Shown: one piece after another, positions 1 to 64,000 of the stretch
Layout of the letters: each line of letters begins with the position of its first letter
Numbering within the stretch: position 1 is the first letter of the stretch
DNA from: Leeuwenhoekiella polynyae
GTDB lineage: Bacteria; Bacteroidota; Bacteroidia; Flavobacteriales; Flavobacteriaceae
Assembly (NCBI RefSeq): GCF_004104075.1
Contig: NZ_QOVK01000014.1
Location: 38,994 to 102,993 of the forward strand
Length of the DNA stretch: 64,000 bases
Reading direction: 5' to 3'
Notes under the pieces: generated by a model
The model's database searches: none
Told to the model about the DNA's origin: nothing
Seen by the model: the letters and a program-made list of their open reading frames with translations, nothing else
Translations under genes and position numbers: made by a program

Positions 1-156
1 CGTATTGACAAAGTCGATACCGGTTTCTTCAGTAGCCATCAGGCTAAAGAGTGTAGGTTCTTTGCTAGTGGTCTCTTTCTCTTCTGAACCTTTATCGCCA
101 CAAGCAATAAGTATCAATACTAAGCTGAAAAAGTAAAGTTTATTAAGACTATTCAT
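1..156 (-). CDS. FG-GAP/UnbV-type lipoprotein, N-terminus only (cut by window edge)
   Basis: Only the first 52 codons are in the window. They read as a lipoprotein signal peptide with lipobox-like LILIAC and Cys19, followed by an acidic, Lys-rich linker and then the motif FSLMATEETGIDFVNT. The neighbour that ends here has the closely similar string YVADSGVDFKNT just after its own signal peptide, so this is very probably a second member of the same FG-GAP/ASPIC-UnbV lipoprotein family. The ATG shares one base with the upstream gene's TGA stop (TGATG), a junction that favours translational coupling. Function beyond surface-lipoprotein status cannot be seen because the repeats lie outside the window. 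Confidence 0.75.
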   Translation of the reverse strand, partial: MNSLNKLYFFSLVLILIACGDKGSEEKETTSKEPTLFSLMATEETGIDFVNT

Positions 157-3100
157 CAGTTATTCTCTTTTCTTAAAAATAGGGGTTTGTCATTATTACG
201 ACCTATAATGTAATAGGGATTGTCTTTTATTTTTAGCGGTGCAATGCTGCGCACAGCTCCTTTAATATCAATTTTATGTTGTCCGGCGTACTTAAAATTA
301 TTACCGGTATTCAGAAGAAAAACACCGTGTGATGCATCTAACCTTCCCAACTGTGTGCTAATCTCACTGTCATTACCCAAAAGTAGCAGATCGTTTAAGC
401 CATCTTCATTAAAGTCTGTAGCGGTGATAACTTTAACCGTTGAAACTTGCGCCATAAATGGCAGGTGATGTGCTTTAAACTCTAAGTTACCTACGTTTTC
501 AAAATACGTACTTGCGAGTTTAAAAACTTGTTTTTTTTCAGCTTTTTCTAATTTTTCTTCTGAAAATAAATCGGTTATACTGGCTTGTGCAAATGCATGA
601 TAGCTTAAGAATTTCTTGTTTAAAAAGGGGAGCTGTTTAACCAGTTCATCTTTAGTTGCTAAAACCGTTTCTGAGCCTTTGTAATAATATGAAGTCACAG
701 GATCAGTTTTACTATTAGCATCAAAATCAAAGCGATATAAATTAATAGGCTGCTCTAAAGAAGCCTTTAATCTTGTGTTTAAGCCCCAATTACCGGCAAT
801 CATATCTAAATCACCATCTTGATCAAAATCTTCAACCAGAATCGAGTTCCAGAGTCCATTTGTGTTTTTTAGACTTTCAATATTTTGTAATTCTAGTTTA
901 GAACCCGAATTCATCAAAATTTGTATTGGCATCCAATGACCACAAACTATCGCATCAGGATATCCATTTACATCCAGATCTGCCCAAATAATATCTTTTA
1001 CATTTCCTAGTGTCGCAAATTCTGGAGCATAGGTTGCTGTGATATTTTCAAACTTTCCTTTTCCGGAGTTTTTAAAAATATATTGTTTAGGAGTTGCTCC
1101 AAATTCATGAGGAACTAAATCACTGGTAATCACTAAATCTAGTTTTCCGTCTTTATCAAGATCAACAGCTTTTATTTTTGACGCATTAAGTTCAATACCT
1201 TCAAAAGCATTATTTACTTTTTCAAAAGAACCTTTAGTGTTTAAGTAGAGTCGGGGAGTAAGGGCTTTACCATTTTTAAATTCGTTACCTCCGCTTGCTA
1301 TAACAATATCAAGAGTTCCGTTATCGTCAGCATCAAAAAGCGCTGCTGCGGTGTCCTCATTTATAGCATCTTCATCAGCATCAGGAAGAAAGCTCTGGGT
1401 GAAATTTCCTGTTTTGTTCTGAAAGAATATCGTTGTTTTTTGAGCCTTAGCACCCAGAATTATAAAGTCATCTAAGCCATCATTATTCAAATCAGCAGTT
1501 TGAATTTGTGGGCCCGTATTAGTATTCGCATAGGGAACAAGGCCGTCTCTGCTAAACTCAATAGAATTTCCGTCTTTGTGGTTAAAATCTACCTGAAGAG
1601 AATCAATAGTCCAATTGATTTCAGTTTCAGGATTTTTGATATTTTTTTCTTTTGATTCAGCATTGCTTTCAGATAAGACAAGATTTGAGTTTGTGTTTGT
1701 CAAAATCTGTTGTTTTCCTGATGGCCAAATCACTATAAGAGAATCTAATTGTTTAGCATCGCCCAGCCCCACAAAAACAGAGGGGGGTACAGCAGACATA
1801 AAACCTCGTGTGGTGTAATTTTCAAAAGCTTGTTTTCTATTATTTTGATAGGCGATGAGTTTTGCTCCAATGCCAAAAGTGTTTTTGTCTTCCCCTTTAA
1901 ACTGAATTTGAATGCCTTTCTGAGTTGATTCCTGAGCTGTTGTATTTTCAAGAATATAGGCTTCTTCATTTACGTTATTAACGACAATATCCAGATCCCC
2001 ATCGTTATCCAGATCAGCATAAGAAGCCCCGTTGCTAAAAGATGGTTTATTTGCCGTCCATAACTGGGTGACATCCTCAAAAGTACCGTCGCCATTATTT
2101 TTATACATGTAGTTTGCTACATGAGTTTCCGGGAGTTTTTTGATGAATTCCATTTCTGTTTCAGACATGTTTTTGCCTAATCTTTTCTGAATAGACTCAT
2201 TAGAAATAAAATTCACAAAATCCATATCGTTGGTCGCGCCAAGAATTCCGTTTGCGATATAAATGTCTTTAAATCCATCGTTATCAAAATCAGCTATGAG
2301 TGGAGTCCAAGACCATTCAGTAGCGGCAATTCCACTTTGAAAAGCAGTTTCCGCGAAGCGACCATCACCTAAATTGAGCTGTAGCGTATTTTGCATAAAC
2401 TGGTAATCATAACCGTTACGCAACTGATTTTGGTAAATAGGGTAGGAATATTCATTCCCTGAAGCCTTGAGAACTTCCAGATTTTCAGGAAGCATATCGA
2501 GACTTAAAATATCTGTGTTTCCGTCGTTATTAATGTCAGCAATATCAGTTCCCATAGAAAAGTGTGAGGTGTGTCCTAAACTTTTTTCTGTGGTATTTAG
2601 CTCTGAAAATGTTCCGTCTTGATTATTAAGATAGAGGTAATCATTTTCAAAAAAATCATTGGCAATATATAAATCAGGATAGCTGTCATTGTTAATATCA
2701 GAGACTGAAACACCAAGGCCGTAGCCTATTTTACTGCTTAAAATACCTGCTTTTTCAGTGACATCTGTAAAATAACCGTTGTTGTTTTGGTACAATTTAT
2801 CGCCAAGTAAACTATCTGCTTTTTTACGAACAGCAGCTTTACCATAATTGGCGTTGGGATGAACTGAATGATTGAGTAAATACATGTCGAGATCGCCATC
2901 TAAGTCATAATCAAAGAAAGAAGCCTGAGTGGAAAGACCTGCATAATCCAGACCATATTCAGCAGCAGCTTCTTTAAATTTTGGAATGCCATTTTGCTCG
3001 CCAATATTTATGTATAATTTGTTGTGCCCTTTAAGTTGTAAATGACCGCTTACTGTGCATACATAAATATCCAGTAGGCCATCTGCGTTGATGTCAATAA

Positions 3101-3449
3101 CGGTGACCCCTGTACTCCAACTTTTAGTTTCATGAATTCCGGAAGCTGAGGTAATGTCTTTAAATTTAAAATCACCTTCATTAAGGTATAACTTATCTGA
3201 AACTTGATTTCCTGTAAAATAAAGATCAGGTAACCCATCATTATTGAAATCTGCAATAGCTGCACCACCACCATTGTAGAAGTAGAGGTAGTTGAGAATG
3301 TTGAGTTGAGGAGTGCTGGTTAATGTATTTTTAAAATCTACCCCAGAATCTGCAACATAAGCTAATTTATAGGGCTGACCTTCCTTTTCGCAAGAACAGC
3401 AAAAAGTATAAATCAAAACGATTATAGTATAAAGATGTAATCGCGGCAT
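156..3449 (-). CDS. FG-GAP/VCBS repeat lipoprotein with ASPIC/UnbV domain
   Basis: A 1097-residue secreted protein. The N-terminus is a hydrophobic signal ending in CCSC (Cys20 as likely lipidation site). The body is built of many FG-GAP/VCBS blades carrying Asp-rich calcium-loop motifs such as DFNNDGLPDLY, DYDLDGDLDMY, DINNDGNTDIL and DFDQDGDLDMI, so one or two beta-propellers are expected. An ASPIC/UnbV-like segment (GIGAKLIAYQNN to VIWPSGKQQ) lies near residues 510-590. In Bacteroidota such proteins often follow SusC/SusD pairs and are exposed at the surface; binding or processing of the imported ligand is inference. It lies 92 bases after susD on the same strand, with a hairpin between, and overlaps the next paralogue by one base. 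Confidence 0.88.
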   Translation of the reverse strand: MPRLHLYTIIVLIYTFCCSCEKEGQPYKLAYVADSGVDFKNTLTSTPQLNILNYLYFYNGGGAAIADFNNDGLPDLYFTGNQVSDKLYLNEGDFKFKDITSASGIHETKSWSTGVTVIDINADGLLDIYVCTVSGHLQLKGHNKLYINIGEQNGIPKFKEAAAEYGLDYAGLSTQASFFDYDLDGDLDMYLLNHSVHPNANYGKAAVRKKADSLLGDKLYQNNNGYFTDVTEKAGILSSKIGYGLGVSVSDINNDSYPDLYIANDFFENDYLYLNNQDGTFSELNTTEKSLGHTSHFSMGTDIADINNDGNTDILSLDMLPENLEVLKASGNEYSYPIYQNQLRNGYDYQFMQNTLQLNLGDGRFAETAFQSGIAATEWSWTPLIADFDNDGFKDIYIANGILGATNDMDFVNFISNESIQKRLGKNMSETEMEFIKKLPETHVANYMYKNNGDGTFEDVTQLWTANKPSFSNGASYADLDNDGDLDIVVNNVNEEAYILENTTAQESTQKGIQIQFKGEDKNTFGIGAKLIAYQNNRKQAFENYTTRGFMSAVPPSVFVGLGDAKQLDSLIVIWPSGKQQILTNTNSNLVLSESNAESKEKNIKNPETEINWTIDSLQVDFNHKDGNSIEFSRDGLVPYANTNTGPQIQTADLNNDGLDDFIILGAKAQKTTIFFQNKTGNFTQSFLPDADEDAINEDTAAALFDADDNGTLDIVIASGGNEFKNGKALTPRLYLNTKGSFEKVNNAFEGIELNASKIKAVDLDKDGKLDLVITSDLVPHEFGATPKQYIFKNSGKGKFENITATYAPEFATLGNVKDIIWADLDVNGYPDAIVCGHWMPIQILMNSGSKLELQNIESLKNTNGLWNSILVEDFDQDGDLDMIAGNWGLNTRLKASLEQPINLYRFDFDANSKTDPVTSYYYKGSETVLATKDELVKQLPFLNKKFLSYHAFAQASITDLFSEEKLEKAEKKQVFKLASTYFENVGNLEFKAHHLPFMAQVSTVKVITATDFNEDGLNDLLLLGNDSEISTQLGRLDASHGVFLLNTGNNFKYAGQHKIDIKGAVRSIAPLKIKDNPYYIIGRNNDKPLFLRKENN

Positions 3450-3487
3450 AGAGTAGGTTACAGTAGTTTTGGAAAGTTACTAATTTA

Positions 3488-3515
3488 AAAAGAGGACCAT
3501 AAATGATCCTCTTTT
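3488..3515 (-). terminator. intercistronic hairpin between SusD and UnbV genes
   Basis: On the minus strand a 9-bp stem (AAAAGAGGA / TCCTCTTTT) with a 10-base loop is followed by a T-rich tract, the form of an intrinsic terminator. It sits between the susD stop and the UnbV start, so it may end most susCD transcripts and lower expression of the downstream lipoproteins, or stabilise the 3' end of a processed susCD mRNA. Confidence 0.6.
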
Positions 3516-3541
3516 CTATTATGGGTAACAAAATATAAGGA

Positions 3542-5143
3542 TTAATATCCAGGATTTTGAACAAGATTTGGATTTGATAATAAAGCAGTTTCTGGAATTG
3601 GGAACAGATTAACGTTAGGGTCCCCGGAAACTTCTTTGAGCGCCCAAGGTGAAGTGAACTGATTAAAACGTACAAGATCATTTCTTCTCCAGGTTTCTAT
3701 AAACAACTCTCTGGCACGCTCATCTAATAAGGATGATTCGTCAAGACTTGTTAATGCAGGGGTGTTATCTCTACTAGATCTTAAAGTATTTACCATAGTT
3801 AAAGCCTCTGCAGTCTGCCCTTTTCTAAACATTGCTTCTGCTTTCATTAAGTAAGCATCAGCGTATCTAAAAAAGACTTGATGTCTTCTAAAAGATTCAA
3901 TAAAAGGACTTGTATCATCACCTGTATCGGGAATTGGATCATAAGGATGATATTTAATAAGTCGTATACCTTGTACCTCTGTATTACCTACCAAAGAGGG
4001 AATTTCTTTAGTAAAAGATAAAGGTCCGCCTTGTCTGTTTTTTAGCATAGAACCATCTGAGTCATATTGCTGTCCGATAAGGAATCCATAGCCTATTCCA
4101 AGATTAAGATCATTTGCATTGGTGTTATCCCACACAATACCTCTACGCTCTTCCTGACCGTCGCCTTCGTAATTTGTATTGGGATCACCTTCAAACTTGT
4201 CATAAAACTCAGCAAGAGTAGAAAATCCATTCCAACCACCACCAGTATTATCGGGAGCATTTTGATTGTAATGTAGCGTATTCCAAATTCTTGGAGCAAC
4301 TTCACTTCTTAAAAAGAAAATAGTTTCGGTATCTTCAGTGGGTTCAAAAATTTCAAAATAGCTTTTTTCAGACTCAATAGCAAATCCGCTTGCTGTAATA
4401 GCATCTACAGCAGCAATAACTTTATCCATATCAGCGGAGTCAAATTCACCAGAACTACTATAAACAGAGGCATTTAAATATAACTTTGCCATTAAAAATT
4501 GAGCTGCTTCTTTAGTAGCTTTTACAGTTTTAGTTAAATCTGGTCCGGTAGATGGAAGATCAGGTAAGGCTTCTGTTAAATCTTGAAGTACAAAAGCATA
4601 GGCTTCTGGTCTTGTTAAAACTCTAGGGTTAACTTTAGGACCTTCGTCAACTTCTCTAAATGGAACAGAACCATAGAAATCCATAACAAAGAACATATTA
4701 TATGCTCTTAAAAATTTTGCTTCAGCAATAATAGCAGGAGAAGGATTACTTTCTATAATTTCAGAAGCTCTAAAAATATTTTGGTTCAGAGTGTTCCAAG
4801 CATTTTTTATAAATAAATGTGCAGAATTCCAAGTATGTGTATGGAGTTGTCTCCACACCCCATTATCTCCCCAGTCAGTACCTCGAGTAGGCACTAAAAG
4901 TTCATCTGTAGTAACTTCATTAAGTGCATAGATATTATCTTGACCTTGAAAATCACCACCTATCTTGTTGTAGAGGTCACTTAGGGAAGATGCCGGATCT
5001 GCTAATGGCGAGAATGTAAAGTCGCCAGTATCTTTACTAATAATGGAATCGGTCTCCTCAATTTCTAAATCTGTACAGGATATCAAAGCACTAATAATAA
5101 GTGCTGATAACGCAAAGGGTTTAATTATTGTTCTTATTTTCAT
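3542..5143 (-). CDS. SusD/RagB family nutrient-binding outer membrane lipoprotein
   Basis: 533 residues with an N-terminal lipoprotein signal (SALIISALISC, Cys23). The helical TPR-like fold of the family is suggested by the segment AEAKFLRAYNMFFVMDFYGSVP near residues 140-160 and by the C-terminal RRHQVFFRYADAYLMKAEAMFR and ARELFIETWRRNDLVRFNQF motifs, all typical of SusD/RagB. The family caps its SusC transporter at the cell surface and captures glycans, peptides or other polymers. It follows susC by 9 bases on the same strand, so the two form an operon. The ligand is not evident: no glycoside hydrolase, peptidase or sulfatase is adjacent in the window. Confidence 0.95.
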   Translation of the reverse strand: MKIRTIIKPFALSALIISALISCTDLEIEETDSIISKDTGDFTFSPLADPASSLSDLYNKIGGDFQGQDNIYALNEVTTDELLVPTRGTDWGDNGVWRQLHTHTWNSAHLFIKNAWNTLNQNIFRASEIIESNPSPAIIAEAKFLRAYNMFFVMDFYGSVPFREVDEGPKVNPRVLTRPEAYAFVLQDLTEALPDLPSTGPDLTKTVKATKEAAQFLMAKLYLNASVYSSSGEFDSADMDKVIAAVDAITASGFAIESEKSYFEIFEPTEDTETIFFLRSEVAPRIWNTLHYNQNAPDNTGGGWNGFSTLAEFYDKFEGDPNTNYEGDGQEERRGIVWDNTNANDLNLGIGYGFLIGQQYDSDGSMLKNRQGGPLSFTKEIPSLVGNTEVQGIRLIKYHPYDPIPDTGDDTSPFIESFRRHQVFFRYADAYLMKAEAMFRKGQTAEALTMVNTLRSSRDNTPALTSLDESSLLDERARELFIETWRRNDLVRFNQFTSPWALKEVSGDPNVNLFPIPETALLSNPNLVQNPGY

Positions 5144-5152
5144 ATCTATTTT

Positions 5153-8100
5153 TTAAAAAGTTAAGTTTACCCCAAGGCTATAAATCCTTGGTCTAGGGAA
5201 TGATGTGTAATCAATACCTGCGATTGGTAATCCATTTAATAAATCACCACCTCCTGGTACAACACTAACTTCAGGGTCTAACCCGCTATAGCTTGTTAGG
5301 ACAAATAAGTTTTGACCAGTTAAGTTAAAACGCATACTCTTAAAAAATCCTACGCCTTGAATAGGAACATTATAGGATAATGATGCTGTTTGTAATCTTA
5401 AGAAATCGCCTTTCTCTAAAAAACGTGTTGAAACTGATGCTTCAGCAAATCTACCTTCAACCCCTGCCAGATCAATAACATCGGTTGTAACATTGTTTCC
5501 ACTACCAATAGCTCCACCAGTAAAAAATGCGTTAGCGGTATTGTTATAGATGTAATTTCCGGCTTGTCCATTAAAGTATAATGAAGCACTCCAGTTTTTA
5601 TAGCTGGCTGAGGTTGAAATACCTCCTGTGAAATCTGGCAAGGCACTTTTACCTACAAATTTTTGATTATCAACACCGCCTTCAAAGGTTGGGTTACCGT
5701 TAGCGTCAAATCCAATAAATTCTCTTAAGTAAAAGGAATAAATAGGTTGACCTGTCTGTAGTCTTTGTGCAAATGCCCCTGTAAGACCTGCACCGCGTAT
5801 TGTTCCTGCAGCAATTCTTCCATCAAAATCTTGAATTTCATTTTTATTATAGGCAAGATTCACTCCAAAAGTCCAGTTAAAATCTTCTCCTTGAAGTATA
5901 TCGTAATTCAATGCGACTTCAAAACCAGTGTTTAATACAACAGCATCTAAATTTTGAAAGAAAAAGGGCTGTGGTGATGGTTGAGCAGCTTCAATATTTA
6001 ACAATAAATCACGGGTTTCTTTGCGATACACATCAAAACTACCACTAAAGCGGTCATTATCAAAGCCAAAGTCTAAACCGGCAGCGTATTGTGTAGTTTC
6101 TTCCCATTTCAAGTCTGGATTAGCAAAGGCAACTGTTGTAATTCCCGGAATGTTAATAGCTCCGTCATCATTAATGCTACCATCAGAATACCGTTGTCTT
6201 CTCACAAATTGACCATAACCTAGACCATCCTGATTACCTGTTATACCGTAGCTCAATCTTAGTTTAAGTGTTGAGAAGGTATCTCCAGCAAACGCTTCAT
6301 TATTAATTTTCCAGGCAAATGCAGCGGATGGAAAAATACCATACTGATTATTTCCACCAAATTTTGATGATCCATCAGCTCGTACGGTTGCTGTAAATAA
6401 GTATTTATCTGCAATTGTATAATTAACACGAGCAAAATAGGATTGAAGCTCATCAGTATTATCAAATGTATTAGCGAATACTGATCGTAAAGGCAAGTTA
6501 GAAACCTCTCCCAATGATTCATTAGAAGGCTCGGGAAAGAGTCTGTTAACAAACAAACCTGTTCCAGCAGAGTAACCATATTGCTGATAACCCCCATTGA
6601 TCAATGACTCTAATCTGCCAACAGCATTATTAAGATCATCTGCCATTAGATCTAGATCTGTTGTTTGATAACCAAAGCCTTCAATATTTCTGCCCGAAGC
6701 TTGAAATTGTTGGTAGGAGAACCCTATTAAACCATCAAACTTAGAATTTCCGAAATCTTTTTTATAATTAAGGGTTAACTCAAGCAGTCTATTATCATTA
6801 TCAACCTCATTTAAAGCACCTCTACCATTACCGGCTGCACCCCGTGAAACGTTGAAAGAATTTGCATTCAATGATGCGTTTCTTGCTGAATTAGCAACGT
6901 CATATCCAAAAGTAGCCTTAGCTAAAATGTTATCTGTTATATCATAAGATCCCGATAGATTCAGTAAGAAACGATCTGTTTGAGCTAAACTCTGAAAATT
7001 CTGAATTAGATTTAAAGGGTTTATACGGTCTCCAGGATTAAATGTAGGGTCTGCAGGCCAAGTTGGGTTTGCAGAATATGCAGCACCTAAGAGATCTCCT
7101 GTAGAACCAGCACTACCACTTAGTGGAGGAGCTTCATCATTTACCCGAGATAAAGTACTTTGAAGGGTAAGCAATAATTTGTCATCAAATAAGCGTTGTG
7201 AAGCATTTAGCCTACCTACTATACGCTCTTGAGAAGATTTATTTACAACCCCTTCTTGATTGCCATAATTGAAAGTTGCTCTAACATTACCAGAACCGTA
7301 GTTCTGAGAATAGGCAAAGTTTGTGTTAGTAGAAATTGTATTTCTTGTCACCAGTGATTGCCAGTCTGTGTCATTACCTAAGTCTCTCGCAGTACCTCCA
7401 AAGGCAGCAACCGTACTTAAAAATTGCTGGCGATTGAGTAAGTCATATTCATTTGCTGGGTTAGCAACACTAACTTCTGATGAAACTTCAAAAGTACCGC
7501 CACTTGCTCCCCCGCGACCACTTTTAGTCGTAATGATTACTACACCGTTTGCGCCACGAGATCCATAAATAGCAGTAGAAGAGGCATCCTTCAAAATACT
7601 AATATTTTCAATATCATTTGGGTTTAAGAAACTTAAAGGGTTTCTAGCTGCACTACTTCCTACCCCTATATCGGATCCTTCAGCAGAAGTGTCTCCAGAT
7701 GGAAGGGGTACACCATCCACTACAAATAAAGGGTTGTTGTTTGACCTTACAGAAGATGTACCTCTAATGCGTATAGCAATTCCTGACCCTGGTTCACCAC
7801 TACCCGATGCAATTTGAACACCAGCGGTCTTACCTTGAATTAATTGTTCAGGAGAAGAGATTACCCCTTTTTGAAAATCTTCAGAAGTTACTGACGCAAC
7901 CGAACCAGTAGCATCTTTTACTGTCGTAGATCCATAACCAATAACCACAACCTCTTCAAGAGCTGCAGCATCTTCTTCTAGGGTTACACTAATAGTAGAT
8001 CTGCCATTAACAGCAACCTCCTGTTGTGAAAATCCTACATAACTAAATACAAGTGTTGCATCTGAAGGAACGTTATTTAAGGTATAGTTACCATCAAAAT

Positions 8101-8260
8101 CTGTTGTAGTGCCATTTGTGGTTCCTTTGACTAGAACGTTTGCGCCAGGCAATGGGCCATTGGGTTCTGATACTGTTCCGGATACTGTTTGTGCTTGCGC
8201 CATACCTGCCAGTAAGAGCGAAGCGAAAAACAACATACTTTTAAGTATTACATGCTTCAT
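5153..8260 (-). CDS. SusC/RagA family TonB-linked outer membrane transporter
   Basis: The likely start is the ATG at 8260, giving 1035 residues with the clear signal peptide MKHVILKSMLFFASLLLA ending in AQA; an upstream in-frame ATG at 8413 would put about 50 charged residues ahead of the signal and is rejected. Domains in order: carboxypeptidase-D regulatory-like plug extension (TVSGTVSEPNGPLPGANVLV), TonB-box-like EEVVVIGYG, plug domain with GAIAIRIRG-like segment (GIAIRIRGTSSVRSNNNPLF, then YGSRGANGVVIITTK), and a 22-strand-type barrel ending in ...LGVNLTF with terminal Phe. It imports large substrates with energy from TonB-ExbBD and pairs with the SusD that follows at once. The substrate is unknown. 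Confidence 0.95.
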   Translation of the reverse strand: MKHVILKSMLFFASLLLAGMAQAQTVSGTVSEPNGPLPGANVLVKGTTNGTTTDFDGNYTLNNVPSDATLVFSYVGFSQQEVAVNGRSTISVTLEEDAAALEEVVVIGYGSTTVKDATGSVASVTSEDFQKGVISSPEQLIQGKTAGVQIASGSGEPGSGIAIRIRGTSSVRSNNNPLFVVDGVPLPSGDTSAEGSDIGVGSSAARNPLSFLNPNDIENISILKDASSTAIYGSRGANGVVIITTKSGRGGASGGTFEVSSEVSVANPANEYDLLNRQQFLSTVAAFGGTARDLGNDTDWQSLVTRNTISTNTNFAYSQNYGSGNVRATFNYGNQEGVVNKSSQERIVGRLNASQRLFDDKLLLTLQSTLSRVNDEAPPLSGSAGSTGDLLGAAYSANPTWPADPTFNPGDRINPLNLIQNFQSLAQTDRFLLNLSGSYDITDNILAKATFGYDVANSARNASLNANSFNVSRGAAGNGRGALNEVDNDNRLLELTLNYKKDFGNSKFDGLIGFSYQQFQASGRNIEGFGYQTTDLDLMADDLNNAVGRLESLINGGYQQYGYSAGTGLFVNRLFPEPSNESLGEVSNLPLRSVFANTFDNTDELQSYFARVNYTIADKYLFTATVRADGSSKFGGNNQYGIFPSAAFAWKINNEAFAGDTFSTLKLRLSYGITGNQDGLGYGQFVRRQRYSDGSINDDGAINIPGITTVAFANPDLKWEETTQYAAGLDFGFDNDRFSGSFDVYRKETRDLLLNIEAAQPSPQPFFFQNLDAVVLNTGFEVALNYDILQGEDFNWTFGVNLAYNKNEIQDFDGRIAAGTIRGAGLTGAFAQRLQTGQPIYSFYLREFIGFDANGNPTFEGGVDNQKFVGKSALPDFTGGISTSASYKNWSASLYFNGQAGNYIYNNTANAFFTGGAIGSGNNVTTDVIDLAGVEGRFAEASVSTRFLEKGDFLRLQTASLSYNVPIQGVGFFKSMRFNLTGQNLFVLTSYSGLDPEVSVVPGGGDLLNGLPIAGIDYTSFPRPRIYSLGVNLTF

Positions 8261-8313
8261 AAGTTTGAATTTTAATTGAATTATTGGTTTTTCCAAAAGT
8301 GTTTCTTGGTTAT

Positions 8314-8342
8314 CAAATTTATATAAATAATTGAATAAACAA
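8314..8342 (-). promoter_or_regulatory. candidate Bacteroidota promoter for susCD
   Basis: Read on the minus strand, TTG at 8342-8340, an 18-base spacer and TAAATTTG at 8321-8314 match the Bacteroidota -33/-7 consensus (TTTG / TAnnTTTG). A transcript would start near 8308 and leave a 5' leader of about 48 bases before the chosen ATG. This also supports the start at 8260 over the one at 8413. Confidence 0.55.
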
Positions 8343-8413
8343 GGGTAACTACAACGTTTAAGTAACGAAATCGATATAGTTTTGAAAACTGTAAGAAATA
8401 CGCTTATCCTCAA

Positions 8414-8449
8414 TATATTATCAAATGATTAATAATATTTGATAATATA
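8414..8449. repeat. AT-rich 13-bp inverted repeat, operator-like
   Basis: TATATTATCAAAT at 8414-8426 is mirrored exactly as ATTTGATAATATA at 8437-8449 across a 10-base spacer. It lies about 105-140 bases upstream of the predicted susC transcription start. No T-tract follows on either strand, so it is not a terminator; a dimer-binding site for a susC regulator is the simplest guess. Confidence 0.5.
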
Positions 8450-8730
8450 GTGAAAAAATTATGAAATATTCATGCTGTTGAATTTTTCGCCTAAAAGAGT
8501 TTAGTGAATCTTATGATTCTTTTTTTTTGAAAAAAAATAAAAGTAAGCTCAAAAAAGCACCTCAAATAGTACTTTTTTACCTGCACAAAACACCCTTTTT
8601 AATCCTTAAAACGTCAAATCTGCGTAATCTCTGAATTCAAAATTCTTAAAAGCTTATTTAATAAGGTGCTAAATCGATTAAACGATTTTTAAATTTATAG
8701 TAGTTTAGTTAGAGAAATCAAGCTTGGTGG

Positions 8731-8738
8731 TATCTTTG
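8731..8738 (+). promoter_or_regulatory. -7 element TATCTTTG, near-leaderless position
   Basis: A perfect match to TAnnTTTG ends 4 bases before the ATG at 8743. In this promoter class transcription starts a few bases downstream of the element, so the mRNA would begin at or within a base or two of the start codon. No good -33 TTG was found at the usual spacing. Confidence 0.5.
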
Positions 8739-8742
8739 TAAA

Positions 8743-9999
8743 ATGATTTACGATTCGATAATTATTGGAGGTGGAGCAGCCGGGTTTTTTACTGCAATTA
8801 ATTTAGCTAAAAACAGACCTGGAAGCTCAATTATTATTCTAGAACGAGGAGGTCAGGTTCTTGAGAAAGTGCGTGTTTCGGGCGGTGGTCGTTGTAATTT
8901 GACGCACGCTGTGTTTGAACCTAGACTACTTACCGATTTTTATCCAAGAGGAAAAAGAGAATTGCTGGGGCCTTTTCATACGTTTATGACTGGGGATACA
9001 ATGGCTTGGTTTGAAGATTTAGGTATTCCTTTGAAAATAGAAGAAGACGGGAGGGTTTTTCCGCAAAGCGACAGTTCACAAAGTATTATAGATTGTTTTC
9101 TTGAAAAGGCTTCGCACTACAACATAGCGATAGAAACTAAAACACCTGTGACATCATTAAAAAAAGTTGATGATAATACCTTTGAATTAGGTTCTAAAAA
9201 TTTCACTTATCTCTCCAAAACCGTTGTTGTGGCTACCGGGAGTAATCCTAAGATGTTGAAATTACTAGAGGAAGCTCGGGTAAAAGTGACTTCCACAGTG
9301 CCATCTTTGTTTACATTTAATATAAAAGATGAGCGTATCACAAATTTAGCAGGAGTTGCTACTCAAGCTCGAGTGAAGCTTTTAGATTTAAATAAAAGAT
9401 CATTACTTGTAAATGAGACACAAATTGACCAGAATGGTACTGAAGGACCAGTTTTAATAACGCATTGGGGTATGAGCGGGCCGGGAATTCTTAAATTATC
9501 AGCTTGGGGTGCTCGCACTTTAAAAGCATCTAATTATGAATTTCTAATTGAGATTTCTTGGTTGCCAGATTATAATATAAATCAATTACGGGAAGCCTTG
9601 AGAGAATCAAAATTTAATCTGGCAAAACAGACTGTTGCGAAGTGGGCTCCTTTTGATTTACCTAAACGCCTTTGGCAAAGTTTGGTTAAAGCTTCAGGGA
9701 TTTCTGATTCTTTAAAATGGGCAGATCTTAATAAAGCTATGCTTAATGATCTGGAGCAACAATTGCTAACGTGTCATTTTCGTGTAAGTGGAAAAAGTAC
9801 TTTTAAAGAGGAATTTGTGACTGCAGGGGGTGTTGATCTCACTGAAATTGATTTTAAAACATATCAAAGTAAAAAGATCAAGGCCTTGTATCTGGTAGGT
9901 GAGGTACTTAATATAGATGCAGTAACGGGAGGGTTTAACTTTCAAAATGCCTGGACGGGTGGTTTTATCGCAGCAAAGGCTCTGGCAGAAAGCCTTTAA
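8743..9999 (+). CDS. HI0933/YhiN-family FAD-dependent oxidoreductase
   Basis: 418 residues, full length for the family. The N-terminus has the dinucleotide-binding motif IIIGGGAAGFFTAINLA, followed by VRVSGGGRCNLTHA near residue 45-58, ITHWGMSGPGILKLS near 243-257, and the C-terminal flavin-binding segment INIDAVTGGFNFQNAWTGG-like (NIDAVTGGFNFQNAWTGGF). These are the hallmarks of the HI0933-like flavoproteins, sometimes annotated as aminoacetone oxidase family. The substrate is unknown. It is a single gene converging on tspO with stops overlapping by three bases. The start is fixed by the promoter element immediately upstream. Confidence 0.88.
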   Translation: MIYDSIIIGGGAAGFFTAINLAKNRPGSSIIILERGGQVLEKVRVSGGGRCNLTHAVFEPRLLTDFYPRGKRELLGPFHTFMTGDTMAWFEDLGIPLKIEEDGRVFPQSDSSQSIIDCFLEKASHYNIAIETKTPVTSLKKVDDNTFELGSKNFTYLSKTVVVATGSNPKMLKLLEEARVKVTSTVPSLFTFNIKDERITNLAGVATQARVKLLDLNKRSLLVNETQIDQNGTEGPVLITHWGMSGPGILKLSAWGARTLKASNYEFLIEISWLPDYNINQLREALRESKFNLAKQTVAKWAPFDLPKRLWQSLVKASGISDSLKWADLNKAMLNDLEQQLLTCHFRVSGKSTFKEEFVTAGGVDLTEIDFKTYQSKKIKALYLVGEVLNIDAVTGGFNFQNAWTGGFIAAKALAESL

Positions 10000-10472
10000 T
10001 TGAGACGCCAGATTTCAAAATTGAGAGCTGTTGCATATGCTACCCATATTATATAGGGGATTAATAGAGTCGCCGCACTAGGATTCACTACTTTAAACCA
10101 TTTAAAAGTAAAAAGTAAGAGAATAATCAAAGCCAAAATAATAATAAGTGCAGGTAATATAAGTTTAAGCCCGAAAAAAAATATAGACCAACTGGCATTT
10201 AATATAAGTTGAAAACCAAAATGATATAGAGCTGTTTTTACCCATTTATGGTAGAAACCTTTGTTCCAAACCATACCTGCTGCTACACCCATAAGTATAT
10301 AGAGAAGCGTCCATATGGGGCCAAATAACCAATTGGGTGGAGTGAAAAAAGGCTTTTCTAAATTAATATACCACACGTCAACGCTGCTTTGAGTCGCTAT
10401 TGCACTAAGAAATCCCACGATTAAGCAAATCGTTACGGGTATTAAAATACGTAAAGCCTTTTGTGTGATCAT
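9996..10472 (-). CDS. tspO: TspO/MBR family tryptophan-rich membrane protein
   Basis: 158 residues with five hydrophobic segments and the family motifs KPFFTPPNWLFGPIWTLLYILMG (residues about 40-62), NASWSIFFFG and PYIIWVAYATALNF near the C-terminus. TspO proteins bind porphyrins, cholesterol-like ligands or haem precursors and affect stress and tetrapyrrole handling; the exact role in Bacteroidota is not settled. It is monocistronic, converges on the flavoprotein gene with overlapping stop codons (TAA against TAA at 9996-9999), and its start faces the mvaD promoter. Confidence 0.92.
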   Translation of the reverse strand: MITQKALRILIPVTICLIVGFLSAIATQSSVDVWYINLEKPFFTPPNWLFGPIWTLLYILMGVAAGMVWNKGFYHKWVKTALYHFGFQLILNASWSIFFFGLKLILPALIIILALIILLLFTFKWFKVVNPSAATLLIPYIIWVAYATALNFEIWRLN

Positions 10473-10565
10473 TAGAACTGTACTTGTTACTAATTTAGAA
10501 AATAAATATGAGTTTTTAATTCATTAAAAAATTGAGTTTAAACTTTCATAAGTTTTTAGAGACAG

Positions 10566-10573
10566 TATATTTG
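10566..10573 (+). promoter_or_regulatory. -7 element TATATTTG before mvaD, near-leaderless
   Basis: TATATTTG matches TAnnTTTG and ends 4 bases before the mvaD ATG at 10578, the same geometry as at 8731-8738. A TTTC sequence lies 19 bases upstream as a weak -33 candidate. The transcript would have almost no leader. Confidence 0.5.
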
Positions 10574-10577
10574 CAGT

Positions 10578-11660
10578 ATGACAACTACCAAATTTCATCC
10601 TGAGGTCTACACTCAGGCACTGACAAGTCAGTCAGTGAGTTATGCTTCCCCTAGTAATATAGCTCTAATTAAATATTGGGGTAAACACGGTGTGCAAATA
10701 CCTAAAAACCCTTCAATTAGTTTTACACTAGATACATGTAAGACCACAACTAAATTGAGTTATGTTAAGCGTGAGAAAGTCACTGATGAATATGAGCTTA
10801 AGGTGATTTTAGATGGGAAACACAAGCCTGGTTTTGAGCCTAAAATTCATCAATTCTTTGGGCGTATTCAATCTTATCTGCCTTTTGTAAAAGATTATGT
10901 GTTTACTATTGAAACATCAAACAGTTTCCCTCATAGTTCCGGTATCGCTTCTTCTGCTAGCGGTTTAAGTGCTCTTGCATTATGTTTGGTGGAAATGGAA
11001 CGCGAAATGCAGCCAGAAATGACTTTGAAACATTTCAATCAAAAAGCTTCGTTTATTGCGCGGTTGGGTTCAGGAAGTGGTTGTAGATCTTTAGAAGGTC
11101 CTTTAGTTGTCTGGGGAGAACATGCAGAAATAAAAGGGAGCAGCGATTTATACGGAGTTCAATATCCGTATGAAATACACCCGGTTTTTGATAACTATCA
11201 AGATGCTATTCTTTTAGTAGATAAAGGAGAAAAGCCAGTGAGTAGTACTGTGGGGCATAACTTGATGCACAATCATGCCTATGCTGCAAGTCGTTTTGAA
11301 CAGGCTGTGGTAAATTTATCTAACCTCATCCCTATTTTAAAAACCGGAGATTTAGATGGGTTTGTGAGGCTTGTAGAAAGTGAAGCGCTTACGCTACACG
11401 CAATGATGCTTACCAGTAACCCTTATTTTATTTTAATGAAGCCAAACACACTTCATATTATAGATAAGATTTGGGAATATCGAAGAGAAACCGGTATACC
11501 TGTGTGTTTTACGCTAGATGCGGGTGCGAATGTTCATGTTTTATTTTCGGATATAGATAAAGAGCAGATTCACGAATTTATTAAGAATGATTTAAGTAAA
11601 TACTGTCAGGATAACAGGTATATTTTTGACAGTGTGGGAAGTGGCGCAATTAAGTTGTAA
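10578..11660 (+). CDS. mvaD: diphosphomevalonate decarboxylase
   Basis: 360 residues of the GHMP kinase superfamily. It converts 5-diphosphomevalonate to isopentenyl diphosphate with ATP in the cytoplasm. Diagnostic motifs are ASPSNIALIKYWGKHG near residues 23-38 (the family's N-terminal signature), PHSSGIASSASGLSALAL (the ATP/phosphate loop plus Ser residues), GSGSGCRSLEGPLVVWG, and the C-terminal FTLDAGANVHVLF containing the Asp of the family. It starts the isoprenoid group mvaD-mevalonate kinase-UbiA prenyltransferase, all on the plus strand with 28-30-base gaps. Confidence 0.95.
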   Translation: MTTTKFHPEVYTQALTSQSVSYASPSNIALIKYWGKHGVQIPKNPSISFTLDTCKTTTKLSYVKREKVTDEYELKVILDGKHKPGFEPKIHQFFGRIQSYLPFVKDYVFTIETSNSFPHSSGIASSASGLSALALCLVEMEREMQPEMTLKHFNQKASFIARLGSGSGCRSLEGPLVVWGEHAEIKGSSDLYGVQYPYEIHPVFDNYQDAILLVDKGEKPVSSTVGHNLMHNHAYAASRFEQAVVNLSNLIPILKTGDLDGFVRLVESEALTLHAMMLTSNPYFILMKPNTLHIIDKIWEYRRETGIPVCFTLDAGANVHVLFSDIDKEQIHEFIKNDLSKYCQDNRYIFDSVGSGAIKL

Positions 11661-11665
11661 CTTTG
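11658..11665 (+). promoter_or_regulatory. possible internal promoter overlapping the mvaD stop
   Basis: TAACTTTG matches TAnnTTTG, and its TAA is the mvaD stop codon. The mevalonate kinase ATG follows 25 bases later. It could give the kinase an independent promoter, but no -33 was identified and the match may be chance. Confidence 0.3.
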
Positions 11666-11690
11666 CCAAGGCCTAATAACTAGTAGATTT

Positions 11691-12629
11691 ATGAAAGGAC
11701 CTTTATTTTATTCAAAAATTCTTCTTTTTGGTGAGTACGGAATCATCAAGGATTCAAAGGGTTTATCTATACCTTATAACTTTTATAAGGGTGCTTTAAA
11801 ACTAGATGAAAATCCAGATGAGATCGCTGTTAAATCTAACGAAAGTTTAGGTCGTTTTGCTGAGTATCTTCAGTTACTACAAGAAAATCAACCGGAATTA
11901 GTGCAGTTTGATATTGAAGCTTTAAAGGCTGATATAGCTGAAGGTATGTATTTTGACAGTACTATTCCTCAAGGCTATGGAGTGGGGAGTAGCGGTGCGC
12001 TTGTCGCTTCCATTTACGATAAATATGCAAGTGATAAGATCACAATTTTGGAGAATCTTACCCGTGAAAAATTATTGACGCTTAAGCAGATTTTTGCGCA
12101 GATGGAGTCTTTTTTTCATGGAAAATCTTCTGGTTTAGATCCTTTAAATAGTTATTTGAGCCTGCCTATTTTGATCAATAGCAAAGATGATATAGAGCCT
12201 GCCGGAATTCCTTCTCAAACCGTTGACGGTAAAGGAGCAGTTTTTCTTTTAGATAGTGGTATTGTAGGCGAGACAGCACCGATGATCAATATATTTATGG
12301 AAAGTATGAAGCAAGAAGGTTTTCGTAAAATGTTAAAAAATCAGTTTGTCAAACATACCGATGCTTGTATCGATGACTTTTTAAAAGGTGATGTGAAGTC
12401 GCTTTTTAGTAATGTTAAACAACTTTCTAAAACGGTGCTTCGCAATTTTAAACCTATGATCCCTGCAAGTTTTCATGATCTATGGAAACAAGGCTTAGAT
12501 TCTAATGATTACTATTTGAAGCTTTGCGGTTCTGGAGGTGGCGGTTATATTTTAGGTTTTACCGAAGATATTGATAAAGCCCGTAGGTCACTTGATGGTC
12601 ACAAATTAGAAGTGGTCTATAACTTCTAA
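11691..12629 (+). CDS. mvk: mevalonate kinase (GHMP kinase family)
   Basis: 312 residues. Motifs: KILLFGEYGIIKDSKGLSIPY at the N-terminus (the GEY equivalent of the mevalonate kinase GEHAVV signature), PQGYGVGSSGALVASIYDKY near residue 92-110 (ATP-binding glycine/serine loop), FHGKSSGLDPLNSYL with the catalytic Asp, and LCGSGGGGYILGF at the C-terminus (GHMP C-terminal motif). It phosphorylates mevalonate, upstream of MvaD in the same pathway. Pairing with mvaD makes mevalonate kinase more likely than phosphomevalonate kinase, although family assignment between the two is by context. No phosphomevalonate kinase or HMG-CoA reductase is in the window. Confidence 0.85.
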   Translation: MKGPLFYSKILLFGEYGIIKDSKGLSIPYNFYKGALKLDENPDEIAVKSNESLGRFAEYLQLLQENQPELVQFDIEALKADIAEGMYFDSTIPQGYGVGSSGALVASIYDKYASDKITILENLTREKLLTLKQIFAQMESFFHGKSSGLDPLNSYLSLPILINSKDDIEPAGIPSQTVDGKGAVFLLDSGIVGETAPMINIFMESMKQEGFRKMLKNQFVKHTDACIDDFLKGDVKSLFSNVKQLSKTVLRNFKPMIPASFHDLWKQGLDSNDYYLKLCGSGGGGYILGFTEDIDKARRSLDGHKLEVVYNF

Positions 12630-12657
12630 GAATTATCTTCATTTAAAATACTCGTTT

Positions 12658-13572
12658 ATGTCTCGCATAAGCCGAAGAAATAAACTGTTACTTCTCAAAT
12701 TTTTGAGTTTGTTTTCGGTGGTGCGTGGGTATAACATTCTTATTATTGTTTTAGCACAATACCTGGCTTCGATATTCATTTTATCGCCAGATAATCTACG
12801 TGCGCGAGATGTAGTGCTTGATCTTAATCTATTTTTAATTGTGTTGTCTACTTCTCTGGTTATCGCCGGGGGGTACATTATTAATAGTTTTTACGATAGT
12901 GCAAAAGATTTGATCAACAGGCCTAATAAGACGAGGCTAGACCATATGGTGAGCCAGAAAAAAATACTCACTTTGTATTTTGTACTCAATTTCATTTCAG
13001 TCATTGTTGCTAGCTATGTTTCTTTCTTTGCAGTGCTGTTCTTCTCAGCCTATATTTTCGGGATTTGGTTTTACTCCCACAAACTGAAGAAAGTTCTTTT
13101 TCTTGGAAATCTTACTTCTGCATCTCTTGCGTTAACTCCTTTTTTTGCAGTATTTATTTATTACCGAAATTTTGAAAAAGTGATTTTTGTACACGCATTA
13201 TTTTTGGGTTTGATTATAATAGTGCGCGAGCTTATTAAAGATCTGGAAAATATAAAAGGAGATATTGCCCTAGGTTATCATACGTTTCCAGTTATTTATG
13301 GAGAACGTCCTACCAAAGCTTTAATAACATTACTTGTGGGTATTACAGTAATTCCCGCTTTTTTACTCATCAACAACTTTGATGTAGGGTTGATGAGCTA
13401 CTATTTCTATTTAAGTATGATTCTGCTACTGGTTTTTTTATTCTGGTTGTGGAAGTCTAACGAGAAGTTGCATTACCTGCTTTTACACAATATTTTGAAA
13501 TTAATTATCGTGCTAGGTGTTTTTAGTATTTTACTAATTGATACAGATGTTGTGATCAACCGTATTCTATAA
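12658..13572 (+). CDS. UbiA-family prenyltransferase, GGGP-synthase-like
   Basis: 304 residues, about eight transmembrane helices. The first Asp-rich motif is NSFYDSAKDLINRPNK (residues about 78-93) and the second is RELIKDLENIKGD (about 187-199), the usual Mg-diphosphate ligands of UbiA enzymes. The NxxxDxxxDxxNRP form together with the mevalonate gene neighbours resembles the Bacteroidota proteins annotated as geranylgeranylglycerol-phosphate geranylgeranyltransferase, but menaquinone- or haem-type prenyl transfer cannot be excluded from sequence alone. It closes the isoprenoid group and is followed by a strong terminator hairpin. Confidence 0.85.
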   Translation: MSRISRRNKLLLLKFLSLFSVVRGYNILIIVLAQYLASIFILSPDNLRARDVVLDLNLFLIVLSTSLVIAGGYIINSFYDSAKDLINRPNKTRLDHMVSQKKILTLYFVLNFISVIVASYVSFFAVLFFSAYIFGIWFYSHKLKKVLFLGNLTSASLALTPFFAVFIYYRNFEKVIFVHALFLGLIIIVRELIKDLENIKGDIALGYHTFPVIYGERPTKALITLLVGITVIPAFLLINNFDVGLMSYYFYLSMILLLVFLFWLWKSNEKLHYLLLHNILKLIIVLGVFSILLIDTDVVINRIL

Positions 13573-13580
13573 AAAAAAAA

Positions 13581-13602
13581 GCCATCTGAGAGGATGGCTT
13601 TT
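13581..13602. terminator. bidirectional intrinsic terminator
   Basis: GCCATC (13581-13586), loop TGAGAG, GATGGC (13593-13598), with ten A's before and TTTT after. It can end the prenyltransferase transcript on the plus strand and, read on the minus strand, has a long T-run to end the convergent small secreted-protein gene. Confidence 0.85.
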
Positions 13603-13631
13603 AAGGCTGACTCAAATAAACTAATTACTAC

Positions 13632-13967
13632 TTATGCTTTTTTAATGGTATAGGTAATATTGAAAAAACGATTCCCTGATACTTTAATATCGGTCTTTTT
13701 GTAGTTTAATCTTGATTTGATGTAGTTTTCAATGATTTTATTTTCCGTATCTACATTGAGTACAACAAGTTTCCCTTGAGCAGTCACCATAAAGTGAATG
13801 TTGTTTTCTAGTATATCCTGCTCTAATTCGATATCAGAATTTCCTAAAAGTGCTACAACCTGAGCACGAAGCTCAACACTTTTTGATTCTGGTTTTGGGT
13901 CTGTGTTTGCAAAAAGGTTTGTAGCTGTTAGTGCAAGAGCTAAAACTAAAACGTGTAACTTTTTCAT
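13632..13967 (-). CDS. small secreted protein of unknown function
   Basis: With the ATG at 13967 the product has 111 residues and begins with a clean signal peptide (MKKLHVLVLALALTATNLFA, cleavage after NLFA). An upstream ATG at 13997 would add ten polar residues and is less likely. The mature part is short, mixed in charge, and contains EQDILENNIHFMVTAQGKLVVLNVDTE and a C-terminal NITYTIKKA. I do not recognise a named family, although proteins of this size and form are common in Flavobacteriia. It is monocistronic and convergent with the prenyltransferase gene. Confidence 0.7.
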   Translation of the reverse strand: MKKLHVLVLALALTATNLFANTDPKPESKSVELRAQVVALLGNSDIELEQDILENNIHFMVTAQGKLVVLNVDTENKIIENYIKSRLNYKKTDIKVSGNRFFNITYTIKKA

Positions 13968-14344
13968 GTTTTTTTTTATTTGTGATTGATGTCTCAAAAA
14001 TATTAACTCAGCTTGCGTTACACGGTATAATTTGTATTATGCTAATTTGATGAAATACCTGCTTTTTCTGTTAAATTTCAGGTTAGTGACAATTTCTAAA
14101 CAAATCTATTTTTATTAATTAAAAGCAAGAAAGTCGTGAATTTTCAGAAGGTTTTAGATTGAATTAATACATACTAATTTGTTATTGTTTCTCAAGCCTT
14201 CAGTTTTAATAACCGCACTGGTTTCTAATATGAACTAAGGGTTAAGAAGAAGAGTTTTTTAGGCATTCAGTTTATGTCTTTGAAGCTTTGTTTCAGGTGT
14301 TAAATTCGTTTTTTAAATATGTATCTTTGCACAAAATTTAAATT
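13968..14344. other. intergenic region with promoter for the pseudouridine-synthase-like gene
   Basis: 377 AT-rich bases between divergent genes. The only clear element is TATCTTTG at 14322-14329, a match to TAnnTTTG placed 15 bases before the ATG at 14345. No reading frame of note, no RNA gene and no strong inverted repeat was seen. Confidence 0.55.
14322..14329 (+). promoter_or_regulatory. -7 element TATCTTTG
   Basis: Match to the Bacteroidota TAnnTTTG element, giving a predicted leader of roughly 10 bases before the ATG at 14345. No convincing -33 TTG lies at 17-23 bases upstream. Confidence 0.5.
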
Positions 14345-15199
14345 ATGAGCAGACATCAAGATGGAAAGAGAGACGGGAAAGCGTCTGGTCGCGGTTCTAA
14401 CAATATGCGTAGCAAAAGTAACGCAAGAGGGAACGCTCCTATAAAGAAAAATACAGCCGCTAGCAGTCGCACAGCGACCGCCAGTTCTGGTAAAGGCGGT
14501 ATTCGTTTAAATAAATATATTTCTAATAGTGGCATCTGTTCTCGCAGAGAGGCAGATATGTATATCGCTACCGGGCAGGTTTCGGTTAATGGCGAGATCA
14601 TTAATGAGATGGGGTATAAAGTGAATTTAGATGATGATGTGCGTTTTGACGGTCGTCGCATCAACCCGGAGTCTAAAGCGTATGTATTGCTTAATAAACC
14701 AAAAGGTTTTTCTGTAACCACCAGTAATTCTAAAGGAATGACGGTTATGGATCTCGTGGCTAGCGCTACAAAGTCTAGAATTCAGCCGGTAGGAAGATTG
14801 GGGCGTAATGCAACAGGACTTATCTTATTTACCAATGATGAGAAGGTGATGCAAAAATTAACCAACTCAAAAGCCGGTTTGCAGCGTCTCTTTCATATAG
14901 AGCTTGATAAAAACCTAAAAGGTGAAGATCTTGAGAAAATTAAAAAGGGTCTTACGGTAGATGGTAAAAAGTACGAGGTTGAAGATTTAAAATATGTAGA
15001 TGGAGCTCCTAAAAAAGAAGTAGGTCTTCGTATAAGAAATATAGGAAGCAGTCTTATACGTACTGTTTTTGAACATTTAGATTATCAGGTTGTACGTGTA
15101 GATTGTGTTACACTTGCCGGTTTGACAAAAAAAGACCTGCCAAGAGGTAAATATAAACACTTGAGTGAGCAGGAGATTAATAATCTTATGATGCTTTAA
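14345..15199 (+). CDS. RsuA/RluB-family pseudouridine synthase-like protein, catalytic Asp absent
   Basis: 284 residues. Residues 1-55 are a basic Ser/Gly/Arg/Asn-rich tail, followed by an S4 RNA-binding domain (IRLNKYISNSGICSRREADM, about 52-110) and the RsuA/RluB/RluE catalytic-type domain. In active enzymes the signature is GRLDxxTxGL with Asp as the catalytic residue; here it reads GRLGRNATGL and Gly153 takes the Asp place. The usual basic motif GxNRQIRRMF is also changed, to GSSLIRTVF, while the ending AGLTKKDLPRGKYKHLSEQEIN keeps the family form. So the fold and RNA binding look intact but pseudouridylation is doubtful. It lies upstream of the polyamine operon, 134 bases away. Confidence 0.85.
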   Translation: MSRHQDGKRDGKASGRGSNNMRSKSNARGNAPIKKNTAASSRTATASSGKGGIRLNKYISNSGICSRREADMYIATGQVSVNGEIINEMGYKVNLDDDVRFDGRRINPESKAYVLLNKPKGFSVTTSNSKGMTVMDLVASATKSRIQPVGRLGRNATGLILFTNDEKVMQKLTNSKAGLQRLFHIELDKNLKGEDLEKIKKGLTVDGKKYEVEDLKYVDGAPKKEVGLRIRNIGSSLIRTVFEHLDYQVVRVDCVTLAGLTKKDLPRGKYKHLSEQEINNLMML

Positions 15200-15333
15200 G
15201 GCTTTGTTTTATTTTTTATTTTAGATTTAAAGTGTTGTAAAAAGGGAGATTAGTATTTTTTTTACATTACCTTAAGAGTTGATTGCATTGTATATCAAAT
15301 TCTTTTTTTACATTTCCTGCTTTAAACAATTTA

Positions 15334-16734
15334 ATGAATACAAAGTATATAGATCTTATAGATCAATCTTTCTACTTTCCTCAAGAGGAATTCAAACTTG
15401 AGGACAATCAATTAAAGTTTCATGATATAGACTTGATGGCTCTTGTAGAGCAGTATGGCGCTCCATTGAAATTCAGTTATTTGCCAAAAATTTCTGAAAA
15501 TATCAACCGAGCCAAAGGCTGGTTTGCAGATGCTGTCAAAAAGCATAACTATAAGGGATCTTATAATTACTGCTATTGTACTAAAAGTTCGCATTTTAAG
15601 CATGTACTTGATGAGGCTCTAAAAAATGATATTCATATAGAAACTTCTTCTGCTTTTGATATCAATATTGTAAATAAGCTGAAAGAAAATGGTAAGATCA
15701 CAGATGAGACATTTGTGATTTGCAATGGTTTTAAACGGGACCAATACATAAAGAATATTACCAATCTTATCAATGATGGGCAAAAGAACTGCATTCCTAT
15801 CATTGATAATTATGAGGAAATCAATCTGCTTACTGAAGGTATTAAAGGTGATTTTAAAATAGGTATTCGTATTGCTTCAGAAGAAGAACCTAAGTTTGAG
15901 TTTTATACGTCAAGGTTAGGAATAGGATATAAGAATATTGTTCCTTTTTATGAAGACCAGATTAAGAATAATGATCAGTTGGAACTTAAAATGCTTCATT
16001 TTTTCATCAATACAGGGATTCGTGACAACGCGTATTACTGGAATGAGATGAATAAGTGTCTTAAGGTCTATATTAGGTTGAAAAAGATTTGTCCTTCATT
16101 AGACAGTCTAAACATTGGTGGAGGCTTTCCTATTAAAAATTCGTTGGCTTTTGATTACGACTATGCTTATATGGTAGATGAGATCATCAATCAAATCAAG
16201 ATCACGTGCGATGAGGCTGAGGTGCCTGTGCCTAATATTTTTACAGAATTCGGTAGTTATACAGTAGGAGAAAGCGGCGGTGCCATTTATGAAGTGTTGT
16301 ACCAAAAGCAACAAAATGATCGTGAAAAGTGGAATATGATAAATTCATCATTTATTACTACTTTGCCAGACACTTGGGCGATTAGCAAGCGCTTTATTAT
16401 GCTACCGGTAAACCGCTGGGATGAAGAATATGAGCGCGTTCTGTTAGGAGGTCTAACATGTGATAGTGATGATTACTACAACAGTGAGCAGCACAGTAAC
16501 GCGATTTACTTACCCAGATATAAAAAAGACAAACCATTATACATCGGGTTTTTTAATACCGGTGCTTATCAAGAAACCATAGGAGGCTATGGCGGTCTGC
16601 AACACTGTTTAATCCCTCAGCCTAAACATATTCTGATAGATAGGGATGAAAATGGTAGCTTAACAACCCGTATATTTAATGAACAACAAAAAGCAGAACA
16701 ATTGCTTAAGATTTTAGGTTATGAGTACAACTAA
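15334..16734 (+). CDS. speA: arginine decarboxylase, PLP fold-type III (alanine racemase-like fold)
   Basis: 466 residues from the ATG at 15334; an ATG at 15283 would add a poorly conserved 17-residue leader and is rejected. The PLP lysine is in NYCYCTKSSHFKHVL (about residue 80), followed by HIETSSAFDINIV, NIGGGFPIKNS (phosphate-binding glycines), FTEFGSYTVGESGG in the place of the EPGR motif, and LLGGLTCDSDDYY with the substrate-side Cys-Asp of the fold. It is shorter than the enterobacterial SpeA and matches the Bacteroidota form. It would decarboxylate arginine to agmatine. The next gene is agmatinase and overlaps it by 14 bases, which strongly supports this role. Confidence 0.88.
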   Translation: MNTKYIDLIDQSFYFPQEEFKLEDNQLKFHDIDLMALVEQYGAPLKFSYLPKISENINRAKGWFADAVKKHNYKGSYNYCYCTKSSHFKHVLDEALKNDIHIETSSAFDINIVNKLKENGKITDETFVICNGFKRDQYIKNITNLINDGQKNCIPIIDNYEEINLLTEGIKGDFKIGIRIASEEEPKFEFYTSRLGIGYKNIVPFYEDQIKNNDQLELKMLHFFINTGIRDNAYYWNEMNKCLKVYIRLKKICPSLDSLNIGGGFPIKNSLAFDYDYAYMVDEIINQIKITCDEAEVPVPNIFTEFGSYTVGESGGAIYEVLYQKQQNDREKWNMINSSFITTLPDTWAISKRFIMLPVNRWDEEYERVLLGGLTCDSDDYYNSEQHSNAIYLPRYKKDKPLYIGFFNTGAYQETIGGYGGLQHCLIPQPKHILIDRDENGSLTTRIFNEQQKAEQLLKILGYEYN

Positions 16735-17648
16735 AAATTATGCTGGCATCCCTGATGAGTTTGCCAAATTGGAGACTTCAAAAATTGTACTAATCCCGGT
16801 GCCTTATGATGGGACTAGTACTTGGGGTAAAGGTGCAGACAAAGGGCCGCAGGCTTTTTTAGACGCATCAGAAAATATGGAGACTTACGATATTGAGACT
16901 GATACTGAAGTTTATCAGCAGGGTATTTATCTCGCTCCTGCAATAACTGAAGCTAGTTCTCCAGAAGCAATGGTACAAGAAGTTCATAAAACAACTAAAG
17001 ACTTTATTAAACGTAACAAGTTTGTTACACTATTTGGTGGTGAACATTCGGTATCAATAGGTGCCATACGTGCTTTTAATGAGCTGTACGACAATCTTAC
17101 GGTATTACAAATAGACGCACATACAGACTTGCGTCAGGAATATATGGGTAGCAAATGCAACCACGCCTGTGCAATGTATGAAGCTAGCCAGACAACAAAT
17201 CTAATCCAGGTAGGCATACGAAGTATGGATGCTCTTGAGAAAACCGTAATGGATGAGGACAAAGTCTTTTTCGCTCACGAAATGGTGCAGGATGAGTACT
17301 GGGCAGATACGGTTATAGATTTATGTACAGATCACGTTTTTGTAACATTTGATCTTGATGGATTAGACCCTTCTATAATGCCATCTACAGGAACTCCTGA
17401 GCCGGGTGGTTTATTTTGGTATGAAACTATGGATTTCTTAAAGCGTCTTTTTGCTGAAAAGAATGTGGTAGGCTTTGATATAATGGAACTTTGCCCTAGC
17501 GAGCACGATAAATCTTCAGACTTTTTAGCTGCTAAACTGTATTATAAAATGTTAAGCTACAAATTTGAAGGAGAAGATATAGAAGATAATTATGATAATA
17601 CTTACGTAGCTAAAACTTCTAAAGGCGGCGTAAATAAATTTGACCTAA

Positions 17649-17665
<17 letters not shown>
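16721..17665 (+). CDS. speB: agmatinase / ureohydrolase family
   Basis: 314 residues of the arginase/agmatinase fold. Mn ligands are visible in FGGEHSVSIG, QIDAHTDLRQEYMG (DAHxD) and VTFDLDGLDPSIMPSTGTPEPGG (DxDxxDP). Preference for agmatine is inferred from the context directly after arginine decarboxylase: arginine to agmatine to putrescine plus urea. It overlaps the upstream gene by 14 bases and the downstream deoxyhypusine-synthase-like gene by 17 bases, so the three are certainly cotranscribed and probably translationally coupled. The C-terminal tail is acidic (FDLNDDED). Confidence 0.92.
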
Positions 17666-18629
<964 letters not shown>

Positions 18630-18650
18630 GATGAATTCTAGTAAACTAAA

Positions 18651-18685
18651 AGCCTCCTAAAGCCAAAATTCAGGAGGCTTTTTTT
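18651..18685 (+). terminator. intrinsic terminator of the polyamine operon
   Basis: AGCCTCCT (18651-18658), 13-base loop, AGGAGGCT (18672-18679) and seven T's. It lies 21 bases after the deoxyhypusine-synthase-like stop and also faces the end of the convergent hexosaminidase gene. Confidence 0.88.
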
Positions 18686-18720
18686 ATAAGTCTATATTCA
18701 ATAACTAAAGATATATACTT

Positions 18721-20334
18721 TTATTTTTTTAAAGTCTTGGGTATTTCGCTTTCAGTCTTCCATTCTATCAAAGGGGAAGGATAATAGTTTACATTCATCT
18801 TCTCTAAGAATGGAGCTTGGTTGCCGAGACGAGCTTTATAATTTTCCCAGTCTCTGTTTTCAGGTTGTGACCAGTTCAACTCAGCAAAACCTATAGCTCT
18901 TGGGAACGCTAAGTACTCAAGTTCGCTAATAGTGCTAATAGTTTCAGACCATAAAGGTGCCTCAATACCCAATATATTTTTCTGAGGTATATTTTTATAA
19001 GATTCCGGTTTCCAAATGTAGGCTGTATCTACTGGCACATAGCCGGCCCAATTCAAGCCATATTCAGACTCAAGATCATATTTCATATCCAGATAGGCTT
19101 TGTTTGCAGGAGACATAATTATCTTTAGGTTTTTAGCTACGGCCATTTTTGCATTGTCTGTACTTGACCAAAACTGAGCAATAGATGTAGTATCAATATC
19201 TGCCGTAACAATTTCATCCCAACCAATCATAATTTTGTCGTAGCGCTGAACAATCTGTTCAACTTTATTTACAAAATAGATATAATCGTCCTTTTTGGTC
19301 ACGTGGCTTTCATCACCACCTATGTGAAAATAAGGTCCGGGCGTTAATGCCGAGATCTCTCGTACAACATCATCTATAAATGTATAAACCGTATCCTTAT
19401 GCGTGTCAAACGTGCTGAAACCTACGTGTGTGCCTCGGTATATTTTCGGAGTTTTTCCGTTTCCATTTAAAATAGGATAAGCCACCGAAGCTGCATTGGT
19501 ATGACCAGGCATATCGACTTCGGGAATTATGGTGATGTGATTTTGGGCAGCGTACTCAACAATAATTTTATAATCTTCTTGTGTGTAAAAGCCACCGGGC
19601 TCGCTACCTACTTCTGTAACTCCGCTTATCTCCGTAAGTTTGGGCCATGATTTTATTTCAATTCGCCATCCCTGATCATCTGTCAGGTGTAGATGCAAAA
19701 TATTGTACTTATAGTAAGCCAGGAGATCAATATATTTTTTGACTTCTTCCACAGTAAAAAAATGACGTGCTACATCTAGCATAGCGCCGCGATACGCAAA
19801 TAAAGGGCTGTCATTAATACTTCCTGAAGGGATAGGCCACACAGGATAATCGATGATAGAATCACTTGCTTTTGAAGGAATGAGTTGGCGCAAAGTCTGA
19901 ATACCTCTAAAGGCTCCGGCAGCACTTGCAGCACTCAAAACAATAGAGTCTCTATTAATCTTTAAAAAATAAGACTCTTGATTTATTTTAGATAAACTAT
20001 TTGAATGGTGAATATAGATGACACTTTCCTGATTCGGGAACTCTGTATTTACAGGAACATCCATCTGTATTAAATCTTTTAGTTTATCAGCTAAAAACAA
20101 GCCGACATCATTAAAATCTAATGAATCTGGTGCTGTGTGAATAGCTGTAAATCGATCTAACGGAAAAGCGCTGTATGTAGCTTCTGTAGTTGAAGGTTTT
20201 GGGATGAGGTCTGCCTGAGTTAAATCGGTTTTAGGAAGATTTAAGTGCCGAGGTTCTTTTTCGGGTTTACAAGAAAAAAAAAGCATTGCAATACAGCTGA
20301 ATGCTATAGCTGAAGATTTAGAATAATGCATCAA
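18721..20334 (-). CDS. GH20 beta-N-acetylhexosaminidase, lipoprotein
   Basis: 537 residues with a lipoprotein signal (IAMLFFSC, Cys22); the second Met (20331) is an equally possible start. An N-terminal GH20b-like domain (about 45-165) precedes the TIM barrel. The barrel shows YRGAMLDVARHFF, HLHLTDDQGWRIEIK, IIPEVDMPGHTNA and FHIGGDESH, in which Asp341-Glu342 form the catalytic pair of family 20 enzymes (substrate-assisted mechanism), and later IGWDEI and LWSETI. It removes terminal beta-linked GlcNAc or GalNAc from chitin oligomers, glycans or peptidoglycan fragments at the envelope. It is monocistronic. Confidence 0.93.
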   Translation of the reverse strand: MMHYSKSSAIAFSCIAMLFFSCKPEKEPRHLNLPKTDLTQADLIPKPSTTEATYSAFPLDRFTAIHTAPDSLDFNDVGLFLADKLKDLIQMDVPVNTEFPNQESVIYIHHSNSLSKINQESYFLKINRDSIVLSAASAAGAFRGIQTLRQLIPSKASDSIIDYPVWPIPSGSINDSPLFAYRGAMLDVARHFFTVEEVKKYIDLLAYYKYNILHLHLTDDQGWRIEIKSWPKLTEISGVTEVGSEPGGFYTQEDYKIIVEYAAQNHITIIPEVDMPGHTNAASVAYPILNGNGKTPKIYRGTHVGFSTFDTHKDTVYTFIDDVVREISALTPGPYFHIGGDESHVTKKDDYIYFVNKVEQIVQRYDKIMIGWDEIVTADIDTTSIAQFWSSTDNAKMAVAKNLKIIMSPANKAYLDMKYDLESEYGLNWAGYVPVDTAYIWKPESYKNIPQKNILGIEAPLWSETISTISELEYLAFPRAIGFAELNWSQPENRDWENYKARLGNQAPFLEKMNVNYYPSPLIEWKTESEIPKTLKK

Positions 20335-20539
20335 TTGGTTGTATTAAAATCGAAGGTTTAACTGTTATACTTAACTTTCTAGTTAAAAGAATCTTGCAAA
20401 TTACACTATCAAAAATTATAAAAAGAAAAAGTGCTCTGTAAATTAGAGGATGCATTTAAAGTTCTGTAATTAACAAAAACAGGTAATCTTTAGATTTGCT
20501 TTAGAAGTATTGCTTATTTTCGCAAACTTATTTATTAGT

Positions 20540-21259
20540 ATGTCTTACAAGTTAACGGTAGTCGTTCCTGTTTATAATGAAGAAGATAATCTACTTCGGG
20601 TAGAGCAGGTTTTTCAGGATTATTTTAAAATAGCTGCGGTACCTACTCAAGTGCTTTTTGTAAATGATGGTTCTAAAGATAAAAGTCAAGAGCTTATAGA
20701 AACCATTTGCGCGCGTAGTAAAGGATTTCAGTTTATTTCTTTTGCAAAAAACTGCGGATTGAGCGCAGCGATTAAAGCCGGATTTGATTATACTAAAACT
20801 CCTCTGGTAGGTTATATTGACAGTGACCTGCAGACTACTCCAGAAGATTTTAACGTCCTGTATCCTTATATTAAAGAGTATGATCTGGTAACCGGTCATC
20901 GTGCCGATCGAAAGGATTCTTTTGTAAAAAATATGTCGAGTACAATTGCAAATAAAATTCGGCGTGCTTTTACAAATGATGGGATGGATGATACAGGTTG
21001 TCCTTTAAAAATTATCAAGACTGATTATGCTCAGCGAATCCCCATGTTTAGAGGTTTACACCGCTTTTTGCCTGCCATGATTATGCTTCAAAATGGGAAA
21101 ACGGTACAGGTTCCTATTCGTCATTTTCCACGTATTGCAGGAACTGCCAAGTTTGGTTTGTGGAACCGCCTTTTAGGTCCCTTGATGGACTGTTTTGCGT
21201 ACCTGTGGATGAAGAACAAATACATTAATTATGAAGTAGCCAAAAAATCAGATGCATAG
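20540..21259 (+). CDS. family 2 glycosyltransferase, DPM1/GtrB-like
   Basis: The start at 20540 gives 239 residues beginning MSYKLTVVVPVYNEEDN; an ATG 30 bases upstream adds a hydrophobic non-conserved stretch. Motifs: VPVYNEEDNL, LFVNDGSKDKS, YIDSDLQTTPED (the metal-binding DxD followed by LQ, typical of polyprenyl-phosphate sugar synthases) and a C-terminal HFPRIAGTAKFGLWNRL. There is no long C-terminal membrane domain, so it resembles soluble DPM1-type enzymes that make a polyprenyl-phosphate sugar on the inner leaflet. It overlaps the next gene by 8 bases and begins a three-gene operon that ends with a lipid-sugar-using transferase. Confidence 0.88.
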   Translation: MSYKLTVVVPVYNEEDNLLRVEQVFQDYFKIAAVPTQVLFVNDGSKDKSQELIETICARSKGFQFISFAKNCGLSAAIKAGFDYTKTPLVGYIDSDLQTTPEDFNVLYPYIKEYDLVTGHRADRKDSFVKNMSSTIANKIRRAFTNDGMDDTGCPLKIIKTDYAQRIPMFRGLHRFLPAMIMLQNGKTVQVPIRHFPRIAGTAKFGLWNRLLGPLMDCFAYLWMKNKYINYEVAKKSDA

Positions 21260-21881
21260 CCCCGTTTGGATATATGCAATTGGTTTTCTCGCGCAGTTAA
21301 TGTTTAGCGGTCGCTTGATTATTCAATGGTTTTTATCTGAAAAGCAGAAACGGGTACTTACGCCTTCAACCTTTTGGTGGTTGAGCTTGGGAGCTTCTTT
21401 CTTGCTTTTTGTCTACGGGTATTTACGGGATGATTTCGCCATTATGCTAGGCCAAACCTTAACCTATTTTATTTACATCAGAAACTTGCAACTACAGGGA
21501 CAGTGGGTTAAATCACCTAAAGTCCTTCGCTGGTTTTTATTTGTTTTTCCGATTCTGCTGGTGATTTATGGCTACAATAATGGGCATTATGATATCGATA
21601 AATTGTTTAGAAATGAAGATATTCCCTTGTGGCTGTTGCTTTTGGGGAGCATTGCTCAGGTGATTTTTACGTTGCGATTTATCTATCAGTGGATTTATTC
21701 TGAACGCAAAAAGAAATCAAGCTTGCCTTTAGGATTCTGGTTGTTGAGCCTCGTAGGCGGACTCCTAATTCTTACCTATGCTATTTTGCGCAGAGATCCG
21801 GTACTTTTTGTGGGACACCTTATGGGCGTTTTTATCTATTATCGCAATATGAAACTTTCAATTGGTATTGATAAAGAATGA
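21252..21881 (+). CDS. tandem LAB_N-domain membrane protein
   Basis: 209 residues, six hydrophobic segments. Two homologous halves are visible: FLSEKQKRVLTPSTFWWLSL followed by GQTLTYFIYIRNLQL (about 30-80) and WIYSERKKKSSLPLGFWLLS followed by GHLMGVFIYYRNMKL (about 145-200). Each half matches the small domain found at the N-terminus of some lipid-A-disaccharide synthases (LAB_N). The position between a polyprenyl-phosphate glycosyltransferase and a GT39-type transferase suggests a membrane step such as flipping of the lipid-linked sugar; that is inference. Overlaps: 8 bases with the gene before and 4 (ATGA) with the gene after. Confidence 0.82.
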   Translation: MHSPVWIYAIGFLAQLMFSGRLIIQWFLSEKQKRVLTPSTFWWLSLGASFLLFVYGYLRDDFAIMLGQTLTYFIYIRNLQLQGQWVKSPKVLRWFLFVFPILLVIYGYNNGHYDIDKLFRNEDIPLWLLLLGSIAQVIFTLRFIYQWIYSERKKKSSLPLGFWLLSLVGGLLILTYAILRRDPVLFVGHLMGVFIYYRNMKLSIGIDKE

Positions 21882-23518
21882 GTATTGACGAAAAATATTA
21901 TCCGCTAATCATTCTGGCAGTTTGTGCATTGCTGTTTTTTCCGCATCTTGATGTGCTATACGCCAACATTATGGAAGCGCGTAACTTCATCACCGCACGC
22001 GAAATGCTGCACTACGACAATTGGGTGTTTACCACAATGAACGGTGAAGCCCGTTATGAAAAGCCACCCTTACCAACATGGTTGGCGGCCTTTTCGGGTG
22101 CGATTTTTGGTATTAGTAAACTTTGGGCGTTGCGACTGCCTTCTGCAATTATTACCACGGTAATGGCCCTTTTTAGTTTTTCGCTTTCGCGAAAACGTCT
22201 CAGTTTGTCTCCAAAACAAAGTTTGTATACGACGCTCATTCTTGCAACCTCCTTTTATGTGATTTTTGCAGGGCGAAATGGCACCTGGGATATTTTCGCC
22301 CACGCTTTTATGCTGGGTGGTATTTATTTTTTATTTCAGTTTTTTACCGAAAGCAAGCAGAAGTATAAAAACGCTTCCCTTGCCGGGTTGTTTCTTGGTC
22401 TGTCTTTTATGAGTAAAGGCCCTGTAAGCCATTTTGCGCTTCTTCTACCATTTTTGATTGCCTACGCCTGGGTTTACAAATTCAGAAGTTTTAAAGGTAG
22501 AATAGCACCATTTATGATGCTGCTGGTTATCGCTTTGGTGCTTAGTTCTTGGTGGGCACTGGCTATTTATTTTGTAGACGGGGAAACAGCACAGGCAATA
22601 GCCGATAAAGAGTCGGCAGCGTGGGCCAATCACAATACGCGTCCTTTTTATTATTACTGGAGCTTTTTTACGCAAAGCGGAATCTGGACGGTTCCGGCTT
22701 TTGTAGCGCTTTTATATCCTTATTTAAAATCAAGGGTTACGCATTTAAGAGCCTACCGCTTCAGTTTGATCTGGACGTTAGCAGCAGTCGTTTTACTTTC
22801 TTGTATTCCGGAGAAAAAATCAAGATATCTATTGCCGGTACTAATTCCCCTTGCGTTCAATACCTCGTTCTACATAGAGTATCTCGTCCGTGAATTCAAA
22901 AGCCTGAGTGATAAGCGCGAAACCATACCGGTATATTTTTACTTTGGTTTGCTGGCGACGATTTGTTTACTTTCCGGTCCTGTCATTTTATACCTTTTCA
23001 GTGAAGATTTTCAGGCAACAGACTGGCTCTGGTTTGGCTTATTTCAACTAGCTGCGATAGGCTTTGCTTTTGTATTTATAAAGAGTTTACGATCTAAAAG
23101 TATTGAACCGGCATTTTTTGCAGTAATTGGTTTTTCTTGTGCTATTATTCTTTTTGTGTTTCCGGTGGTTAGGCTTAGCTATACCAATCAAGATTTTAGA
23201 GAAATCGCACCAATAATTGCAGACTATAAGGTTGCCGGCAAACCCATCTACCTATTTGAAAACAGTTCGCCGGAACTGATTTGGGATTTAGGAGAGCGTG
23301 TACCAGTGCTTAATACACGTGAAGGCTTGCAGTTGCCTGCTCAAACTTCTTTTTATTTGATTTTAGAGGAAGAACGTAAAAAAGAAGTAGAACAATTGTT
23401 AGCCGGCTTAAAAATGACTTTAAAAGGCTGCTATGATGGAAATATAACGACGAAAGCGGATCGTAATTATAAAACCCGAAGGATTGGTTGCCTATATCTT
23501 GTTTCTGAAGCCAATTAA
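21878..23518 (+). CDS. GT39/ArnT-like membrane glycosyltransferase
   Basis: 546 residues with about eleven transmembrane segments. The N-terminal periplasmic loop contains NIMEARNFITAREMLHYDNW and MNGEARYEKPPLPTWLAAF, which match the ArnT/PMT-family pattern (AREM, then NG-x-x-YEKPPL-x-W). The usual DE pair at the start of the loop reads ME here. Such enzymes move a sugar from a polyprenyl-phosphate carrier to lipid A, glycan or protein outside the inner membrane. Start codon overlaps the LAB_N gene (ATGA), and the stop overlaps the convergent gene by 4 bases. The final 100 residues form a soluble domain. Confidence 0.88.
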   Translation: MSIDEKYYPLIILAVCALLFFPHLDVLYANIMEARNFITAREMLHYDNWVFTTMNGEARYEKPPLPTWLAAFSGAIFGISKLWALRLPSAIITTVMALFSFSLSRKRLSLSPKQSLYTTLILATSFYVIFAGRNGTWDIFAHAFMLGGIYFLFQFFTESKQKYKNASLAGLFLGLSFMSKGPVSHFALLLPFLIAYAWVYKFRSFKGRIAPFMMLLVIALVLSSWWALAIYFVDGETAQAIADKESAAWANHNTRPFYYYWSFFTQSGIWTVPAFVALLYPYLKSRVTHLRAYRFSLIWTLAAVVLLSCIPEKKSRYLLPVLIPLAFNTSFYIEYLVREFKSLSDKRETIPVYFYFGLLATICLLSGPVILYLFSEDFQATDWLWFGLFQLAAIGFAFVFIKSLRSKSIEPAFFAVIGFSCAIILFVFPVVRLSYTNQDFREIAPIIADYKVAGKPIYLFENSSPELIWDLGERVPVLNTREGLQLPAQTSFYLILEEERKKEVEQLLAGLKMTLKGCYDGNITTKADRNYKTRRIGCLYLVSEAN

Positions 23519-24921
23519 GAAAATAGCTTCAAGCTCTTTTTGGTATTCAATTCCAAAATTAAATAGCCGGCAACGGCGCAATATTCAAAAGCTACTAATA
23601 CTAATTTTTCGTGTACGCCATCTACTTGATACGCAGCGTAACTAAACATTATAGTAAATGTCCACATTAGCATATAGCGGTATCTTGTAAAAACCGAAAG
23701 TAATAATGGCGTAGCGAGGTACCAGGGATGCACGGTTGTAGAAAGCGCAAAATAACAGGAAATACCAAAAAGAAGTCCGGTAAAGAGTTGTTGCAGACTT
23801 CTGTTTTTTCTAAAAAAGCTTAGTGCGAGTAGTGCAACTACCGCTATAAGCGGAAGAACTTTGCCTGCAGTTTCAATAATATTATAGCCTTTTACCTGAT
23901 AACCTACCCAGCGCACGACATAATACATACTGGCATTGAACTCAAATTTCTGAAACCAAAGGGATAATGTCGCACTAAAATGCTCCAGCAAAGCTGAATT
24001 TAAAAAGGGTGAAAAACTCAAGATGAAAATCAAAATAGCCAATCCGTAAAAGCGGGTTGATTTCCAGAGTGAAGCCGGAAGATTTTGTTTTACGTAACGC
24101 AAAAAGTCTTGCGTTTGAACTGAAGGTTTTGCAGGCTTGATCAAAAACTGAAACAACAGCGGAAGCAACATCAACGGCACCAATTTTACGGAAACCGAAA
24201 GTCCCCAGAGCACTGCCGCCCAAAACCACTTTTTAAGGTATAACAAATACAGCGCTGCAAGCATAAAAAAGAGCATAACGCCTTCAAAATGCAGGTTTCC
24301 GGTGAGTTCAATTACAATAAACGGATTGAGAAAATACCAGAAAATCTGTTGTGCTGGCAAGCCCATCACTTTTAAAAATTTGCTTCCTATCCAAACGATT
24401 CCGAGATCTGCAGCGATGATACTGAGTCGCAGAACTACGATTCCGCCCAGGATCGAATTACCGCTGAAAAGTCCGGCAAGCCAAAAGAAAAACTGATTCA
24501 CCGGGGGGTAATTTGAATAATGCGCACGGCTTAAACTGCCCATTCCTTCCAGTAGTTCGCTGCTTTGGCTAATAGGAATAGTTCCCTGAGCTACCCATTG
24601 ATCGGGCGTAAGTAAATACGGACTCAATCCCTGAGTGAGTAAACGGCCATCCCATAGAAAGCGGTAAAAATCTTGTGACAAATTGGGTTCGGCAATAAAG
24701 AAAATACATCGGGCAAGGACACCCACAGCAACAAGAATTTTAAAATCGGTTTTTAGAAGATGAATGAGTTTAAAAGACAGAAAGAATAAAGCTGCGTAAA
24801 GTGTGATGAGTTTTACAAAATCGTAACGCTGTAAACCGTAGGCAAACGTGCAATACATCACCAGGATACTGATGATAAATAGGAGTTGTATTTTATAAGG
24901 CTTTAGTTTTTTTAGCATCAA
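23515..24921 (-). CDS. DUF2029/GT87-like polyprenyl-sugar mannosyltransferase
   Basis: 468 residues with about ten to eleven transmembrane helices. The motif NLSQDFYRFLWDGRLLTQGLSPYL at about residues 80-103 has the Asp and Arg positions seen in the GT-C fold transferases of the DUF2029/GT87 type, and YSNYPPVNQFFFW follows. Flavobacterial relatives are commonly annotated as mannosyltransferases. Likely donor is a polyprenyl-phosphate sugar; the acceptor is unknown. It is convergent with the ArnT-like gene (4-base overlap) and lies 147 bases downstream of the processive GT2 gene on the same strand. Confidence 0.75.
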   Translation of the reverse strand: MMLKKLKPYKIQLLFIISILVMYCTFAYGLQRYDFVKLITLYAALFFLSFKLIHLLKTDFKILVAVGVLARCIFFIAEPNLSQDFYRFLWDGRLLTQGLSPYLLTPDQWVAQGTIPISQSSELLEGMGSLSRAHYSNYPPVNQFFFWLAGLFSGNSILGGIVVLRLSIIAADLGIVWIGSKFLKVMGLPAQQIFWYFLNPFIVIELTGNLHFEGVMLFFMLAALYLLYLKKWFWAAVLWGLSVSVKLVPLMLLPLLFQFLIKPAKPSVQTQDFLRYVKQNLPASLWKSTRFYGLAILIFILSFSPFLNSALLEHFSATLSLWFQKFEFNASMYYVVRWVGYQVKGYNIIETAGKVLPLIAVVALLALSFFRKNRSLQQLFTGLLFGISCYFALSTTVHPWYLATPLLLSVFTRYRYMLMWTFTIMFSYAAYQVDGVHEKLVLVAFEYCAVAGYLILELNTKKSLKLFS

Positions 24922-24985
24922 TTTAGTGCAGAAATTAGGATAAATATAGGCTTTTATACCATGCGCCAGCGATTACAGCGGCATC

Positions 24986-25011
24986 CTTTAGCGCCTTTTT
25001 TGGCGCTAAAG
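24986..25011. repeat. 10-bp perfect stem-loop, CTTTAGCGCC
   Basis: CTTTAGCGCC (24986-24995), loop TTTTTT, GGCGCTAAAG (25002-25011). It sits in the 147-base gap between two same-strand glycosyltransferase genes. There is no T-tract after the stem on either strand, so termination would be weak; a processing site or a repeat element are alternatives. Confidence 0.45.
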
Positions 25012-25068
25012 ATATAGTGGAAAGCGCGGTTTTTCTGAAGCGGGAGCATCAGAAACAGGTGCCCAAAA

Positions 25069-26544
25069 TCAGGCTTGTGAAAAAATAGATTTAAAGGCTA
25101 CAAAGCCAAAACCAAAGAAAAGCATCAGGTGAAATAGCATCAGGCCAAAATCCTGAATGGCAAACGCGCTGTAAATAGCAAAGCCAAAATATAAAAAGAG
25201 CAGGCTCTCTACGATGGTGTTGAGCGACAGGTGTTTTTTAAGGTAAATGTTTGCCTTGTAGCTGTCGCCTTTTTTCTTGATGTTGAATTTTGGCGTACGT
25301 ATAAATTCAGACTTTTTACCAAAATGCCCTTCTAGAACGGCAAGCGAATTGTGTACGCTAAAGCCCATGGCAATGGAGAAAAAGGTAAAAAACATACCGA
25401 TATACCTGAGGAAATTTTTAAATCCGCCGCCGTGTATTTTTTTATAGGTGACCCAATAACAGCCAAAAAAGATGATTGTACTCACGGCAAAAGCAGCGAT
25501 CACATTAAAATACCAGCTGTATGCGGGATTGTTATTTTTGATATATAAAATCGGGACGCTCAGGATCGCTACGAGCAATACCAGCAAAAACATGCTGCTG
25601 TTGAGCAGATGAAAAAAGCTGTGAAACTTCGTCTTAAACGAAACCGTAGGATCTTTTAAAAGTCGGCCATACAGCTTCTGAAAGTTTTCGGCAGCTCCTT
25701 TGTTCCAACGGAATTGCTGCGAACGTGCAGCACTAATGGCTACGGGCAGTTCGGCTGGGGTTTCTACATCAATGAGGTATTTAAAATCCCATTTTTTGAG
25801 TTGCGCGCGGTAGCTGAGGTCCAGGTCTTCGGTTAGGGTATCTCCCTGCCAGTTGCCGGCATCAAGGATGCAGGTTTTGCGCCAGATTCCTGCGGTACCG
25901 TTAAAGTTGATAAAGTGATGCCCAAAATTGCGGCCTACCTGTTCCAGAACAAAATGAAAATCAAGTGCAAATGCCTGAATTTTGGTCAATAGGGAATAGT
26001 TGCGGTTGAGGTGCGCCCAGCGGGTTTGCACCACGCCGATTTTCTCATCCTTAAAATACGGTACTGTCTTTTGCAACCAATCGGGATTGGGAACAAAGTC
26101 TGAATCAAAAATGGCGATATATTCACCTTTTGCGATCAGAAGGCCTTCTTTTAAAGCGCCGGCTTTAAAGCCGCTTCGGTCGGTACGGGTGATGTGTTTG
26201 ATATCAAGACCCTGGTCCTGTAATTGGTTTATTTGCTTGCGGGTAGTCTCAAGACTCGCATCTGTAGAGTCGTCAAGCACCTGTATTTCTAATTTGTCTT
26301 TAGGATAATCGAGCTTTGCGATGCTTTCAAGCAATCGTTCTACCACATACATTTCATTATAAAGCGGAAGTTGTACCGTTATAACCGGAGTTTCTTCCGG
26401 TTTTGAAAAGTCAAAAAGCGGTGCGTTTTCTGTACTTTTTTTGGCTTTCAGGTAATTAAGTAGCAGGTTGAGTTGTGCCAGGCTGTATAAAAATATAACT
26501 GCCAGCGCCAGAGTGTATAGGATGATTACTGCTGTCTCTATCAT
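25069..26544 (-). CDS. cellulose-synthase-like processive family 2 glycosyltransferase
   Basis: 491 residues. An N-terminal membrane helix precedes the GT2 catalytic domain with VQLPLYNEMYVVERLLES, VLDDSTD (first Asp), IFDSDFVPNPDWL (DxD), LTEDLDLSYRAQ (TED catalytic base) and QQFRWNKGAAENF (QxxRW), followed by four C-terminal helices. The full D,D,D,QxxRW set predicts an active processive or semi-processive transferase, of the type that makes beta-glucans or mannans. There is no PilZ domain and no BcsB-like neighbour, so it is not a standard cellulose operon. Start overlaps the previous gene's stop (ATGA). This gene has stretches of clearly elevated G+C. Confidence 0.9.
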   Translation of the reverse strand: MIETAVIILYTLALAVIFLYSLAQLNLLLNYLKAKKSTENAPLFDFSKPEETPVITVQLPLYNEMYVVERLLESIAKLDYPKDKLEIQVLDDSTDASLETTRKQINQLQDQGLDIKHITRTDRSGFKAGALKEGLLIAKGEYIAIFDSDFVPNPDWLQKTVPYFKDEKIGVVQTRWAHLNRNYSLLTKIQAFALDFHFVLEQVGRNFGHHFINFNGTAGIWRKTCILDAGNWQGDTLTEDLDLSYRAQLKKWDFKYLIDVETPAELPVAISAARSQQFRWNKGAAENFQKLYGRLLKDPTVSFKTKFHSFFHLLNSSMFLLVLLVAILSVPILYIKNNNPAYSWYFNVIAAFAVSTIIFFGCYWVTYKKIHGGGFKNFLRYIGMFFTFFSIAMGFSVHNSLAVLEGHFGKKSEFIRTPKFNIKKKGDSYKANIYLKKHLSLNTIVESLLFLYFGFAIYSAFAIQDFGLMLFHLMLFFGFGFVAFKSIFSQA

Positions 26545-27230
26545 TTGAAACTGTATTTAAAAATCCAGCCCAGAATTTTTACACCGGCAAATATAGCACC
26601 TTTAACGGTTCCTGAAACTTTTGATACGCCGATGCGGTTGCGGTACTTTACGGGAATTTCGGTGTACGTAAGCTTTTGTTTTAAGGCTTTTAACTGCATC
26701 TCAACCGTCCAACCATAGGTTTTGTCTTCCATTTTTAAGGCCAAAAGCTTATCGTATTTTATGGCTCTAAAAGGCCCTAAATCGGTAAAACGGGAACCAA
26801 AAAACCAGCGCATCAGGGTTGTCGCCAATGTGTTACCAAAACGTTGCGGGAACGTCATACTGCCATCTTCGCGCAGGCGCTTTACACGCGTACCAATTAC
26901 AAAATCGAGATTATCCTGAATGATGGGTTTAATCAATTCATCTAACTGCTCCGGGTAATCGCTGTAATCACCGTCTAAAAAAACAATAATATCTGGTTTG
27001 GTTTCTTTCGCAGCTACATAGCTTATCCCTTTTAAACATGCGTAGCCATAACCAGGTCTTTTCTCAGATAGCACTGTCGCCCCGGCATTTTTAGCGCGTA
27101 ATTCGGTCTGGTCTTTAGAATTATTACTGACTACAATTATTTCATCCACATGATCTGGAATGTCCCTAACTACAGATTCAATAGAATCTTCTTCATTATA
27201 AGCAGGTATAATTACTTTAATTTTTTGCAT
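26541..27230 (-). CDS. family 2 glycosyltransferase, DPM1/DPG-synthase-like
   Basis: 229 residues: VIIPAYNEEDSIESVVRDI, IIVVSNNSKDQT, GYGYACLKGISYVAA, FLDGDYSDYPEQLDELI (DxD-type) and LGPFRAIKYDKLLALKMEDKTYGWTVEMQLKA. This pattern is that of polyprenol-phosphate glucose/mannose synthases and related small GT2 enzymes without membrane domain. It probably supplies or initiates the lipid-linked sugar used by the neighbouring transferases. It overlaps the processive GT2 gene by 4 bases (ATGA) and the MORN-protein gene by 1 base (TAATG). Confidence 0.88.
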   Translation of the reverse strand: MQKIKVIIPAYNEEDSIESVVRDIPDHVDEIIVVSNNSKDQTELRAKNAGATVLSEKRPGYGYACLKGISYVAAKETKPDIIVFLDGDYSDYPEQLDELIKPIIQDNLDFVIGTRVKRLREDGSMTFPQRFGNTLATTLMRWFFGSRFTDLGPFRAIKYDKLLALKMEDKTYGWTVEMQLKALKQKLTYTEIPVKYRNRIGVSKVSGTVKGAIFAGVKILGWIFKYSFK

Positions 27231-27700
27231 TAAAAGCGGGCATTAGGATTGTCTTTCTTAAACTGAGATATGCTCGTCCAACTTCCGGAGAGTTTATCTT
27301 GATCATATCTATTAGCTTTTATAAGTTTTTCATTTTTGTAAAGCAGACCGTAACCTTCTTTTACGTTATTCTGATACTGAATTTTTTCTTTTTGGTTTTC
27401 TGATCTGTAAACAATCCACCAATTTACTTTTTGATCTTGTTTGTAGTGCCCTTCTCTTAAGAGTCGGGAGGTCTTGTCATAATAAAACCAATATCCATTT
27501 TTTTGATCATTATAATATTCTCCTTTTGCTTTAACCACTCCTGATGAATAATAATAATACCAATAAGCTTCTTTATCAGAGCCTTTTTCCCATCCTTCAG
27601 CAATTAGGTTTCCATTGGCGTCAAATTCCCGTATATAGATTTTGCTCTCCTGAGAAATGCAAATGAAACCAATTAAACAGAGTAAGATTTTAAATATCAT
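27230..27700 (-). CDS. secreted MORN-repeat protein
   Basis: 156 residues: a signal peptide (MIFKILLCLIGFICIS) and then repeated units of the toxin-antitoxin YwqK/MORN type, for example DANGNLIAEGWEKG, SSGVVKAKGEYYNDQKNGYWFYYD, REGHYKQDQKVNWWIVY and VKEGYGLLYKNEKLIKANRY. MORN repeats make beta-hairpin rows of unknown binding role in bacteria. It opens the minus-strand glycosyltransferase operon through a one-base TAATG overlap, which suggests a role tied to the glycan, but nothing in the sequence shows which. G+C falls back to the regional low level inside this gene. Confidence 0.8.
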   Translation of the reverse strand: MIFKILLCLIGFICISQESKIYIREFDANGNLIAEGWEKGSDKEAYWYYYYSSGVVKAKGEYYNDQKNGYWFYYDKTSRLLREGHYKQDQKVNWWIVYRSENQKEKIQYQNNVKEGYGLLYKNEKLIKANRYDQDKLSGSWTSISQFKKDNPNARF

Positions 27701-27857
27701 GGAATTATTAATGTAAGACGAAAAAGATTGCTTGAACTAACATATGGTTTTCAAGGATTGTATACGCAAAAACCCTCTCAAGAGTTTTTAACATAAAATT
27801 AATAAAACTGAATTATTGAATACAGCGTATGTGTCGTGTAACCAAAAATCTATAACG

Positions 27858-28739
27858 ATGAACTTAAATTTACGATTTCTTACTGGTGCGCTTTTTATGC
27901 TGCCAGTTCTGATGCTTGCTCAGAGTCCGGTAAGCGGCTTTATGAAAACTAAAGGAGATGGGAGTATAACGGCTTCTTTTTCTTCTGAAAAATATGATGA
28001 AGTATTTCTTGTACCTCAAAAGGTAGATGGAGTACCGGTTTTTAATGAAGTTAAAACAACAAGTTACTCGCTTTATGCTGAGTATGGAATTTCAGATAAT
28101 TTCAATTTAGTATTTAATCTTCCTTATATCAAGTCTGAAGGACAAGCTATACCAGAAACCTTAGAAAATACAGGTTATGAGAATGAGCGTAAAGGTTTGC
28201 AGGATGTTAGTATTTACGGGAAGTACCGTTTTGCTTCTAAAGCAACTCCTAACGGAATGATAGACTTTATCGCTGCTGCAGGTATTGAAACACCTTTGGG
28301 TGATTATCGTGTAGACGAAGCACTACAATCTATTATAGCAATAGGTAATCGCTCTACAGATATTACAGGTCTTGCGATTGCATCTTACAAACACAATAAT
28401 GGTATTTTTATTACGGGACAAATTGGTTACAGCTTACGCAGTAACAGCGTTCCTAATGCTTTGTTGAGTGAAGTTAAATTGGGCTATGCTGCTTCAAAAT
28501 TTTACTTAGAAGGGTATGTGGCAAACCAGTTATCAGATGATAGTGGGGTTGATATTTTAGGAGAAGGCTTTAATGGATTCTTTCCTGCAACGCGGGTGAA
28601 CTATACACGCTTAGGCTTTAATGCATACGTTCCGGTATGTAAGAGTGTAGGCCTTTCTGGAGGATATTCTAACTATATCGAAGGTCGTAACCTGGGAGAT
28701 GCAGATGGTTTTAACTGGGGGGTGACGTATTCATTCTAA
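27858..28739 (+). CDS. outer membrane beta-barrel protein, transporter-like
   Basis: 293 residues from the ATG at 27858, with signal peptide MNLNLRFLTGALFMLPVLMLAQ; an ATG at 27816 adds 14 polar residues and is rejected. The rest alternates short hydrophobic strands (SLYAEYGISDNFNLVFNLPY, GIFITGQIGYSLRS, FYLEGYVANQLSD, RLGFNAYVPVCKSVGLSGGY) and ends in VTYSF with a terminal Phe, as in outer-membrane barrels assembled by BamA. It resembles the broad group of barrels annotated as transporters of the phenol-degradation MetA type. It is followed after 37 bases by a fasciclin lipoprotein, so the two may act together at the cell surface. Confidence 0.75.
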   Translation: MNLNLRFLTGALFMLPVLMLAQSPVSGFMKTKGDGSITASFSSEKYDEVFLVPQKVDGVPVFNEVKTTSYSLYAEYGISDNFNLVFNLPYIKSEGQAIPETLENTGYENERKGLQDVSIYGKYRFASKATPNGMIDFIAAAGIETPLGDYRVDEALQSIIAIGNRSTDITGLAIASYKHNNGIFITGQIGYSLRSNSVPNALLSEVKLGYAASKFYLEGYVANQLSDDSGVDILGEGFNGFFPATRVNYTRLGFNAYVPVCKSVGLSGGYSNYIEGRNLGDADGFNWGVTYSF

Positions 28740-28776
28740 AAATCAAAAATTTCAATAACTACATAAAAAAGATATT

Positions 28777-29793
28777 ATGAAAAATATATACAAATATACC
28801 GGTGTCGCACTGGCCTGTTTAGGTGCTGTTTTAAACACATCTTGTGAAACCGATAGTGCTTACGAAGATGAGCCTGCATCTATTGCAGCAATTGCTGTGG
28901 CTAATCCTGATTTTAGCACTTTAGAAACTGCTGCTGTATTAGGAGATGTAGCTGTAACCTTGAGTAACAGTAACTCTAATGATGCTTCTGGCGACTTTAC
29001 AGTTTTTGCTCCTACAAATGCAGCATTTGCACGTTTGGGTCTTGAGGAGTCAACATTAGGCGCTTTGCAACAACCTTTTTTGAAAAGTACATTGCTGTAT
29101 CACGTTTCTAACGGTAATTTGCTTGCAAATTCTATTACAGATGGAGTAACTGCGCCTTCACTTTTAGGTCCAACACGTCGTTTTATTGAACGCGACGGAG
29201 CTATATATATTAACGGTTCTGAGATTTTAGCTACAGACATATCAGCTTCAAATGGAACCGTACACGTGATTGACAAAGTGATGATTGCATCAGGAGCAGA
29301 TGTAGTACAAACAGCTTTGGCATTAAATGATGCAAACGTATTTAAAAACCCGGAGCTTACATTTTTAGTGGCGGCTGTAGTTTATGCTGATTTAGCAGGT
29401 GCTTTGAGCAATCCTGATGCTAGTTTTACGGTTTTTGCTCCTACAGATGCAGCTTTTAAAGCTGTTTTAGAAGCTGTACTTGGTGATGATTATACTGGTA
29501 CTACAGATGATATAGCAAAATTAGATATGGTTTTAGGTGCTGGTACAGTACAAGCAATTTTATTAAATCATGTTTTTGCAGATTTTTCTGCCGGTAAATT
29601 TACTTCAGAATTAAATGCAGGTACTTATGATGCATTAGGATCAGATGATATAACTCTAGGAGTATTTACAGATGGTGTGCTTAGTGTAAGCGGTTCTGGT
29701 AATGCTGCACCTGCAAATATGGTGATTCCAGATGTGCAAACTACAAATGGTATTGTACACGTAATTGATCAGATGTTATTACCTATACTTTAA
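28777..29793 (+). CDS. lipoprotein with two fasciclin (FAS1) domains
   Basis: 338 residues. The lipoprotein signal ends in LGAVLNTSC (Cys23). Two FAS1 domains follow: about residues 40-170 (DFTVFAPTNAAFARLG, then GTVHVIDKVMI) and about 175-338 (SFTVFAPTDAAFKAVLE, then NGIVHVIDQMLLPIL). Both carry the H1 (TVFAPT) and H2 (VHVID) signatures of the family. FAS1 proteins mediate adhesion in many organisms and are common surface lipoproteins in Bacteroidota. It is cotranscribed with the barrel gene ahead and ends at an intrinsic terminator. Confidence 0.93.
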   Translation: MKNIYKYTGVALACLGAVLNTSCETDSAYEDEPASIAAIAVANPDFSTLETAAVLGDVAVTLSNSNSNDASGDFTVFAPTNAAFARLGLEESTLGALQQPFLKSTLLYHVSNGNLLANSITDGVTAPSLLGPTRRFIERDGAIYINGSEILATDISASNGTVHVIDKVMIASGADVVQTALALNDANVFKNPELTFLVAAVVYADLAGALSNPDASFTVFAPTDAAFKAVLEAVLGDDYTGTTDDIAKLDMVLGAGTVQAILLNHVFADFSAGKFTSELNAGTYDALGSDDITLGVFTDGVLSVSGSGNAAPANMVIPDVQTTNGIVHVIDQMLLPIL

Positions 29794-29865
29794 AATTCTA
29801 GAACGGAATGGTTGTCATTTCGTAAATAATGCAAATACCGTTTGATTATTAGATTTGTTATTAAG

Positions 29866-29895
29866 AGGTGCAGGTTGAGATTTGCACCTTTTTTC
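29866..29895 (+). terminator. intrinsic terminator after the fasciclin gene
   Basis: AGGTGCA (29866-29872), loop of ten bases, TGCACCT (29883-29889) and a run of T's to 29894. It follows the fasciclin stop by 73 bases. Confidence 0.85.
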
Positions 29896-30196
29896 ATTTA
29901 TGTAATTAGAGTTTTAGTTGATATGTGCATTAGACTTGCTGAAAGAGTATTCGAATAATAGAAGGGAATTTAGACTTAGCTGAGGTTTAAGTGGTTTTTT
30001 AATTAATGAATCTGAAAATCAAATATTTAACATTTTTTTTCAAAACCGAATGTGAACAAGCTTCGTATGTATTTATAATTAATGCATTAAGAAATGTACC
30101 AATCATAGTGATCTTAAAAAATAATTCATGTTGTATTGATTAGCCTTAATATTAAAATATAAAAGAGATTGTTTGTTTGTTATATGATTTGTTCAA

Positions 30197-30229
30197 AAGA
30201 CGGAAGTGGAGACTTCCGTCTTTTTTTAT
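30197..30229. terminator. strong hairpin with T-run, best on plus strand
   Basis: AAGACGGAAGT (30197-30207), loop GGAG, ACTTCCGTCTT (30212-30222), followed by more T's to 30227. On the plus strand this is a canonical terminator although no gene precedes it closely. On the minus strand it follows the ferredoxin gene stop by about 31 bases and has a short TTTT, so it can also serve that gene. Confidence 0.8.
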
Positions 30230-30259
30230 TTATGAATCTAAACCTATACTGAAGAGTTT

Positions 30260-31849
30260 CTAGTTTTGATTCAAATAATCCATAAGGTCTACATCATTAC
30301 CAAGCAATACTTCACGGCTGTTGATGCGATTATCTGTAGCAGCATTTTCTAATTTTAAAACGCCACGCGGGCAAACTGCAGAGCAAATACCACAACCTAC
30401 ACAACTTGCACGTACAATATTTTCGCCTTTCTGCGCATAAGCACGTACATCAATTCCCATTTCGCAATAGGAAGAACAGTTACCACAAGAAATGCACTGT
30501 CCGCCATTTGTCGTGATTCTAAATTTTGAAAAAAGTCTTTGCTGAAGGCCTAAAATTGCAGCCATTGGGCAGCCAAAACGGCACCACACACGATTGCCGA
30601 AAATAGGGTAGAAGCCTGTACCGATTACTCCACTAAAAATACTACCGATTAGAAAACCATAACTTGTACGCAAGGTTTCTGCCGGGATTAAAAAGAGTGT
30701 ACTTCCGCTGGTATAATGAATACCTATTAAGGCTAAAACAATCACTAAATACCCAAAAGCGCCATAACGCGCATCTTTTTGTAACTCTTCTTTTTTAAAA
30801 ATCCATATTGCAGTAAAAAGGAGCGTTAAAAAAACACCCACGCCAATTAGAAAAATATCTTTAGTGAGCCAGTATTTATCAGGATCGTAACCCAGATATG
30901 TAGAAATTACAGCTGTTGTCATCACTACCACAAAAACCAAAACACTGTGTACAACCCAGCGTTCCACCTTCCATGCAAATTCGCTCTTATCACTAAGATG
31001 TCTAAACGAATCACCGGCAGTTTCTGCGAGTCCGCCACAGCCGCAAACCCAACTGCAATACCAGCGTTTACCGTATTTGTAAGTGAGTATAGGCGTAATT
31101 ACAAAAATTGAAGCAATACCAAATAGTAATAATGCCAACCCGATTTCACCTGCTGAAATAAAATCATCTACGCGGTACTGCTCAAAATTATAATAATTGA
31201 GCGGCCAAACATTTTTTATGTCGTAATACGGAAGACTGAAATCATCAGAATTTAAACGCGCCATAAATTCTGGAATCAAAAAAGCAAAAGCTGTCTGAAA
31301 AAACATAACGCTTATTGTTCGCAAGCGCTCGTAACGGTTGTGGCGGTACTTCCATAGAAATTTAATACCAAAACCTAAAATAGCAATGGTGTATAAAGTC
31401 CCGTAAACAAACCATTGGCTGGCTGGGTTTCCACTTAGAATTTTACTCAAAGGATCAAAAAGTGCAATGAGACCAGTGTTTTCTCCTTCTGCACTAAGAC
31501 CTAGCAGATCAGCTTTAAAATAAAGAACAATGTAAAACCCGGTTAGAGCAAGGCCAGCAACCCAGGCCAAAAAACCGCGACTGGAAATAGATTTAAACCA
31601 GACGCCATCATTTTTAATCCCCTCTTGTTTGTCAGCATAGGCTCCGTAGGAAAAAAGAAGAATCCCACCAAAAATTGAAACAAGCGAGAGTGTAAGCCAC
31701 AATGTTTTGTTAAGCAAATTAATGTTGAATAAAGCGAGTAATAAAATGATGAGACCGCCCACACCAATTGCTGTACCTATTTTCTGAATGCTGTTTATAG
31801 AAGCTGGTGGCTGACCGGTAAGCGATAGATCTCGTTGTATGCTGCTCAT
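30260..31849 (-). CDS. polytopic 4Fe-4S ferredoxin, NapH/CcoG-like
   Basis: 529 residues with about ten membrane helices. Conserved cysteine signatures are WYCSWVCGCGG (about 263-273), WCRFGCPMA (about 428-436), and two C-terminal [4Fe-4S] motifs, CISCGNCSSYCEMG (about 455-468) and CVGCGICSAVCPRG (about 487-500). The combination belongs to the NapH/NosR/CcoG membrane electron-transfer group; the fused extra N-terminal membrane part makes it longer than NapH. It lies 2 bases after an FAD oxidoreductase gene, so a two-gene unit moving electrons from NAD(P)H or a flavin through Fe-S centres across the membrane is a reasonable inference. The partner acceptor is not visible. Confidence 0.85.
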   Translation of the reverse strand: MSSIQRDLSLTGQPPASINSIQKIGTAIGVGGLIILLLALFNINLLNKTLWLTLSLVSIFGGILLFSYGAYADKQEGIKNDGVWFKSISSRGFLAWVAGLALTGFYIVLYFKADLLGLSAEGENTGLIALFDPLSKILSGNPASQWFVYGTLYTIAILGFGIKFLWKYRHNRYERLRTISVMFFQTAFAFLIPEFMARLNSDDFSLPYYDIKNVWPLNYYNFEQYRVDDFISAGEIGLALLLFGIASIFVITPILTYKYGKRWYCSWVCGCGGLAETAGDSFRHLSDKSEFAWKVERWVVHSVLVFVVVMTTAVISTYLGYDPDKYWLTKDIFLIGVGVFLTLLFTAIWIFKKEELQKDARYGAFGYLVIVLALIGIHYTSGSTLFLIPAETLRTSYGFLIGSIFSGVIGTGFYPIFGNRVWCRFGCPMAAILGLQQRLFSKFRITTNGGQCISCGNCSSYCEMGIDVRAYAQKGENIVRASCVGCGICSAVCPRGVLKLENAATDNRINSREVLLGNDVDLMDYLNQN

Positions 31850-31851
31850 AG

Positions 31852-33153
31852 TTATGCTGTTTGTTTTGAAGCGTTGTAAGTAGCTTGTATCTGTGATTCA
31901 TATTTTTTGTAAAATTCGGGATCAAAATTAGCCTGACTTAAATGCTGTAGCACATATTCAACAGACTTATGTTCATTGAGCCAGCGGTCTAAAACTTCGT
32001 GGCGCATTCTGATCCCAAAGGTGTTAATCCCTAAAAATTGTAAGGATTCTTTGTGAAAGGCGATTGTGATACATTTTGTATTGTCAGGATGTTTCCAATG
32101 AAAATGTTGCTCGTAGTCTTTTTTATTTTTGGTACTGAAGACCCAGCCATACGTTTGATATTCGATATCAAAAAATTTAGCGCTATTAAACCAGTTTCCA
32201 GGATTGTATTCAAAGGGTGTTCCGCAGATGGTTTGAGCTACTGTTTCTCCCATCATACGGCCGGTATACCATACCGCTTCAATCGGTTTGCGCAAGCCTA
32301 TGGCTTCACGCTGTTGTGCACAGTCGCCAATGCCATAAACATTTTTTACATTGGTTTCAAGCAATCTATTTACGAGTATTCCTTTATCGGTTTCTATACC
32401 GCTGTCTTTCAGAAAGTCGATTTTTGGTTTTACTCCGGTGGTGATGCCAACTAAATTACATGGAATTTCTTCTCCTTTTTTTGTAATTATAGCTTGTACA
32501 TTTCCGGTGCCGTTGTCTATAATTTTATCGAGTTCTTCTTCGTGACGAAGGTCAATACCATGACTTAAAATATGTTCAGAAATCAATTGAGCTTCGGCAT
32601 CAGGCAAAACACCAGACCAGAACCCTTTTTCTCGCACCAGGAGGGTCACATCAATTTTACGAGTGTGAAGCATTTCAGCTAATTCAACACCTATAAGTCC
32701 GCCGCCAACAATCACGGCTTTTGGGCAAACCTCATTATTGGGTGCGTTATGCTCTAACAATTCCAGATCCTGTTTAGAGACCAAACCCTGAACACCTTTA
32801 AGATCCTGACATTCCCAGCCGTATTTTGCAGGAATAGAACCGGTAGCTAAAATAAGTGTGTCGTACTTTAGTTTTTGACCATCTGCTAAATGAAGTATTT
32901 GCTCTTGAGGATTTATTTTTTCAACATAAGCCTGTATTAAATCAATTCGGTTTTTAGCCCAGAATTTGTCTTCATACGGTTTGAGATCTTTCCAGCGCAT
33001 ATGGCCCATATACACATACATTAATGCCGTACGCGAGAAAAAATGCTCACTTTCGGCAGAAATAAGGGTTATTTTTTTATCAGAATTTTTGCGGATGTGA
33101 CGCGCAGCCGTAACTCCTGCTATACCATTACCCACAATAACCACATGCTCCAT
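31852..33153 (-). CDS. NAD(P)/FAD-dependent oxidoreductase, NirB-N/rubredoxin-reductase-like
   Basis: 433 residues of the class II pyridine nucleotide-disulfide oxidoreductase fold. FAD motif VVIVGNGIAGVTAARHI at residues 4-20, LILATGSIPAKYG near 105-117, NAD motif AVIVGGGLIGVELAEML near 150-166, and the FAD-closing motif NVYGIGDCAQQREAIG near 268-283. No redox-active CxxC is present, so it resembles ferredoxin/rubredoxin reductases and the N-terminal half of NirB. A C-terminal part of about 90 residues carries no motif I recognise. It is the first gene of a pair with the membrane ferredoxin and probably feeds electrons to it. Confidence 0.88.
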   Translation of the reverse strand: MEHVVIVGNGIAGVTAARHIRKNSDKKITLISAESEHFFSRTALMYVYMGHMRWKDLKPYEDKFWAKNRIDLIQAYVEKINPQEQILHLADGQKLKYDTLILATGSIPAKYGWECQDLKGVQGLVSKQDLELLEHNAPNNEVCPKAVIVGGGLIGVELAEMLHTRKIDVTLLVREKGFWSGVLPDAEAQLISEHILSHGIDLRHEEELDKIIDNGTGNVQAIITKKGEEIPCNLVGITTGVKPKIDFLKDSGIETDKGILVNRLLETNVKNVYGIGDCAQQREAIGLRKPIEAVWYTGRMMGETVAQTICGTPFEYNPGNWFNSAKFFDIEYQTYGWVFSTKNKKDYEQHFHWKHPDNTKCITIAFHKESLQFLGINTFGIRMRHEVLDRWLNEHKSVEYVLQHLSQANFDPEFYKKYESQIQATYNASKQTA

Positions 33154-33264
33154 ATCTTTAGCTGTTGAGAATACTTACAAGATAAGAACTTAGCAAGCTC
33201 TTAAAATCTTTTTAACTGCATTTTTAGACGAAAGAAAACACAAGAGCTATCTAAAAATTTCCAG

Positions 33265-33272
33265 TATTTTTA
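33265..33272 (+). promoter_or_regulatory. weak -7 element TATTTTTA
   Basis: TATTTTTA differs from TAnnTTTG at the last base and ends 5 bases before the ATG at 33278, the same close spacing as at 8731 and 10566. Support is positional only. Confidence 0.3.
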
Positions 33273-33277
33273 GCGTG

Positions 33278-34303
33278 ATGAGAATAGATATTCGTTTTTT
33301 ACTTGTTTTAGTTGTTGCCATTTGCATTACAGCTTGCTCTGCAACACCCGTTGCCGGGCAAAAGATTAATGGGGTTAGTTTTGTTTCGTCAAAAGATACC
33401 TTGACGCAATCACATATAGACCCTATTCTTAATGTAGGTGCAAGTCACGCAGCGGTTATGCCGTTTGCTTTTGTGCGTGATAAAAATAATCCTGAGCTGC
33501 AATTCAATTCAGAAAGACAGTGGTTTGGTGAGCGATATACCGGTGTGAAACAATATGTCGAAGCTTTGCATCAGAATGATATTAAGGTGATGATAAAACC
33601 GCATATCTGGATTTGGCGTGGTGTATTTACAGGCGATATGAAAATGGACTCTGAAGCAGACTGGGAGCTTTTTGAAAAAAGTTATGAAGACTACATTTTG
33701 CTATATGCAACATTAGCCGAAGAAACTCACGCAGAATTGTTTTGCATAGGAACCGAACTTTATAATTTCACAAAAGAGCGTCCTGAGTTTTGGGCTTCTT
33801 TAATTGAAAAAGTACGCCATGTTTTTTCAGGTAAGTTGACGTATGCAGAAAATTGGGATAAAGTTGGTGAAGTAACATTTTGGAGTGACTTAGATTTTAT
33901 AGGTGCTGACGCTTATTTTCCGGTTACTGATGAGGCTACACCCAGAACAGCTAAAGCAAAAGAAGGCTGGGAGCCGCATAAAAAATTGCTGGTATCGCTT
34001 TCGCAGAGGTATAGTAAACCCATCTTATTTACCGAGTTTGGATACCGAAGTGCAGATTATGCGGGAAAAGAACCTTGGGTAAGCGATCGTCATGACGGGA
34101 AAATGAATGCTAAAGCTCAGGCTAATTTATACGAAGCGGTATTTGAAACGTTTTGGGACGAAGAGTGGTTTGCAGGCGGTTTTGCATGGAAATGGTTTCA
34201 CAATCACGACCGCGCTATACAGGAAGAAAACAACCGTTTTACTCCGCAGGGAAAAGAAGCAGAACAGATTTTAAAAAAGTGGTATAAAAGAGATGTTAAA
34301 TAA
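33278..34303 (+). CDS. GH113-like glycoside hydrolase, lipoprotein
   Basis: The ATG at 33278 gives 341 residues; a GTG one codon upstream is possible. Lipoprotein signal ends in VVAICITAC (Cys20). The TIM-barrel shows KVMIKPHIWIWRG, FCIGTELYNF with Glu160 as probable acid/base, DFIGADAYFPV, PILFTEFGYRS with Glu253 as probable nucleophile, and GGFAWKWF near the end. This set is that of the clan GH-A family 113 beta-mannanase-like enzymes. Substrate in this organism is uncertain; a beta-mannan or mannose-containing exopolysaccharide would fit. It is monocistronic and divergent from the oxidoreductase. Confidence 0.82.
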   Translation: MRIDIRFLLVLVVAICITACSATPVAGQKINGVSFVSSKDTLTQSHIDPILNVGASHAAVMPFAFVRDKNNPELQFNSERQWFGERYTGVKQYVEALHQNDIKVMIKPHIWIWRGVFTGDMKMDSEADWELFEKSYEDYILLYATLAEETHAELFCIGTELYNFTKERPEFWASLIEKVRHVFSGKLTYAENWDKVGEVTFWSDLDFIGADAYFPVTDEATPRTAKAKEGWEPHKKLLVSLSQRYSKPILFTEFGYRSADYAGKEPWVSDRHDGKMNAKAQANLYEAVFETFWDEEWFAGGFAWKWFHNHDRAIQEENNRFTPQGKEAEQILKKWYKRDVK

Positions 34304-34400
34304 CCGCTTTAAGTGTCAAACTCTTGCCAATTGATATTTGTTTAAGAGCTTGATTTTGTGATTAGTTCTAGTTTAGCATAACTAACTAAAAATTCTAATT

Positions 34401-34559
34401 ATGTCAATTCTTACAATAATAATTTCTATTCTTTTACCACCACTAGGTGTTGCAATGGCAAAAGGTATTGGTAAAGATTTTGTTATCAATGTGATTCTTA
34501 CTTTACTAGGCTGGTTGCCGGGAGTAATTCACGCATTTTATGTGAATAGCAGAGGCTAA
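34401..34559 (+). CDS. PMP3/YqaE family small membrane protein
   Basis: A 52-residue protein, MSILTIIISILLPPLGVAMA followed by KGIGKDFVINVILTLLGWLPG and a C-terminal IHAFYVNSRG. The two membrane helices with PPLGV and the LGWLPGVIHAFY ending are the full signature of the PMP3/YqaE/UPF0057 family, which modulates membrane potential and salt or stress tolerance. It is too short to be called by length-filtered gene finders. A hairpin with a T-run follows 23 bases after the stop. Confidence 0.92.
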   Translation: MSILTIIISILLPPLGVAMAKGIGKDFVINVILTLLGWLPGVIHAFYVNSRG

Positions 34560-34582
34560 GTCTAAAAATAATACGAAGCATT

Positions 34583-34617
34583 GGGTTTTATAAGTATATT
34601 TATAAAACCCTTTTTTT
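34583..34617 (+). terminator. terminator hairpin abutting the next start codon
   Basis: GGGTTTTATA (34583-34592), loop AGTATATT, TATAAAACCC (34601-34610) and seven T's (34611-34617), immediately followed by the ATG of the VOC gene at 34618. It can end the PMP3 transcript. The loop region also contains TATATTTA, close to the -7 consensus, so promoter and terminator may overlap. Confidence 0.75.
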
Positions 34618-35142
34618 ATGCGTATTCTTTTTTCTGGATTAATCTTTTTTGCACTTTCGATACAGGCGTTATGCGCGCAAACAAATTTCAAGTCTGGAGC
34701 TTTAACTGCTGCTGTTATTTCTAGTAATAGTCAACAAACACTACATTTTTATAGAGATATTTTAGGCCTTAAAGATGCCGGCGCATTCACTATTGATGCA
34801 GCCTTTGCAGAACGTTTAGGCTTGTCAGCTGGTGTTCCTTTTGAAGTAACCGTGCTAAAGTTCACAGATTCGCCAGATTCTTCACAACTTAAAATCGTAT
34901 CGTTTGAAGAAGAGGAGGACCTTAATGTTGAAGAAGTGAAAACCAGTATTCAGGAGCAATTAGGTTTGCAATATTTAACCCTTCAAGTCTATTCTTTAGA
35001 TCCCATTATAGCGCGTCTAAAAAAAGAAGGCATTTTGCCGGAAGCAGAAACGCCTATTGATCTTGGTAATGGTAGCTTTCTGATTTTGTTGAAAGATCCT
35101 GATGGTGTTTTTGTTGAGGTTATAGGAAGTTTAACCCTGTAA
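34618..35142 (+). CDS. secreted VOC/glyoxalase-fold protein
   Basis: 174 residues with a signal peptide (MRILFSGLIFFALSIQALCA, then QTNF). The mature part is a two-module VOC fold: LTAAVISSNSQQTLHFYRDILGL (first strand plus helix) and LLKDPDGVFVEVIGS at the end, where the DPDGxxxE pattern gives the family's metal-ligand Glu. Most VOC proteins are cytoplasmic, so a signal peptide is unusual. The reaction is not predictable: glyoxalase, dioxygenase or simply ligand binding. The ATG lies directly after a terminator T-run. Confidence 0.82.
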   Translation: MRILFSGLIFFALSIQALCAQTNFKSGALTAAVISSNSQQTLHFYRDILGLKDAGAFTIDAAFAERLGLSAGVPFEVTVLKFTDSPDSSQLKIVSFEEEEDLNVEEVKTSIQEQLGLQYLTLQVYSLDPIIARLKKEGILPEAETPIDLGNGSFLILLKDPDGVFVEVIGSLTL

Positions 35143-35143
35143 T

Positions 35144-35578
35144 CTATCGGTTTTCTTGCATTTGTTTTTGATAGTCTTTTGCGATATCTATCTTTTGTTT
35201 TTCAGTAAAAACTTTTCCTGCTAATTGAAAAAAGCTGTGTTCTTCATCTTTCAGATGATGCTCTACTTTCTCACAAAGCTGTTTAGCATAAACTAACCAG
35301 GCAGGGGAATCCATCTCAGTATCATCAATCTTTTCTATAAGTTCATCCATTTCGTGATGTTCTGCAATGCCGTGACGCGCGTGTTCTTGCATCATATCGT
35401 TATGAATAAGTGGAGAATAAAACGTACGATCTTCTGCATCAGCATGAATCTCAAGCTCTTTCTTTAATTGTTCCCAAAGCAATTTACGGTCTTTGCTTTC
35501 TCCATAAGTAGAAGTTACAAGTTCGCAAAGCTGTCGCTGTTTATCATGATCTTTACGGATGGCTTCAAAAATATTCAT
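35144..35578 (-). CDS. hemerythrin-domain protein
   Basis: 144 residues, four-helix type. Potential di-iron ligands are in IRKDHDKQRQL (His11), EIHADAEDRTFYSPL (His48, Glu52-type), GIAEHHEMDELI (His pair) and VEHHLKDEEHSFF (His, His, Glu). This is the HHE cation-binding pattern used for oxygen, nitric oxide or iron-sulfur repair sensing. It is monocistronic; its stop is one base from the convergent VOC gene's stop. Confidence 0.88.
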   Translation of the reverse strand: MNIFEAIRKDHDKQRQLCELVTSTYGESKDRKLLWEQLKKELEIHADAEDRTFYSPLIHNDMMQEHARHGIAEHHEMDELIEKIDDTEMDSPAWLVYAKQLCEKVEHHLKDEEHSFFQLAGKVFTEKQKIDIAKDYQKQMQENR

Positions 35579-35694
35579 GGCGTAGTTTTTTAGATTTTTA
35601 TTGAAAATACACCGAAGCTTTTCAGCAGGCTATTAACAAAGTATCAATTCTTACAATTATTGATAATGCTTAATTCTTCTAAATGATATAAGGG

Positions 35695-36399
35695 TTATTT
35701 CTTAAGATGCTTAGAATAGTAAGCCAGTAATTCTTCGGCTGAAGCACCAAACCATTTTTTGACATAAATAGTCCAAAAGTGATATTGTACATACCACACA
35801 CCATATTTGTCATACATACGTGCTGAAGATTTAATAGGATGCTGAATAACTACAAAGGAGTTTCGAGCATACAATTCATTAATAAGGATATTATCCTCAT
35901 AAATAACATAACTTTCATTAAAACCACCTATTTCATCAAAAAGTTCACGGGTAATAAACTGGCTTTGATCACCACCGCGACACGCTCTCCAACTAAATTT
36001 TGTTAAGTAACTCGCCAGACGCAACCACCAATGATTGCTGTCAAAGCGCATTTTAAAACAACCTGCAGGATCGCCTTTAGCAACCTCATTAGCTATGTGT
36101 TTGTCAAAGTCTTTAGGAGGGAAAGAATCTGCGTGTAAAAAATATAAAACAGATCCATTGGCATTATCAGCACCAGTGTTCATCTGCTTTGCGCGACCAC
36201 GCTCTGATGATACAACCTGAATTTTAAGTGTATTTTTAGCTTGAATTTGTTTGGCTACAGATAACGTTTCATCTGTGCTGCCACCATCTACAACTATGAT
36301 TTCTAATGAATTTGTATCTGCTGCATGATCAGCAAGATGCTTTAAAAGAAAGGGTAAGTTTTCCGCTTCGTTAAGAACCGGGATGACAATACTAATCAT
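35695..36399 (-). CDS. TIGR04283-type family 2 glycosyltransferase (arsenosugar-type)
   Basis: 234 residues. Motifs: ISIVIPVLNEAENLPFLLKHL, IIVVDGGSTDETLSVA, SSERGRAKQMNTGA (the RGRAxQMNxGA string is diagnostic for this subfamily), LYFLHADSFPP (the HAD variant of DxD) and WRACRGGDQSQFI. Members are linked to arsenosugar biosynthesis in genomes that also carry the radical SAM enzyme ArsS and ArsM. Neither is visible in this window, so the substrate is open. No membrane segment is present. Confidence 0.88.
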   Translation of the reverse strand: MISIVIPVLNEAENLPFLLKHLADHAADTNSLEIIVVDGGSTDETLSVAKQIQAKNTLKIQVVSSERGRAKQMNTGADNANGSVLYFLHADSFPPKDFDKHIANEVAKGDPAGCFKMRFDSNHWWLRLASYLTKFSWRACRGGDQSQFITRELFDEIGGFNESYVIYEDNILINELYARNSFVVIQHPIKSSARMYDKYGVWYVQYHFWTIYVKKWFGASAEELLAYYSKHLKK

Positions 36400-36480
36400 A
36401 AAGTTAAGTTCGATAAATCAAAAGGTTTAGATCAGGTAAGCCTTTCAAAACTAAATTAATTCTTACGCATTAAGCATAAA

Positions 36481-36505
36481 AAATCCCGATAGATTTCGGG
36501 ATTTT
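36481..36505 (-). terminator. intrinsic terminator of the DUF547 gene
   Basis: AAATCCCGA (36481-36489), 6-base loop, TCGGGATTT (36496-36504); on the minus strand it ends in a T-run. It lies 22 bases after the DUF547 stop and upstream of the next minus-strand gene. Confidence 0.82.
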
Positions 36506-36526
36506 TATAAAAATTAATCTGTTGGG

Positions 36527-37318
36527 CTACTGCTCATTTAAATTCCAGTCATAATCTTTATAAGAGATTGTTGCGCCAGAATTTATTTTAGTTTTACTGT
36601 ATTGATTGATGTAATCTACAACAGTAGGAGTTTTATCGGTTATAAAATCTTTTTTATACCAGTCAAAAATGGAAGAGATTTTGGGACTGTTAGCGCTAAT
36701 ATCATTCTTGTCAGAATTTATAAATTCTTTAGTTGCGCGCTCTAATTGCTCATTAATTTTTCCGGCGGTATAAGCTTCATTTAATAATTTAGGGCAAGAC
36801 ATAGAAGCACAGTTGATTGCAAAATGTATACGCGGCTCGTTCATTTTACGAAGTACACCGTTTTCAATTCCACCTAGAGAAAGTTCTTTATTACCAACAG
36901 GCACAATACCTTTTGTCCACGCTCCATTAATGTCTTTTATACTTTTTACCGGGTAATTATCTAGAATCAAATCTACAGTATAGGCATTATACAAATTGAT
37001 GTAATAAGCCAGTAATTCCTGTACAGACCAGTCGTTAGAGGGTTCATAACCAGATAACGTTTTTAAATACGCATCTAATTTAGAACGTTCGGTTTTAAAC
37101 CCTTTATAATCAATCATCCCATTTGCGTCAACATACTTCTTAAGTAAAGCATCCCACGCACTGTGATCTACATTTTCTGCAGAGTTTGCTGTTGTTGAAG
37201 TTAAATTTTCTCCGGCCTCTTTAGTTGGTTGCCCACCACTTGTAATACCCGCTGCAGAAAGTAAGTTGCAACTGTTTAATGTGAAGGCTAATGTAAGGCA
37301 TATAAATACTCTTTTCAT
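36527..37318 (-). CDS. DUF547 lipoprotein
   Basis: The Met at 37318 gives 263 residues with lipoprotein signal MKRVFICLTLAFTLNSC (Cys17); an ATG four codons upstream is less likely. DUF547 motifs include ELLAYYINLYNAYTVDLIL, the LSLGGIENGVLR segment, RIHFAINCASMSCPKL (the conserved NCAS-x-SCP string) and FDWYKKDF. The Asn-Cys and His positions recall papain-like transglutaminase or peptidase folds, but activity is not established. It is ahead of the arsenosugar-type glycosyltransferase on the same strand, with a terminator between. Confidence 0.88.
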   Translation of the reverse strand: MKRVFICLTLAFTLNSCNLLSAAGITSGGQPTKEAGENLTSTTANSAENVDHSAWDALLKKYVDANGMIDYKGFKTERSKLDAYLKTLSGYEPSNDWSVQELLAYYINLYNAYTVDLILDNYPVKSIKDINGAWTKGIVPVGNKELSLGGIENGVLRKMNEPRIHFAINCASMSCPKLLNEAYTAGKINEQLERATKEFINSDKNDISANSPKISSIFDWYKKDFITDKTPTVVDYINQYSKTKINSGATISYKDYDWNLNEQ

Positions 37319-37645
37319 AAGAAGATACATAATCTGTTTATTTGGTAATACATACGCAAGATAGGAGGATGTAGATTTGAGATGTTTAATATTAACAGCA
37401 TTCTTAACAGATTTTAGGTATAATTTAGCCTTTTATACGTTTTTGTGTAGGTAGGGCATTGATTTACTAGTTATTAGCTAAATAAATCATTGTTGATTTC
37501 TGTGCCGTTAATTATCGTAATTTTGCAGCGCAAAAACTACCTTGAGATAAAATGCTCAGGGGAATAATTTGAGATCACGATTGTTTTTTAAAAAGCAATT
37601 GCGTTGTCAAATCTCGATTATCGAGAAAAGCACAAAGAAAGATTT
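37319..37645. other. intergenic region with der promoter
   Basis: 327 bases between divergent genes. It holds a TTG (37493-37495) and TAATTTTG (37518-37525) pair that fits the Bacteroidota promoter with a 22-base spacer, and a predicted der leader of about 115 bases. The rest shows no gene. An in-frame ATG at 37604 would extend Der by 14 unconserved residues. Confidence 0.55.
37493..37525 (+). promoter_or_regulatory. candidate der promoter
   Basis: TTG at 37493-37495, 22-base spacer, TAATTTTG at 37518-37525, matching the -33/-7 pattern of Bacteroidota. Confidence 0.5.
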
Positions 37646-38947
37646 ATGAGTATTGTAGCTATTGTAGGGAGACCTAATGTGGGAAAATCCACTTTTTTTA
37701 ACCGCCTCATTCAACGTAGGGAAGCCATTGTTGATTCAGTAAGTGGTGTTACGCGTGATCGTCATTATGGAAAGACTGACTGGAACGGAAAGGAATTTTC
37801 TGTTATTGATACCGGGGGGTATGTAAAAGGAAGTGATGATGTATTTGAAGAACAGATTGATAAGCAAGTAGAACTTGCTATTGAAGAGGCAGATGCCATA
37901 ATTTTTATGGTTGATGTAGAAAGCGGAGTTACCGGCATGGACGAAGATGTAGCTACACTGCTTAGACGCCAATCAAAACCGGTTTTCTTGGCGATCAATA
38001 AGGTAGACAACGCAATGCGTGAAGAAAACGCCGTAGAGTTTTATAGTCTGGGACTGGGTGATTACTATACCATAGCAAGTATTAGCGGTAGTGGTACGGG
38101 TGATTTACTTGATGCGCTTGTTGAGGTGTTACCAGAGAAAGAAGAAGTAGAAGAAAGTATTTTGCCTCGTTTTGCTGTGGTAGGGAGACCTAACGCCGGC
38201 AAATCATCATTTATCAATGCTTTAATTGGTGAAGATCGATATATCGTTACCGATATTGCAGGGACTACAAGAGATTCAATTGATACAAAATATAACCGTT
38301 TTGGCTTTGAATTTAATCTTGTAGATACTGCCGGGATTCGTCGTAAATCTAAGGTTAAAGAAGATCTAGAGTTTTATTCTGTTATGCGATCTGTTCGGGC
38401 AATAGAGCATTGTGATGTATGTCTGGTTGTTCTGGATGCAACAAGAGGTTTTGACGGGCAGGTTCAAAATATTTTTTGGCTCGCAGAGCGGAATAAAAAA
38501 GGAATCGTTATTCTCGTGAATAAGTGGGATCTGGTTGAAAAAGAAAATAAAACCATGCGTGAGTACGAGAAAATGATCCGTCAGGAGATGGAACCGTTTA
38601 CTGATGTGCCTATTGTTTTTATTTCTGCACTCACTAAGCAACGTGTTTACAAAGCGATTGAAACAGCTGTAAAAGTTTTTGAAAATCGTACAAAGCGAAT
38701 TAAAACAAGTGTGCTTAACGATTATATGTTACCGGTTATTGAAGCGACTCCACCACCGGCAACTAAAGGAAAATACATTAAGATAAAATACTGTATGCAG
38801 TTGCCTACACCGCATCCGCAGTTTGCATTTTTCTGCAACCTTCCGCAGTATGTAAAAGATCCGTACAGACGTTTTATAGAAAATAAATTACGTGAAGAGT
38901 TTGACTTTGAAGGTGTGCCGGTAGCGGTATATTTTCGTAAGAAATAG
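37646..38947 (+). CDS. der: ribosome assembly GTPase Der (EngA)
   Basis: 433 residues from the ATG at 37646. Two consecutive GTPase domains are clear: [15 protein letters not shown] and NKVDN in the first; [21 protein letters not shown] and [10 protein letters not shown] in the second. A KH-like C-terminal domain contains the [16 protein letters not shown] segment. Der acts in the cytoplasm on 50S ribosomal subunit maturation and is essential in most bacteria. It is monocistronic, followed by a long palindromic terminator. Confidence 0.97.
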
Positions 38948-38969
38948 TAATAGCTTCATCTATTTAAAT

Positions 38970-39010
38970 AACAAAGACCCACTTTTTTTAAAAAAAGTGG
39001 GTCTTTGTTT
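38970..39010 (+). terminator. terminator, 40-bp perfect palindrome
   Basis: AACAAAGACCCAC plus seven T's (38970-38989) is followed directly by its exact complement (38990-39009). In RNA a hairpin forms with the central T/A bases as loop and a T-rich 3' end. It follows der by 22 bases. Confidence 0.85.
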
Positions 39011-39070
39011 TAAACCTTTTGAGTTTTATTCAGTCATAGAATAAACGTACACTGTACATATATTGGGTTT

Positions 39071-41812
39071 ATGAAGCACTTTTTACTGCTACTATTTGGG
39101 GTTTTGTTAGGTCATTCCCTGCTCGCGCAAAACTTTGAACTTTCAGGAAAAATTTTAGATAATAGCGGAACTCCGTTAGAATCTGCTACGGTTTATGTTG
39201 AAAAGATAAGCGACAGCACGCTGGTAACTTACGGAATCACAGATCGGGAAGGATTTTTTGAGATGGAGGGAACTACAGAGCAAAAAGAGCTTAATCTTTT
39301 TGTTTCTTATGCCGGCTTTAAACCAATGCGTAAAAAGGTTACGATAACCCCCACGATGGATCTAGGTGATCTTAAATTAGAAGTGCAAGATAATTTATTA
39401 GACGAGGTTGTTGTAGTTGCAAATCGTGCACCAGTAACGGTAAAAAAGGATACGCTTGAGTTTAATGCGGCTTCTTTTGATACCAGACCCGATGCGAATC
39501 TTGAAGAACTGCTGAAAAAGCTTCCGGGTGCTGAAGTAGATTCAGATGGGGCTATAACCATTAACGGAAAACCGGTTTCGAGAATTCTGGTAAACGGAAA
39601 AGAGTTCTTTGGTGACGACCCTAAGATCGCGACTAAAAACCTTCCGAAGGAAATTATAGAAAAACTACAAGTGGTTGATACCAAGACCAAATCTGAAGAG
39701 TTTACCGGGAAGTCTGGAGATTCTGAAAATAAGACGATCAACATCACTATTAAAAAAGATAAAAACAAGGGCTACTTTGCCAGGGCAACTTTAGGTGGTG
39801 GTACTAATGAGCGCTATGAGATGAGCGCTATAGGTAATGTTTTTAAAGATAATATGCGTTTAACGGCTCTGGCAGGATCTAACAACATCAACAGTTCTGG
39901 ATTTGATTTTGATGATGTTTATGGGATGATGGGGCGTAGTGGTGCCAGAGCAGTAGCGGCAGGAAATAGAAGTGGAGGAATAACAAAATCTGAAACGGCT
40001 GGTTTGAACTACAGCAACGACTGGAATGATAAATACGAATTTAACGGCGATTATTTCTTTGACCGTTCTGATACAGATACGCGTTCTCGAACTGAACGCG
40101 AGAATATTTTACCTGATACAACGTATTATTCCAATTCAGAAAATAGCAGCAACGCATTAAACGACAGGCATCGCGCCAACGCTCGATTTGAAGTAGAATT
40201 TGATACTCTAACCCGTCTTTCTTTTTCACCAAGATTCAATACTAACAAAACAAAATCTATACGTAGTTCGCTAGCTAATTCATTAGACGGAAACCGTGAT
40301 CTTGTCAACAATACTGAGACTTCAAATCAGGGAGATGGATCGAGTTTTAGTTTTAATAATAACCTAGACTTTATAAAACGTTTTGGGAGTAGAGGAGCCT
40401 ATTTGAGGTTAGAGCTTTCGCAAGGTTATAACGATCAGGTAAACGATGATTTTTATTTCTCAAGCAGTGAATTTTTTGGAGATGAGGCCCGTACCGAAGT
40501 TCAAGATCAGTACATTGATGAAGATGAGAAACAGTATGAGTACGGTTTTGAAGTAGAGCAGCGACTGGTGCTGGCAACAGACTTTTTTATGGATTTGGCA
40601 TATGATTTTTCTTCTGTAAAATCTACAAACTCAAGATATGTTTATGAGGCCGATAACGACGGGAACTATACTGTACAAAATGATACGTTGAGTAGTGATT
40701 TTGAAGTAAACACTATTCGCAATACACCCAGTTTAGGTTTAAACTACGATCACGAGGCATGGCGGATCAATACTAACTTTGGGCTGCTCAACACAATACT
40801 CAAAAATGAGAATTTACTCAACCCGGTAAATTTTGATAATACCTATAATAACCTGTATTTAAGCGCACGGGTACGTTATGAATTAGAACGCTCAAAAAGT
40901 GTTTATTTAAATTATCGTACAAATGCAAACACCCCTTCAATACGCCAGTTGCAACCGGTGGCAGATAGAACAAATCCATTAAATATTGTTATTGGTAACC
41001 CCGAGTTGCGCCCTGCTTACAGCCATAATATTGATGGGGGTTTTAGAAGTTTCAATTTTGGAGCTGGTGGAGGTAGTGGTATTTTCAGTTCGTTCTCTCT
41101 GGATTTTACAGAGAATCAAGTGGTGTCTGTAAGTACTGTAGGTGATGATTTAAGACGAACCACAACCTATGCAAACGTAGATGGTGCGATGTCTGCGGGT
41201 GTACGTCTTTTTTATACTAAAAGTACACGTAAAGAAGAAAAGGAGTTTAGATACCGGTTGAGCCTTACCGGGAATTATAATAAAAACGTAGGTTTTACAA
41301 ACGGAACGCTATTCAATTCAAAACGTTTTAGTTTTAGCCCGGGGATTCGGCTTACTTATGCAATTCAAGAGTTTTTTGAGTTGAATCCAAGTTATAGTCT
41401 TACGTATAATGATACGCAGTATTCTATAAATGCTAACCGAAATGAAGATTTTATAAATCATACCGTAGGTTTTGAAGCAACGACCTTCTGGCCTAAAAAT
41501 GTGATTTTTGGTAATGATATCACTTACAATTACAACGGAAATGTTTCTCCCGGCTTTCAGAACTCTTCAATTCTATGGAATACCAGTTTAGGATATCAGT
41601 TTTTAGATGAAAAAGCAACGTTAAAATTAAAGATTTACGATTTGCTCGATCAGGTGGTAGATACCCGAAGAATCATAGGTGATGATTATATTCAGGATAC
41701 TAACAGCCTGATTTTAACTCAATATGCAATGTTGAGTTTCACTTATAAAATGAGCAACTTTGGAGGCAAATCTGGAGGTGGAAATAGAAGAGGAGGGCCT
41801 AGAAGGAGATAG
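39071..41812 (+). CDS. TonB-receptor-like outer membrane beta-barrel protein (copy 1)
   Basis: 913 residues. Signal peptide MKHFLLLLFGVLLGHSLLAQ, carboxypeptidase regulatory-like domain (FELSGKILDNSGTPLESATV, about 23-105), then a plug-like segment with VKKDTLEFNAASFDTRPDANL, LLKKLPGAEVDSDGAITING and RILVNGKEFFGDDP (about 120-190), and a long outer-membrane barrel of the OMP_b-brl_3 type. A Gly/Arg-rich tail (GGKSGGGNRRGGPRRR) replaces the usual aromatic C-terminus, which is odd for a barrel. It has no SusD partner and is followed by a paralogue after 110 bases. Substrate unknown; peptide or metal-complex uptake has been proposed for relatives. Confidence 0.88.
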   Translation: MKHFLLLLFGVLLGHSLLAQNFELSGKILDNSGTPLESATVYVEKISDSTLVTYGITDREGFFEMEGTTEQKELNLFVSYAGFKPMRKKVTITPTMDLGDLKLEVQDNLLDEVVVVANRAPVTVKKDTLEFNAASFDTRPDANLEELLKKLPGAEVDSDGAITINGKPVSRILVNGKEFFGDDPKIATKNLPKEIIEKLQVVDTKTKSEEFTGKSGDSENKTINITIKKDKNKGYFARATLGGGTNERYEMSAIGNVFKDNMRLTALAGSNNINSSGFDFDDVYGMMGRSGARAVAAGNRSGGITKSETAGLNYSNDWNDKYEFNGDYFFDRSDTDTRSRTERENILPDTTYYSNSENSSNALNDRHRANARFEVEFDTLTRLSFSPRFNTNKTKSIRSSLANSLDGNRDLVNNTETSNQGDGSSFSFNNNLDFIKRFGSRGAYLRLELSQGYNDQVNDDFYFSSSEFFGDEARTEVQDQYIDEDEKQYEYGFEVEQRLVLATDFFMDLAYDFSSVKSTNSRYVYEADNDGNYTVQNDTLSSDFEVNTIRNTPSLGLNYDHEAWRINTNFGLLNTILKNENLLNPVNFDNTYNNLYLSARVRYELERSKSVYLNYRTNANTPSIRQLQPVADRTNPLNIVIGNPELRPAYSHNIDGGFRSFNFGAGGGSGIFSSFSLDFTENQVVSVSTVGDDLRRTTTYANVDGAMSAGVRLFYTKSTRKEEKEFRYRLSLTGNYNKNVGFTNGTLFNSKRFSFSPGIRLTYAIQEFFELNPSYSLTYNDTQYSINANRNEDFINHTVGFEATTFWPKNVIFGNDITYNYNGNVSPGFQNSSILWNTSLGYQFLDEKATLKLKIYDLLDQVVDTRRIIGDDYIQDTNSLILTQYAMLSFTYKMSNFGGKSGGGNRRGGPRRR

Positions 41813-41922
41813 CTTGTTAATATAGAGTGATTTATAAATAGTTAAAATTATCTTAAACAGAATAACTAATTTTTTAGTTTTATTAAAAATACATTTCTTC
41901 GTACATCAATCAAAAAACAATC

Positions 41923-44724
41923 ATGATCAATCGTTATTTACTGTGCCTTGTACTAGGCCTATTCTCCATTAGTGTATTCTCTCAAGATTTTAAAATTACC
42001 GGAAGTTTAATAGATGATGAACAAAAGAGTCCTATTGAAGCGGCAACTGTAGTTCTCGAAACTTTAAAAGATAGTACCATGATTACTTATACGATAAGTG
42101 ATCGTAATGGTAATTTTGAGTTGAGCGGTAAAAGTTCGCTAACTAAAGCAAATCTTTTTGTCACGTTTGTGGGATATCAATCCTTTGAAAAGGAGATAGA
42201 TTTTACTCAAAACCGCACACTCGATTTGGGATCAATTCCTTTAGAATTTCAAGTAGAATCTTTAGGAGACGTCGTTGTAAAAGGTAGAGCAGCGCCAGTA
42301 GTTGTTAAACAAGATACCTTAGAATTTAACGCAGCTTCATTTAAAACAAATCCGGATGCAACACTAGAAGATTTACTTAAGGAGTTGCCCGGAGCAGAAG
42401 TTGATGCAGATGGTCAGATACGTATTAACGGAAAACCGGTTAGTAATATACTCGTTAACGGAAAGCCCTTCTTTAGTGATGATCCTACAATTGCGACGCG
42501 TAATCTAACTAAAGAACTTATTAATAAAATTCAGGTTGTTGACACGAAAACTGAATCTCAGGAATTTTCAGGAGAAGAAGGAGATAGCGAAAATAAAACG
42601 ATCAATATAACAATTGACGAGGATAAGAATAAAGGTCTTTTCGGTCGGATTGCCGCTGGAGGTGGTACCGATGACCGTTTTGAATATGCAGGTATTGGTA
42701 ATTATTTTGATAATGATTTGCGAATAAGTTTGCTGGGGAGTGGGAACAATATCAATTCGCCAGGTTTTAGTTTTGGAGAGATCGAAAAAATGTTTGGTAA
42801 CGCTAGCTATATCTCAGTTAATAGTAATGGTGGTTTTAATGTAGGAGGTAGAAGCTTTGGTATGGGGAATGGTATTGTGAATTCACGTAATGCAGGCATG
42901 AATTTTGCCAATGATTTTGGTGAAAAAATTGAGACTTCTGCTGATTATTTCTATTCTGGCTCCAATAGTTTTGAGGAGACCCAGCGAAATCGAGAAAATA
43001 TTTTACCTCAAAATCGTTTTACATCGGTGAGTACTTCAAGAACAGACTCTAATGTTGATAATCACACGGCAAACTTGAGGTTTCAGGCTAAAATAGACTC
43101 TACCCTTATGATAGAGGTTCTACCTAGTTTATCTTATTCTGAAGGGCAAAATACAAGTAGTGGTACGTCTGAAGTGACAAATGTTGATGGGAGTTTAGTG
43201 AATGACAGTGACTATGATAATAGTAACTTTAGAACCACGCGTAACTTTGGTAATCGCTTAACTGCAACTAAACGATATGGGGATAAAGGAGGCTTTATTC
43301 GAATTAATGGAAACCTTCAGTTAGATGATACTAAAAGCGAAGATTTTACAAATTCAGAAACAAATGTTTACGGCGATAATCCCAGTCAAATTTTGCGTAA
43401 TCAATTTACTGATGGGGATAATGTGAATAACGGTATAACAACTAATGTAAACTGGCGAATTCCCGTTATTGCTAAAAAATTATTTGTAGAGACTGAGTAT
43501 GAATACAATTCTCAGAATCGAACCAATACGCAACTTGTCTACGGCTTTGATAACCTTAACCAGAGTTATGACGACATTATTTTACCTCAAAGTACCGATT
43601 TTGAAAGTAGAAACCGAACCCATAAACCGCAACTTGGAGTCACGTATAATGATAAAAAATTAAGAGCTGGTATTAATGCGTCTTATGTTGCCAGAAAGTT
43701 AACCGGTGAAGATTTGTTAACTGATAATGCAGGAAACCGGGTACGCGATATTGATTTTGAAAATAAATTTAATGCTCTTGAAGCTTCAGCACGACTTAAT
43801 TACAATTTCACACAGAAATTAAGCTTATGGTCTGCTTATAGATTAACTAATAATGCGCCAGATATACGCCAGCTTTCTCCTTACTTAGATGTTTCAGACC
43901 CTATTAACACAATTCAGGGTAACCCTGAATTGAGCCCTACCAATCAACATAATTTTAATTTGGGGATTAACAATTATGACTGGGAGTCAAAATCAGGATT
44001 TTACGCCTATCTGGGAGCTTCATTAATAAATGATCAGGTTGTAAACCTTACCACGGTTGATGATAATTTCGTACGGGAAACCACCTTTACAAACGTAGAC
44101 GGAGTTTATAATGCCTACGGAAACTTGAATTATAATAAAGACTTTAAGTTGGACAGTCTTAAAACTCTAAAACTTGAAGCGCGTATTTATGGAGGGTTAA
44201 ATCGTTTTGTAAACTTTTTCAATACAGATCAATACGCCAGTATAACTAAAAATATTCGCCCCAGCTTGGGCTTACGCTTTACCTGGAACAAGTGGTTTGA
44301 ATTACGACCAGAATACAGCATTGAATTTAACAATACAAGTTTTAATCGAGACTTTTTTGACGGGCGTGAGTTCACACAACATTCGGCACGCTTGCGAACC
44401 ACAACCTTCTTCCCTGAATGGCTTACTTGGGAAAATGATATACGCTATATCTACAACCCTAATGTAGGTTCTGGTTTTCAGAGAGATGCTGTTTTTTGGA
44501 ATAGTTCTTTAGCTTATTCATTTATGCAGAATAAAGCATTGGCAACTTTCAAAGTTTATGATCTGCTCAACCAGAATACAAACTCTCGTCGTAATGCAAC
44601 ACAATCTTATGTAGAAGATGTACAGAGTACTGTATTGCAGCAATACTTTATGTTGAGTTTTAGTTATAAATTCAATACGCTTGGGAAAAAAGGAGAGGTT
44701 AGAGAGAATAATTGGTTTGATTAA
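41923..44724 (+). CDS. TonB-receptor-like outer membrane beta-barrel protein (copy 2)
   Basis: 933 residues, same architecture as the gene before: signal peptide ending in SVFSQ, regulatory-like domain FKITGSLIDDEQKSPIEAAT, plug-like VVKQDTLEFNAASFKTNPDATL, LLKELPGAEVDADGQIRING and NILVNGKPFFSDDP, then the barrel. The two proteins share long identical stretches in the plug (for example GDSENKTINITI) and clearly arose by tandem duplication. Its own leader region of 110 bases contains no terminator, so the pair may be cotranscribed. The 3' end overlaps the convergent helical-protein gene by 26 bases. Confidence 0.88.
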   Translation: MINRYLLCLVLGLFSISVFSQDFKITGSLIDDEQKSPIEAATVVLETLKDSTMITYTISDRNGNFELSGKSSLTKANLFVTFVGYQSFEKEIDFTQNRTLDLGSIPLEFQVESLGDVVVKGRAAPVVVKQDTLEFNAASFKTNPDATLEDLLKELPGAEVDADGQIRINGKPVSNILVNGKPFFSDDPTIATRNLTKELINKIQVVDTKTESQEFSGEEGDSENKTINITIDEDKNKGLFGRIAAGGGTDDRFEYAGIGNYFDNDLRISLLGSGNNINSPGFSFGEIEKMFGNASYISVNSNGGFNVGGRSFGMGNGIVNSRNAGMNFANDFGEKIETSADYFYSGSNSFEETQRNRENILPQNRFTSVSTSRTDSNVDNHTANLRFQAKIDSTLMIEVLPSLSYSEGQNTSSGTSEVTNVDGSLVNDSDYDNSNFRTTRNFGNRLTATKRYGDKGGFIRINGNLQLDDTKSEDFTNSETNVYGDNPSQILRNQFTDGDNVNNGITTNVNWRIPVIAKKLFVETEYEYNSQNRTNTQLVYGFDNLNQSYDDIILPQSTDFESRNRTHKPQLGVTYNDKKLRAGINASYVARKLTGEDLLTDNAGNRVRDIDFENKFNALEASARLNYNFTQKLSLWSAYRLTNNAPDIRQLSPYLDVSDPINTIQGNPELSPTNQHNFNLGINNYDWESKSGFYAYLGASLINDQVVNLTTVDDNFVRETTFTNVDGVYNAYGNLNYNKDFKLDSLKTLKLEARIYGGLNRFVNFFNTDQYASITKNIRPSLGLRFTWNKWFELRPEYSIEFNNTSFNRDFFDGREFTQHSARLRTTTFFPEWLTWENDIRYIYNPNVGSGFQRDAVFWNSSLAYSFMQNKALATFKVYDLLNQNTNSRRNATQSYVEDVQSTVLQQYFMLSFSYKFNTLGKKGEVRENNWFD

Positions 44725-46159
44725 CTAATTCTAGTGTAACAACATATAAATCTCGTTTTTCCATTTTAGATTTAAGCCAGGCATAAAAACTCATTGCAAA
44801 CAGATCTTCACGGTCAACACCTATCCATTTAAAGGAGTTTTCAACTTGATCATGGAATTTTGTTGAAGTTGCAAACTGAGGATTATCGTAATAGATTCCT
44901 GCAAGTTTTATAAAATGCATTACCCGCTCTTCTCCTAAAGCGCTGAGTTTACTGTGAAATTTTTTACGAATGGCATTTTGTTTCTGTAAAACGAGATCAA
45001 GTTTGTCTAATTCAATCAGCAGGAGTAGTGCTATAATTTCTTTTTTGACAACCCATAAAAAACCCAGTTGTTTTTCGTAAAACTGATCACTGTGATTAAG
45101 CTTCTTGTAAATAGCATAAGACTCTTTAAACTTATTTTGCTGAAAGTAAAGTGTCATTAAAAGCAAGAGGACTCTGGGGGACTTATCATTTAGGTTTTCG
45201 CAAAGCGAAATAGCTTGCGTATAAATCCCCATATAATTCATAGCAAGTGATCTGAGTATTGCTGATGAAATTTGAAATTGATTCCGGTATTTATCCGTTA
45301 ATAAGTGGTCTAGCTCATCTAGATAATCAAGAGACTCTTTGAAATCTTTATTTCTAAAAGAATTTGAAGCCATCAGGTATAAAATCTGAAGATGGTAATA
45401 CAGGTGTTTTTCTGATGTATTTTTTTGTGTTATATATGCAAATGCTTCCTGCATCAATGGCGCAATACGGTAATAATCACTTTCTAATTCTGCGGTGTCA
45501 CTAAGCAACTCCATAAATTGAAACAAAGATTTATAGGTGAATTCTTCTTTGGGGCTTATATTAAAGCGCTCAAATGTTTCTTCTAAAAGCATATTAGCAT
45601 GGGGTGTATTGCTTTGTAAATGATTTTTTAAAAAAGCGTAAGCTTGTTGCAGTTTAAAAGCGGAATTGAGATGTTTCAGGTTATCACTGCTTTTAGCTAA
45701 GATATCTTCAAAATCTACATTTTTAAATAGATGAGCGTATTGTAATTGAGTGTCATAAATTTCATGCAGTGCGGTATATAAATCATAACTAATTGCAAGA
45801 TTTTCGGCTCTACATATAGTCTTCCAGCCTAGTTTATTAAGTTTCTGTTCAAAGAGAATTCTACTTGCTAAAATAAGTTTTAGAGTTGTCATCTCTTCGC
45901 CTGCTTCTTCTGAGAAGCTCTTAGTTGCTATAAAATCAATTAAATTATCAAGCAAACGTTTGCTTAGTGCGTGATACGCATTGCGATTGGGATTTTTATA
46001 AAGTGTCTCGTGAAGATTAAGGATTTCACCTTTACAAATTTTTTTAAACAGATCTATGTTCTTCGTGTCCCCACGTCTGTTTTTATTAGTTAAAAACTGA
46101 ATAACTTGTTGTTGTTGTTCAGGTGTGAACGTTCTTATTAATTTAAAAATAGCACTCAT
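44699..46159 (-). CDS. helical repeat protein of unknown function
   Basis: 486 residues, no signal peptide and no membrane segment. The sequence is almost all alpha-helical, with Leu/Ala/Tyr spacing like TPR or similar solenoid repeats (for example LYYHLQILYLMASNSFRNKDFKESLDYLDELDHLL and ILRSLAMNYMGIYTQAISLCENL). The N-terminal part, FTPEQQQQVIQFLTNKNRR and YHALSKRLLDNLIDFIATKSF, recurs in flavobacterial hypothetical proteins as far as I can recall. No catalytic motif is seen. It converges on the second barrel gene with a 26-base overlap and diverges from yiaA. Confidence 0.7.
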   Translation of the reverse strand: MSAIFKLIRTFTPEQQQQVIQFLTNKNRRGDTKNIDLFKKICKGEILNLHETLYKNPNRNAYHALSKRLLDNLIDFIATKSFSEEAGEEMTTLKLILASRILFEQKLNKLGWKTICRAENLAISYDLYTALHEIYDTQLQYAHLFKNVDFEDILAKSSDNLKHLNSAFKLQQAYAFLKNHLQSNTPHANMLLEETFERFNISPKEEFTYKSLFQFMELLSDTAELESDYYRIAPLMQEAFAYITQKNTSEKHLYYHLQILYLMASNSFRNKDFKESLDYLDELDHLLTDKYRNQFQISSAILRSLAMNYMGIYTQAISLCENLNDKSPRVLLLLMTLYFQQNKFKESYAIYKKLNHSDQFYEKQLGFLWVVKKEIIALLLLIELDKLDLVLQKQNAIRKKFHSKLSALGEERVMHFIKLAGIYYDNPQFATSTKFHDQVENSFKWIGVDREDLFAMSFYAWLKSKMEKRDLYVVTLELVNQTNYSL

Positions 46160-46310
46160 TAAATCATAAGTTTTAAAGTAAGTTAAATCAATAAATATAG
46201 TAAATTATGTTTTATTTTAATTTTTTAAATCATAAGTATTTAAAAAAAATGAAGTTTTTCATCTAACCAGTCATCAGCATCTTTGTGGTCTAATTATCAA
46301 AATAACCAAT

Positions 46311-46778
46311 ATGGAAACTACATTTGAAAACGAGAAAAAAACAAGGAGTTCTCAAACTGCAAAAGATCAATTTACGTTCAATACAAAACCTACATCTGCT
46401 TTTATATCTGCGGCATGGGCAGCATTATTCATTGGGATGGCTGCATTTTGTATAGGGCTCTTTAATGCATCTATGTTACTTAATGAGAAGGGATATTATT
46501 TTACGATTTTACTTTTTGGATTATTCTCGGTAATCTCTGTACAAAAGAGTGTGCGGGATAAGCAGGAGGGGATAGAAGTAACTGATATTTATTATAGCAT
46601 CAGCTGGTTTACAACAATTGCTTCAATCTTATTGTTGATTATCGGTTTATGGAATGCAGATCTTGAGCTTAGCGAAAAAGGCTTTTACGGTATGGCTTTT
46701 ACCTTAAGTATGTTTGCGGCAGTTACCGTGCAGAAAAATACACGAGATTTAAAACTGCATCAAAAATTGAATAAGTGA
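46311..46778 (+). CDS. yiaA: YiaA-like inner membrane protein
   Basis: 155 residues with two copies of the YiaA/YiaB two-helix domain: AAWAALFIGMAAFCIGLFNAS...EKGYYFTILLFGLFSVISVQKSVRD (about 35-85) and SISWFTTIASILLLIIGLWNA...EKGFYGMAFTLSMFAAVTVQKNTRD (about 95-145). The repeated EKGxY and VQKxxRD strings are characteristic. Function is unknown; four membrane helices are predicted. It is monocistronic, with a terminator after it. Confidence 0.9.
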   Translation: METTFENEKKTRSSQTAKDQFTFNTKPTSAFISAAWAALFIGMAAFCIGLFNASMLLNEKGYYFTILLFGLFSVISVQKSVRDKQEGIEVTDIYYSISWFTTIASILLLIIGLWNADLELSEKGFYGMAFTLSMFAAVTVQKNTRDLKLHQKLNK

Positions 46779-46793
46779 GAAATATAAATCAAG

Positions 46794-46820
46794 ACCTGTT
46801 CTGGTAACAAGACAGGTTTT
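46794..46820 (+). terminator. intrinsic terminator after yiaA
   Basis: ACCTGT (46794-46799), 12-base loop, ACAGGT (46812-46817) and TTT. A short stem, so moderate strength. Confidence 0.6.
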
Positions 46821-46832
46821 GGTAATTAGATC

Positions 46833-46861
46833 AAAGCGACTCTAGATTATAGAGTCGCTTT
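46833..46861. terminator. bidirectional hairpin between yiaA and DUF5063 genes
   Basis: AAAGCGACTCTA (46833-46844), loop GATTA, TAGAGTCGCTTT (46850-46861). It sits 22 bases past the stop of the convergent minus-strand gene and can serve both directions. Confidence 0.75.
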
Positions 46862-46882
46862 GTGTACTGTGCGATTTTACAA

Positions 46883-47335
46883 TTAAGCATCTAAAGCTTT
46901 TAAATACGTCAACAAATTGAGTAAATGTGCTTCAGAATGAATCTTCATCAACGTATTGAAGTACCACAGCCCATCATTAAGACTCGTGTTTTCTAATCGC
47001 CACGCAACTTCGCTTAAGTCTATGATGAGGTCTGTAAGATCATCTGCTACATCCCCAAGGTGTATCTCAGGAGTTTGGTCAAGCTCCAATATTTGATCAA
47101 TTTGATGGTATTCAATAAATTCTGGGAAATTAGCTTTTACGTGAGCATAAACCACTCCATAATCCAGTCGGTGTACTTCTTCGTAAAGTTTTTCGTCAAA
47201 ATTTGAATTCAAGTTGAGGTAGAGCGCATAAAGGTCTCCCAGAGATTTTTTTAAAGAAACCAGCTTATCTTTTTGAATAACTGGTTTTGTTCCGTAGCGG
47301 GTGATCTGATGTATAAGTTTTAGAAAAGATTCCAA
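46883..47335 (-). CDS. DUF5063-like protein
   Basis: 150 residues, helical, acidic, no signal peptide. The features LGDVADDLTDLIIDLSEVAWRLEN and DGLWYFNTLMKIHSEAHLLNLLTYL match what I recall of the DUF5063 family of Bacteroidota. No biochemical function is known. It is monocistronic; 73 bases separate it from the next minus-strand gene upstream. Confidence 0.65.
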   Translation of the reverse strand: MESFLKLIHQITRYGTKPVIQKDKLVSLKKSLGDLYALYLNLNSNFDEKLYEEVHRLDYGVVYAHVKANFPEFIEYHQIDQILELDQTPEIHLGDVADDLTDLIIDLSEVAWRLENTSLNDGLWYFNTLMKIHSEAHLLNLLTYLKALDA

Positions 47336-47408
47336 ATGAATTGCTTTTTAAAATTGAGGTATTAACTAATGATTATTGTTTTATAACAATAAAACTTTAG
47401 AGAGTGTG

Positions 47409-48230
47409 TTACCATCCACCGGAAGCACCGCCTCCGCCAAAGCCTCCGCCACCGAAGCCACCTCCAAAGCCTCCTCCGCCGCCAAAACCTCCACCGGAAG
47501 ATCCTCCTCCAAAGCCACCTCCGCCTAGGCCACCACGACCCAGACTGCTCAAGATAATAACATCAAGTAAGCTGCCGGTCCCACTGCGTCTACCGCCATT
47601 TCGACCTCCGCCACCTCCGCGAGAACGACTCAGTATAAAAATAATGACAAAGAAGATTATGATAATGGGTAAAAAGTTCTTTAAACCGGGCTGACTATTT
47701 TTGGCTCTTGAGCCCTTATATTCACCTTGTAACATCTGGAAAATAGCATCTGATCCTTCATCCAGACCGGCATAGTAATCCCCTTTTTTAAACTGGGGAA
47801 TCATAATGCGATTGATAACCTGTTCTGCCATACGATCTGTTATGATCGTCTCAATTCCGTAACCGGTATTGATATCCACCTTACGATCTTTAGTAGCTAA
47901 TGTGATGAGAATACCGTTGTCTTTTCCTTTTTGACCTATTCCCCATTTTTGTCCCCATTTTGCTCCTAGAAAACTAATGTCTTCTCCTTTGGAACTTGGA
48001 ATAATAACAACTACAATTTGAGTTGAAGTTGTGTCGCTGTATTTAACCAGTTTATTTTCTAAAGCAGATTTCTGACCAGAATTTAAGAGGCCGGCATAGT
48101 CATAAACACTGGTTTGCTCACTGGGAACTTCAGGAATGTCATACTGTGCAAAACTTGTTGCAGTAAGGCAAAAAAGAAAAGCAATAAGCACTGCATTTCT
48201 AAAAGTATATAGTTTGGGTAAATTGATCAA
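47409..48230 (-). CDS. TPM-domain membrane protein (YgcG type), Gly-rich tail
   Basis: 273 residues: signal peptide (AVLIAFLFCLTATSFAQ), TPM domain at about 33-160 (VYDYAGLLNSGQKSALENKL, TQIVVVIIPSSKGEDI, KDNGILITLATKDRKVDINTGYGIE), a membrane helix NFLPIIIIFFVIIFIL at about 184-199, and a C-terminal tail of Gly with Phe and Ser (GGGFGGG repeats) to the end. The domain was named from TLP18.3, Psb32 and MOLO-1; some members have phosphatase activity. It ends the M23-MerR-LemA-TPM-TPM operon and starts within the previous gene (ATGA). Confidence 0.9.
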   Translation of the reverse strand: MINLPKLYTFRNAVLIAFLFCLTATSFAQYDIPEVPSEQTSVYDYAGLLNSGQKSALENKLVKYSDTTSTQIVVVIIPSSKGEDISFLGAKWGQKWGIGQKGKDNGILITLATKDRKVDINTGYGIETIITDRMAEQVINRIMIPQFKKGDYYAGLDEGSDAIFQMLQGEYKGSRAKNSQPGLKNFLPIIIIFFVIIFILSRSRGGGGGRNGGRRSGTGSLLDVIILSSLGRGGLGGGGFGGGSSGGGFGGGGGFGGGFGGGGFGGGGASGGW

Positions 48231-48667
48231 GAGGTTGATATTTCGTCTGAAAGTTCGTTTATGTCGTTATCATCCCACGGAAAGAACTGCGCAAGTTGCT
48301 CACCAGCAGAAGTAATTCCTTTTACTAAACCACTTTTAAACTTTCGATTTTTAAATTCAGTTTGCATCAAGTCTTTGGTGCTTTGCCAAAACCCTTCTGG
48401 TACTACTTGATTAATACCGCGATCACCGCAAATGGCAAATTTTTTAGCGTCAACAGCAACATAAATTAGCACGCCATTTTCAGCTTTAGTATTGTCCATT
48501 TTCAGATGATGAAAAAGCACTTTGGCTCGCTCTAAAGCTTCTCCTTCACATTGGCGTTCTAAGTGCACACGAATCTCACCAGAAGTTTTCAATTCGGCTT
48601 GACGTATTGCTTCAACAACTTCCTGTTCTTCTTCGGTATTTAAAAAGTCTTTAACTACAGATGCCAT
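48227..48667 (-). CDS. TPM-domain protein, soluble form
   Basis: 146 residues with no signal peptide. The TPM fold shows in VVEAIRQAELKTSGEIRVHLERQCEG, NGVLIYVAVDAKKFAICGDRGINQVVP and GITSAGEQLAQFFPWDDND. It shares the domain of its downstream neighbour but lacks the membrane anchor and Gly-rich tail. Overlaps: one base with the LemA gene (TAATG type) and 4 bases (ATGA) with the next TPM gene, so the three are translationally coupled. Confidence 0.88.
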   Translation of the reverse strand: MASVVKDFLNTEEEQEVVEAIRQAELKTSGEIRVHLERQCEGEALERAKVLFHHLKMDNTKAENGVLIYVAVDAKKFAICGDRGINQVVPEGFWQSTKDLMQTEFKNRKFKSGLVKGITSAGEQLAQFFPWDDNDINELSDEISTS

Positions 48668-49281
48668 TATGCTGCGTCGTTATTAAAGTCAAAATTGACT
48701 TCGGGAGCACTTTCAGTGCCTTCATCAGCTTTAAAATATCCCATTTCTTCAAAGTTGCCTATGAAGTTGTTCACGATATTATTAGGGAAGGTTTTAATGT
48801 GCTTGTTATACGGAGCGATCGCTTCGTTATACCGATTACGCTCTACATTGATGCGGTTTTCTGTGCGCTCTAATTCATTGATAAGTTCCTTGAAATTCTC
48901 ATTAGCCTTTAGATCAGGATAACGTTCTACAGTAACCAGAAGTCTTGATAAAGCAGAGCTTACACCGCTTTGAGCTTGTTGAAACTGGGCCAGTTGCTCT
49001 GGGGTGACATTAGACGGGTCGATGTTTACGCCAGTAGCTTTAGAACGAGCCTCAATAACATCTGTAAGGGTTTTTTGCTCAAATTCTGCATAGCCTTTAG
49101 CCGTGTTTACAATATTGGGGATCAGGTCAGATCTACGCTGGTAGCTGCTCTCTACGTTACCCCATTGTTTTGTTGCATCTTCTTTTAGCGTTATTGCGGT
49201 ATTGTAAAAGCCTTTAAAAAATGAATAGCCAATAATTCCCAAAATAACGATTACGATGAGTGCAATGATTCCTTTTTTCAT
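48667..49281 (-). CDS. LemA family protein
   Basis: 204 residues: an N-terminal membrane helix (GIIALIVIVILGIIGYSFF) and then the coiled helical LemA domain with KEDATKQWGNVESSYQRRSDLIPNIVNTAKGYAEFEQKTLTDVIEARSKA, VERYPDLKANENFKELINELERTENRI and YNEAIAPYNKHIKTFPNNIV, which is the classic family sequence. LemA and TPM proteins regularly occur together in bacteria; a joint envelope role is inferred. It follows the MerR gene by 14 bases. Confidence 0.95.
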   Translation of the reverse strand: MKKGIIALIVIVILGIIGYSFFKGFYNTAITLKEDATKQWGNVESSYQRRSDLIPNIVNTAKGYAEFEQKTLTDVIEARSKATGVNIDPSNVTPEQLAQFQQAQSGVSSALSRLLVTVERYPDLKANENFKELINELERTENRINVERNRYNEAIAPYNKHIKTFPNNIVNNFIGNFEEMGYFKADEGTESAPEVNFDFNNDAA

Positions 49282-49295
49282 ATTTGATGATTGAT

Positions 49296-49625
49296 TTAGA
49301 GTTGATCTTTTAATTCCTGAAGTTGTGCTTTTATGCCTTCTAGTTTTCTAATAAGATCAAATTTATTGAGTGTTTGTTGTTTGTTTTCTTTTAAATGTGT
49401 CTTTGCTCCCTCTAGAGTAAAGCCACGTTCTTTAACCAAGTGATAAATCAGTTCCAGGCTTTTAATATCTTCTGGAGTGAATTTACGATTGCCCTTAGCA
49501 TTTTTCTTAGGTTTAAGTACGTCAAACTCTTTTTCCCAAAAACGTATCAATGACGTGTTTACACCAAAAGCTTCAGCGACTTCGCCGATGCTATAATATA
49601 ATTTTTCGGGCAGTTGTACGTGCAT
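49296..49625 (-). CDS. MerR-family transcriptional regulator
   Basis: 109 residues. The winged helix-turn-helix is YYSIGEVAEAFGVNTSLIRFWEKEFDVLKPKKNAKGNRKFTPEDIKSLELIYHLV (about 9-64), then a dimerisation coiled coil to the C-terminus. There is no cysteine-bearing effector domain, so it is not a metal sensor of the usual type. It overlaps the M23 gene by one base and precedes LemA, so it may regulate this envelope operon, which is inference. Confidence 0.9.
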   Translation of the reverse strand: MHVQLPEKLYYSIGEVAEAFGVNTSLIRFWEKEFDVLKPKKNAKGNRKFTPEDIKSLELIYHLVKERGFTLEGAKTHLKENKQQTLNKFDLIRKLEGIKAQLQELKDQL

Positions 49626-50602
49626 TAATCCAGAGATTGGTTTTCTAGCTGAGCTTTCTGTAAAATTACGTCAAACTCTTCAGGAGAAAGGTTTCCGTAG
49701 TAGAAATTAATAGGGTTAATACGTTGGCCATCTTTAAAAATCTCATAGTGCACGTGTGGAGCTTCAGAACGACCTGTGCTGCCTACAAAACCTATTAAAT
49801 CTCCACGTTCAACTTTTTGCCCTTTTTTTACATTGTATTTATATAAATGTGCATAAAGACTTACATAACCATACCCGTGATCAATACGTATGTGGTTTCC
49901 GTATCCCGTAGCGTTGTTATCAGCACGGTCTACCACACCATTACCGGTAGCATAAATAGGAGTACCGCGAGGAGCGGTAAAATCCATCCCCCAATGCATT
50001 TTACGTTCTTTGGTGAATGGGTCTGTACGTAAACCATATCCAGAAGCTATACGGGTAAGATCTTTGTTGGCAACAGGCTGTATAGCTGGTATCGCGTCTA
50101 GAAATTTTTCTTTTTCTTCTGCTAAAACTGCAATCTCATCAAGAGATTTGCTTTGAACCACAAGCTGTTTTGTTAGAATGTCAAGACGCTTGTTAGTTTC
50201 TATAATCAGCTTAGAATTGTCATACCCTTCAAGATCTTTATACCGGTTTACCCCTCCAAAACCCGCTTTACGTTGTTCGTCAGGTATAGGGTTCGCTTCA
50301 AAATACAATCTGTAAATACTGTTGTCGCGCTCTTCAATTTCACCTAGAACATTTTGTACCTGATCTAATTTTTTGTTGAGCACGCCGTATTGAACTTTCA
50401 TATTCTGAAGTTCGCGGGCAAGTGCTTTTTCACGAGGGGTTTCCAGATCTGGAATATTGAGATAAATAAGAAGGAGAATAAAACCGGCTAAAAAAGATGC
50501 TCCAATAGAAAGCAATCCGTAGCCAAGTTTACGACCTTTGCGCTTCTCTATTTTTTTATAGGAAAGTGTCTCTTTATCGTAATAATATTTAACCTTAGAC
50601 AT
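49625..50602 (-). CDS. M23 family peptidoglycan metallopeptidase
   Basis: 325 residues. A short basic cytoplasmic N-terminus is followed by a membrane helix (YGLLSIGASFLAGFILLLIYL, about 29-49), a coiled coil of about 100 residues, and the LytM domain at about 190-300. Zn ligands and catalytic His are visible: HWGMDFTAPRGTP (HxxxD), LYAHL and HVHYEIF (HxH), so the enzyme is predicted active, unlike EnvC/NlpD-type activators with lost ligands. It cleaves peptide cross-links in the periplasm. It begins the operon and is divergent from alaS across 131 bases. Confidence 0.92.
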   Translation of the reverse strand: MSKVKYYYDKETLSYKKIEKRKGRKLGYGLLSIGASFLAGFILLLIYLNIPDLETPREKALARELQNMKVQYGVLNKKLDQVQNVLGEIEERDNSIYRLYFEANPIPDEQRKAGFGGVNRYKDLEGYDNSKLIIETNKRLDILTKQLVVQSKSLDEIAVLAEEKEKFLDAIPAIQPVANKDLTRIASGYGLRTDPFTKERKMHWGMDFTAPRGTPIYATGNGVVDRADNNATGYGNHIRIDHGYGYVSLYAHLYKYNVKKGQKVERGDLIGFVGSTGRSEAPHVHYEIFKDGQRINPINFYYGNLSPEEFDVILQKAQLENQSLD

Positions 50603-50671
50603 TATTTAAATTATTCTATTTTTGCGTTAAAATTCAGGTCTCTAACCTTTAATTAAATAAAGGGAAACGAA

Positions 50672-50679
50672 CAAATATA
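50672..50679 (-). promoter_or_regulatory. -7 element for the M23 operon
   Basis: On the minus strand TATATTTG, a match to TAnnTTTG. The leader to the M23 ATG at 50602 would be about 63 bases. No -33 TTG was found at the usual spacing. Confidence 0.45.
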
Positions 50680-50701
50680 AAAAATAGTTTGCCGCTAATG
50701 C

Positions 50702-50709
50702 TATATTGG
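50702..50709 (+). promoter_or_regulatory. -7-like element TATATTGG for alaS
   Basis: One mismatch to TAnnTTTG, 24 bases before the alaS ATG. It lies only 22 bases from the divergent -7 element of the M23 operon, so the two promoters face away from each other on a compact region. Confidence 0.4.
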
Positions 50710-50733
50710 CAAAATCTACTCTAAAATTTACTC

Positions 50734-53346
50734 ATGAAATCCCAGGAAATACGCGATCAGTTTCTATCATTCTTTAAATCCAAAAATCATTCCATCGTGC
50801 CTTCTGCGCCAATGGTGATCAAAAACGATCCTACGTTGATGTTCACTAATGCCGGAATGAATCAATTTAAGGAATTTTTTCTTGGTAATGGGGTTCCTAA
50901 AGACACTCGGGTAACTGATACTCAAAAATGTCTACGCGTAAGCGGAAAGCATAACGATCTTGAAGAAGTAGGTAAAGATACGTATCACCATACAATGTTT
51001 GAGATGCTGGGGAACTGGAGTTTTGGCGATTATTTTAAACAAGATGCGATAGACTGGGCCTGGGAGTTGCTTACTGAAGTTTTTAAAATAGATAAAAACA
51101 AGCTATATGTGACCATATTTGAGGGCGATAGCAGTGAAGACCTGGAGCGTGATACGGAAGCTTTTGATATGTGGAGTAAGCATGTGTCAAAAGACAGAAT
51201 CTTAAATGGAAATAAAAAGGATAATTTCTGGGAAATGGGCGATCAGGGGCCTTGCGGACCTTGTTCTGAGATTCACGTTGACCTGCGTTCTGAAGAAGAA
51301 AAAGCAAAAGTACCGGGAGCTGATTTAGTAAATGCAGATCATCCGCAAGTAGTAGAAATCTGGAATCTGGTTTTTATTCAATTCAACAGAAAAGCAAACG
51401 GCTCTCTTGAAAACCTTCCGGCACGACATATTGACACCGGGATGGGTTTTGAAAGGTTGTGTATGGTGCTTCAGAATAAAACATCTAACTACGATACTGA
51501 TGTTTTTACTCCGCTAATTCGCGAGATCGAAACCATTACCAATTCAAAATACGGTGCTAAAGAAGATATTGATATTGCAATTCGTGTAATTGCAGATCAC
51601 GTGCGTGCTGTAGCTTTTTCAATAGCAGACGGACAGTTACCAAGTAATACCGGAGCAGGTTATGTGATTCGCCGCATCTTGCGCCGTGCAGTACGTTATG
51701 GTTTTACATTTTTAGATACTAAAGAACCTTTTATATATAAATTGGTTAGTGTTCTGGTTGACGAAATGGGCAAAGCTTTTCCGGAATTAAAAAAACAACA
51801 GAATCTTATTTTCAATGTGATTAAAGAGGAAGAGCAAAGCTTTTTAAGAACTCTTGATCAAGGTTTGGTTCTTTTAGATTCTATTATAGCAGACACAACC
51901 GGAAAAGAAGTTTCTGGTGTAAAAGCTTTTGAATTATACGATACGTATGGTTTTCCTATAGATTTAACAGCTTTGATTCTTTCTGAAAAAGGCTACAGTT
52001 TGGATGAAAAAGGTTTTCAGACAGAATTGCAAAAGCAAAAAGAACGTTCTCGTGCTGCCGGAAAAATTGAAGCTGGCGACTGGACGGTTCTTGAAGAGGA
52101 CGCCGAAGAAGAATTTGTGGGGTATGATACGCTAGAAACTCCTGTGCGAATTACCCGCTACCGAAAAATCAATACTAAAAAAGAAGGAGATCAATATCAA
52201 TTGGTTTTCAACCTAACGCCTTTTTATGCGCAAGGTGGTGGTCAGGTAGGTGATAAAGGATATTTAGAAACGGCGAATGGCGATGTGATTTACATCACAG
52301 ATACCAAGAAAGAAAATAACTTGATCATTCATCTTTCTAAAAACCTTCCGAAGCATTTAAACGAAACGTTTACAGCGGTGGTTGATGCAAAGCAACGTTA
52401 CCGTACACAAGCTAATCATACCGCAACTCACCTATTGCATCAGGCGTTGCGTACCATTTTAGGGACACACGTGGAGCAAAAAGGATCAATGGTGCATAGC
52501 GGGTATTTGCGATTTGACTTTTCACATTTCTCAAAAGTCACTACCGAAGAATTAAAAGAAGTAGAGCAGTTTGTAAACGCGCGTATTCAGGAGCAGTTAC
52601 CGCTTGAAGAGCAGCGTGCTATTCCTTACGATCAGGCAATTTCTGAAGGTGCGATTGCACTCTTTGGTGAGAAATATGGTGATGCTGTGCGTACGATTCG
52701 TTTTGGTAAATCAATGGAATTGTGTGGTGGTACTCACGCTACAAATACCGGAGATATCTGGTATTTTAAAATCAAGTCAGAAGGAGCAGTTGCCTCGGGA
52801 ATTCGTCGTATTGAAGCGATTACCGGTGATGCTGTTATGCAGTATTTTGAAGATCAGGATGAGACTTTAGAGGCGGTGCGCGGTTTGCTAAATAACACTA
52901 AAGAACCTGCAAGAGTAATTGAAGGTTTACAAGAAGAAAACAACGAACTCAAAAAGCAATTAGAATCTTTATTAGCTGAAAAAGCTAAGAATCTTAAAGA
53001 CGAACTGAAAAGCGACCTAGAATCAGTTGGTGATGTTCAATTTTTAGCTAAGGAGGTTGACCTCGACGCAAATGGAATTAAAGATCTGGCTTTTCAGCTG
53101 GGTGGCGAAGTAGATAATTTATTCTTATTGCTGGCTTCTCGTCAAGGTGGAAAAGCTTTGTTGAGCTGTTATATTGATAAAGATCTAGCTAAAGCGAAAG
53201 ACTTAAATGCAGGAACCATTGTACGCGAATTAGGTAAGTACATTCAGGGAGGCGGTGGCGGTCAGCCGTTTTTTGCAACTGCCGGGGGTAAAAATCCTGA
53301 TGGAATTGTAGCTGCTTTGGGAGCGGTGAAGGAGTACCTTATTTAA
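50734..53346 (+). CDS. alaS: alanyl-tRNA synthetase
   Basis: 870 residues, full length. Class II catalytic core at 1-250 ([16 protein letters not shown], the motif 2 region [20 protein letters not shown] and [14 protein letters not shown]), tRNA-recognition and editing domain with [12 protein letters not shown] and [13 protein letters not shown] (the Zn/editing His-Cys motifs HxxxH and CxxxH), and the C-terminal DHHA1-like C-Ala domain with [15 protein letters not shown]. Essential translation enzyme of the cytoplasm. Stands alone and is divergent from the M23 operon. Confidence 0.98.
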
Positions 53347-53571
53347 TTGCTATTATTATTTTTGTTGATATTGAAGGGGAGAAAGTAAAAGGATACAGGT
53401 AAAAGGAATTGGGTCTTGAACTGAAACCAGTTAATTATATGGCTCAACAATTCTTGATACTTAAATTATAAGCCCTCGCTCTTGCGCGCTTGTATCGTGC
53501 AATTTTAAGTAACTAAATAATCACTAACTTTTAACCAATCTACAACCAGTAAACCAATTCCAATAATAATA

Positions 53572-54519
53572 GTGCATCTACAAACCAAAATCCCACTCCA
53601 ACCTTCAGCGAATCAATTTGATTATGATTCAAAGATGCTGTTGGTGGGTAGTTGTTTTGTAGAGAATATTGGGGCGAAGCTGGAGTATTTTAAGTTTCAG
53701 AATTTGGTTAATCCGTTTGGGATTTTGTTTCATCCCGAAGCGATTGCAAGGTTTTTTGAAGCTGTGGCGGCTCAAATGCAATTTACGGAAGCCGATCTGG
53801 AAGAAGTAAACGGTTTGTTTGTTTCGCTGGACGCGCATTCAGACTTGGGTGCCACTAATTCTGCAGCTGCGGTCGAGCACTTAAATACTGCAATTCAAGA
53901 AACTTTTGAACTGCTTAAAAATGCAACCTATTTGGTGATCACGTTGGGTACTGCCTGGGGCTACCGGCATAAAAAGCAAGATAAAATTGTAGCTAATTGT
54001 CATAAAATTCCGCAAAAAGAGTTTGAGAAAGAGTTGGCTTCGGTTGCACAACTTAAAGCATCGTTGCTTCGCGTATTATCGGCTGTCGAAAGTCTTAATT
54101 CTAAAGCTTCCGTAATTTTTACTGTTTCGCCGGTGCGTCACATTAAAGACGGTTTTGTGGAAAATCAGCGTAGTAAGGCGCATCTTATCGCCGCTGTGCA
54201 TTCAGTAATAGCAAAAAATAAACGTGTTGAATACTTTCCATCTTACGAGATTATGATGGATGAGTTGCGCGATTACCGGTTTTACGATCGGGATATGGTA
54301 CATCCTAATGCGTTGGCAGTTGATTATATCTGGGAGCGTTTCCTGGCTGTGTATCTTTCGCCGCAGGCTAAAAAAACGATGGATCAGGTTGAAGAAATAC
54401 AACGCGGTTTGGCACACAAAGCTTTCAATCCTGATTCCGCCGCACATCAAAAATTTCTTCAAAAGCTGGATGAGAAAATAAAAGCACTTCAGGCTGAAGT
54501 ATCGCACATTCAATTTTAA
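53572..54519 (+). CDS. GSCFA-domain protein
   Basis: 315 residues from a GTG start; there is no ATG ahead of the conserved opening HLQTKIPLQPSANQFDYDSKMLLVGSCFVENIGAKLEYFKF. The GSCF motif is the name-giving signature of this SGNH-like family, and VITLGTAWGYRHK, VSPVRHIKDG and DRDMVHPNALAVDYIWERF (the latter with the family Asp/His) follow. A hydrolase or esterase role is suggested by the SGNH-type fold but is not shown. The next promoter element begins only two bases after its stop. Confidence 0.88.
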   Translation: MHLQTKIPLQPSANQFDYDSKMLLVGSCFVENIGAKLEYFKFQNLVNPFGILFHPEAIARFFEAVAAQMQFTEADLEEVNGLFVSLDAHSDLGATNSAAAVEHLNTAIQETFELLKNATYLVITLGTAWGYRHKKQDKIVANCHKIPQKEFEKELASVAQLKASLLRVLSAVESLNSKASVIFTVSPVRHIKDGFVENQRSKAHLIAAVHSVIAKNKRVEYFPSYEIMMDELRDYRFYDRDMVHPNALAVDYIWERFLAVYLSPQAKKTMDQVEEIQRGLAHKAFNPDSAAHQKFLQKLDEKIKALQAEVSHIQF

Positions 54520-54520
54520 A

Positions 54521-54567
54521 TACGGCAATTGCCTTATGGATTTGGGTTTTGATTTACAGGAGATTTG
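54521..54567 (+). promoter_or_regulatory. palindrome + promoter, copy A (lipoprotein gene)
   Basis: The 16-bp imperfect palindrome TACGGCAATTGCCTTA (54521-54536; 7 of 8 pairs) is followed, 46 bases from its first base, by the G of GAGATTTG (54560-54567), a match to TAnnTTTG except for the first T. The same palindrome and spacing occur at 55233 and 59543. The start codon of the lipoprotein gene follows 24 bases after the element. Confidence 0.65.
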
Positions 54568-54590
54568 TCTTGTAATTAAAAACCAAAACC

Positions 54591-55106
54591 ATGAAAACAT
54601 CTACAAAACTCATTTCAACTTTCGTTTTAAGCTTACTTCTTCTTTTTGCAGCTTGCTCCAAAGACGATGATGGCGGTGACAGTGTAACCGGCAATAGCGA
54701 ACTAAAGGCAAGCGTTGAGGGTAAAGCCTATACCTCAATGCCCGAAGCTACTCTGGCTGAAGAAAATTCGTCGGGGGATATAGAGGTCATCACCATCTCG
54801 GGTGGCTCAATTGACTCTGAAAATATTCAAATTACTATTATAGGTTTTGAAGGAGTAGGAACCTACGACCTTAATGCCAGTAATATCGCTACGTATACCT
54901 TCCTGAAAGATAAGTCTGACTTTATGAGTGCACAGGTTTTTTCTACTTCGACGGGTGCGGCTTCAAACGGCGAGATTAAAATAGCAGAATACACCAAAGG
55001 CGAAAGCGTAAAAGGCACCTTCAGTTTTACCGGATACCTTATCAGCGATACCAGTAAAACGGTACAGGTAAGTAATGGAGAGTTTAATGTTAAGATCAGA
55101 AAGTAA
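54591..55106 (+). CDS. small secreted lipoprotein of unknown function
   Basis: 171 residues. Lipoprotein signal LISTFVLSLLLLFAAC (Cys22), then an acidic linker SKDDDGGD and an all-beta-looking domain (LKASVEGKAYTSMPEATLAE, EVITISGG, NIQITIIGFEGVGTYDL, GTFSFTGYLISD). The general form, short beta domain after a lipoprotein anchor, recalls small DUF6252-like Bacteroidota lipoproteins, but I cannot assign the family with certainty. It carries promoter copy A of the shared palindrome and so probably belongs to the same regulon as the next gene and the response regulator. Confidence 0.72.
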   Translation: MKTSTKLISTFVLSLLLLFAACSKDDDGGDSVTGNSELKASVEGKAYTSMPEATLAEENSSGDIEVITISGGSIDSENIQITIIGFEGVGTYDLNASNIATYTFLKDKSDFMSAQVFSTSTGAASNGEIKIAEYTKGESVKGTFSFTGYLISDTSKTVQVSNGEFNVKIRK

Positions 55107-55232
55107 GTAGTTATCAAAAATCTCAAGTGTTGAGGTTTTTACACGAAGCCGGAAGCAGGAGCAATTCTGTTTTCGGCTTTATTGCTTGCGGTTATTTCTA
55201 TAACTCTAAAAACGCACTTACAGGTCAAAATA

Positions 55233-55279
55233 TACGGCAATTGCCCTATTGATTGATGCTTGATTTTTAGAGACTTTTG
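55233..55279 (+). promoter_or_regulatory. palindrome + promoter, copy B (secreted-protein gene)
   Basis: TACGGCAATTGCCCTA (55233-55248; one mismatched pair) with GACTTTTG (55272-55279) ending exactly 46 bases after its first base, the same distance as in copy A. The ATG follows 31 bases later. Confidence 0.7.
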
Positions 55280-55309
55280 GGAGGTAAAAACTTTTAAACC
55301 TTAACAATT

Positions 55310-56380
55310 ATGAAGACAAATTATTTTTATGCGCTGTTGCTGTTGCTACTTTCTTTTGGAGTTTCAGCTGAGGCACAAACACTGAGTGAGGTCAATGCAA
55401 AATTGGATCACTGGGGGCAAAAACCCAAAGGTAAGATGCCTATGAAGGCGTATATCTCAGACTTTCAGGTGCTGGTAGAAGTTTACCGCGAAGATGTAGA
55501 TTACAAAAAGGAACGCGAGTTTAGAGGCATAGGTCGGGGCGAAGCAACAGCACAGGCAGCATTAGGGCTTAAAGGGGTTGATACAGACTTATTACAGGCT
55601 GAAGTAGATAAGCTGTATGCAGAATTTGTAGCTGACTTAAAGGCTAAAGGGTATACGCTTATTGATGTGGAAACCGCAGCAAAGACAGACTACTATAAAA
55701 ATGCGGAGCGTATGAACGGTCCTAATATTCGGGAAAGTGCCAATCCCGGTTATCTGGAAATCTTACCTACCGGAGCCAGTTTTATGGTTAGTAAACGCGA
55801 GGCTGAAGGAAAGGCAAACAACAAAAAAGGATTTATGAATAATTTGAAAATGATAGGTAACGCAGTTGCAGGTCCCAATCAGTTATCAAAAGACCTTGAT
55901 GACGCTCTGGTTATTGAAGTGAAACTTGCGCTTAACTTTAGCGAAGCGGGCTCCAGTTGGTTTAAAAGTTTGTCAGGTGCCAATGCATCTGTAAAGACAA
56001 ACCTTATGATGGGTACGCATACGGTGCAAGCTCCCAAAACCAAAGGACTACGGATGAAAGGACAGGAAGAGGTTTATACAATGCCCACTTCAATTGAATT
56101 TTACCAGGGAGCCGGGTTGAAAAAAGTTCAATCAAAAGGGTATTTAAAGAAGCCTATCTATATTTCCGGAGTGATTGATGATACCAAAGCAAGTGCTTTT
56201 GATAAAGGAAAATCAATAACCTATACCAATATTGGGGATTTGTATGTGGTGAAAAATACCTACAGCACCATAAGTACCAATGCAAAATTTGCAGAAACCG
56301 ATGGAGCAAAAATGGCCGATGCGCTTTATAAAGCCGGGAGTTCTTTTATAGATGAAGAAATGAAAGAGTTTTTTGACTAA
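55310..56380 (+). CDS. secreted protein of unknown function (palindrome regulon)
   Basis: 356 residues with a signal peptide (YALLLLLLSFGVSAEAQ). The mature protein is soluble and basic to neutral, with segments such as ISDFQVLVEVYREDVDYKKER, GRGEATAQAALGLKGVD, GPNIRESANPGYLEILPTGASFMV and VIDDTKASAFDKGKSITYTNIGDLYVVKN. I recognise no named domain or catalytic motif. It has no lipobox, so it is periplasmic or released. The promoter carries palindrome copy B. It is followed by a GC-rich stem-loop without a T-tract and then by the small membrane protein and the histidine kinase on the same strand. Confidence 0.72.
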   Translation: MKTNYFYALLLLLLSFGVSAEAQTLSEVNAKLDHWGQKPKGKMPMKAYISDFQVLVEVYREDVDYKKEREFRGIGRGEATAQAALGLKGVDTDLLQAEVDKLYAEFVADLKAKGYTLIDVETAAKTDYYKNAERMNGPNIRESANPGYLEILPTGASFMVSKREAEGKANNKKGFMNNLKMIGNAVAGPNQLSKDLDDALVIEVKLALNFSEAGSSWFKSLSGANASVKTNLMMGTHTVQAPKTKGLRMKGQEEVYTMPTSIEFYQGAGLKKVQSKGYLKKPIYISGVIDDTKASAFDKGKSITYTNIGDLYVVKNTYSTISTNAKFAETDGAKMADALYKAGSSFIDEEMKEFFD

Positions 56381-56409
56381 AAACAATTAACCATTCTAAA
56401 TATTTTTTT

Positions 56410-56441
56410 GCCAAAAGCTGCTTATATAGGCAGCTTTTGGC
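56410..56441. repeat. 12-bp perfect stem-loop after the secreted-protein gene
   Basis: GCCAAAAGCTGC (56410-56421), loop TTATATAG, GCAGCTTTTGGC (56430-56441). A T-run precedes rather than follows it on the plus strand, so it is not a standard terminator for the gene before it. It may stabilise the 3' end or pause transcription. Confidence 0.5.
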
Positions 56442-56603
56442 TCATAGTTTAATAAGGGTAGAAGTAGACTTTGAGCCATGATTCAAATGTTGAAGCGGAT
56501 GTTGCGGAAATTTTAATCCAACGTATTACTTCAAGAATTGAAAAACTGATTTATAGCACTTTAAAACTTATATCCTTGTTAGTTATGAATCAAAAGAACT
56601 AAA

Positions 56604-56858
56604 ATGATTTGGATTGAGACAGAATTTGCGGTTATTACAGGAAGTGTTGTTTTGGCGCTTGCGTTTGTCGTGCTGTATTTCCAGGTAGTCAAAATACAGG
56701 ATAGTAAAAAGGCAAGATCCAGATTAATTCGTTTTGAGCACAGCATTCAGTTTAATCAAAGTCAAATTATAAAGCGCAAAAACCACTTGGATCGCTATAA
56801 CTTTTTAGCATACAATCTTGATGAAGCTTTAATCATTCAGCCCGAAATAGTAGTTTAA
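56604..56858 (+). CDS. small single-pass membrane protein
   Basis: 84 residues: an acidic start MIWIETEFAVITGSVVLALA, a membrane helix about 8-28 (VITGSVVLALAFVVLYFQVVK), then a basic cytoplasmic tail with IRFEHSIQFNQSQIIKRKNHLDRYNFLAYN. No family recognised. It precedes the histidine kinase gene by 87 bases on the same strand, and could belong to the same transcript. The start is supported only by reading-frame extent. Confidence 0.5.
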   Translation: MIWIETEFAVITGSVVLALAFVVLYFQVVKIQDSKKARSRLIRFEHSIQFNQSQIIKRKNHLDRYNFLAYNLDEALIIQPEIVV

Positions 56859-56886
56859 GAAAATTTGTTTTTACACAAATTAAAGT

Positions 56887-56898
56887 GAATACGTATTC
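56887..56898. promoter_or_regulatory. 12-bp perfect palindrome upstream of the kinase gene
   Basis: GAATACGTATTC, 47 bases before the kinase ATG, with TATATTAG (56910-56917) between, a -7-like sequence. An operator near the promoter is possible. A 12-bp palindrome in AT-rich DNA can occur by chance. Confidence 0.35.
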
Positions 56899-56945
56899 TA
56901 GCATTTTTATATATTAGCCTGTAAATCAAAAGAATTCATATTTTT

Positions 56946-58724
56946 ATGAAACACTGCTACTGTTGGGCTTTTGCTTTTTTACTGAGTGTTTATGCGCTTT
57001 CTGCTCAGGAAATACAAAAGATAGATTCAATAAATGCTATTCTGGTTCAGAATAGTTCGCTCAAAACAGACTCCCTTCTTGTCATTTTTGAGAATAACCT
57101 AAAGGCAGCTCAAAAAATTGATTACAAAAAAGGAATAGGCGAAGCTTATAAAAATCTGGCAACCATTTATGGTTATGAAGCTAATGGTGAAAAAAGGGTA
57201 GCTTATAATCTGAAAGCCATTCGCATTTTTGAAGAGAATGACCTTAAGCCGCAGGCAGCAAACTTGTATGGTGAAATGGGCTATGGGATGAAGCGCGATA
57301 ATATGGAGAAAGCTCAGTATTATATGAATAAAGGCCTAAAAATGGCTGAAGAAGGAAATTACAAAGAGGTTTTAGACCGAACCTACAATAATTATGGGGT
57401 GCTTAAAGAAATGCAGGGACAGCTAGACAGTGCCCTGTATTTTTATAAAAAGGGACTTGCTATTGTAGAAGAGCGTAAGTATACCGAAGGCTTGCCGTAC
57501 AGCTATAGTAACCTGGCGGGCGCTTACGGACAAATGGGCAATTTTGACCTCGCACGCGACTATTTTTACAAAGCCAAAGTGATACGGGAAGAAATCAATG
57601 ACCGCAAAGGAATTGCCGAAAATTTCACACAGATTGGTGAAGTCTATCTTATAGAAGGTAAGCCCGCCGAAGCTGTTCCGTTTTTTGAAAAATCGCTGCT
57701 AATTGCGCGTAAGGAGGATTACCGTTTTCTAATGCAATACACGTATCAGCAATTATCTGAAACATTTAAGCAAATGCAGCAAACTGATTCTGCTTTGTAT
57801 TATTTTGAAAAATACGCCGTCTTTAAAGACAGTATCAATAGTTTAGAGACCACCAAGCAAATTGCAGCTCTGGAGGTTGAATTTGAAACCGAACAAAAGG
57901 AAAATGAGATATTAAGACAGCGGACACAATTAGCTGAGAAGGATCTTGAAGTGCGCCGCAAGAATGCGTATATCTTTGGAAGCCTAGGGCTGTCTATCAT
58001 TTTGGGGCTTTTAGGGTATTTAATTTATAGCCGTCAAAAGCAAAAAAACCGTCAGCTTCAGAAAGAAAAAGAATTACAGGTCGCTCTCGCTAAAATTGAA
58101 ACACAAAACCGACTTGAAGAACAGCGCCTGCGCATCTCAAGAGATCTTCATGACAACATTGGTTCACAGCTTACATTCATTATAATCAGTCTTGACAATC
58201 TTAATTATATGCTTAAAGATACTGGTCAGGAGGTGAAAGAACGTATTGCAGCGATCAGTGCATTCACCTCGGTTACTATAAATGAACTTCGCGATACGGT
58301 CTGGGCAATGAATAAGGAAGTGATAACGGTAAAAGACTTGCAAATGCGTATTTCTAATTTTATAGATCAAGCACAAAGTTCGAGGAGAGATGTTGATTTT
58401 CAGTTTAAGTATAAAGAAAAACATCTACAAAAATTAGAATTCTCTGCTGTAGGTGGCATTAATGTTTACCGCATCATTCAGGAAGCAGTAAATAATGCAT
58501 TAAAATATGCGGAAGCACAGACTATATGTGTGAAGATGGAAATTTCAGATTCCAAGTATAAAATAGTAATTCTTGATGATGGAAGAGGCTTTGATATAAA
58601 TGGGGGTAAATCAGGCCATGGGATTTCTAATATGCAAAAGCGGGCGAACGATATTGACGCAGATTTTAAGATATCAACATCGGTAAATAAGGGAACAACA
58701 ATTTCTATTCAATCCAAAGCTTGA
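56946..58724 (+). CDS. TPR-containing sensor histidine kinase (NarX/DesK-type, HisKA_3)
   Basis: 592 residues. Signal peptide (FAFLLSVYALSAQ), a periplasmic region with about six TPRs at 60-290 (for example GIGEAYKNLATIYGYEANGEK, LDRTYNNYGVLKEMQGQLDSALYFYKKGL, GLPYSYSNLAGAYGQMGNFDLARDYFYKA), a short coiled coil, a membrane helix at about 345-362, and a cytoplasmic kinase. The HisKA_3 box is RLRISRDLHDNIGSQLTFI with phospho-acceptor His402; the ATPase domain shows YRIIQEAVNNALKYA (N box), DDGRGFD (G1) and GHGISNMQKRA (G2). It pairs by type with the NarL-family response regulator 956 bases downstream, although a Nudix regulator gene lies between. The periplasmic TPRs suggest a protein or peptide signal. 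Confidence 0.92.
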   Translation: MKHCYCWAFAFLLSVYALSAQEIQKIDSINAILVQNSSLKTDSLLVIFENNLKAAQKIDYKKGIGEAYKNLATIYGYEANGEKRVAYNLKAIRIFEENDLKPQAANLYGEMGYGMKRDNMEKAQYYMNKGLKMAEEGNYKEVLDRTYNNYGVLKEMQGQLDSALYFYKKGLAIVEERKYTEGLPYSYSNLAGAYGQMGNFDLARDYFYKAKVIREEINDRKGIAENFTQIGEVYLIEGKPAEAVPFFEKSLLIARKEDYRFLMQYTYQQLSETFKQMQQTDSALYYFEKYAVFKDSINSLETTKQIAALEVEFETEQKENEILRQRTQLAEKDLEVRRKNAYIFGSLGLSIILGLLGYLIYSRQKQKNRQLQKEKELQVALAKIETQNRLEEQRLRISRDLHDNIGSQLTFIIISLDNLNYMLKDTGQEVKERIAAISAFTSVTINELRDTVWAMNKEVITVKDLQMRISNFIDQAQSSRRDVDFQFKYKEKHLQKLEFSAVGGINVYRIIQEAVNNALKYAEAQTICVKMEISDSKYKIVILDDGRGFDINGGKSGHGISNMQKRANDIDADFKISTSVNKGTTISIQSKA

Positions 58725-58776
58725 TAAAATTAGTAGGTCAAACTAAAAAAAGTTGAATTACTTTTTTTCATCAAAA

Positions 58777-58795
58777 AAACGTATTTTGTACGTTT
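58777..58795. promoter_or_regulatory. 19-bp inverted repeat, likely operator of the Nudix regulator gene
   Basis: AAACGTA (58777-58783), spacer TTTTG, TACGTTT (58789-58795), perfect. It lies 13 bases before the ATG at 58809, and its centre holds TATTTTG, which resembles a -7 element shortened by one base. An operator overlapping the promoter would suit autorepression by the protein encoded just downstream. Confidence 0.55.
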
Positions 58796-58808
58796 AAAAG
58801 TAATTTTT

Positions 58809-59534
58809 ATGACCCCAAGTTCTGCAAGTGTTGCACATGCTTCCAATAATGATTTTTATGCTGATAACGAGAAATTGTATGTCGCTACAGACTGTATTGT
58901 TTTTGGTTTTGATGAAGGAGATTTAAAACTATTGATTTTTAAAAGACGCGTAGAGCCAGACTCTGGTATCTGGTCACTGATAGGTAGTTTTGTACAACTT
59001 GATGAAGATGTAAATGATGCCGCACGTCGTGTTCTTAAAGAGATAACAGGTCTTGATGAAATCTTTTTAGAGCAATCTAAAACTTATGGCAAAGCAGATC
59101 GTGATCCGGGTTATCGCTGTCTTTCGGTGGCGCATTACGCCTTGATACGTATTGATGATTATGATAAAGAATTGGTAGAAAGTCATGGCGCTTATTGGTA
59201 CACTTTAAAAGACTTGCCTAAGTTGGCATTAGACCATGACCAGATGGTAGCAGATGCTCTAAATAAACTAAGACGTAAGGCGAGACAACAGCCTATAGGT
59301 TTTGAACTACTTCCTGAAAAATTTACTATACCGCAATTGCAGCAGCTTTATGAAGCGATCTATCAACGCGAGTTAGACCCTCGTAACTTTAGAAAAAAAG
59401 TATTGTCGCTTAAAGTGCTGGTAAAACTTGAAGAGAAAGATAAATCCGGATCTAAACGCGGAGCATTTTTGTACCGTTTTGACGCCGAAAAATATCAAGA
59501 GCTTTTAGAAAGTGGTTATAATTTTGAAATTTAA
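58809..59534 (+). CDS. NrtR-like Nudix-domain transcriptional regulator
   Basis: 241 residues. An N-terminal Nudix fold (about 25-155, starting KLYVATDCIVFGFDEGDLKLLIFKR) is followed by a winged-helix DNA-binding domain (about 165-241: ELLPEKFTIPQLQQLYEAIYQRELDPRNFRKKVL). In the Nudix box the catalytic REUxEE reads RVLKEI (residues about 74-79), so two of the three key glutamates are lost and hydrolysis is unlikely. This is the form of NrtR/AraR-like regulators, which sense a nucleotide sugar, sugar or ADP-ribose. It sits between the kinase and response-regulator genes. A perfect inverted repeat precedes the start. Confidence 0.88.
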   Translation: MTPSSASVAHASNNDFYADNEKLYVATDCIVFGFDEGDLKLLIFKRRVEPDSGIWSLIGSFVQLDEDVNDAARRVLKEITGLDEIFLEQSKTYGKADRDPGYRCLSVAHYALIRIDDYDKELVESHGAYWYTLKDLPKLALDHDQMVADALNKLRRKARQQPIGFELLPEKFTIPQLQQLYEAIYQRELDPRNFRKKVLSLKVLVKLEEKDKSGSKRGAFLYRFDAEKYQELLESGYNFEI

Positions 59535-59542
59535 CTCATAAA

Positions 59543-59589
59543 TAGGGCATTTGCCCTATTGCATTCCTAAACAGACTTTTTTAGTTTAG
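59543..59589 (+). promoter_or_regulatory. palindrome + promoter, copy C (response regulator)
   Basis: TAGGGCATTTGCCCTA (59543-59558; only the central A/T pair breaks symmetry) and TAGTTTAG (59582-59589), whose final G is again 46 bases after the palindrome's first base. The palindrome starts 8 bases after the Nudix regulator stop. A terminator-like hairpin lies between this promoter and the response regulator ATG at 59680. Confidence 0.65.
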
Positions 59590-59628
59590 TGCTTTCAATC
59601 TCAGTACTATTTATTGAATTTTTTAAAT

Positions 59629-59661
59629 CCGGGAAAGAGTTAGGGGACTTTCCCGGTTTTT
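59629..59661 (+). terminator. terminator hairpin in the response-regulator leader
   Basis: CCGGGAAAG (59629-59637), 10-base loop, CTTTCCCGG (59648-59656) and TTTTT (59657-59661). It can end the Nudix regulator transcript, but it also lies downstream of promoter copy C and 18 bases before the response regulator ATG. Confidence 0.82.
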
Positions 59662-59679
59662 AATTTAAACGCGTTTGTA

Positions 59680-60330
59680 ATGCCGGTAAAAATTGCAATT
59701 GTAGAAGACAAATTATTTCTAGCCCGTGCATTAGCAGAAAAGCTTTCCTTTTTTGATGAATTCAGCTTAAAATTTATTGCTGAAAATGGAGCGGACCTGT
59801 TAAATAAACTCGATTCAAATTCGAATATAGATTTAATCTTAATGGATATTGAGATGCCGATACTTGATGGTATTGAAGCTACAGCACTTGTAAAACAAAG
59901 ATTTCCGCAGATAAAAATTATAATGCTTACTGTGTTTGATAATGATGAGCATATCTTTAGTGCCATTAAAGCGGGTGCAGATGGCTATTTATTAAAAGAA
60001 ACGGCTCCAGATATTTTAGAAAAGGGTGTAAAAGAGACTTTATCTGGTGGTGCAGCGATGAATCCCTCTATCGCTATGCGAACACTTAAATTGCTTCGCA
60101 ATCCAAGTTCTGTAAATAGCTTAAATGAACGCGAAGAAATATCACTGTCTAGTCGTGAGACCGAAGTTTTAGAGCAGTTGAGTAAAGGCTTGAGTTATAC
60201 ACGTATTGCAGAAAATCTATTTTTAGCTCCCAGCACGGTGCGTAAGCACATAGAAAATATATATAAAAAACTACAGGTGCATAGTAAAATTGAAGCGATA
60301 GAAAAAGCCCGCCAAAATAATATTATATAA
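59680..60330 (+). CDS. NarL/LuxR-family response regulator
   Basis: 216 residues. The receiver domain (1-120) has IVEDKLFLARAL (acidic pocket), phospho-acceptor Asp56 in LILMDIEMPILDG, and the Lys in LLKETAPD. The C-terminal LuxR-type helix-turn-helix is SLSSRETEVLEQLSKGLSYTRIAENLFLAPSTVRKHIENIYKKL (about 146-190). It is the natural partner of the TPR kinase encoded 956 bases upstream. It is probably a dimeric activator, and palindrome copy C in front of its own gene suggests autoregulation. The terminator in its leader is unusual. Confidence 0.95.
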   Translation: MPVKIAIVEDKLFLARALAEKLSFFDEFSLKFIAENGADLLNKLDSNSNIDLILMDIEMPILDGIEATALVKQRFPQIKIIMLTVFDNDEHIFSAIKAGADGYLLKETAPDILEKGVKETLSGGAAMNPSIAMRTLKLLRNPSSVNSLNEREEISLSSRETEVLEQLSKGLSYTRIAENLFLAPSTVRKHIENIYKKLQVHSKIEAIEKARQNNII

Positions 60331-60338
60331 TATAATAT

Positions 60339-60367
60339 GCTGTTAAGATTAACAGCTTCCTTTTTTC
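60339..60367 (+). terminator. intrinsic terminator of the response regulator gene
   Basis: GCTGTTAA (60339-60346), GA, TTAACAGC (60349-60356), then TTCC and a T-run. The two-base gap means the innermost pair is opened to form a four-base loop. Confidence 0.7.
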
Positions 60368-60416
60368 TTTCCGTATTTAATAGATAAATTGAAATGATTC
60401 TCTAATTAATTGATCT

Positions 60417-61028
60417 ATGCGCAAGGTTCTAATTGTAATTCTGGTTCTCATACTTGGGTACTTTACCTATCAATATTTTAAGGAAAAAAATCAAGAGCGC
60501 AATCAATTACTAGAAGCTACTTCGCTCATTGAGAAAGAAATCAAAAATGTAGGGAAGCTCGTTGTGACAGAAGGTTCTTTTGCACAGGTTTTTACCTATA
60601 AAGACTCTAAACAGATTTTTAATTTGGTTGAAGCTAATAAAAAGGCACTTGTGGTGATCAATGCAAAAGTCACGATTTCATACGATCTACGAGCTTTAGA
60701 AACAGAAGTAGACTCAGAAGCCAAAACAATTACCATAACAAAAATCCCTAAGCCTGAAATAAACATCAATCCAGATATTGAATATTATGATGTGTCTCAG
60801 GATTATCTCAATCAGTTTGAAGCTTCAGACTATAACACCATAAAAAAACGAGTGATGAGCAGCATTAGAAAAAAAGTTGAAGCTTCAGAATTACCTGCTA
60901 ATGCTCAAAATAGATTAGTAGCTGAATTGTCTAATATTTATGTAGTGACTAATACATTGGGATGGACATTAAAGTACAACACCACACCAATAGAAAGCAG
61001 TCAAAGTTTACAGCAAATTTTAGACTAG
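60417..61028 (+). CDS. DUF4230 protein, membrane-anchored
   Basis: 203 residues. An uncleaved N-terminal helix (VLIVILVLILGYFTYQYF) anchors an extracytoplasmic domain with IEKEIKNVGKLVVTEGSFAQVFTYKDSK, ISYDLRALETEVDSEAKTITITKIPKPEININPDIEYYDV and KKRVMSSIRKKVEASEL, as in the DUF4230 family. The function is unknown. It converges on the hydroxylase gene with a 9-base overlap of coding ends. Confidence 0.85.
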   Translation: MRKVLIVILVLILGYFTYQYFKEKNQERNQLLEATSLIEKEIKNVGKLVVTEGSFAQVFTYKDSKQIFNLVEANKKALVVINAKVTISYDLRALETEVDSEAKTITITKIPKPEININPDIEYYDVSQDYLNQFEASDYNTIKKRVMSSIRKKVEASELPANAQNRLVAELSNIYVVTNTLGWTLKYNTTPIESSQSLQQILD

Positions 61029-62771
61029 TGCGATACCGTCTTCTATAAGATGTTTGATTTTAATATTACTTGTTTTTAGCGCTGCCAAATATGTGGTTAT
61101 TTCTTTTAGAAAATCTTCTCTGTTATCTTCTTTAGCCAATTCATAAAGTTCTACAGAGAGTAACCAGTCGTTTTCGTGATTTTTCTTTAAAATATCAAAA
61201 ACAGCCTGCGGAGAGAATTTGGTGTCTTTGCCTTCTCTGTAATTTCTAACTGAAAGATATAGCGATTCTAGTTCTTGGCGTTTTGTATTTGTTGAAGCTT
61301 TAACCGTGGTTGAAGAAATTTTATGTTCCAATAAATTGAAAGATTTAAAATCAGCCGGACCAGCAAATGCTGATGAGATCTTTTTGCCTACAGCCAAATG
61401 ATAGATGCCAGATTCTGGTTTAAAGAGCAAACGATCTTTGTGTTTAACCGTGCAGTTCTCAAAACTGATTAGAATTATTTTCCCTTTTAAATTGCGCGTA
61501 CCGGTAATTATTTTACCGCTTACACTGATTCCGCCTTCAAATTCTAAGCTTACGATATTGCCTTCTGATATTTTATAAGCTTGAAGGTCTTTGGGGCTCA
61601 TGTCTTCAATAGCAAGATTGATGCCTTTAAGCTTACCAAGAGCTGTACCGTAGCCGTCTTTGTGAATGTTAGTGCCATGACCCACGAGCTCTTTTTCATG
61701 AAAACTTAAAGCACTCTCCCCTGTAGTTTGTAAATAAGATACTTTGTCTTTATATAAAATCATTTCAGAAAACACACCTGAAATCTGCAAGCCGGTGCTC
61801 AGTTCAATGGTCCCTAGATTTTTACTGTCTATAAGTTTTTGTAAGCCTTCGGGACCGCCGGTACGTAAAGCCATCATGTTTGCAAACTCTTCTAAAACTT
61901 CACTGAGATAGGCAAAATCTGGAGTTACATAAAGTTGAGGTTGAGGCTTAGTAATGTCAAATTCCTGGTGTGCTGCTTCAATGGAATACGAGATTTTCTT
62001 TACTTCTTCAGTCATACACCACGCACTTTCACCTATTGATGAAAGTAATCCTGCTCCATAAATTTTAGGGTTATCAGGAGTACCTATGAGGCCATATTCT
62101 ACCGTCCACCAATGCAAATTGCGTATAAGTGCCATTTCGCTTGGAGTTCCCATATTATTCTGTAAGTGGTCAACCACATGCTCAATCTCATCAATTTCTT
62201 CCTGTGGAGTATCTTCAGCTTCTTTTAAAATAGATAGTTTTCTAACAGCTTCATATAACTCATAGTCCTTAGCTGATGAAATGGCTTTGCAGCCTATTTC
62301 TCCAAAACGTCTTAAATATTCGGCATACTCAGGGTTCGCAATAATTGGGGCATGACCTGCACCTTCGTGAATAATATCTGGAGCGGGAGTATACTCTAAA
62401 TGCTCGAGTTGTCTGATGTCTGAAGCGATAACCAAAACATTATACGCCTGAAATTCCATAAAAGCAGCAGGAGGAATAAAGCCATCAACTGCTACTGCAG
62501 CCCATCCTATTTCTTTCAGAATACGATTCATCCCGTACATATTTGGTATGTGGTCTATCGAAATTCCGGTTTGTTTTAACCCTTCTAAGTAGGAGTTGTG
62601 AGCAACTGTACTGAGATAATTCACGTTCTTACGCATTACATAACGCCAAACCGCTTGATTGATCGCCGTATAATCCTCATAATTTTGAGGTTTTATAAAC
62701 TGCTTTAAATGCGCGGGTAACCGCTCAATAAGTGGATTAGTTTCTATATTTTTATCTAAAACAGCGCTCAT
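61020..62771 (-). CDS. aromatic amino acid hydroxylase, long Bacteroidota form
   Basis: 583 residues, against about 260-300 for most bacterial phenylalanine hydroxylases. The iron site is visible: HEGAGH gives His135 and His140, and WWTVEYGL gives Glu225. In other hydroxylases the Glu is about 45 residues after the first His; here the gap is 90, so an insertion of about 45 residues (helical, acidic, EDTPQEEIDEIEHVVDHLQ) is present. Residues beyond about 330 are an extra domain with no motif I recognise. It probably hydroxylates phenylalanine with a pterin cofactor. Monocistronic, divergent from the enoyl-CoA hydratase gene. Confidence 0.88.
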   Translation of the reverse strand: MSAVLDKNIETNPLIERLPAHLKQFIKPQNYEDYTAINQAVWRYVMRKNVNYLSTVAHNSYLEGLKQTGISIDHIPNMYGMNRILKEIGWAAVAVDGFIPPAAFMEFQAYNVLVIASDIRQLEHLEYTPAPDIIHEGAGHAPIIANPEYAEYLRRFGEIGCKAISSAKDYELYEAVRKLSILKEAEDTPQEEIDEIEHVVDHLQNNMGTPSEMALIRNLHWWTVEYGLIGTPDNPKIYGAGLLSSIGESAWCMTEEVKKISYSIEAAHQEFDITKPQPQLYVTPDFAYLSEVLEEFANMMALRTGGPEGLQKLIDSKNLGTIELSTGLQISGVFSEMILYKDKVSYLQTTGESALSFHEKELVGHGTNIHKDGYGTALGKLKGINLAIEDMSPKDLQAYKISEGNIVSLEFEGGISVSGKIITGTRNLKGKIILISFENCTVKHKDRLLFKPESGIYHLAVGKKISSAFAGPADFKSFNLLEHKISSTTVKASTNTKRQELESLYLSVRNYREGKDTKFSPQAVFDILKKNHENDWLLSVELYELAKEDNREDFLKEITTYLAALKTSNIKIKHLIEDGIALV

Positions 62772-62834
62772 AAGATCAATTGTATTTCAACTAGAAAAAT
62801 AAGAATCTGTTTATAATTATCGTAATTATATCTA

Positions 62835-62842
62835 TAAATTTG
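62835..62842 (+). promoter_or_regulatory. -7 element TAAATTTG
   Basis: Match to TAnnTTTG on the plus strand upstream of the enoyl-CoA hydratase gene. The leader would be about 130 bases and would contain three small hairpins. Confidence 0.4.
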
Positions 62843-62936
62843 AGGAATATTTAATAATACTTCTATTTATTGGCGCTGCCAAAGGGTTTTATACCCTAAG
62901 GCTTGTCTCGAAATTGAAAATTTGTTTCTAACAAAT

Positions 62937-62958
62937 ACCTCGTGGGCTTGCCCGAGGT
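62937..62958 (+). repeat. hairpin in the leader of the enoyl-CoA hydratase gene
   Basis: ACCTC and GAGGT at the ends, with GGGC/GCCC inside and a TT loop, 20 bases before the ATG. Two further weaker hairpins (AGGGT/ACCCT near 62883-62898 and ATTTGT/ACAAAT near 62920-62936) precede it. It may be a structured leader or one copy of a dispersed intergenic repeat. Confidence 0.45.
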
Positions 62959-62977
62959 AGTTTACTAAAACAATCAT

Positions 62978-63730
62978 ATGTCAAACTCATTTGTAAAACT
63001 TGATATTGAAGGAGCGGTAGGTACGCTTACTTTTTTTACGCCAGAGCATAATGCATTACCTACAGCCATTTTAACCGATTTAGAACAACAAATACTTAAA
63101 GCAGATGCGAATACTGATCTCAAAGTGCTTGTAATTAAAAGTGGAGGTGATAGAACGTTTTGCGCCGGAGCAAGCTTTAAAGAACTTATTGCTATTGAGA
63201 ATGAAGCTCAGGGAAAACTTTTTTTTATGGGTTTTGCAAAAGTAATTTTAGCAATGCGTGCGAGCAGGTTGCTTACTATTTTACGCGTGCAAGGTAAAGC
63301 TGTAGGAGGTGGAGTAGGTCTTGCTGCTGCTGCAGATTATTGTTTGGCTTCTCAATATTCCTCAATAAAACTGAGTGAGATAAGCATTGGTATAGGTCCG
63401 TTTGTAATCGGGCCGGCGGTAACTCGCAAAATTGGAGTTTCAGCATTTTCTCAAATGACCATAAATGCACAGGAATTTTATTCAGCTGAATGGGCAAAAG
63501 AAAAAGGAGTGTATGCTGAAGTTTTAAATTCAGCTGAAGAACTGGATGCAGCTGTAGCTAAATTAGCTAACCAACTGGCAACCTATAATCCCAAAGCATT
63601 AGCGGAATGTAAAAAAATGTTTTGGTCAGGTACCGAGGGTTGGAAAAAACTTTTAGAAGATAGGGCAACAACAAGCGGTAAGCTTGTTTTGTCTGAATTT
63701 ACAAGAAATAAACTTAAGTCTTACGCATAA
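62978..63730 (+). CDS. enoyl-CoA hydratase/isomerase family protein
   Basis: 250 residues, crotonase fold. The oxyanion-hole segments are FCAGASFKEL and QGKAVGGGVGLAAAADYCLAS; a conserved Glu is found in LSEISIGIGP, the position used for catalysis in hydratases. The specific acyl-CoA cannot be told; in Bacteroidota such single genes appear in branched-chain amino acid, phenylacetate or fatty acid degradation. No acyl-CoA dehydrogenase or thiolase is adjacent. It ends at a strong bidirectional terminator. Confidence 0.9.
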   Translation: MSNSFVKLDIEGAVGTLTFFTPEHNALPTAILTDLEQQILKADANTDLKVLVIKSGGDRTFCAGASFKELIAIENEAQGKLFFMGFAKVILAMRASRLLTILRVQGKAVGGGVGLAAAADYCLASQYSSIKLSEISIGIGPFVIGPAVTRKIGVSAFSQMTINAQEFYSAEWAKEKGVYAEVLNSAEELDAAVAKLANQLATYNPKALAECKKMFWSGTEGWKKLLEDRATTSGKLVLSEFTRNKLKSYA

Positions 63731-63758
63731 AAAAAGCCCTCATTTCGAGGGCTTTTTT
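63729..63758. terminator. bidirectional intrinsic terminator
   Basis: A-run, GCCCTC (63736-63741), loop ATTTC, GAGGGC (63747-63752), T-run. It overlaps the end of the hydratase gene stop region and faces the convergent DUF4136 gene. Confidence 0.88.
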
Positions 63759-63769
63759 AGTTGTTATTC

Positions 63770-64000
63770 TTAATTAGAAGCCATTTGCTTTGGTGGATAT
63801 TCTTGCATAATCTCGCCTACAATTTCGCTAATACGTTCTTGTTTGCGTTCAACGTCACGAGCTAAATAGCCAGTACCCTGACCTTGCCAAACTAATTCTT
63901 TTTTAGATGCATCAATAAGGTCTATATATAATGTACCTTCAGTAGTTCTGGATACGGTGTTTCCAAAACCTCCGCCCCACGGTCCCCAAGGCCCCCAGGC
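63770..64000 (-). CDS. DUF4136-like protein, C-terminus only (cut by window edge)
   Basis: The last 76 residues of a protein are present, ending QEYPPKQMASN. The segment begins with a Trp/Gly/Pro-rich run (AWGPWGPWGGGFG), then TEGTLYIDLIDASKKELVWQGQGTGYL and KQERISEIVGEIMQEYPP. The LYIDLIDxxKKxLVWxGxG string and the C-terminal KxxxIxxxVxxxxxxYPP pattern match the DUF4136 family of small Bacteroidota lipoproteins. The N-terminus lies outside the window. Confidence 0.82.
   Translation of the reverse strand, partial: AWGPWGPWGGGFGNTVSRTTEGTLYIDLIDASKKELVWQGQGTGYLARDVERKQERISEIVGEIMQEYPPKQMASN

Follow-up and report, generated by a model that had tools for sequence, protein, structure and literature searches.

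A fixed-distance palindrome and -7 box in a Flavobacteriaceae two-component cassette predict a NarL/FimR-like operator in Leeuwenhoekiella polynyae

The Leeuwenhoekiella polynyae genome contains, within the 64,000-nucleotide stretch of DNA analysed here (the window), three copies of a 16-base palindrome ahead of promoter-like elements, raising the question of which regulator reads them and to what effect. The copies, each a predicted operator of a response regulator (RR), are TACGGCAATTGCCTTA (site 1, 54521-54536), TACGGCAATTGCCCTA (site 2, 55233-55248) and TAGGGCATTTGCCCTA (site 3, 59543-59558); they are followed by the -7-like elements GAGATTTG (54560-54567), GACTTTTG (55272-55279) and TAGTTTAG (59582-59589), the last of which is imperfect. 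These and all other window features described below are on the plus strand. The sequence-only reading had placed the three palindromes at a fixed 46-base distance, and this is exact in every case: the final -7 base is the first palindrome base plus 46, corresponding to a 23-base spacer at all three sites. Both the sequence and a logo give the layout TAGGGCA-NN-TGCCCTA, with two inverted 7-base half-sites and a 2-base gap (7-2-7).

The same reading had held that this arrangement goes beyond chance, and the counts agree. The consensus, allowing up to three mismatches, matches the window three times; 100 shuffled windows averaged 0.28 matches, and none of them reached three. A scoring matrix built from 45 sites, all from other genera, gives the three sites the top ranks in the window (46.3 for site 2, 37.8 for site 1 and 30.8 for site 3), with 6.8 for the best unrelated place and 8.6 for the best of 20 shuffled windows. 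Sites 1 and 2 are kept in all nine genus relatives inspected, and site 3 is conserved in part of the genus. The palindrome was also considered as an RNA hairpin or terminator; we rejected this on account of its position upstream of the promoter elements and its constant distance to them.

The sites belong to a gene cassette. Site 1 lies upstream of predicted target 1, a DUF6252 lipoprotein gene (54591-55106; PF19765, E 1.2e-10), and predicted target 2 encodes a 356-aa protein with a signal-peptide-like start and without a Pfam family (55310-56380). A PQQ/beta-propeller-like protein occupies the place of target 2 in several relatives; a sequence search of it against solved structures gave no match up to E 0.1. 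A small protein of 84 aa follows (56604-56858); it appears to have a transmembrane segment at its N-terminus, and its homologs are motif targets elsewhere. No site was found before its gene in this genome, the best local matrix score being -18.2. Next come the predicted partner kinase, a sensor histidine kinase with TPR, HisKA_3 and HATPase_c domains (56946-58724; Pfam) that has a match in 73 of 75 RR loci, and, between kinase and RR, a NUDIX and NrtR/AraR-type winged-helix regulator (58809-59534; Pfam). The RR itself (59680-60330) is the binder predicted from Pfam, alignments and co-occurrence. It carries a receiver (PF00072, E 5.5e-21) and a GerE domain (PF00196, E 8.2e-18) and belongs to the NarL/FixJ-type LuxR-HTH regulators, with NarL, VraR and ChrA as relatives of solved structure; its residues P184-S185 mark the start of the recognition helix.

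In the whole 4.79-Mb genome, four places have at most two mismatches to the palindrome: the three window sites, which are the only non-coding ones, and L011, inside a guaB-like coding sequence. At up to three mismatches there are 15 places against 23 for a reversed control, that is, no scatter-type enrichment; 11 of the 15 have exactly three mismatches, and these are mostly inside longer open frames. Exceptions are L014 and L023, which fall outside such frames, and L019, which is in short frames only. The last (C18:68222) consists of TAGGGCAATTGCTGTT, a 23-base spacer and TAATTTAG, and is situated in apparently intergenic DNA about 215 bases upstream of the next likely gene start. Its cross-genus matrix score of 17.8 is below those of the three window sites (at least 30.8) and above that of the best shuffled window, making it a weak candidate for a fourth site; a relaxed match, L190, scores only 3.7. 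Beyond this one weak extra candidate, the mismatch and matrix searches gave no sign of a large genome-wide regulon in this genome.

Does the spacing hold in other Flavobacteriaceae? Palindromes picked by symmetry in the non-coding DNA of 75 loci (at least seven of eight symmetric pairs, plus TA ends) gave 73 matches, 63 of them with a CA..TG core. In each of these 63, TT stands at positions 44-45 from the palindrome start. A TTG-like stretch, the -33 element, abuts the 3' end of the palindrome (T 60/63, T 44/63, G 42/63), and the -7 logo resembles TAnnTTTG (A 53/63, TT 63/63, T 56/63, G 42/63), with the first T in only 21/63. A count by direction and free of any spacing condition covered 74 family cassettes (L072 omitted), the imperfect element of site 3 being left out of the -7 boxes. 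Toward the RR, a spacer of 23 was found for 97/133 GGCA-type and 46/58 TACG-type palindromes, with 5 and 2 for the next-best spacer; away from the RR, the figures were 2/133 and 0/57. A held-out set of 63 loci (80 less 14 duplicates of the first set and three unclassifiable loci, L238, L266 and L280) gave 122/141 and 28/37 toward the RR, with 9 and 3 for the next-best spacer, and 0/139 and 1/37 away from it. Single palindromes with -7 boxes at the 23-base spacing on both sides occur in G288, G308, G089 and G297. Scattered or in-gene copies would have counted against an operator, and neither the palindrome search of the genome nor the family spacing count gave that picture.

This layout is class II-like, with the dyad at a constant position beside the -33/-35 element, and the -7 box is that of Bacteroidota sigma-A promoters (-33/TAnnTTTG), though its first T is scarce. 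If the box occupies -12 to -5, the position of TAnnTTTG in the Flavobacterium psychrophilum promoter map (PMC9723704), the dyad would extend from -51 to -36 and be centred on -43.5. We propose, with a probability of about 0.85, that the palindromes are dimer sites of the NarL/FimR-type RR (59680-60330), which is predicted to activate beside the -33 of sigma-A-type promoters. The TPR histidine kinase would phosphorylate the RR after an envelope signal, and the active RR dimer may then bring RNA polymerase to the weak promoters of target 1 (the DUF6252 lipoprotein) and target 2 (the secreted 356-aa protein). Target ORFs were assigned to 152 sites across the family (L072 omitted), with a median gap of 28 from the -7 box to the ATG. 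The DUF6252 lipoprotein family is the commonest target (53/152), and the RR gene is the target of 29. The earlier suggestion of an activator site for a small regulon is supported by the spacing seen in the 74 cassettes and the 63 further loci; its other part, that the regulon includes its own regulator, finds support in those 29 sites, with a conserved terminator-like hairpin intervening in the present genome.

The distribution of the motif points to the RR as the binder. The composite motif (palindrome and -7 box) is present in 24 of 299 family genomes, and all 24 are among the 76 with an RR ortholog (E <=1e-60), a co-occurrence with p 2.3e-16 in a calculation that ignores the relatedness of the genomes. 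On the RR contig and at most 13 kb away are 45 of 51 matches to the composite pattern; five of the six far from the RR were inspected. We took in 66 of the 76 RR-positive genomes, this one included, the 10 left out comprising the five of lowest RR identity (50-61%). In 13/13 genus genomes the presence of the motif matches that of an RR ortholog, the motif being found in exactly the 10 that have one (at least 69% identity). In the family set, locus L072, whose RR is distant, lacks the motif. The TACG-type pattern alone was too unspecific as a co-occurrence probe, matching 134 of 299 genomes because other TACGTA-type promoters exist.

The palindrome sequence also follows two residues of the recognition helix, with few independent changes. 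In the first set, GGCA-type sites occur in 39/39 loci whose RR has PS ahead of T[VI]RKH and in 5/35 whose RR is of the xG type; the remaining 30 carry only TACG-N8-CGTA. The held-out loci gave GGCA-type sites for 42/44 PS and 6/19 xG loci, and neither palindrome type in 2/44 and 1/19. Where xG loci do have GGCA-type sites, TACG...CGTA ends are kept in 5/5 (first set) and 4/6 (held-out), the LG-type RRs L262 and L267 having GGCA-type sites without such ends; TACG-type sites are additionally present in 6/39 and 8/44 PS loci. The residue-motif changes number three on the best tree (L072 omitted), only one of them being forced by well-supported branches, and a sign test is impossible because the covariation has at most three independent pairs.

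Several other readings were weighed against this one. NrtR-type regulators use palindromic operators, and the cassette's NUDIX/NrtR-type protein is by Pfam a winged-helix regulator whose gene ends 8 bases before the palindrome of site 3, but its presence does not track the motif: an NrtR-like match (E 1e-5) is missing in 66 of 75 cassettes, all of which except L072 keep a composite site, and the two dissociate within the genus, G009 having an 82% NrtR-like ortholog and no motif and G007 the motif and only a 58% relative. We rejected it as the binder and consider its binding to the palindromes the least probable of all the readings; it is the RR whose presence and absence the motif follows. Scarcely more probable is an alternative sigma factor as the reader of the composite element, or an unlinked regulator co-inherited with the cassette. 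Palindrome and -7 box do make up a rigid element of constant length, as in a sigma-factor promoter, but a 16-bp dyad of two-fold symmetry fits a dimer, one palindrome can have -7 boxes on both sides at the same spacing, the -7 part resembles an ordinary sigma-A box, and the palindrome sequence tracks the RR helix residues. That the RR binds the palindromes and represses the promoters we judge improbable, if less so than either of these. Dual activation and repression is known from several NarL-family regulators, and a site beside -33 could block polymerase, but a dyad upstream of -33 leaves the -33 to -7 region free, poor -7 boxes are expected of activator-dependent promoters, and the tight single spacing is more easily reconciled with polymerase contact than with steric blocking. 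We count the dyad's position and the poor boxes in favour of activation.

Site 3 is a case of its own. Between it and the RR gene is a terminator-like hairpin, CCGGGAAAG and CTTTCCCGG around a 10-base loop, with a T-run (59629-59661), which is predicted to be an attenuator or the end of a short RNA and complicates the case for autoregulation in the Leeuwenhoekiella genome. Site 3 might serve a short terminated RNA of about 65-70 nt (predicted start about 59594, end about 59661) and not the RR gene. This is unlikely on balance, though a good deal less so than the readings above: by inspection, the hairpin and T-run can be drawn in 6/6 aligned loci, L059 and L063 each having a single mismatch, and the sequence from the -7 box to the hairpin is partly conserved, but many other loci leave about 17-32 bases between the end of the box and the RR start, which is too little room for a hairpin of this kind, and the fold improves only mildly on shuffled sequences (z -1.49; 12/200 as good). 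Rfam matches on site 3, DapZ (26.3 bits, cut-off 56, E 0.0075) and Termite-leu (19.3, cut-off 51), are far below threshold and were read as chance. Elsewhere in the genus, in L065, L066 and L068, the RR follows NrtR by about 25 bases and has no site of its own, and many xG loci are without a site directly before the RR. If the RR does act as an activator at site 3, it would drive a short leader ending in the hairpin, and partial read-through into the RR gene could give an attenuated positive autoregulation.

Taken jointly, these observations may describe a self-contained, family-wide Flavobacteriaceae two-component module that carries its own regulon. Its dyad would keep a rigid 23-base distance to the -7 box, and the PS or xG residues would switch between GGCA..TGCC and TACG-N8-CGTA with operator length and spacing constant; single dyads could fire two divergent promoters, and the Leeuwenhoekiella regulator promoter would first make an attenuated leader or small RNA. 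We hold this wider picture tentatively, at slightly less than even odds; if it is true, the protein sequence of an RR of this kind, anywhere in the family, would suffice to read off its regulon. Few response-regulator operators have, to our knowledge, been described in Flavobacteriia, and the analysis yields a precise operator-plus-promoter rule with a candidate regulator. Envelope-type targets of obscure role (the DUF6252 lipoprotein, beta-propeller-like, MORN-repeat and small membrane proteins) can now be brought together in a single candidate regulon, and the loci offer a natural series for studying the joint change of HTH residues and operators. They also suggest that NarL-style activation beside -33/-35 works with the divergent Bacteroidota promoter.

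How does the cassette compare with known systems? The NarL heptamer is TACYYMT, and the sensor kinase FimS is of the TPR type. The NrtR/AraR NUDIX-type repressors have a member in the cassette, but one whose presence does not follow the motif. The F. psychrophilum promoter map has the same TAnnTTTG -7 box as the Leeuwenhoekiella sites, and its main text mentions no palindrome, LuxR or response-regulator site (PMC9723704). Porphyromonas gingivalis FimS/FimR is likewise a Bacteroidota sensor kinase with a LuxR-type RR; FimR binds the promoter region directly and activates the surface-structure gene mfa1, and the main text of that study names no palindrome, inverted repeat or consensus for it (PMC1974823). 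The target genes of the Leeuwenhoekiella cassette are different from those described there, and its kinase reaches 77.6 bits against a cut-off of 600 for the FimS equivalog. NarL of E. coli activates from 7-2-7 sites beside -35 at yeaR-yoaG and ogt (PMC7419079). Unlike NarL, the present RR has a half-site that by inspection reads TA[CG]GGCA, a Bacteroidota -33/-7 promoter and a TPR kinase as sensor in place of NarX/NarQ, and it scores 116.3 bits against the cut-off of 250 for the NCBIfam NarL equivalog. The two nevertheless share, as NarL is described in that study, a receiver-GerE RR and a 7-2-7 dimer site just upstream of or abutting -35, with the ogt NarL II site centred at -44.5 (PMC7419079) and the Leeuwenhoekiella dyad predicted at -43.5, and it is likely that a cassette-borne NarL/FimR-like system uses a 7-2-7-type site beside -33 to activate itself along with envelope genes.

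The three 16-bp palindromes of the window (sites 1, 2 and 3; 54521-54536, 55233-55248 and 59543-59558) each lie exactly 46 bases from a TAnnTTTG-like octamer, as claimed in the sequence-only reading and checked here on the window sequence. Allowing up to three mismatches, the window contains three matches to their consensus where 0.28 would be expected; none of 100 shuffles reached three. The proposed whole-genome search returned four places at up to two mismatches in the 4.79-Mb genome, including all three sites, the fourth being inside a guaB-like coding sequence; at up to three mismatches there was no genome-wide excess (15 places vs 23 for the reversed control). A relaxed search of this genome for the composite (palindrome, 23-base spacer and -7 box), with one mismatch allowed, gave the three sites and others, mostly within ORFs. 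With a matrix trained on 45 sites from other genera only, the window sites score 46.3, 37.8 and 30.8, followed by the same palindromes reversed (13.1, 12.1, 7.5) and then 6.8; the top score in 20 shuffled windows is 8.6. The best extra place in this genome, L019 (L019:1501-1547, C18:68222; score 17.8), carries TAGGGCAATTGCTGTT and, after a 23-base spacer, TAATTTAG, in likely intergenic DNA with the next likely gene start about 215 bases beyond. Because it scores above shuffled windows, though below the three sites, we keep it as an open, weaker candidate for a fourth site; loci L014, L021 and L190 score 7.9, 8.2 and 3.7, respectively. By the mismatch, composite and matrix searches, this genome thus has its strong sites at three promoters, all within one 5-kb stretch.

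This stretch is organized as a cassette: a GSCFA-family gene, site 1, a DUF6252 lipoprotein, site 2, a 356-aa secreted-type protein without Pfam family, an 84-aa small protein, a TPR/HisKA_3 histidine kinase, a NUDIX-NrtR/AraR-type regulator (NrtR, 58809-59534), site 3, the NarL/FixJ-type response regulator (RR, 59680-60330) and a DUF4230 protein. RR matches at E 1e-30 or better were found in 20 of 60 genomes searched, our own included, and cassettes were retrieved from 14 of these. Sites 1 and 2 are kept in all nine genus relatives inspected (L059-L066, L068). The strict core of site 3 is matched in L059-L061 and diverged in L062, L063 and L064, and the site is absent where the RR closely trails NrtR (L065, L066, L068). 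The gene 3' of site 2 is the 356-aa protein in some relatives and a PQQ/beta-propeller-like protein in others, so that site 2 persists while its downstream gene changes.

The spacing was examined in 75 loci, namely the window, the 14 first cassettes and 60 more from as many of the 76 RR-positive genomes, 10 others of which were left out. In their non-coding DNA, selection on symmetry and TA ends yielded 73 palindromes, of which 63 have a CA..TG core; TT stands at positions 44-45 from the palindrome start in every one of these 63. Their logo reads AAA-TA[CG]GGCAATTGCC[CGT]TA-TTG, followed by some 20 weakly conserved bases and xAnnTTTG. Spacers were then counted with no spacing condition in 74 loci (L072 excluded), window site 3, with TAGTTTAG, being scored as lacking a -7 box. 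Toward the RR, GGCA-type palindromes (n=133) have a spacer of 23 in 97 cases and of 22-24 in 104 (next-best single spacer, 5), and TACG-type palindromes (n=58) in 46 and 49 (next-best, 2); away from the RR, spacer 23 occurs in 2/133 and 0/57. In 63 held-out loci the corresponding figures for spacer 23 are 122/141 and 28/37 toward the RR (next-best, 9 and 3) and 0/139 and 1/37 away from it. The spacing constraint, set beforehand as a check, therefore held in both sets. Two flavours of -7 box were observed, output genes having mostly xAnnTTTG (CATCTTTG, GACTTTTG) and RR and small-protein promoters mostly TAnnTTTA. Four palindromes have -7 boxes on both sides at equal spacing (G288:C1:1787319, G308:C1:1473769, G089:C5:186494, G297:C80:42398), possibly divergent promoters sharing one operator.

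The motif follows the RR across genomes. Among 299 family genomes, 24 contain the composite pattern, with 51 matches in all (reversed control, 4 matches), and every one of the 24 is among the 76 whose RR ortholog scores E 1e-60 or better (Fisher 2.3e-16, a value that overstates significance because the genomes are related). Forty-five matches are on the same contig as the RR, at most 13 kb away; five of the remaining six were examined and precede a 446-aa lipoprotein, DUF6252-type and 356-aa-type genes (on another contig) and two peptidase-like genes. The latter (L078, L087) encode secreted-type proteins that resemble papain-type peptidases by motif inspection and come from two genera, on non-RR contigs. 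Within the genus, the composite is present in 10 of 13 genomes, exactly those with an RR ortholog of at least 69% identity. The three genomes without the composite lack such an ortholog: in G008 and G012 nothing matches the RR at E 1e-30, and G009 has relatives at 34% only. The neighbouring NrtR-like protein was also considered as motif partner, and rejected: G009 has an 82% ortholog but no motif, G007 has the motif but only a 58% relative, and 66 of 75 cassettes have no match at E 1e-5. This co-occurrence in genus and family agrees with the earlier proposal of the NarL-type RR as candidate binder, and we regard its assignment as the putative regulator of the composite as well supported. Tandem promoter-like units, e.g. 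TACGTAGAAGTGCGTATTTTTT...TAnnTTT, recur every ~145-210 bases in many Flavobacteriaceae genomes (G264:C6:368044-368525; G031:C5:61545-61883; G107:C7:188386-188855), also with a 23-base spacer. Neither G031 nor G107 carries this RR at E 1e-60, so that a different regulator may share the geometry.

Palindrome type was compared with the two residues preceding T[VI]RKH at the start of the RR recognition helix (P184-S185 in the window RR), which divide the 75 loci into PS (39), xG (35) and PY (1). GGCA-type composites occur in 39/39 PS loci, with TACG-type as well in 6, and in 5/35 xG loci, all five with TACG...CGTA ends; 33/35 xG loci have TACG-only types. Among 63 named held-out loci (PS 44, xG 19), GGCA-type sites were found in 42/44 PS loci, TACG-type also in 8, the two misses (L230, L263) lying on contigs that extend only a little upstream of the RR. 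Of the held-out xG loci, 6/19 have GGCA-type sites, 14/19 have TACG-only ones and 1 has neither; L262 and L267, with LG-type RRs and GGCA-type sites without TACG ends, are real exceptions. A tree of the receiver domain requires at least three changes of class, of which only one is on well-supported branches; by counts the covariation is strong, by independent events weak. The RR HTH aligns with NarL, 64 residues against 64, and R188 would presumably correspond to NarL K188, a base-contacting residue. In RcsB, K180 and S184 of helix 9 make base contacts (PMC5829831).

Among 152 sites selected for a -7 box at 23-base spacing and a following ORF, the median gap from -7 box to ATG is 28. DUF6252 lipoproteins make up 53 of the predicted targets, beta-propeller-like proteins 33, a small protein preceding the kinase 17 and 356-aa proteins 7, besides rarer kinds; the RR gene, a predicted target at 29, fits the small regulon including its own regulator proposed earlier. 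The target set suggests an envelope function. Outside the cassette, five genus genomes (G002, G004, G005, G010, G011; L298-L302) have a composite before a 248-aa secreted-type protein that looks MORN-like by inspection, is assigned no family by Pfam and has no match at E 0.001 in the window genome. Two additional G007 sites precede two proteins, one with BNR repeats and a type IX sorting tail, the other of 456 aa and family-less, and one further site in G004 is without close target. At site 3, a hairpin with T-run (59629-59661; loop AGTTAGGGGA; RNA fold z -1.49) stands between the -7 box and the RR start; by inspection it can be drawn in 6/6 aligned genus loci, L059 and L063 each having a single mismatch, and 59594-59661 is partly conserved within the genus. 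Because this terminator-like hairpin separates site 3 from the RR, autoregulation would need read-through, or else the product would be a short RNA; 59594-59661 is possibly an attenuator or small RNA. Elsewhere in the window, a Flavo-1 RNA match (24952-25035) scores above its gathering score.

We did not find this operator described in the parts seen of the open-licence literature on NarL/LuxR-type regulators, FimR/FimS and flavobacterial promoters. By family score, the system is neither NarL nor FimS/FimR; for P. gingivalis FimR, activation by direct binding is reported, in a main text that names no consensus (PMC1974823). Strong comparative support indicates that palindrome and promoter form a real operator-promoter unit, at which we infer that the RR binds and activates. 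In F. psychrophilum, mapped start sites put TAnnTTTG at -12 to -5 (PMC9723704); on that scale the dyad would span -51 to -36, centred at -43.5, with TTG at -35 to -33. The RR bound beside this TTG stretch would activate target promoters with poor -7 boxes, and activator dependence is fitted by these boxes, whose first T is present in 21/63. In E. coli, activation of ogt by NarL uses 7-2-7 sites at -44.5 and -77.5, and that of yeaR-yoaG one such site immediately upstream of -35 (PMC7419079); it is to this mode of working that the present system, known from sequence, may be likened.
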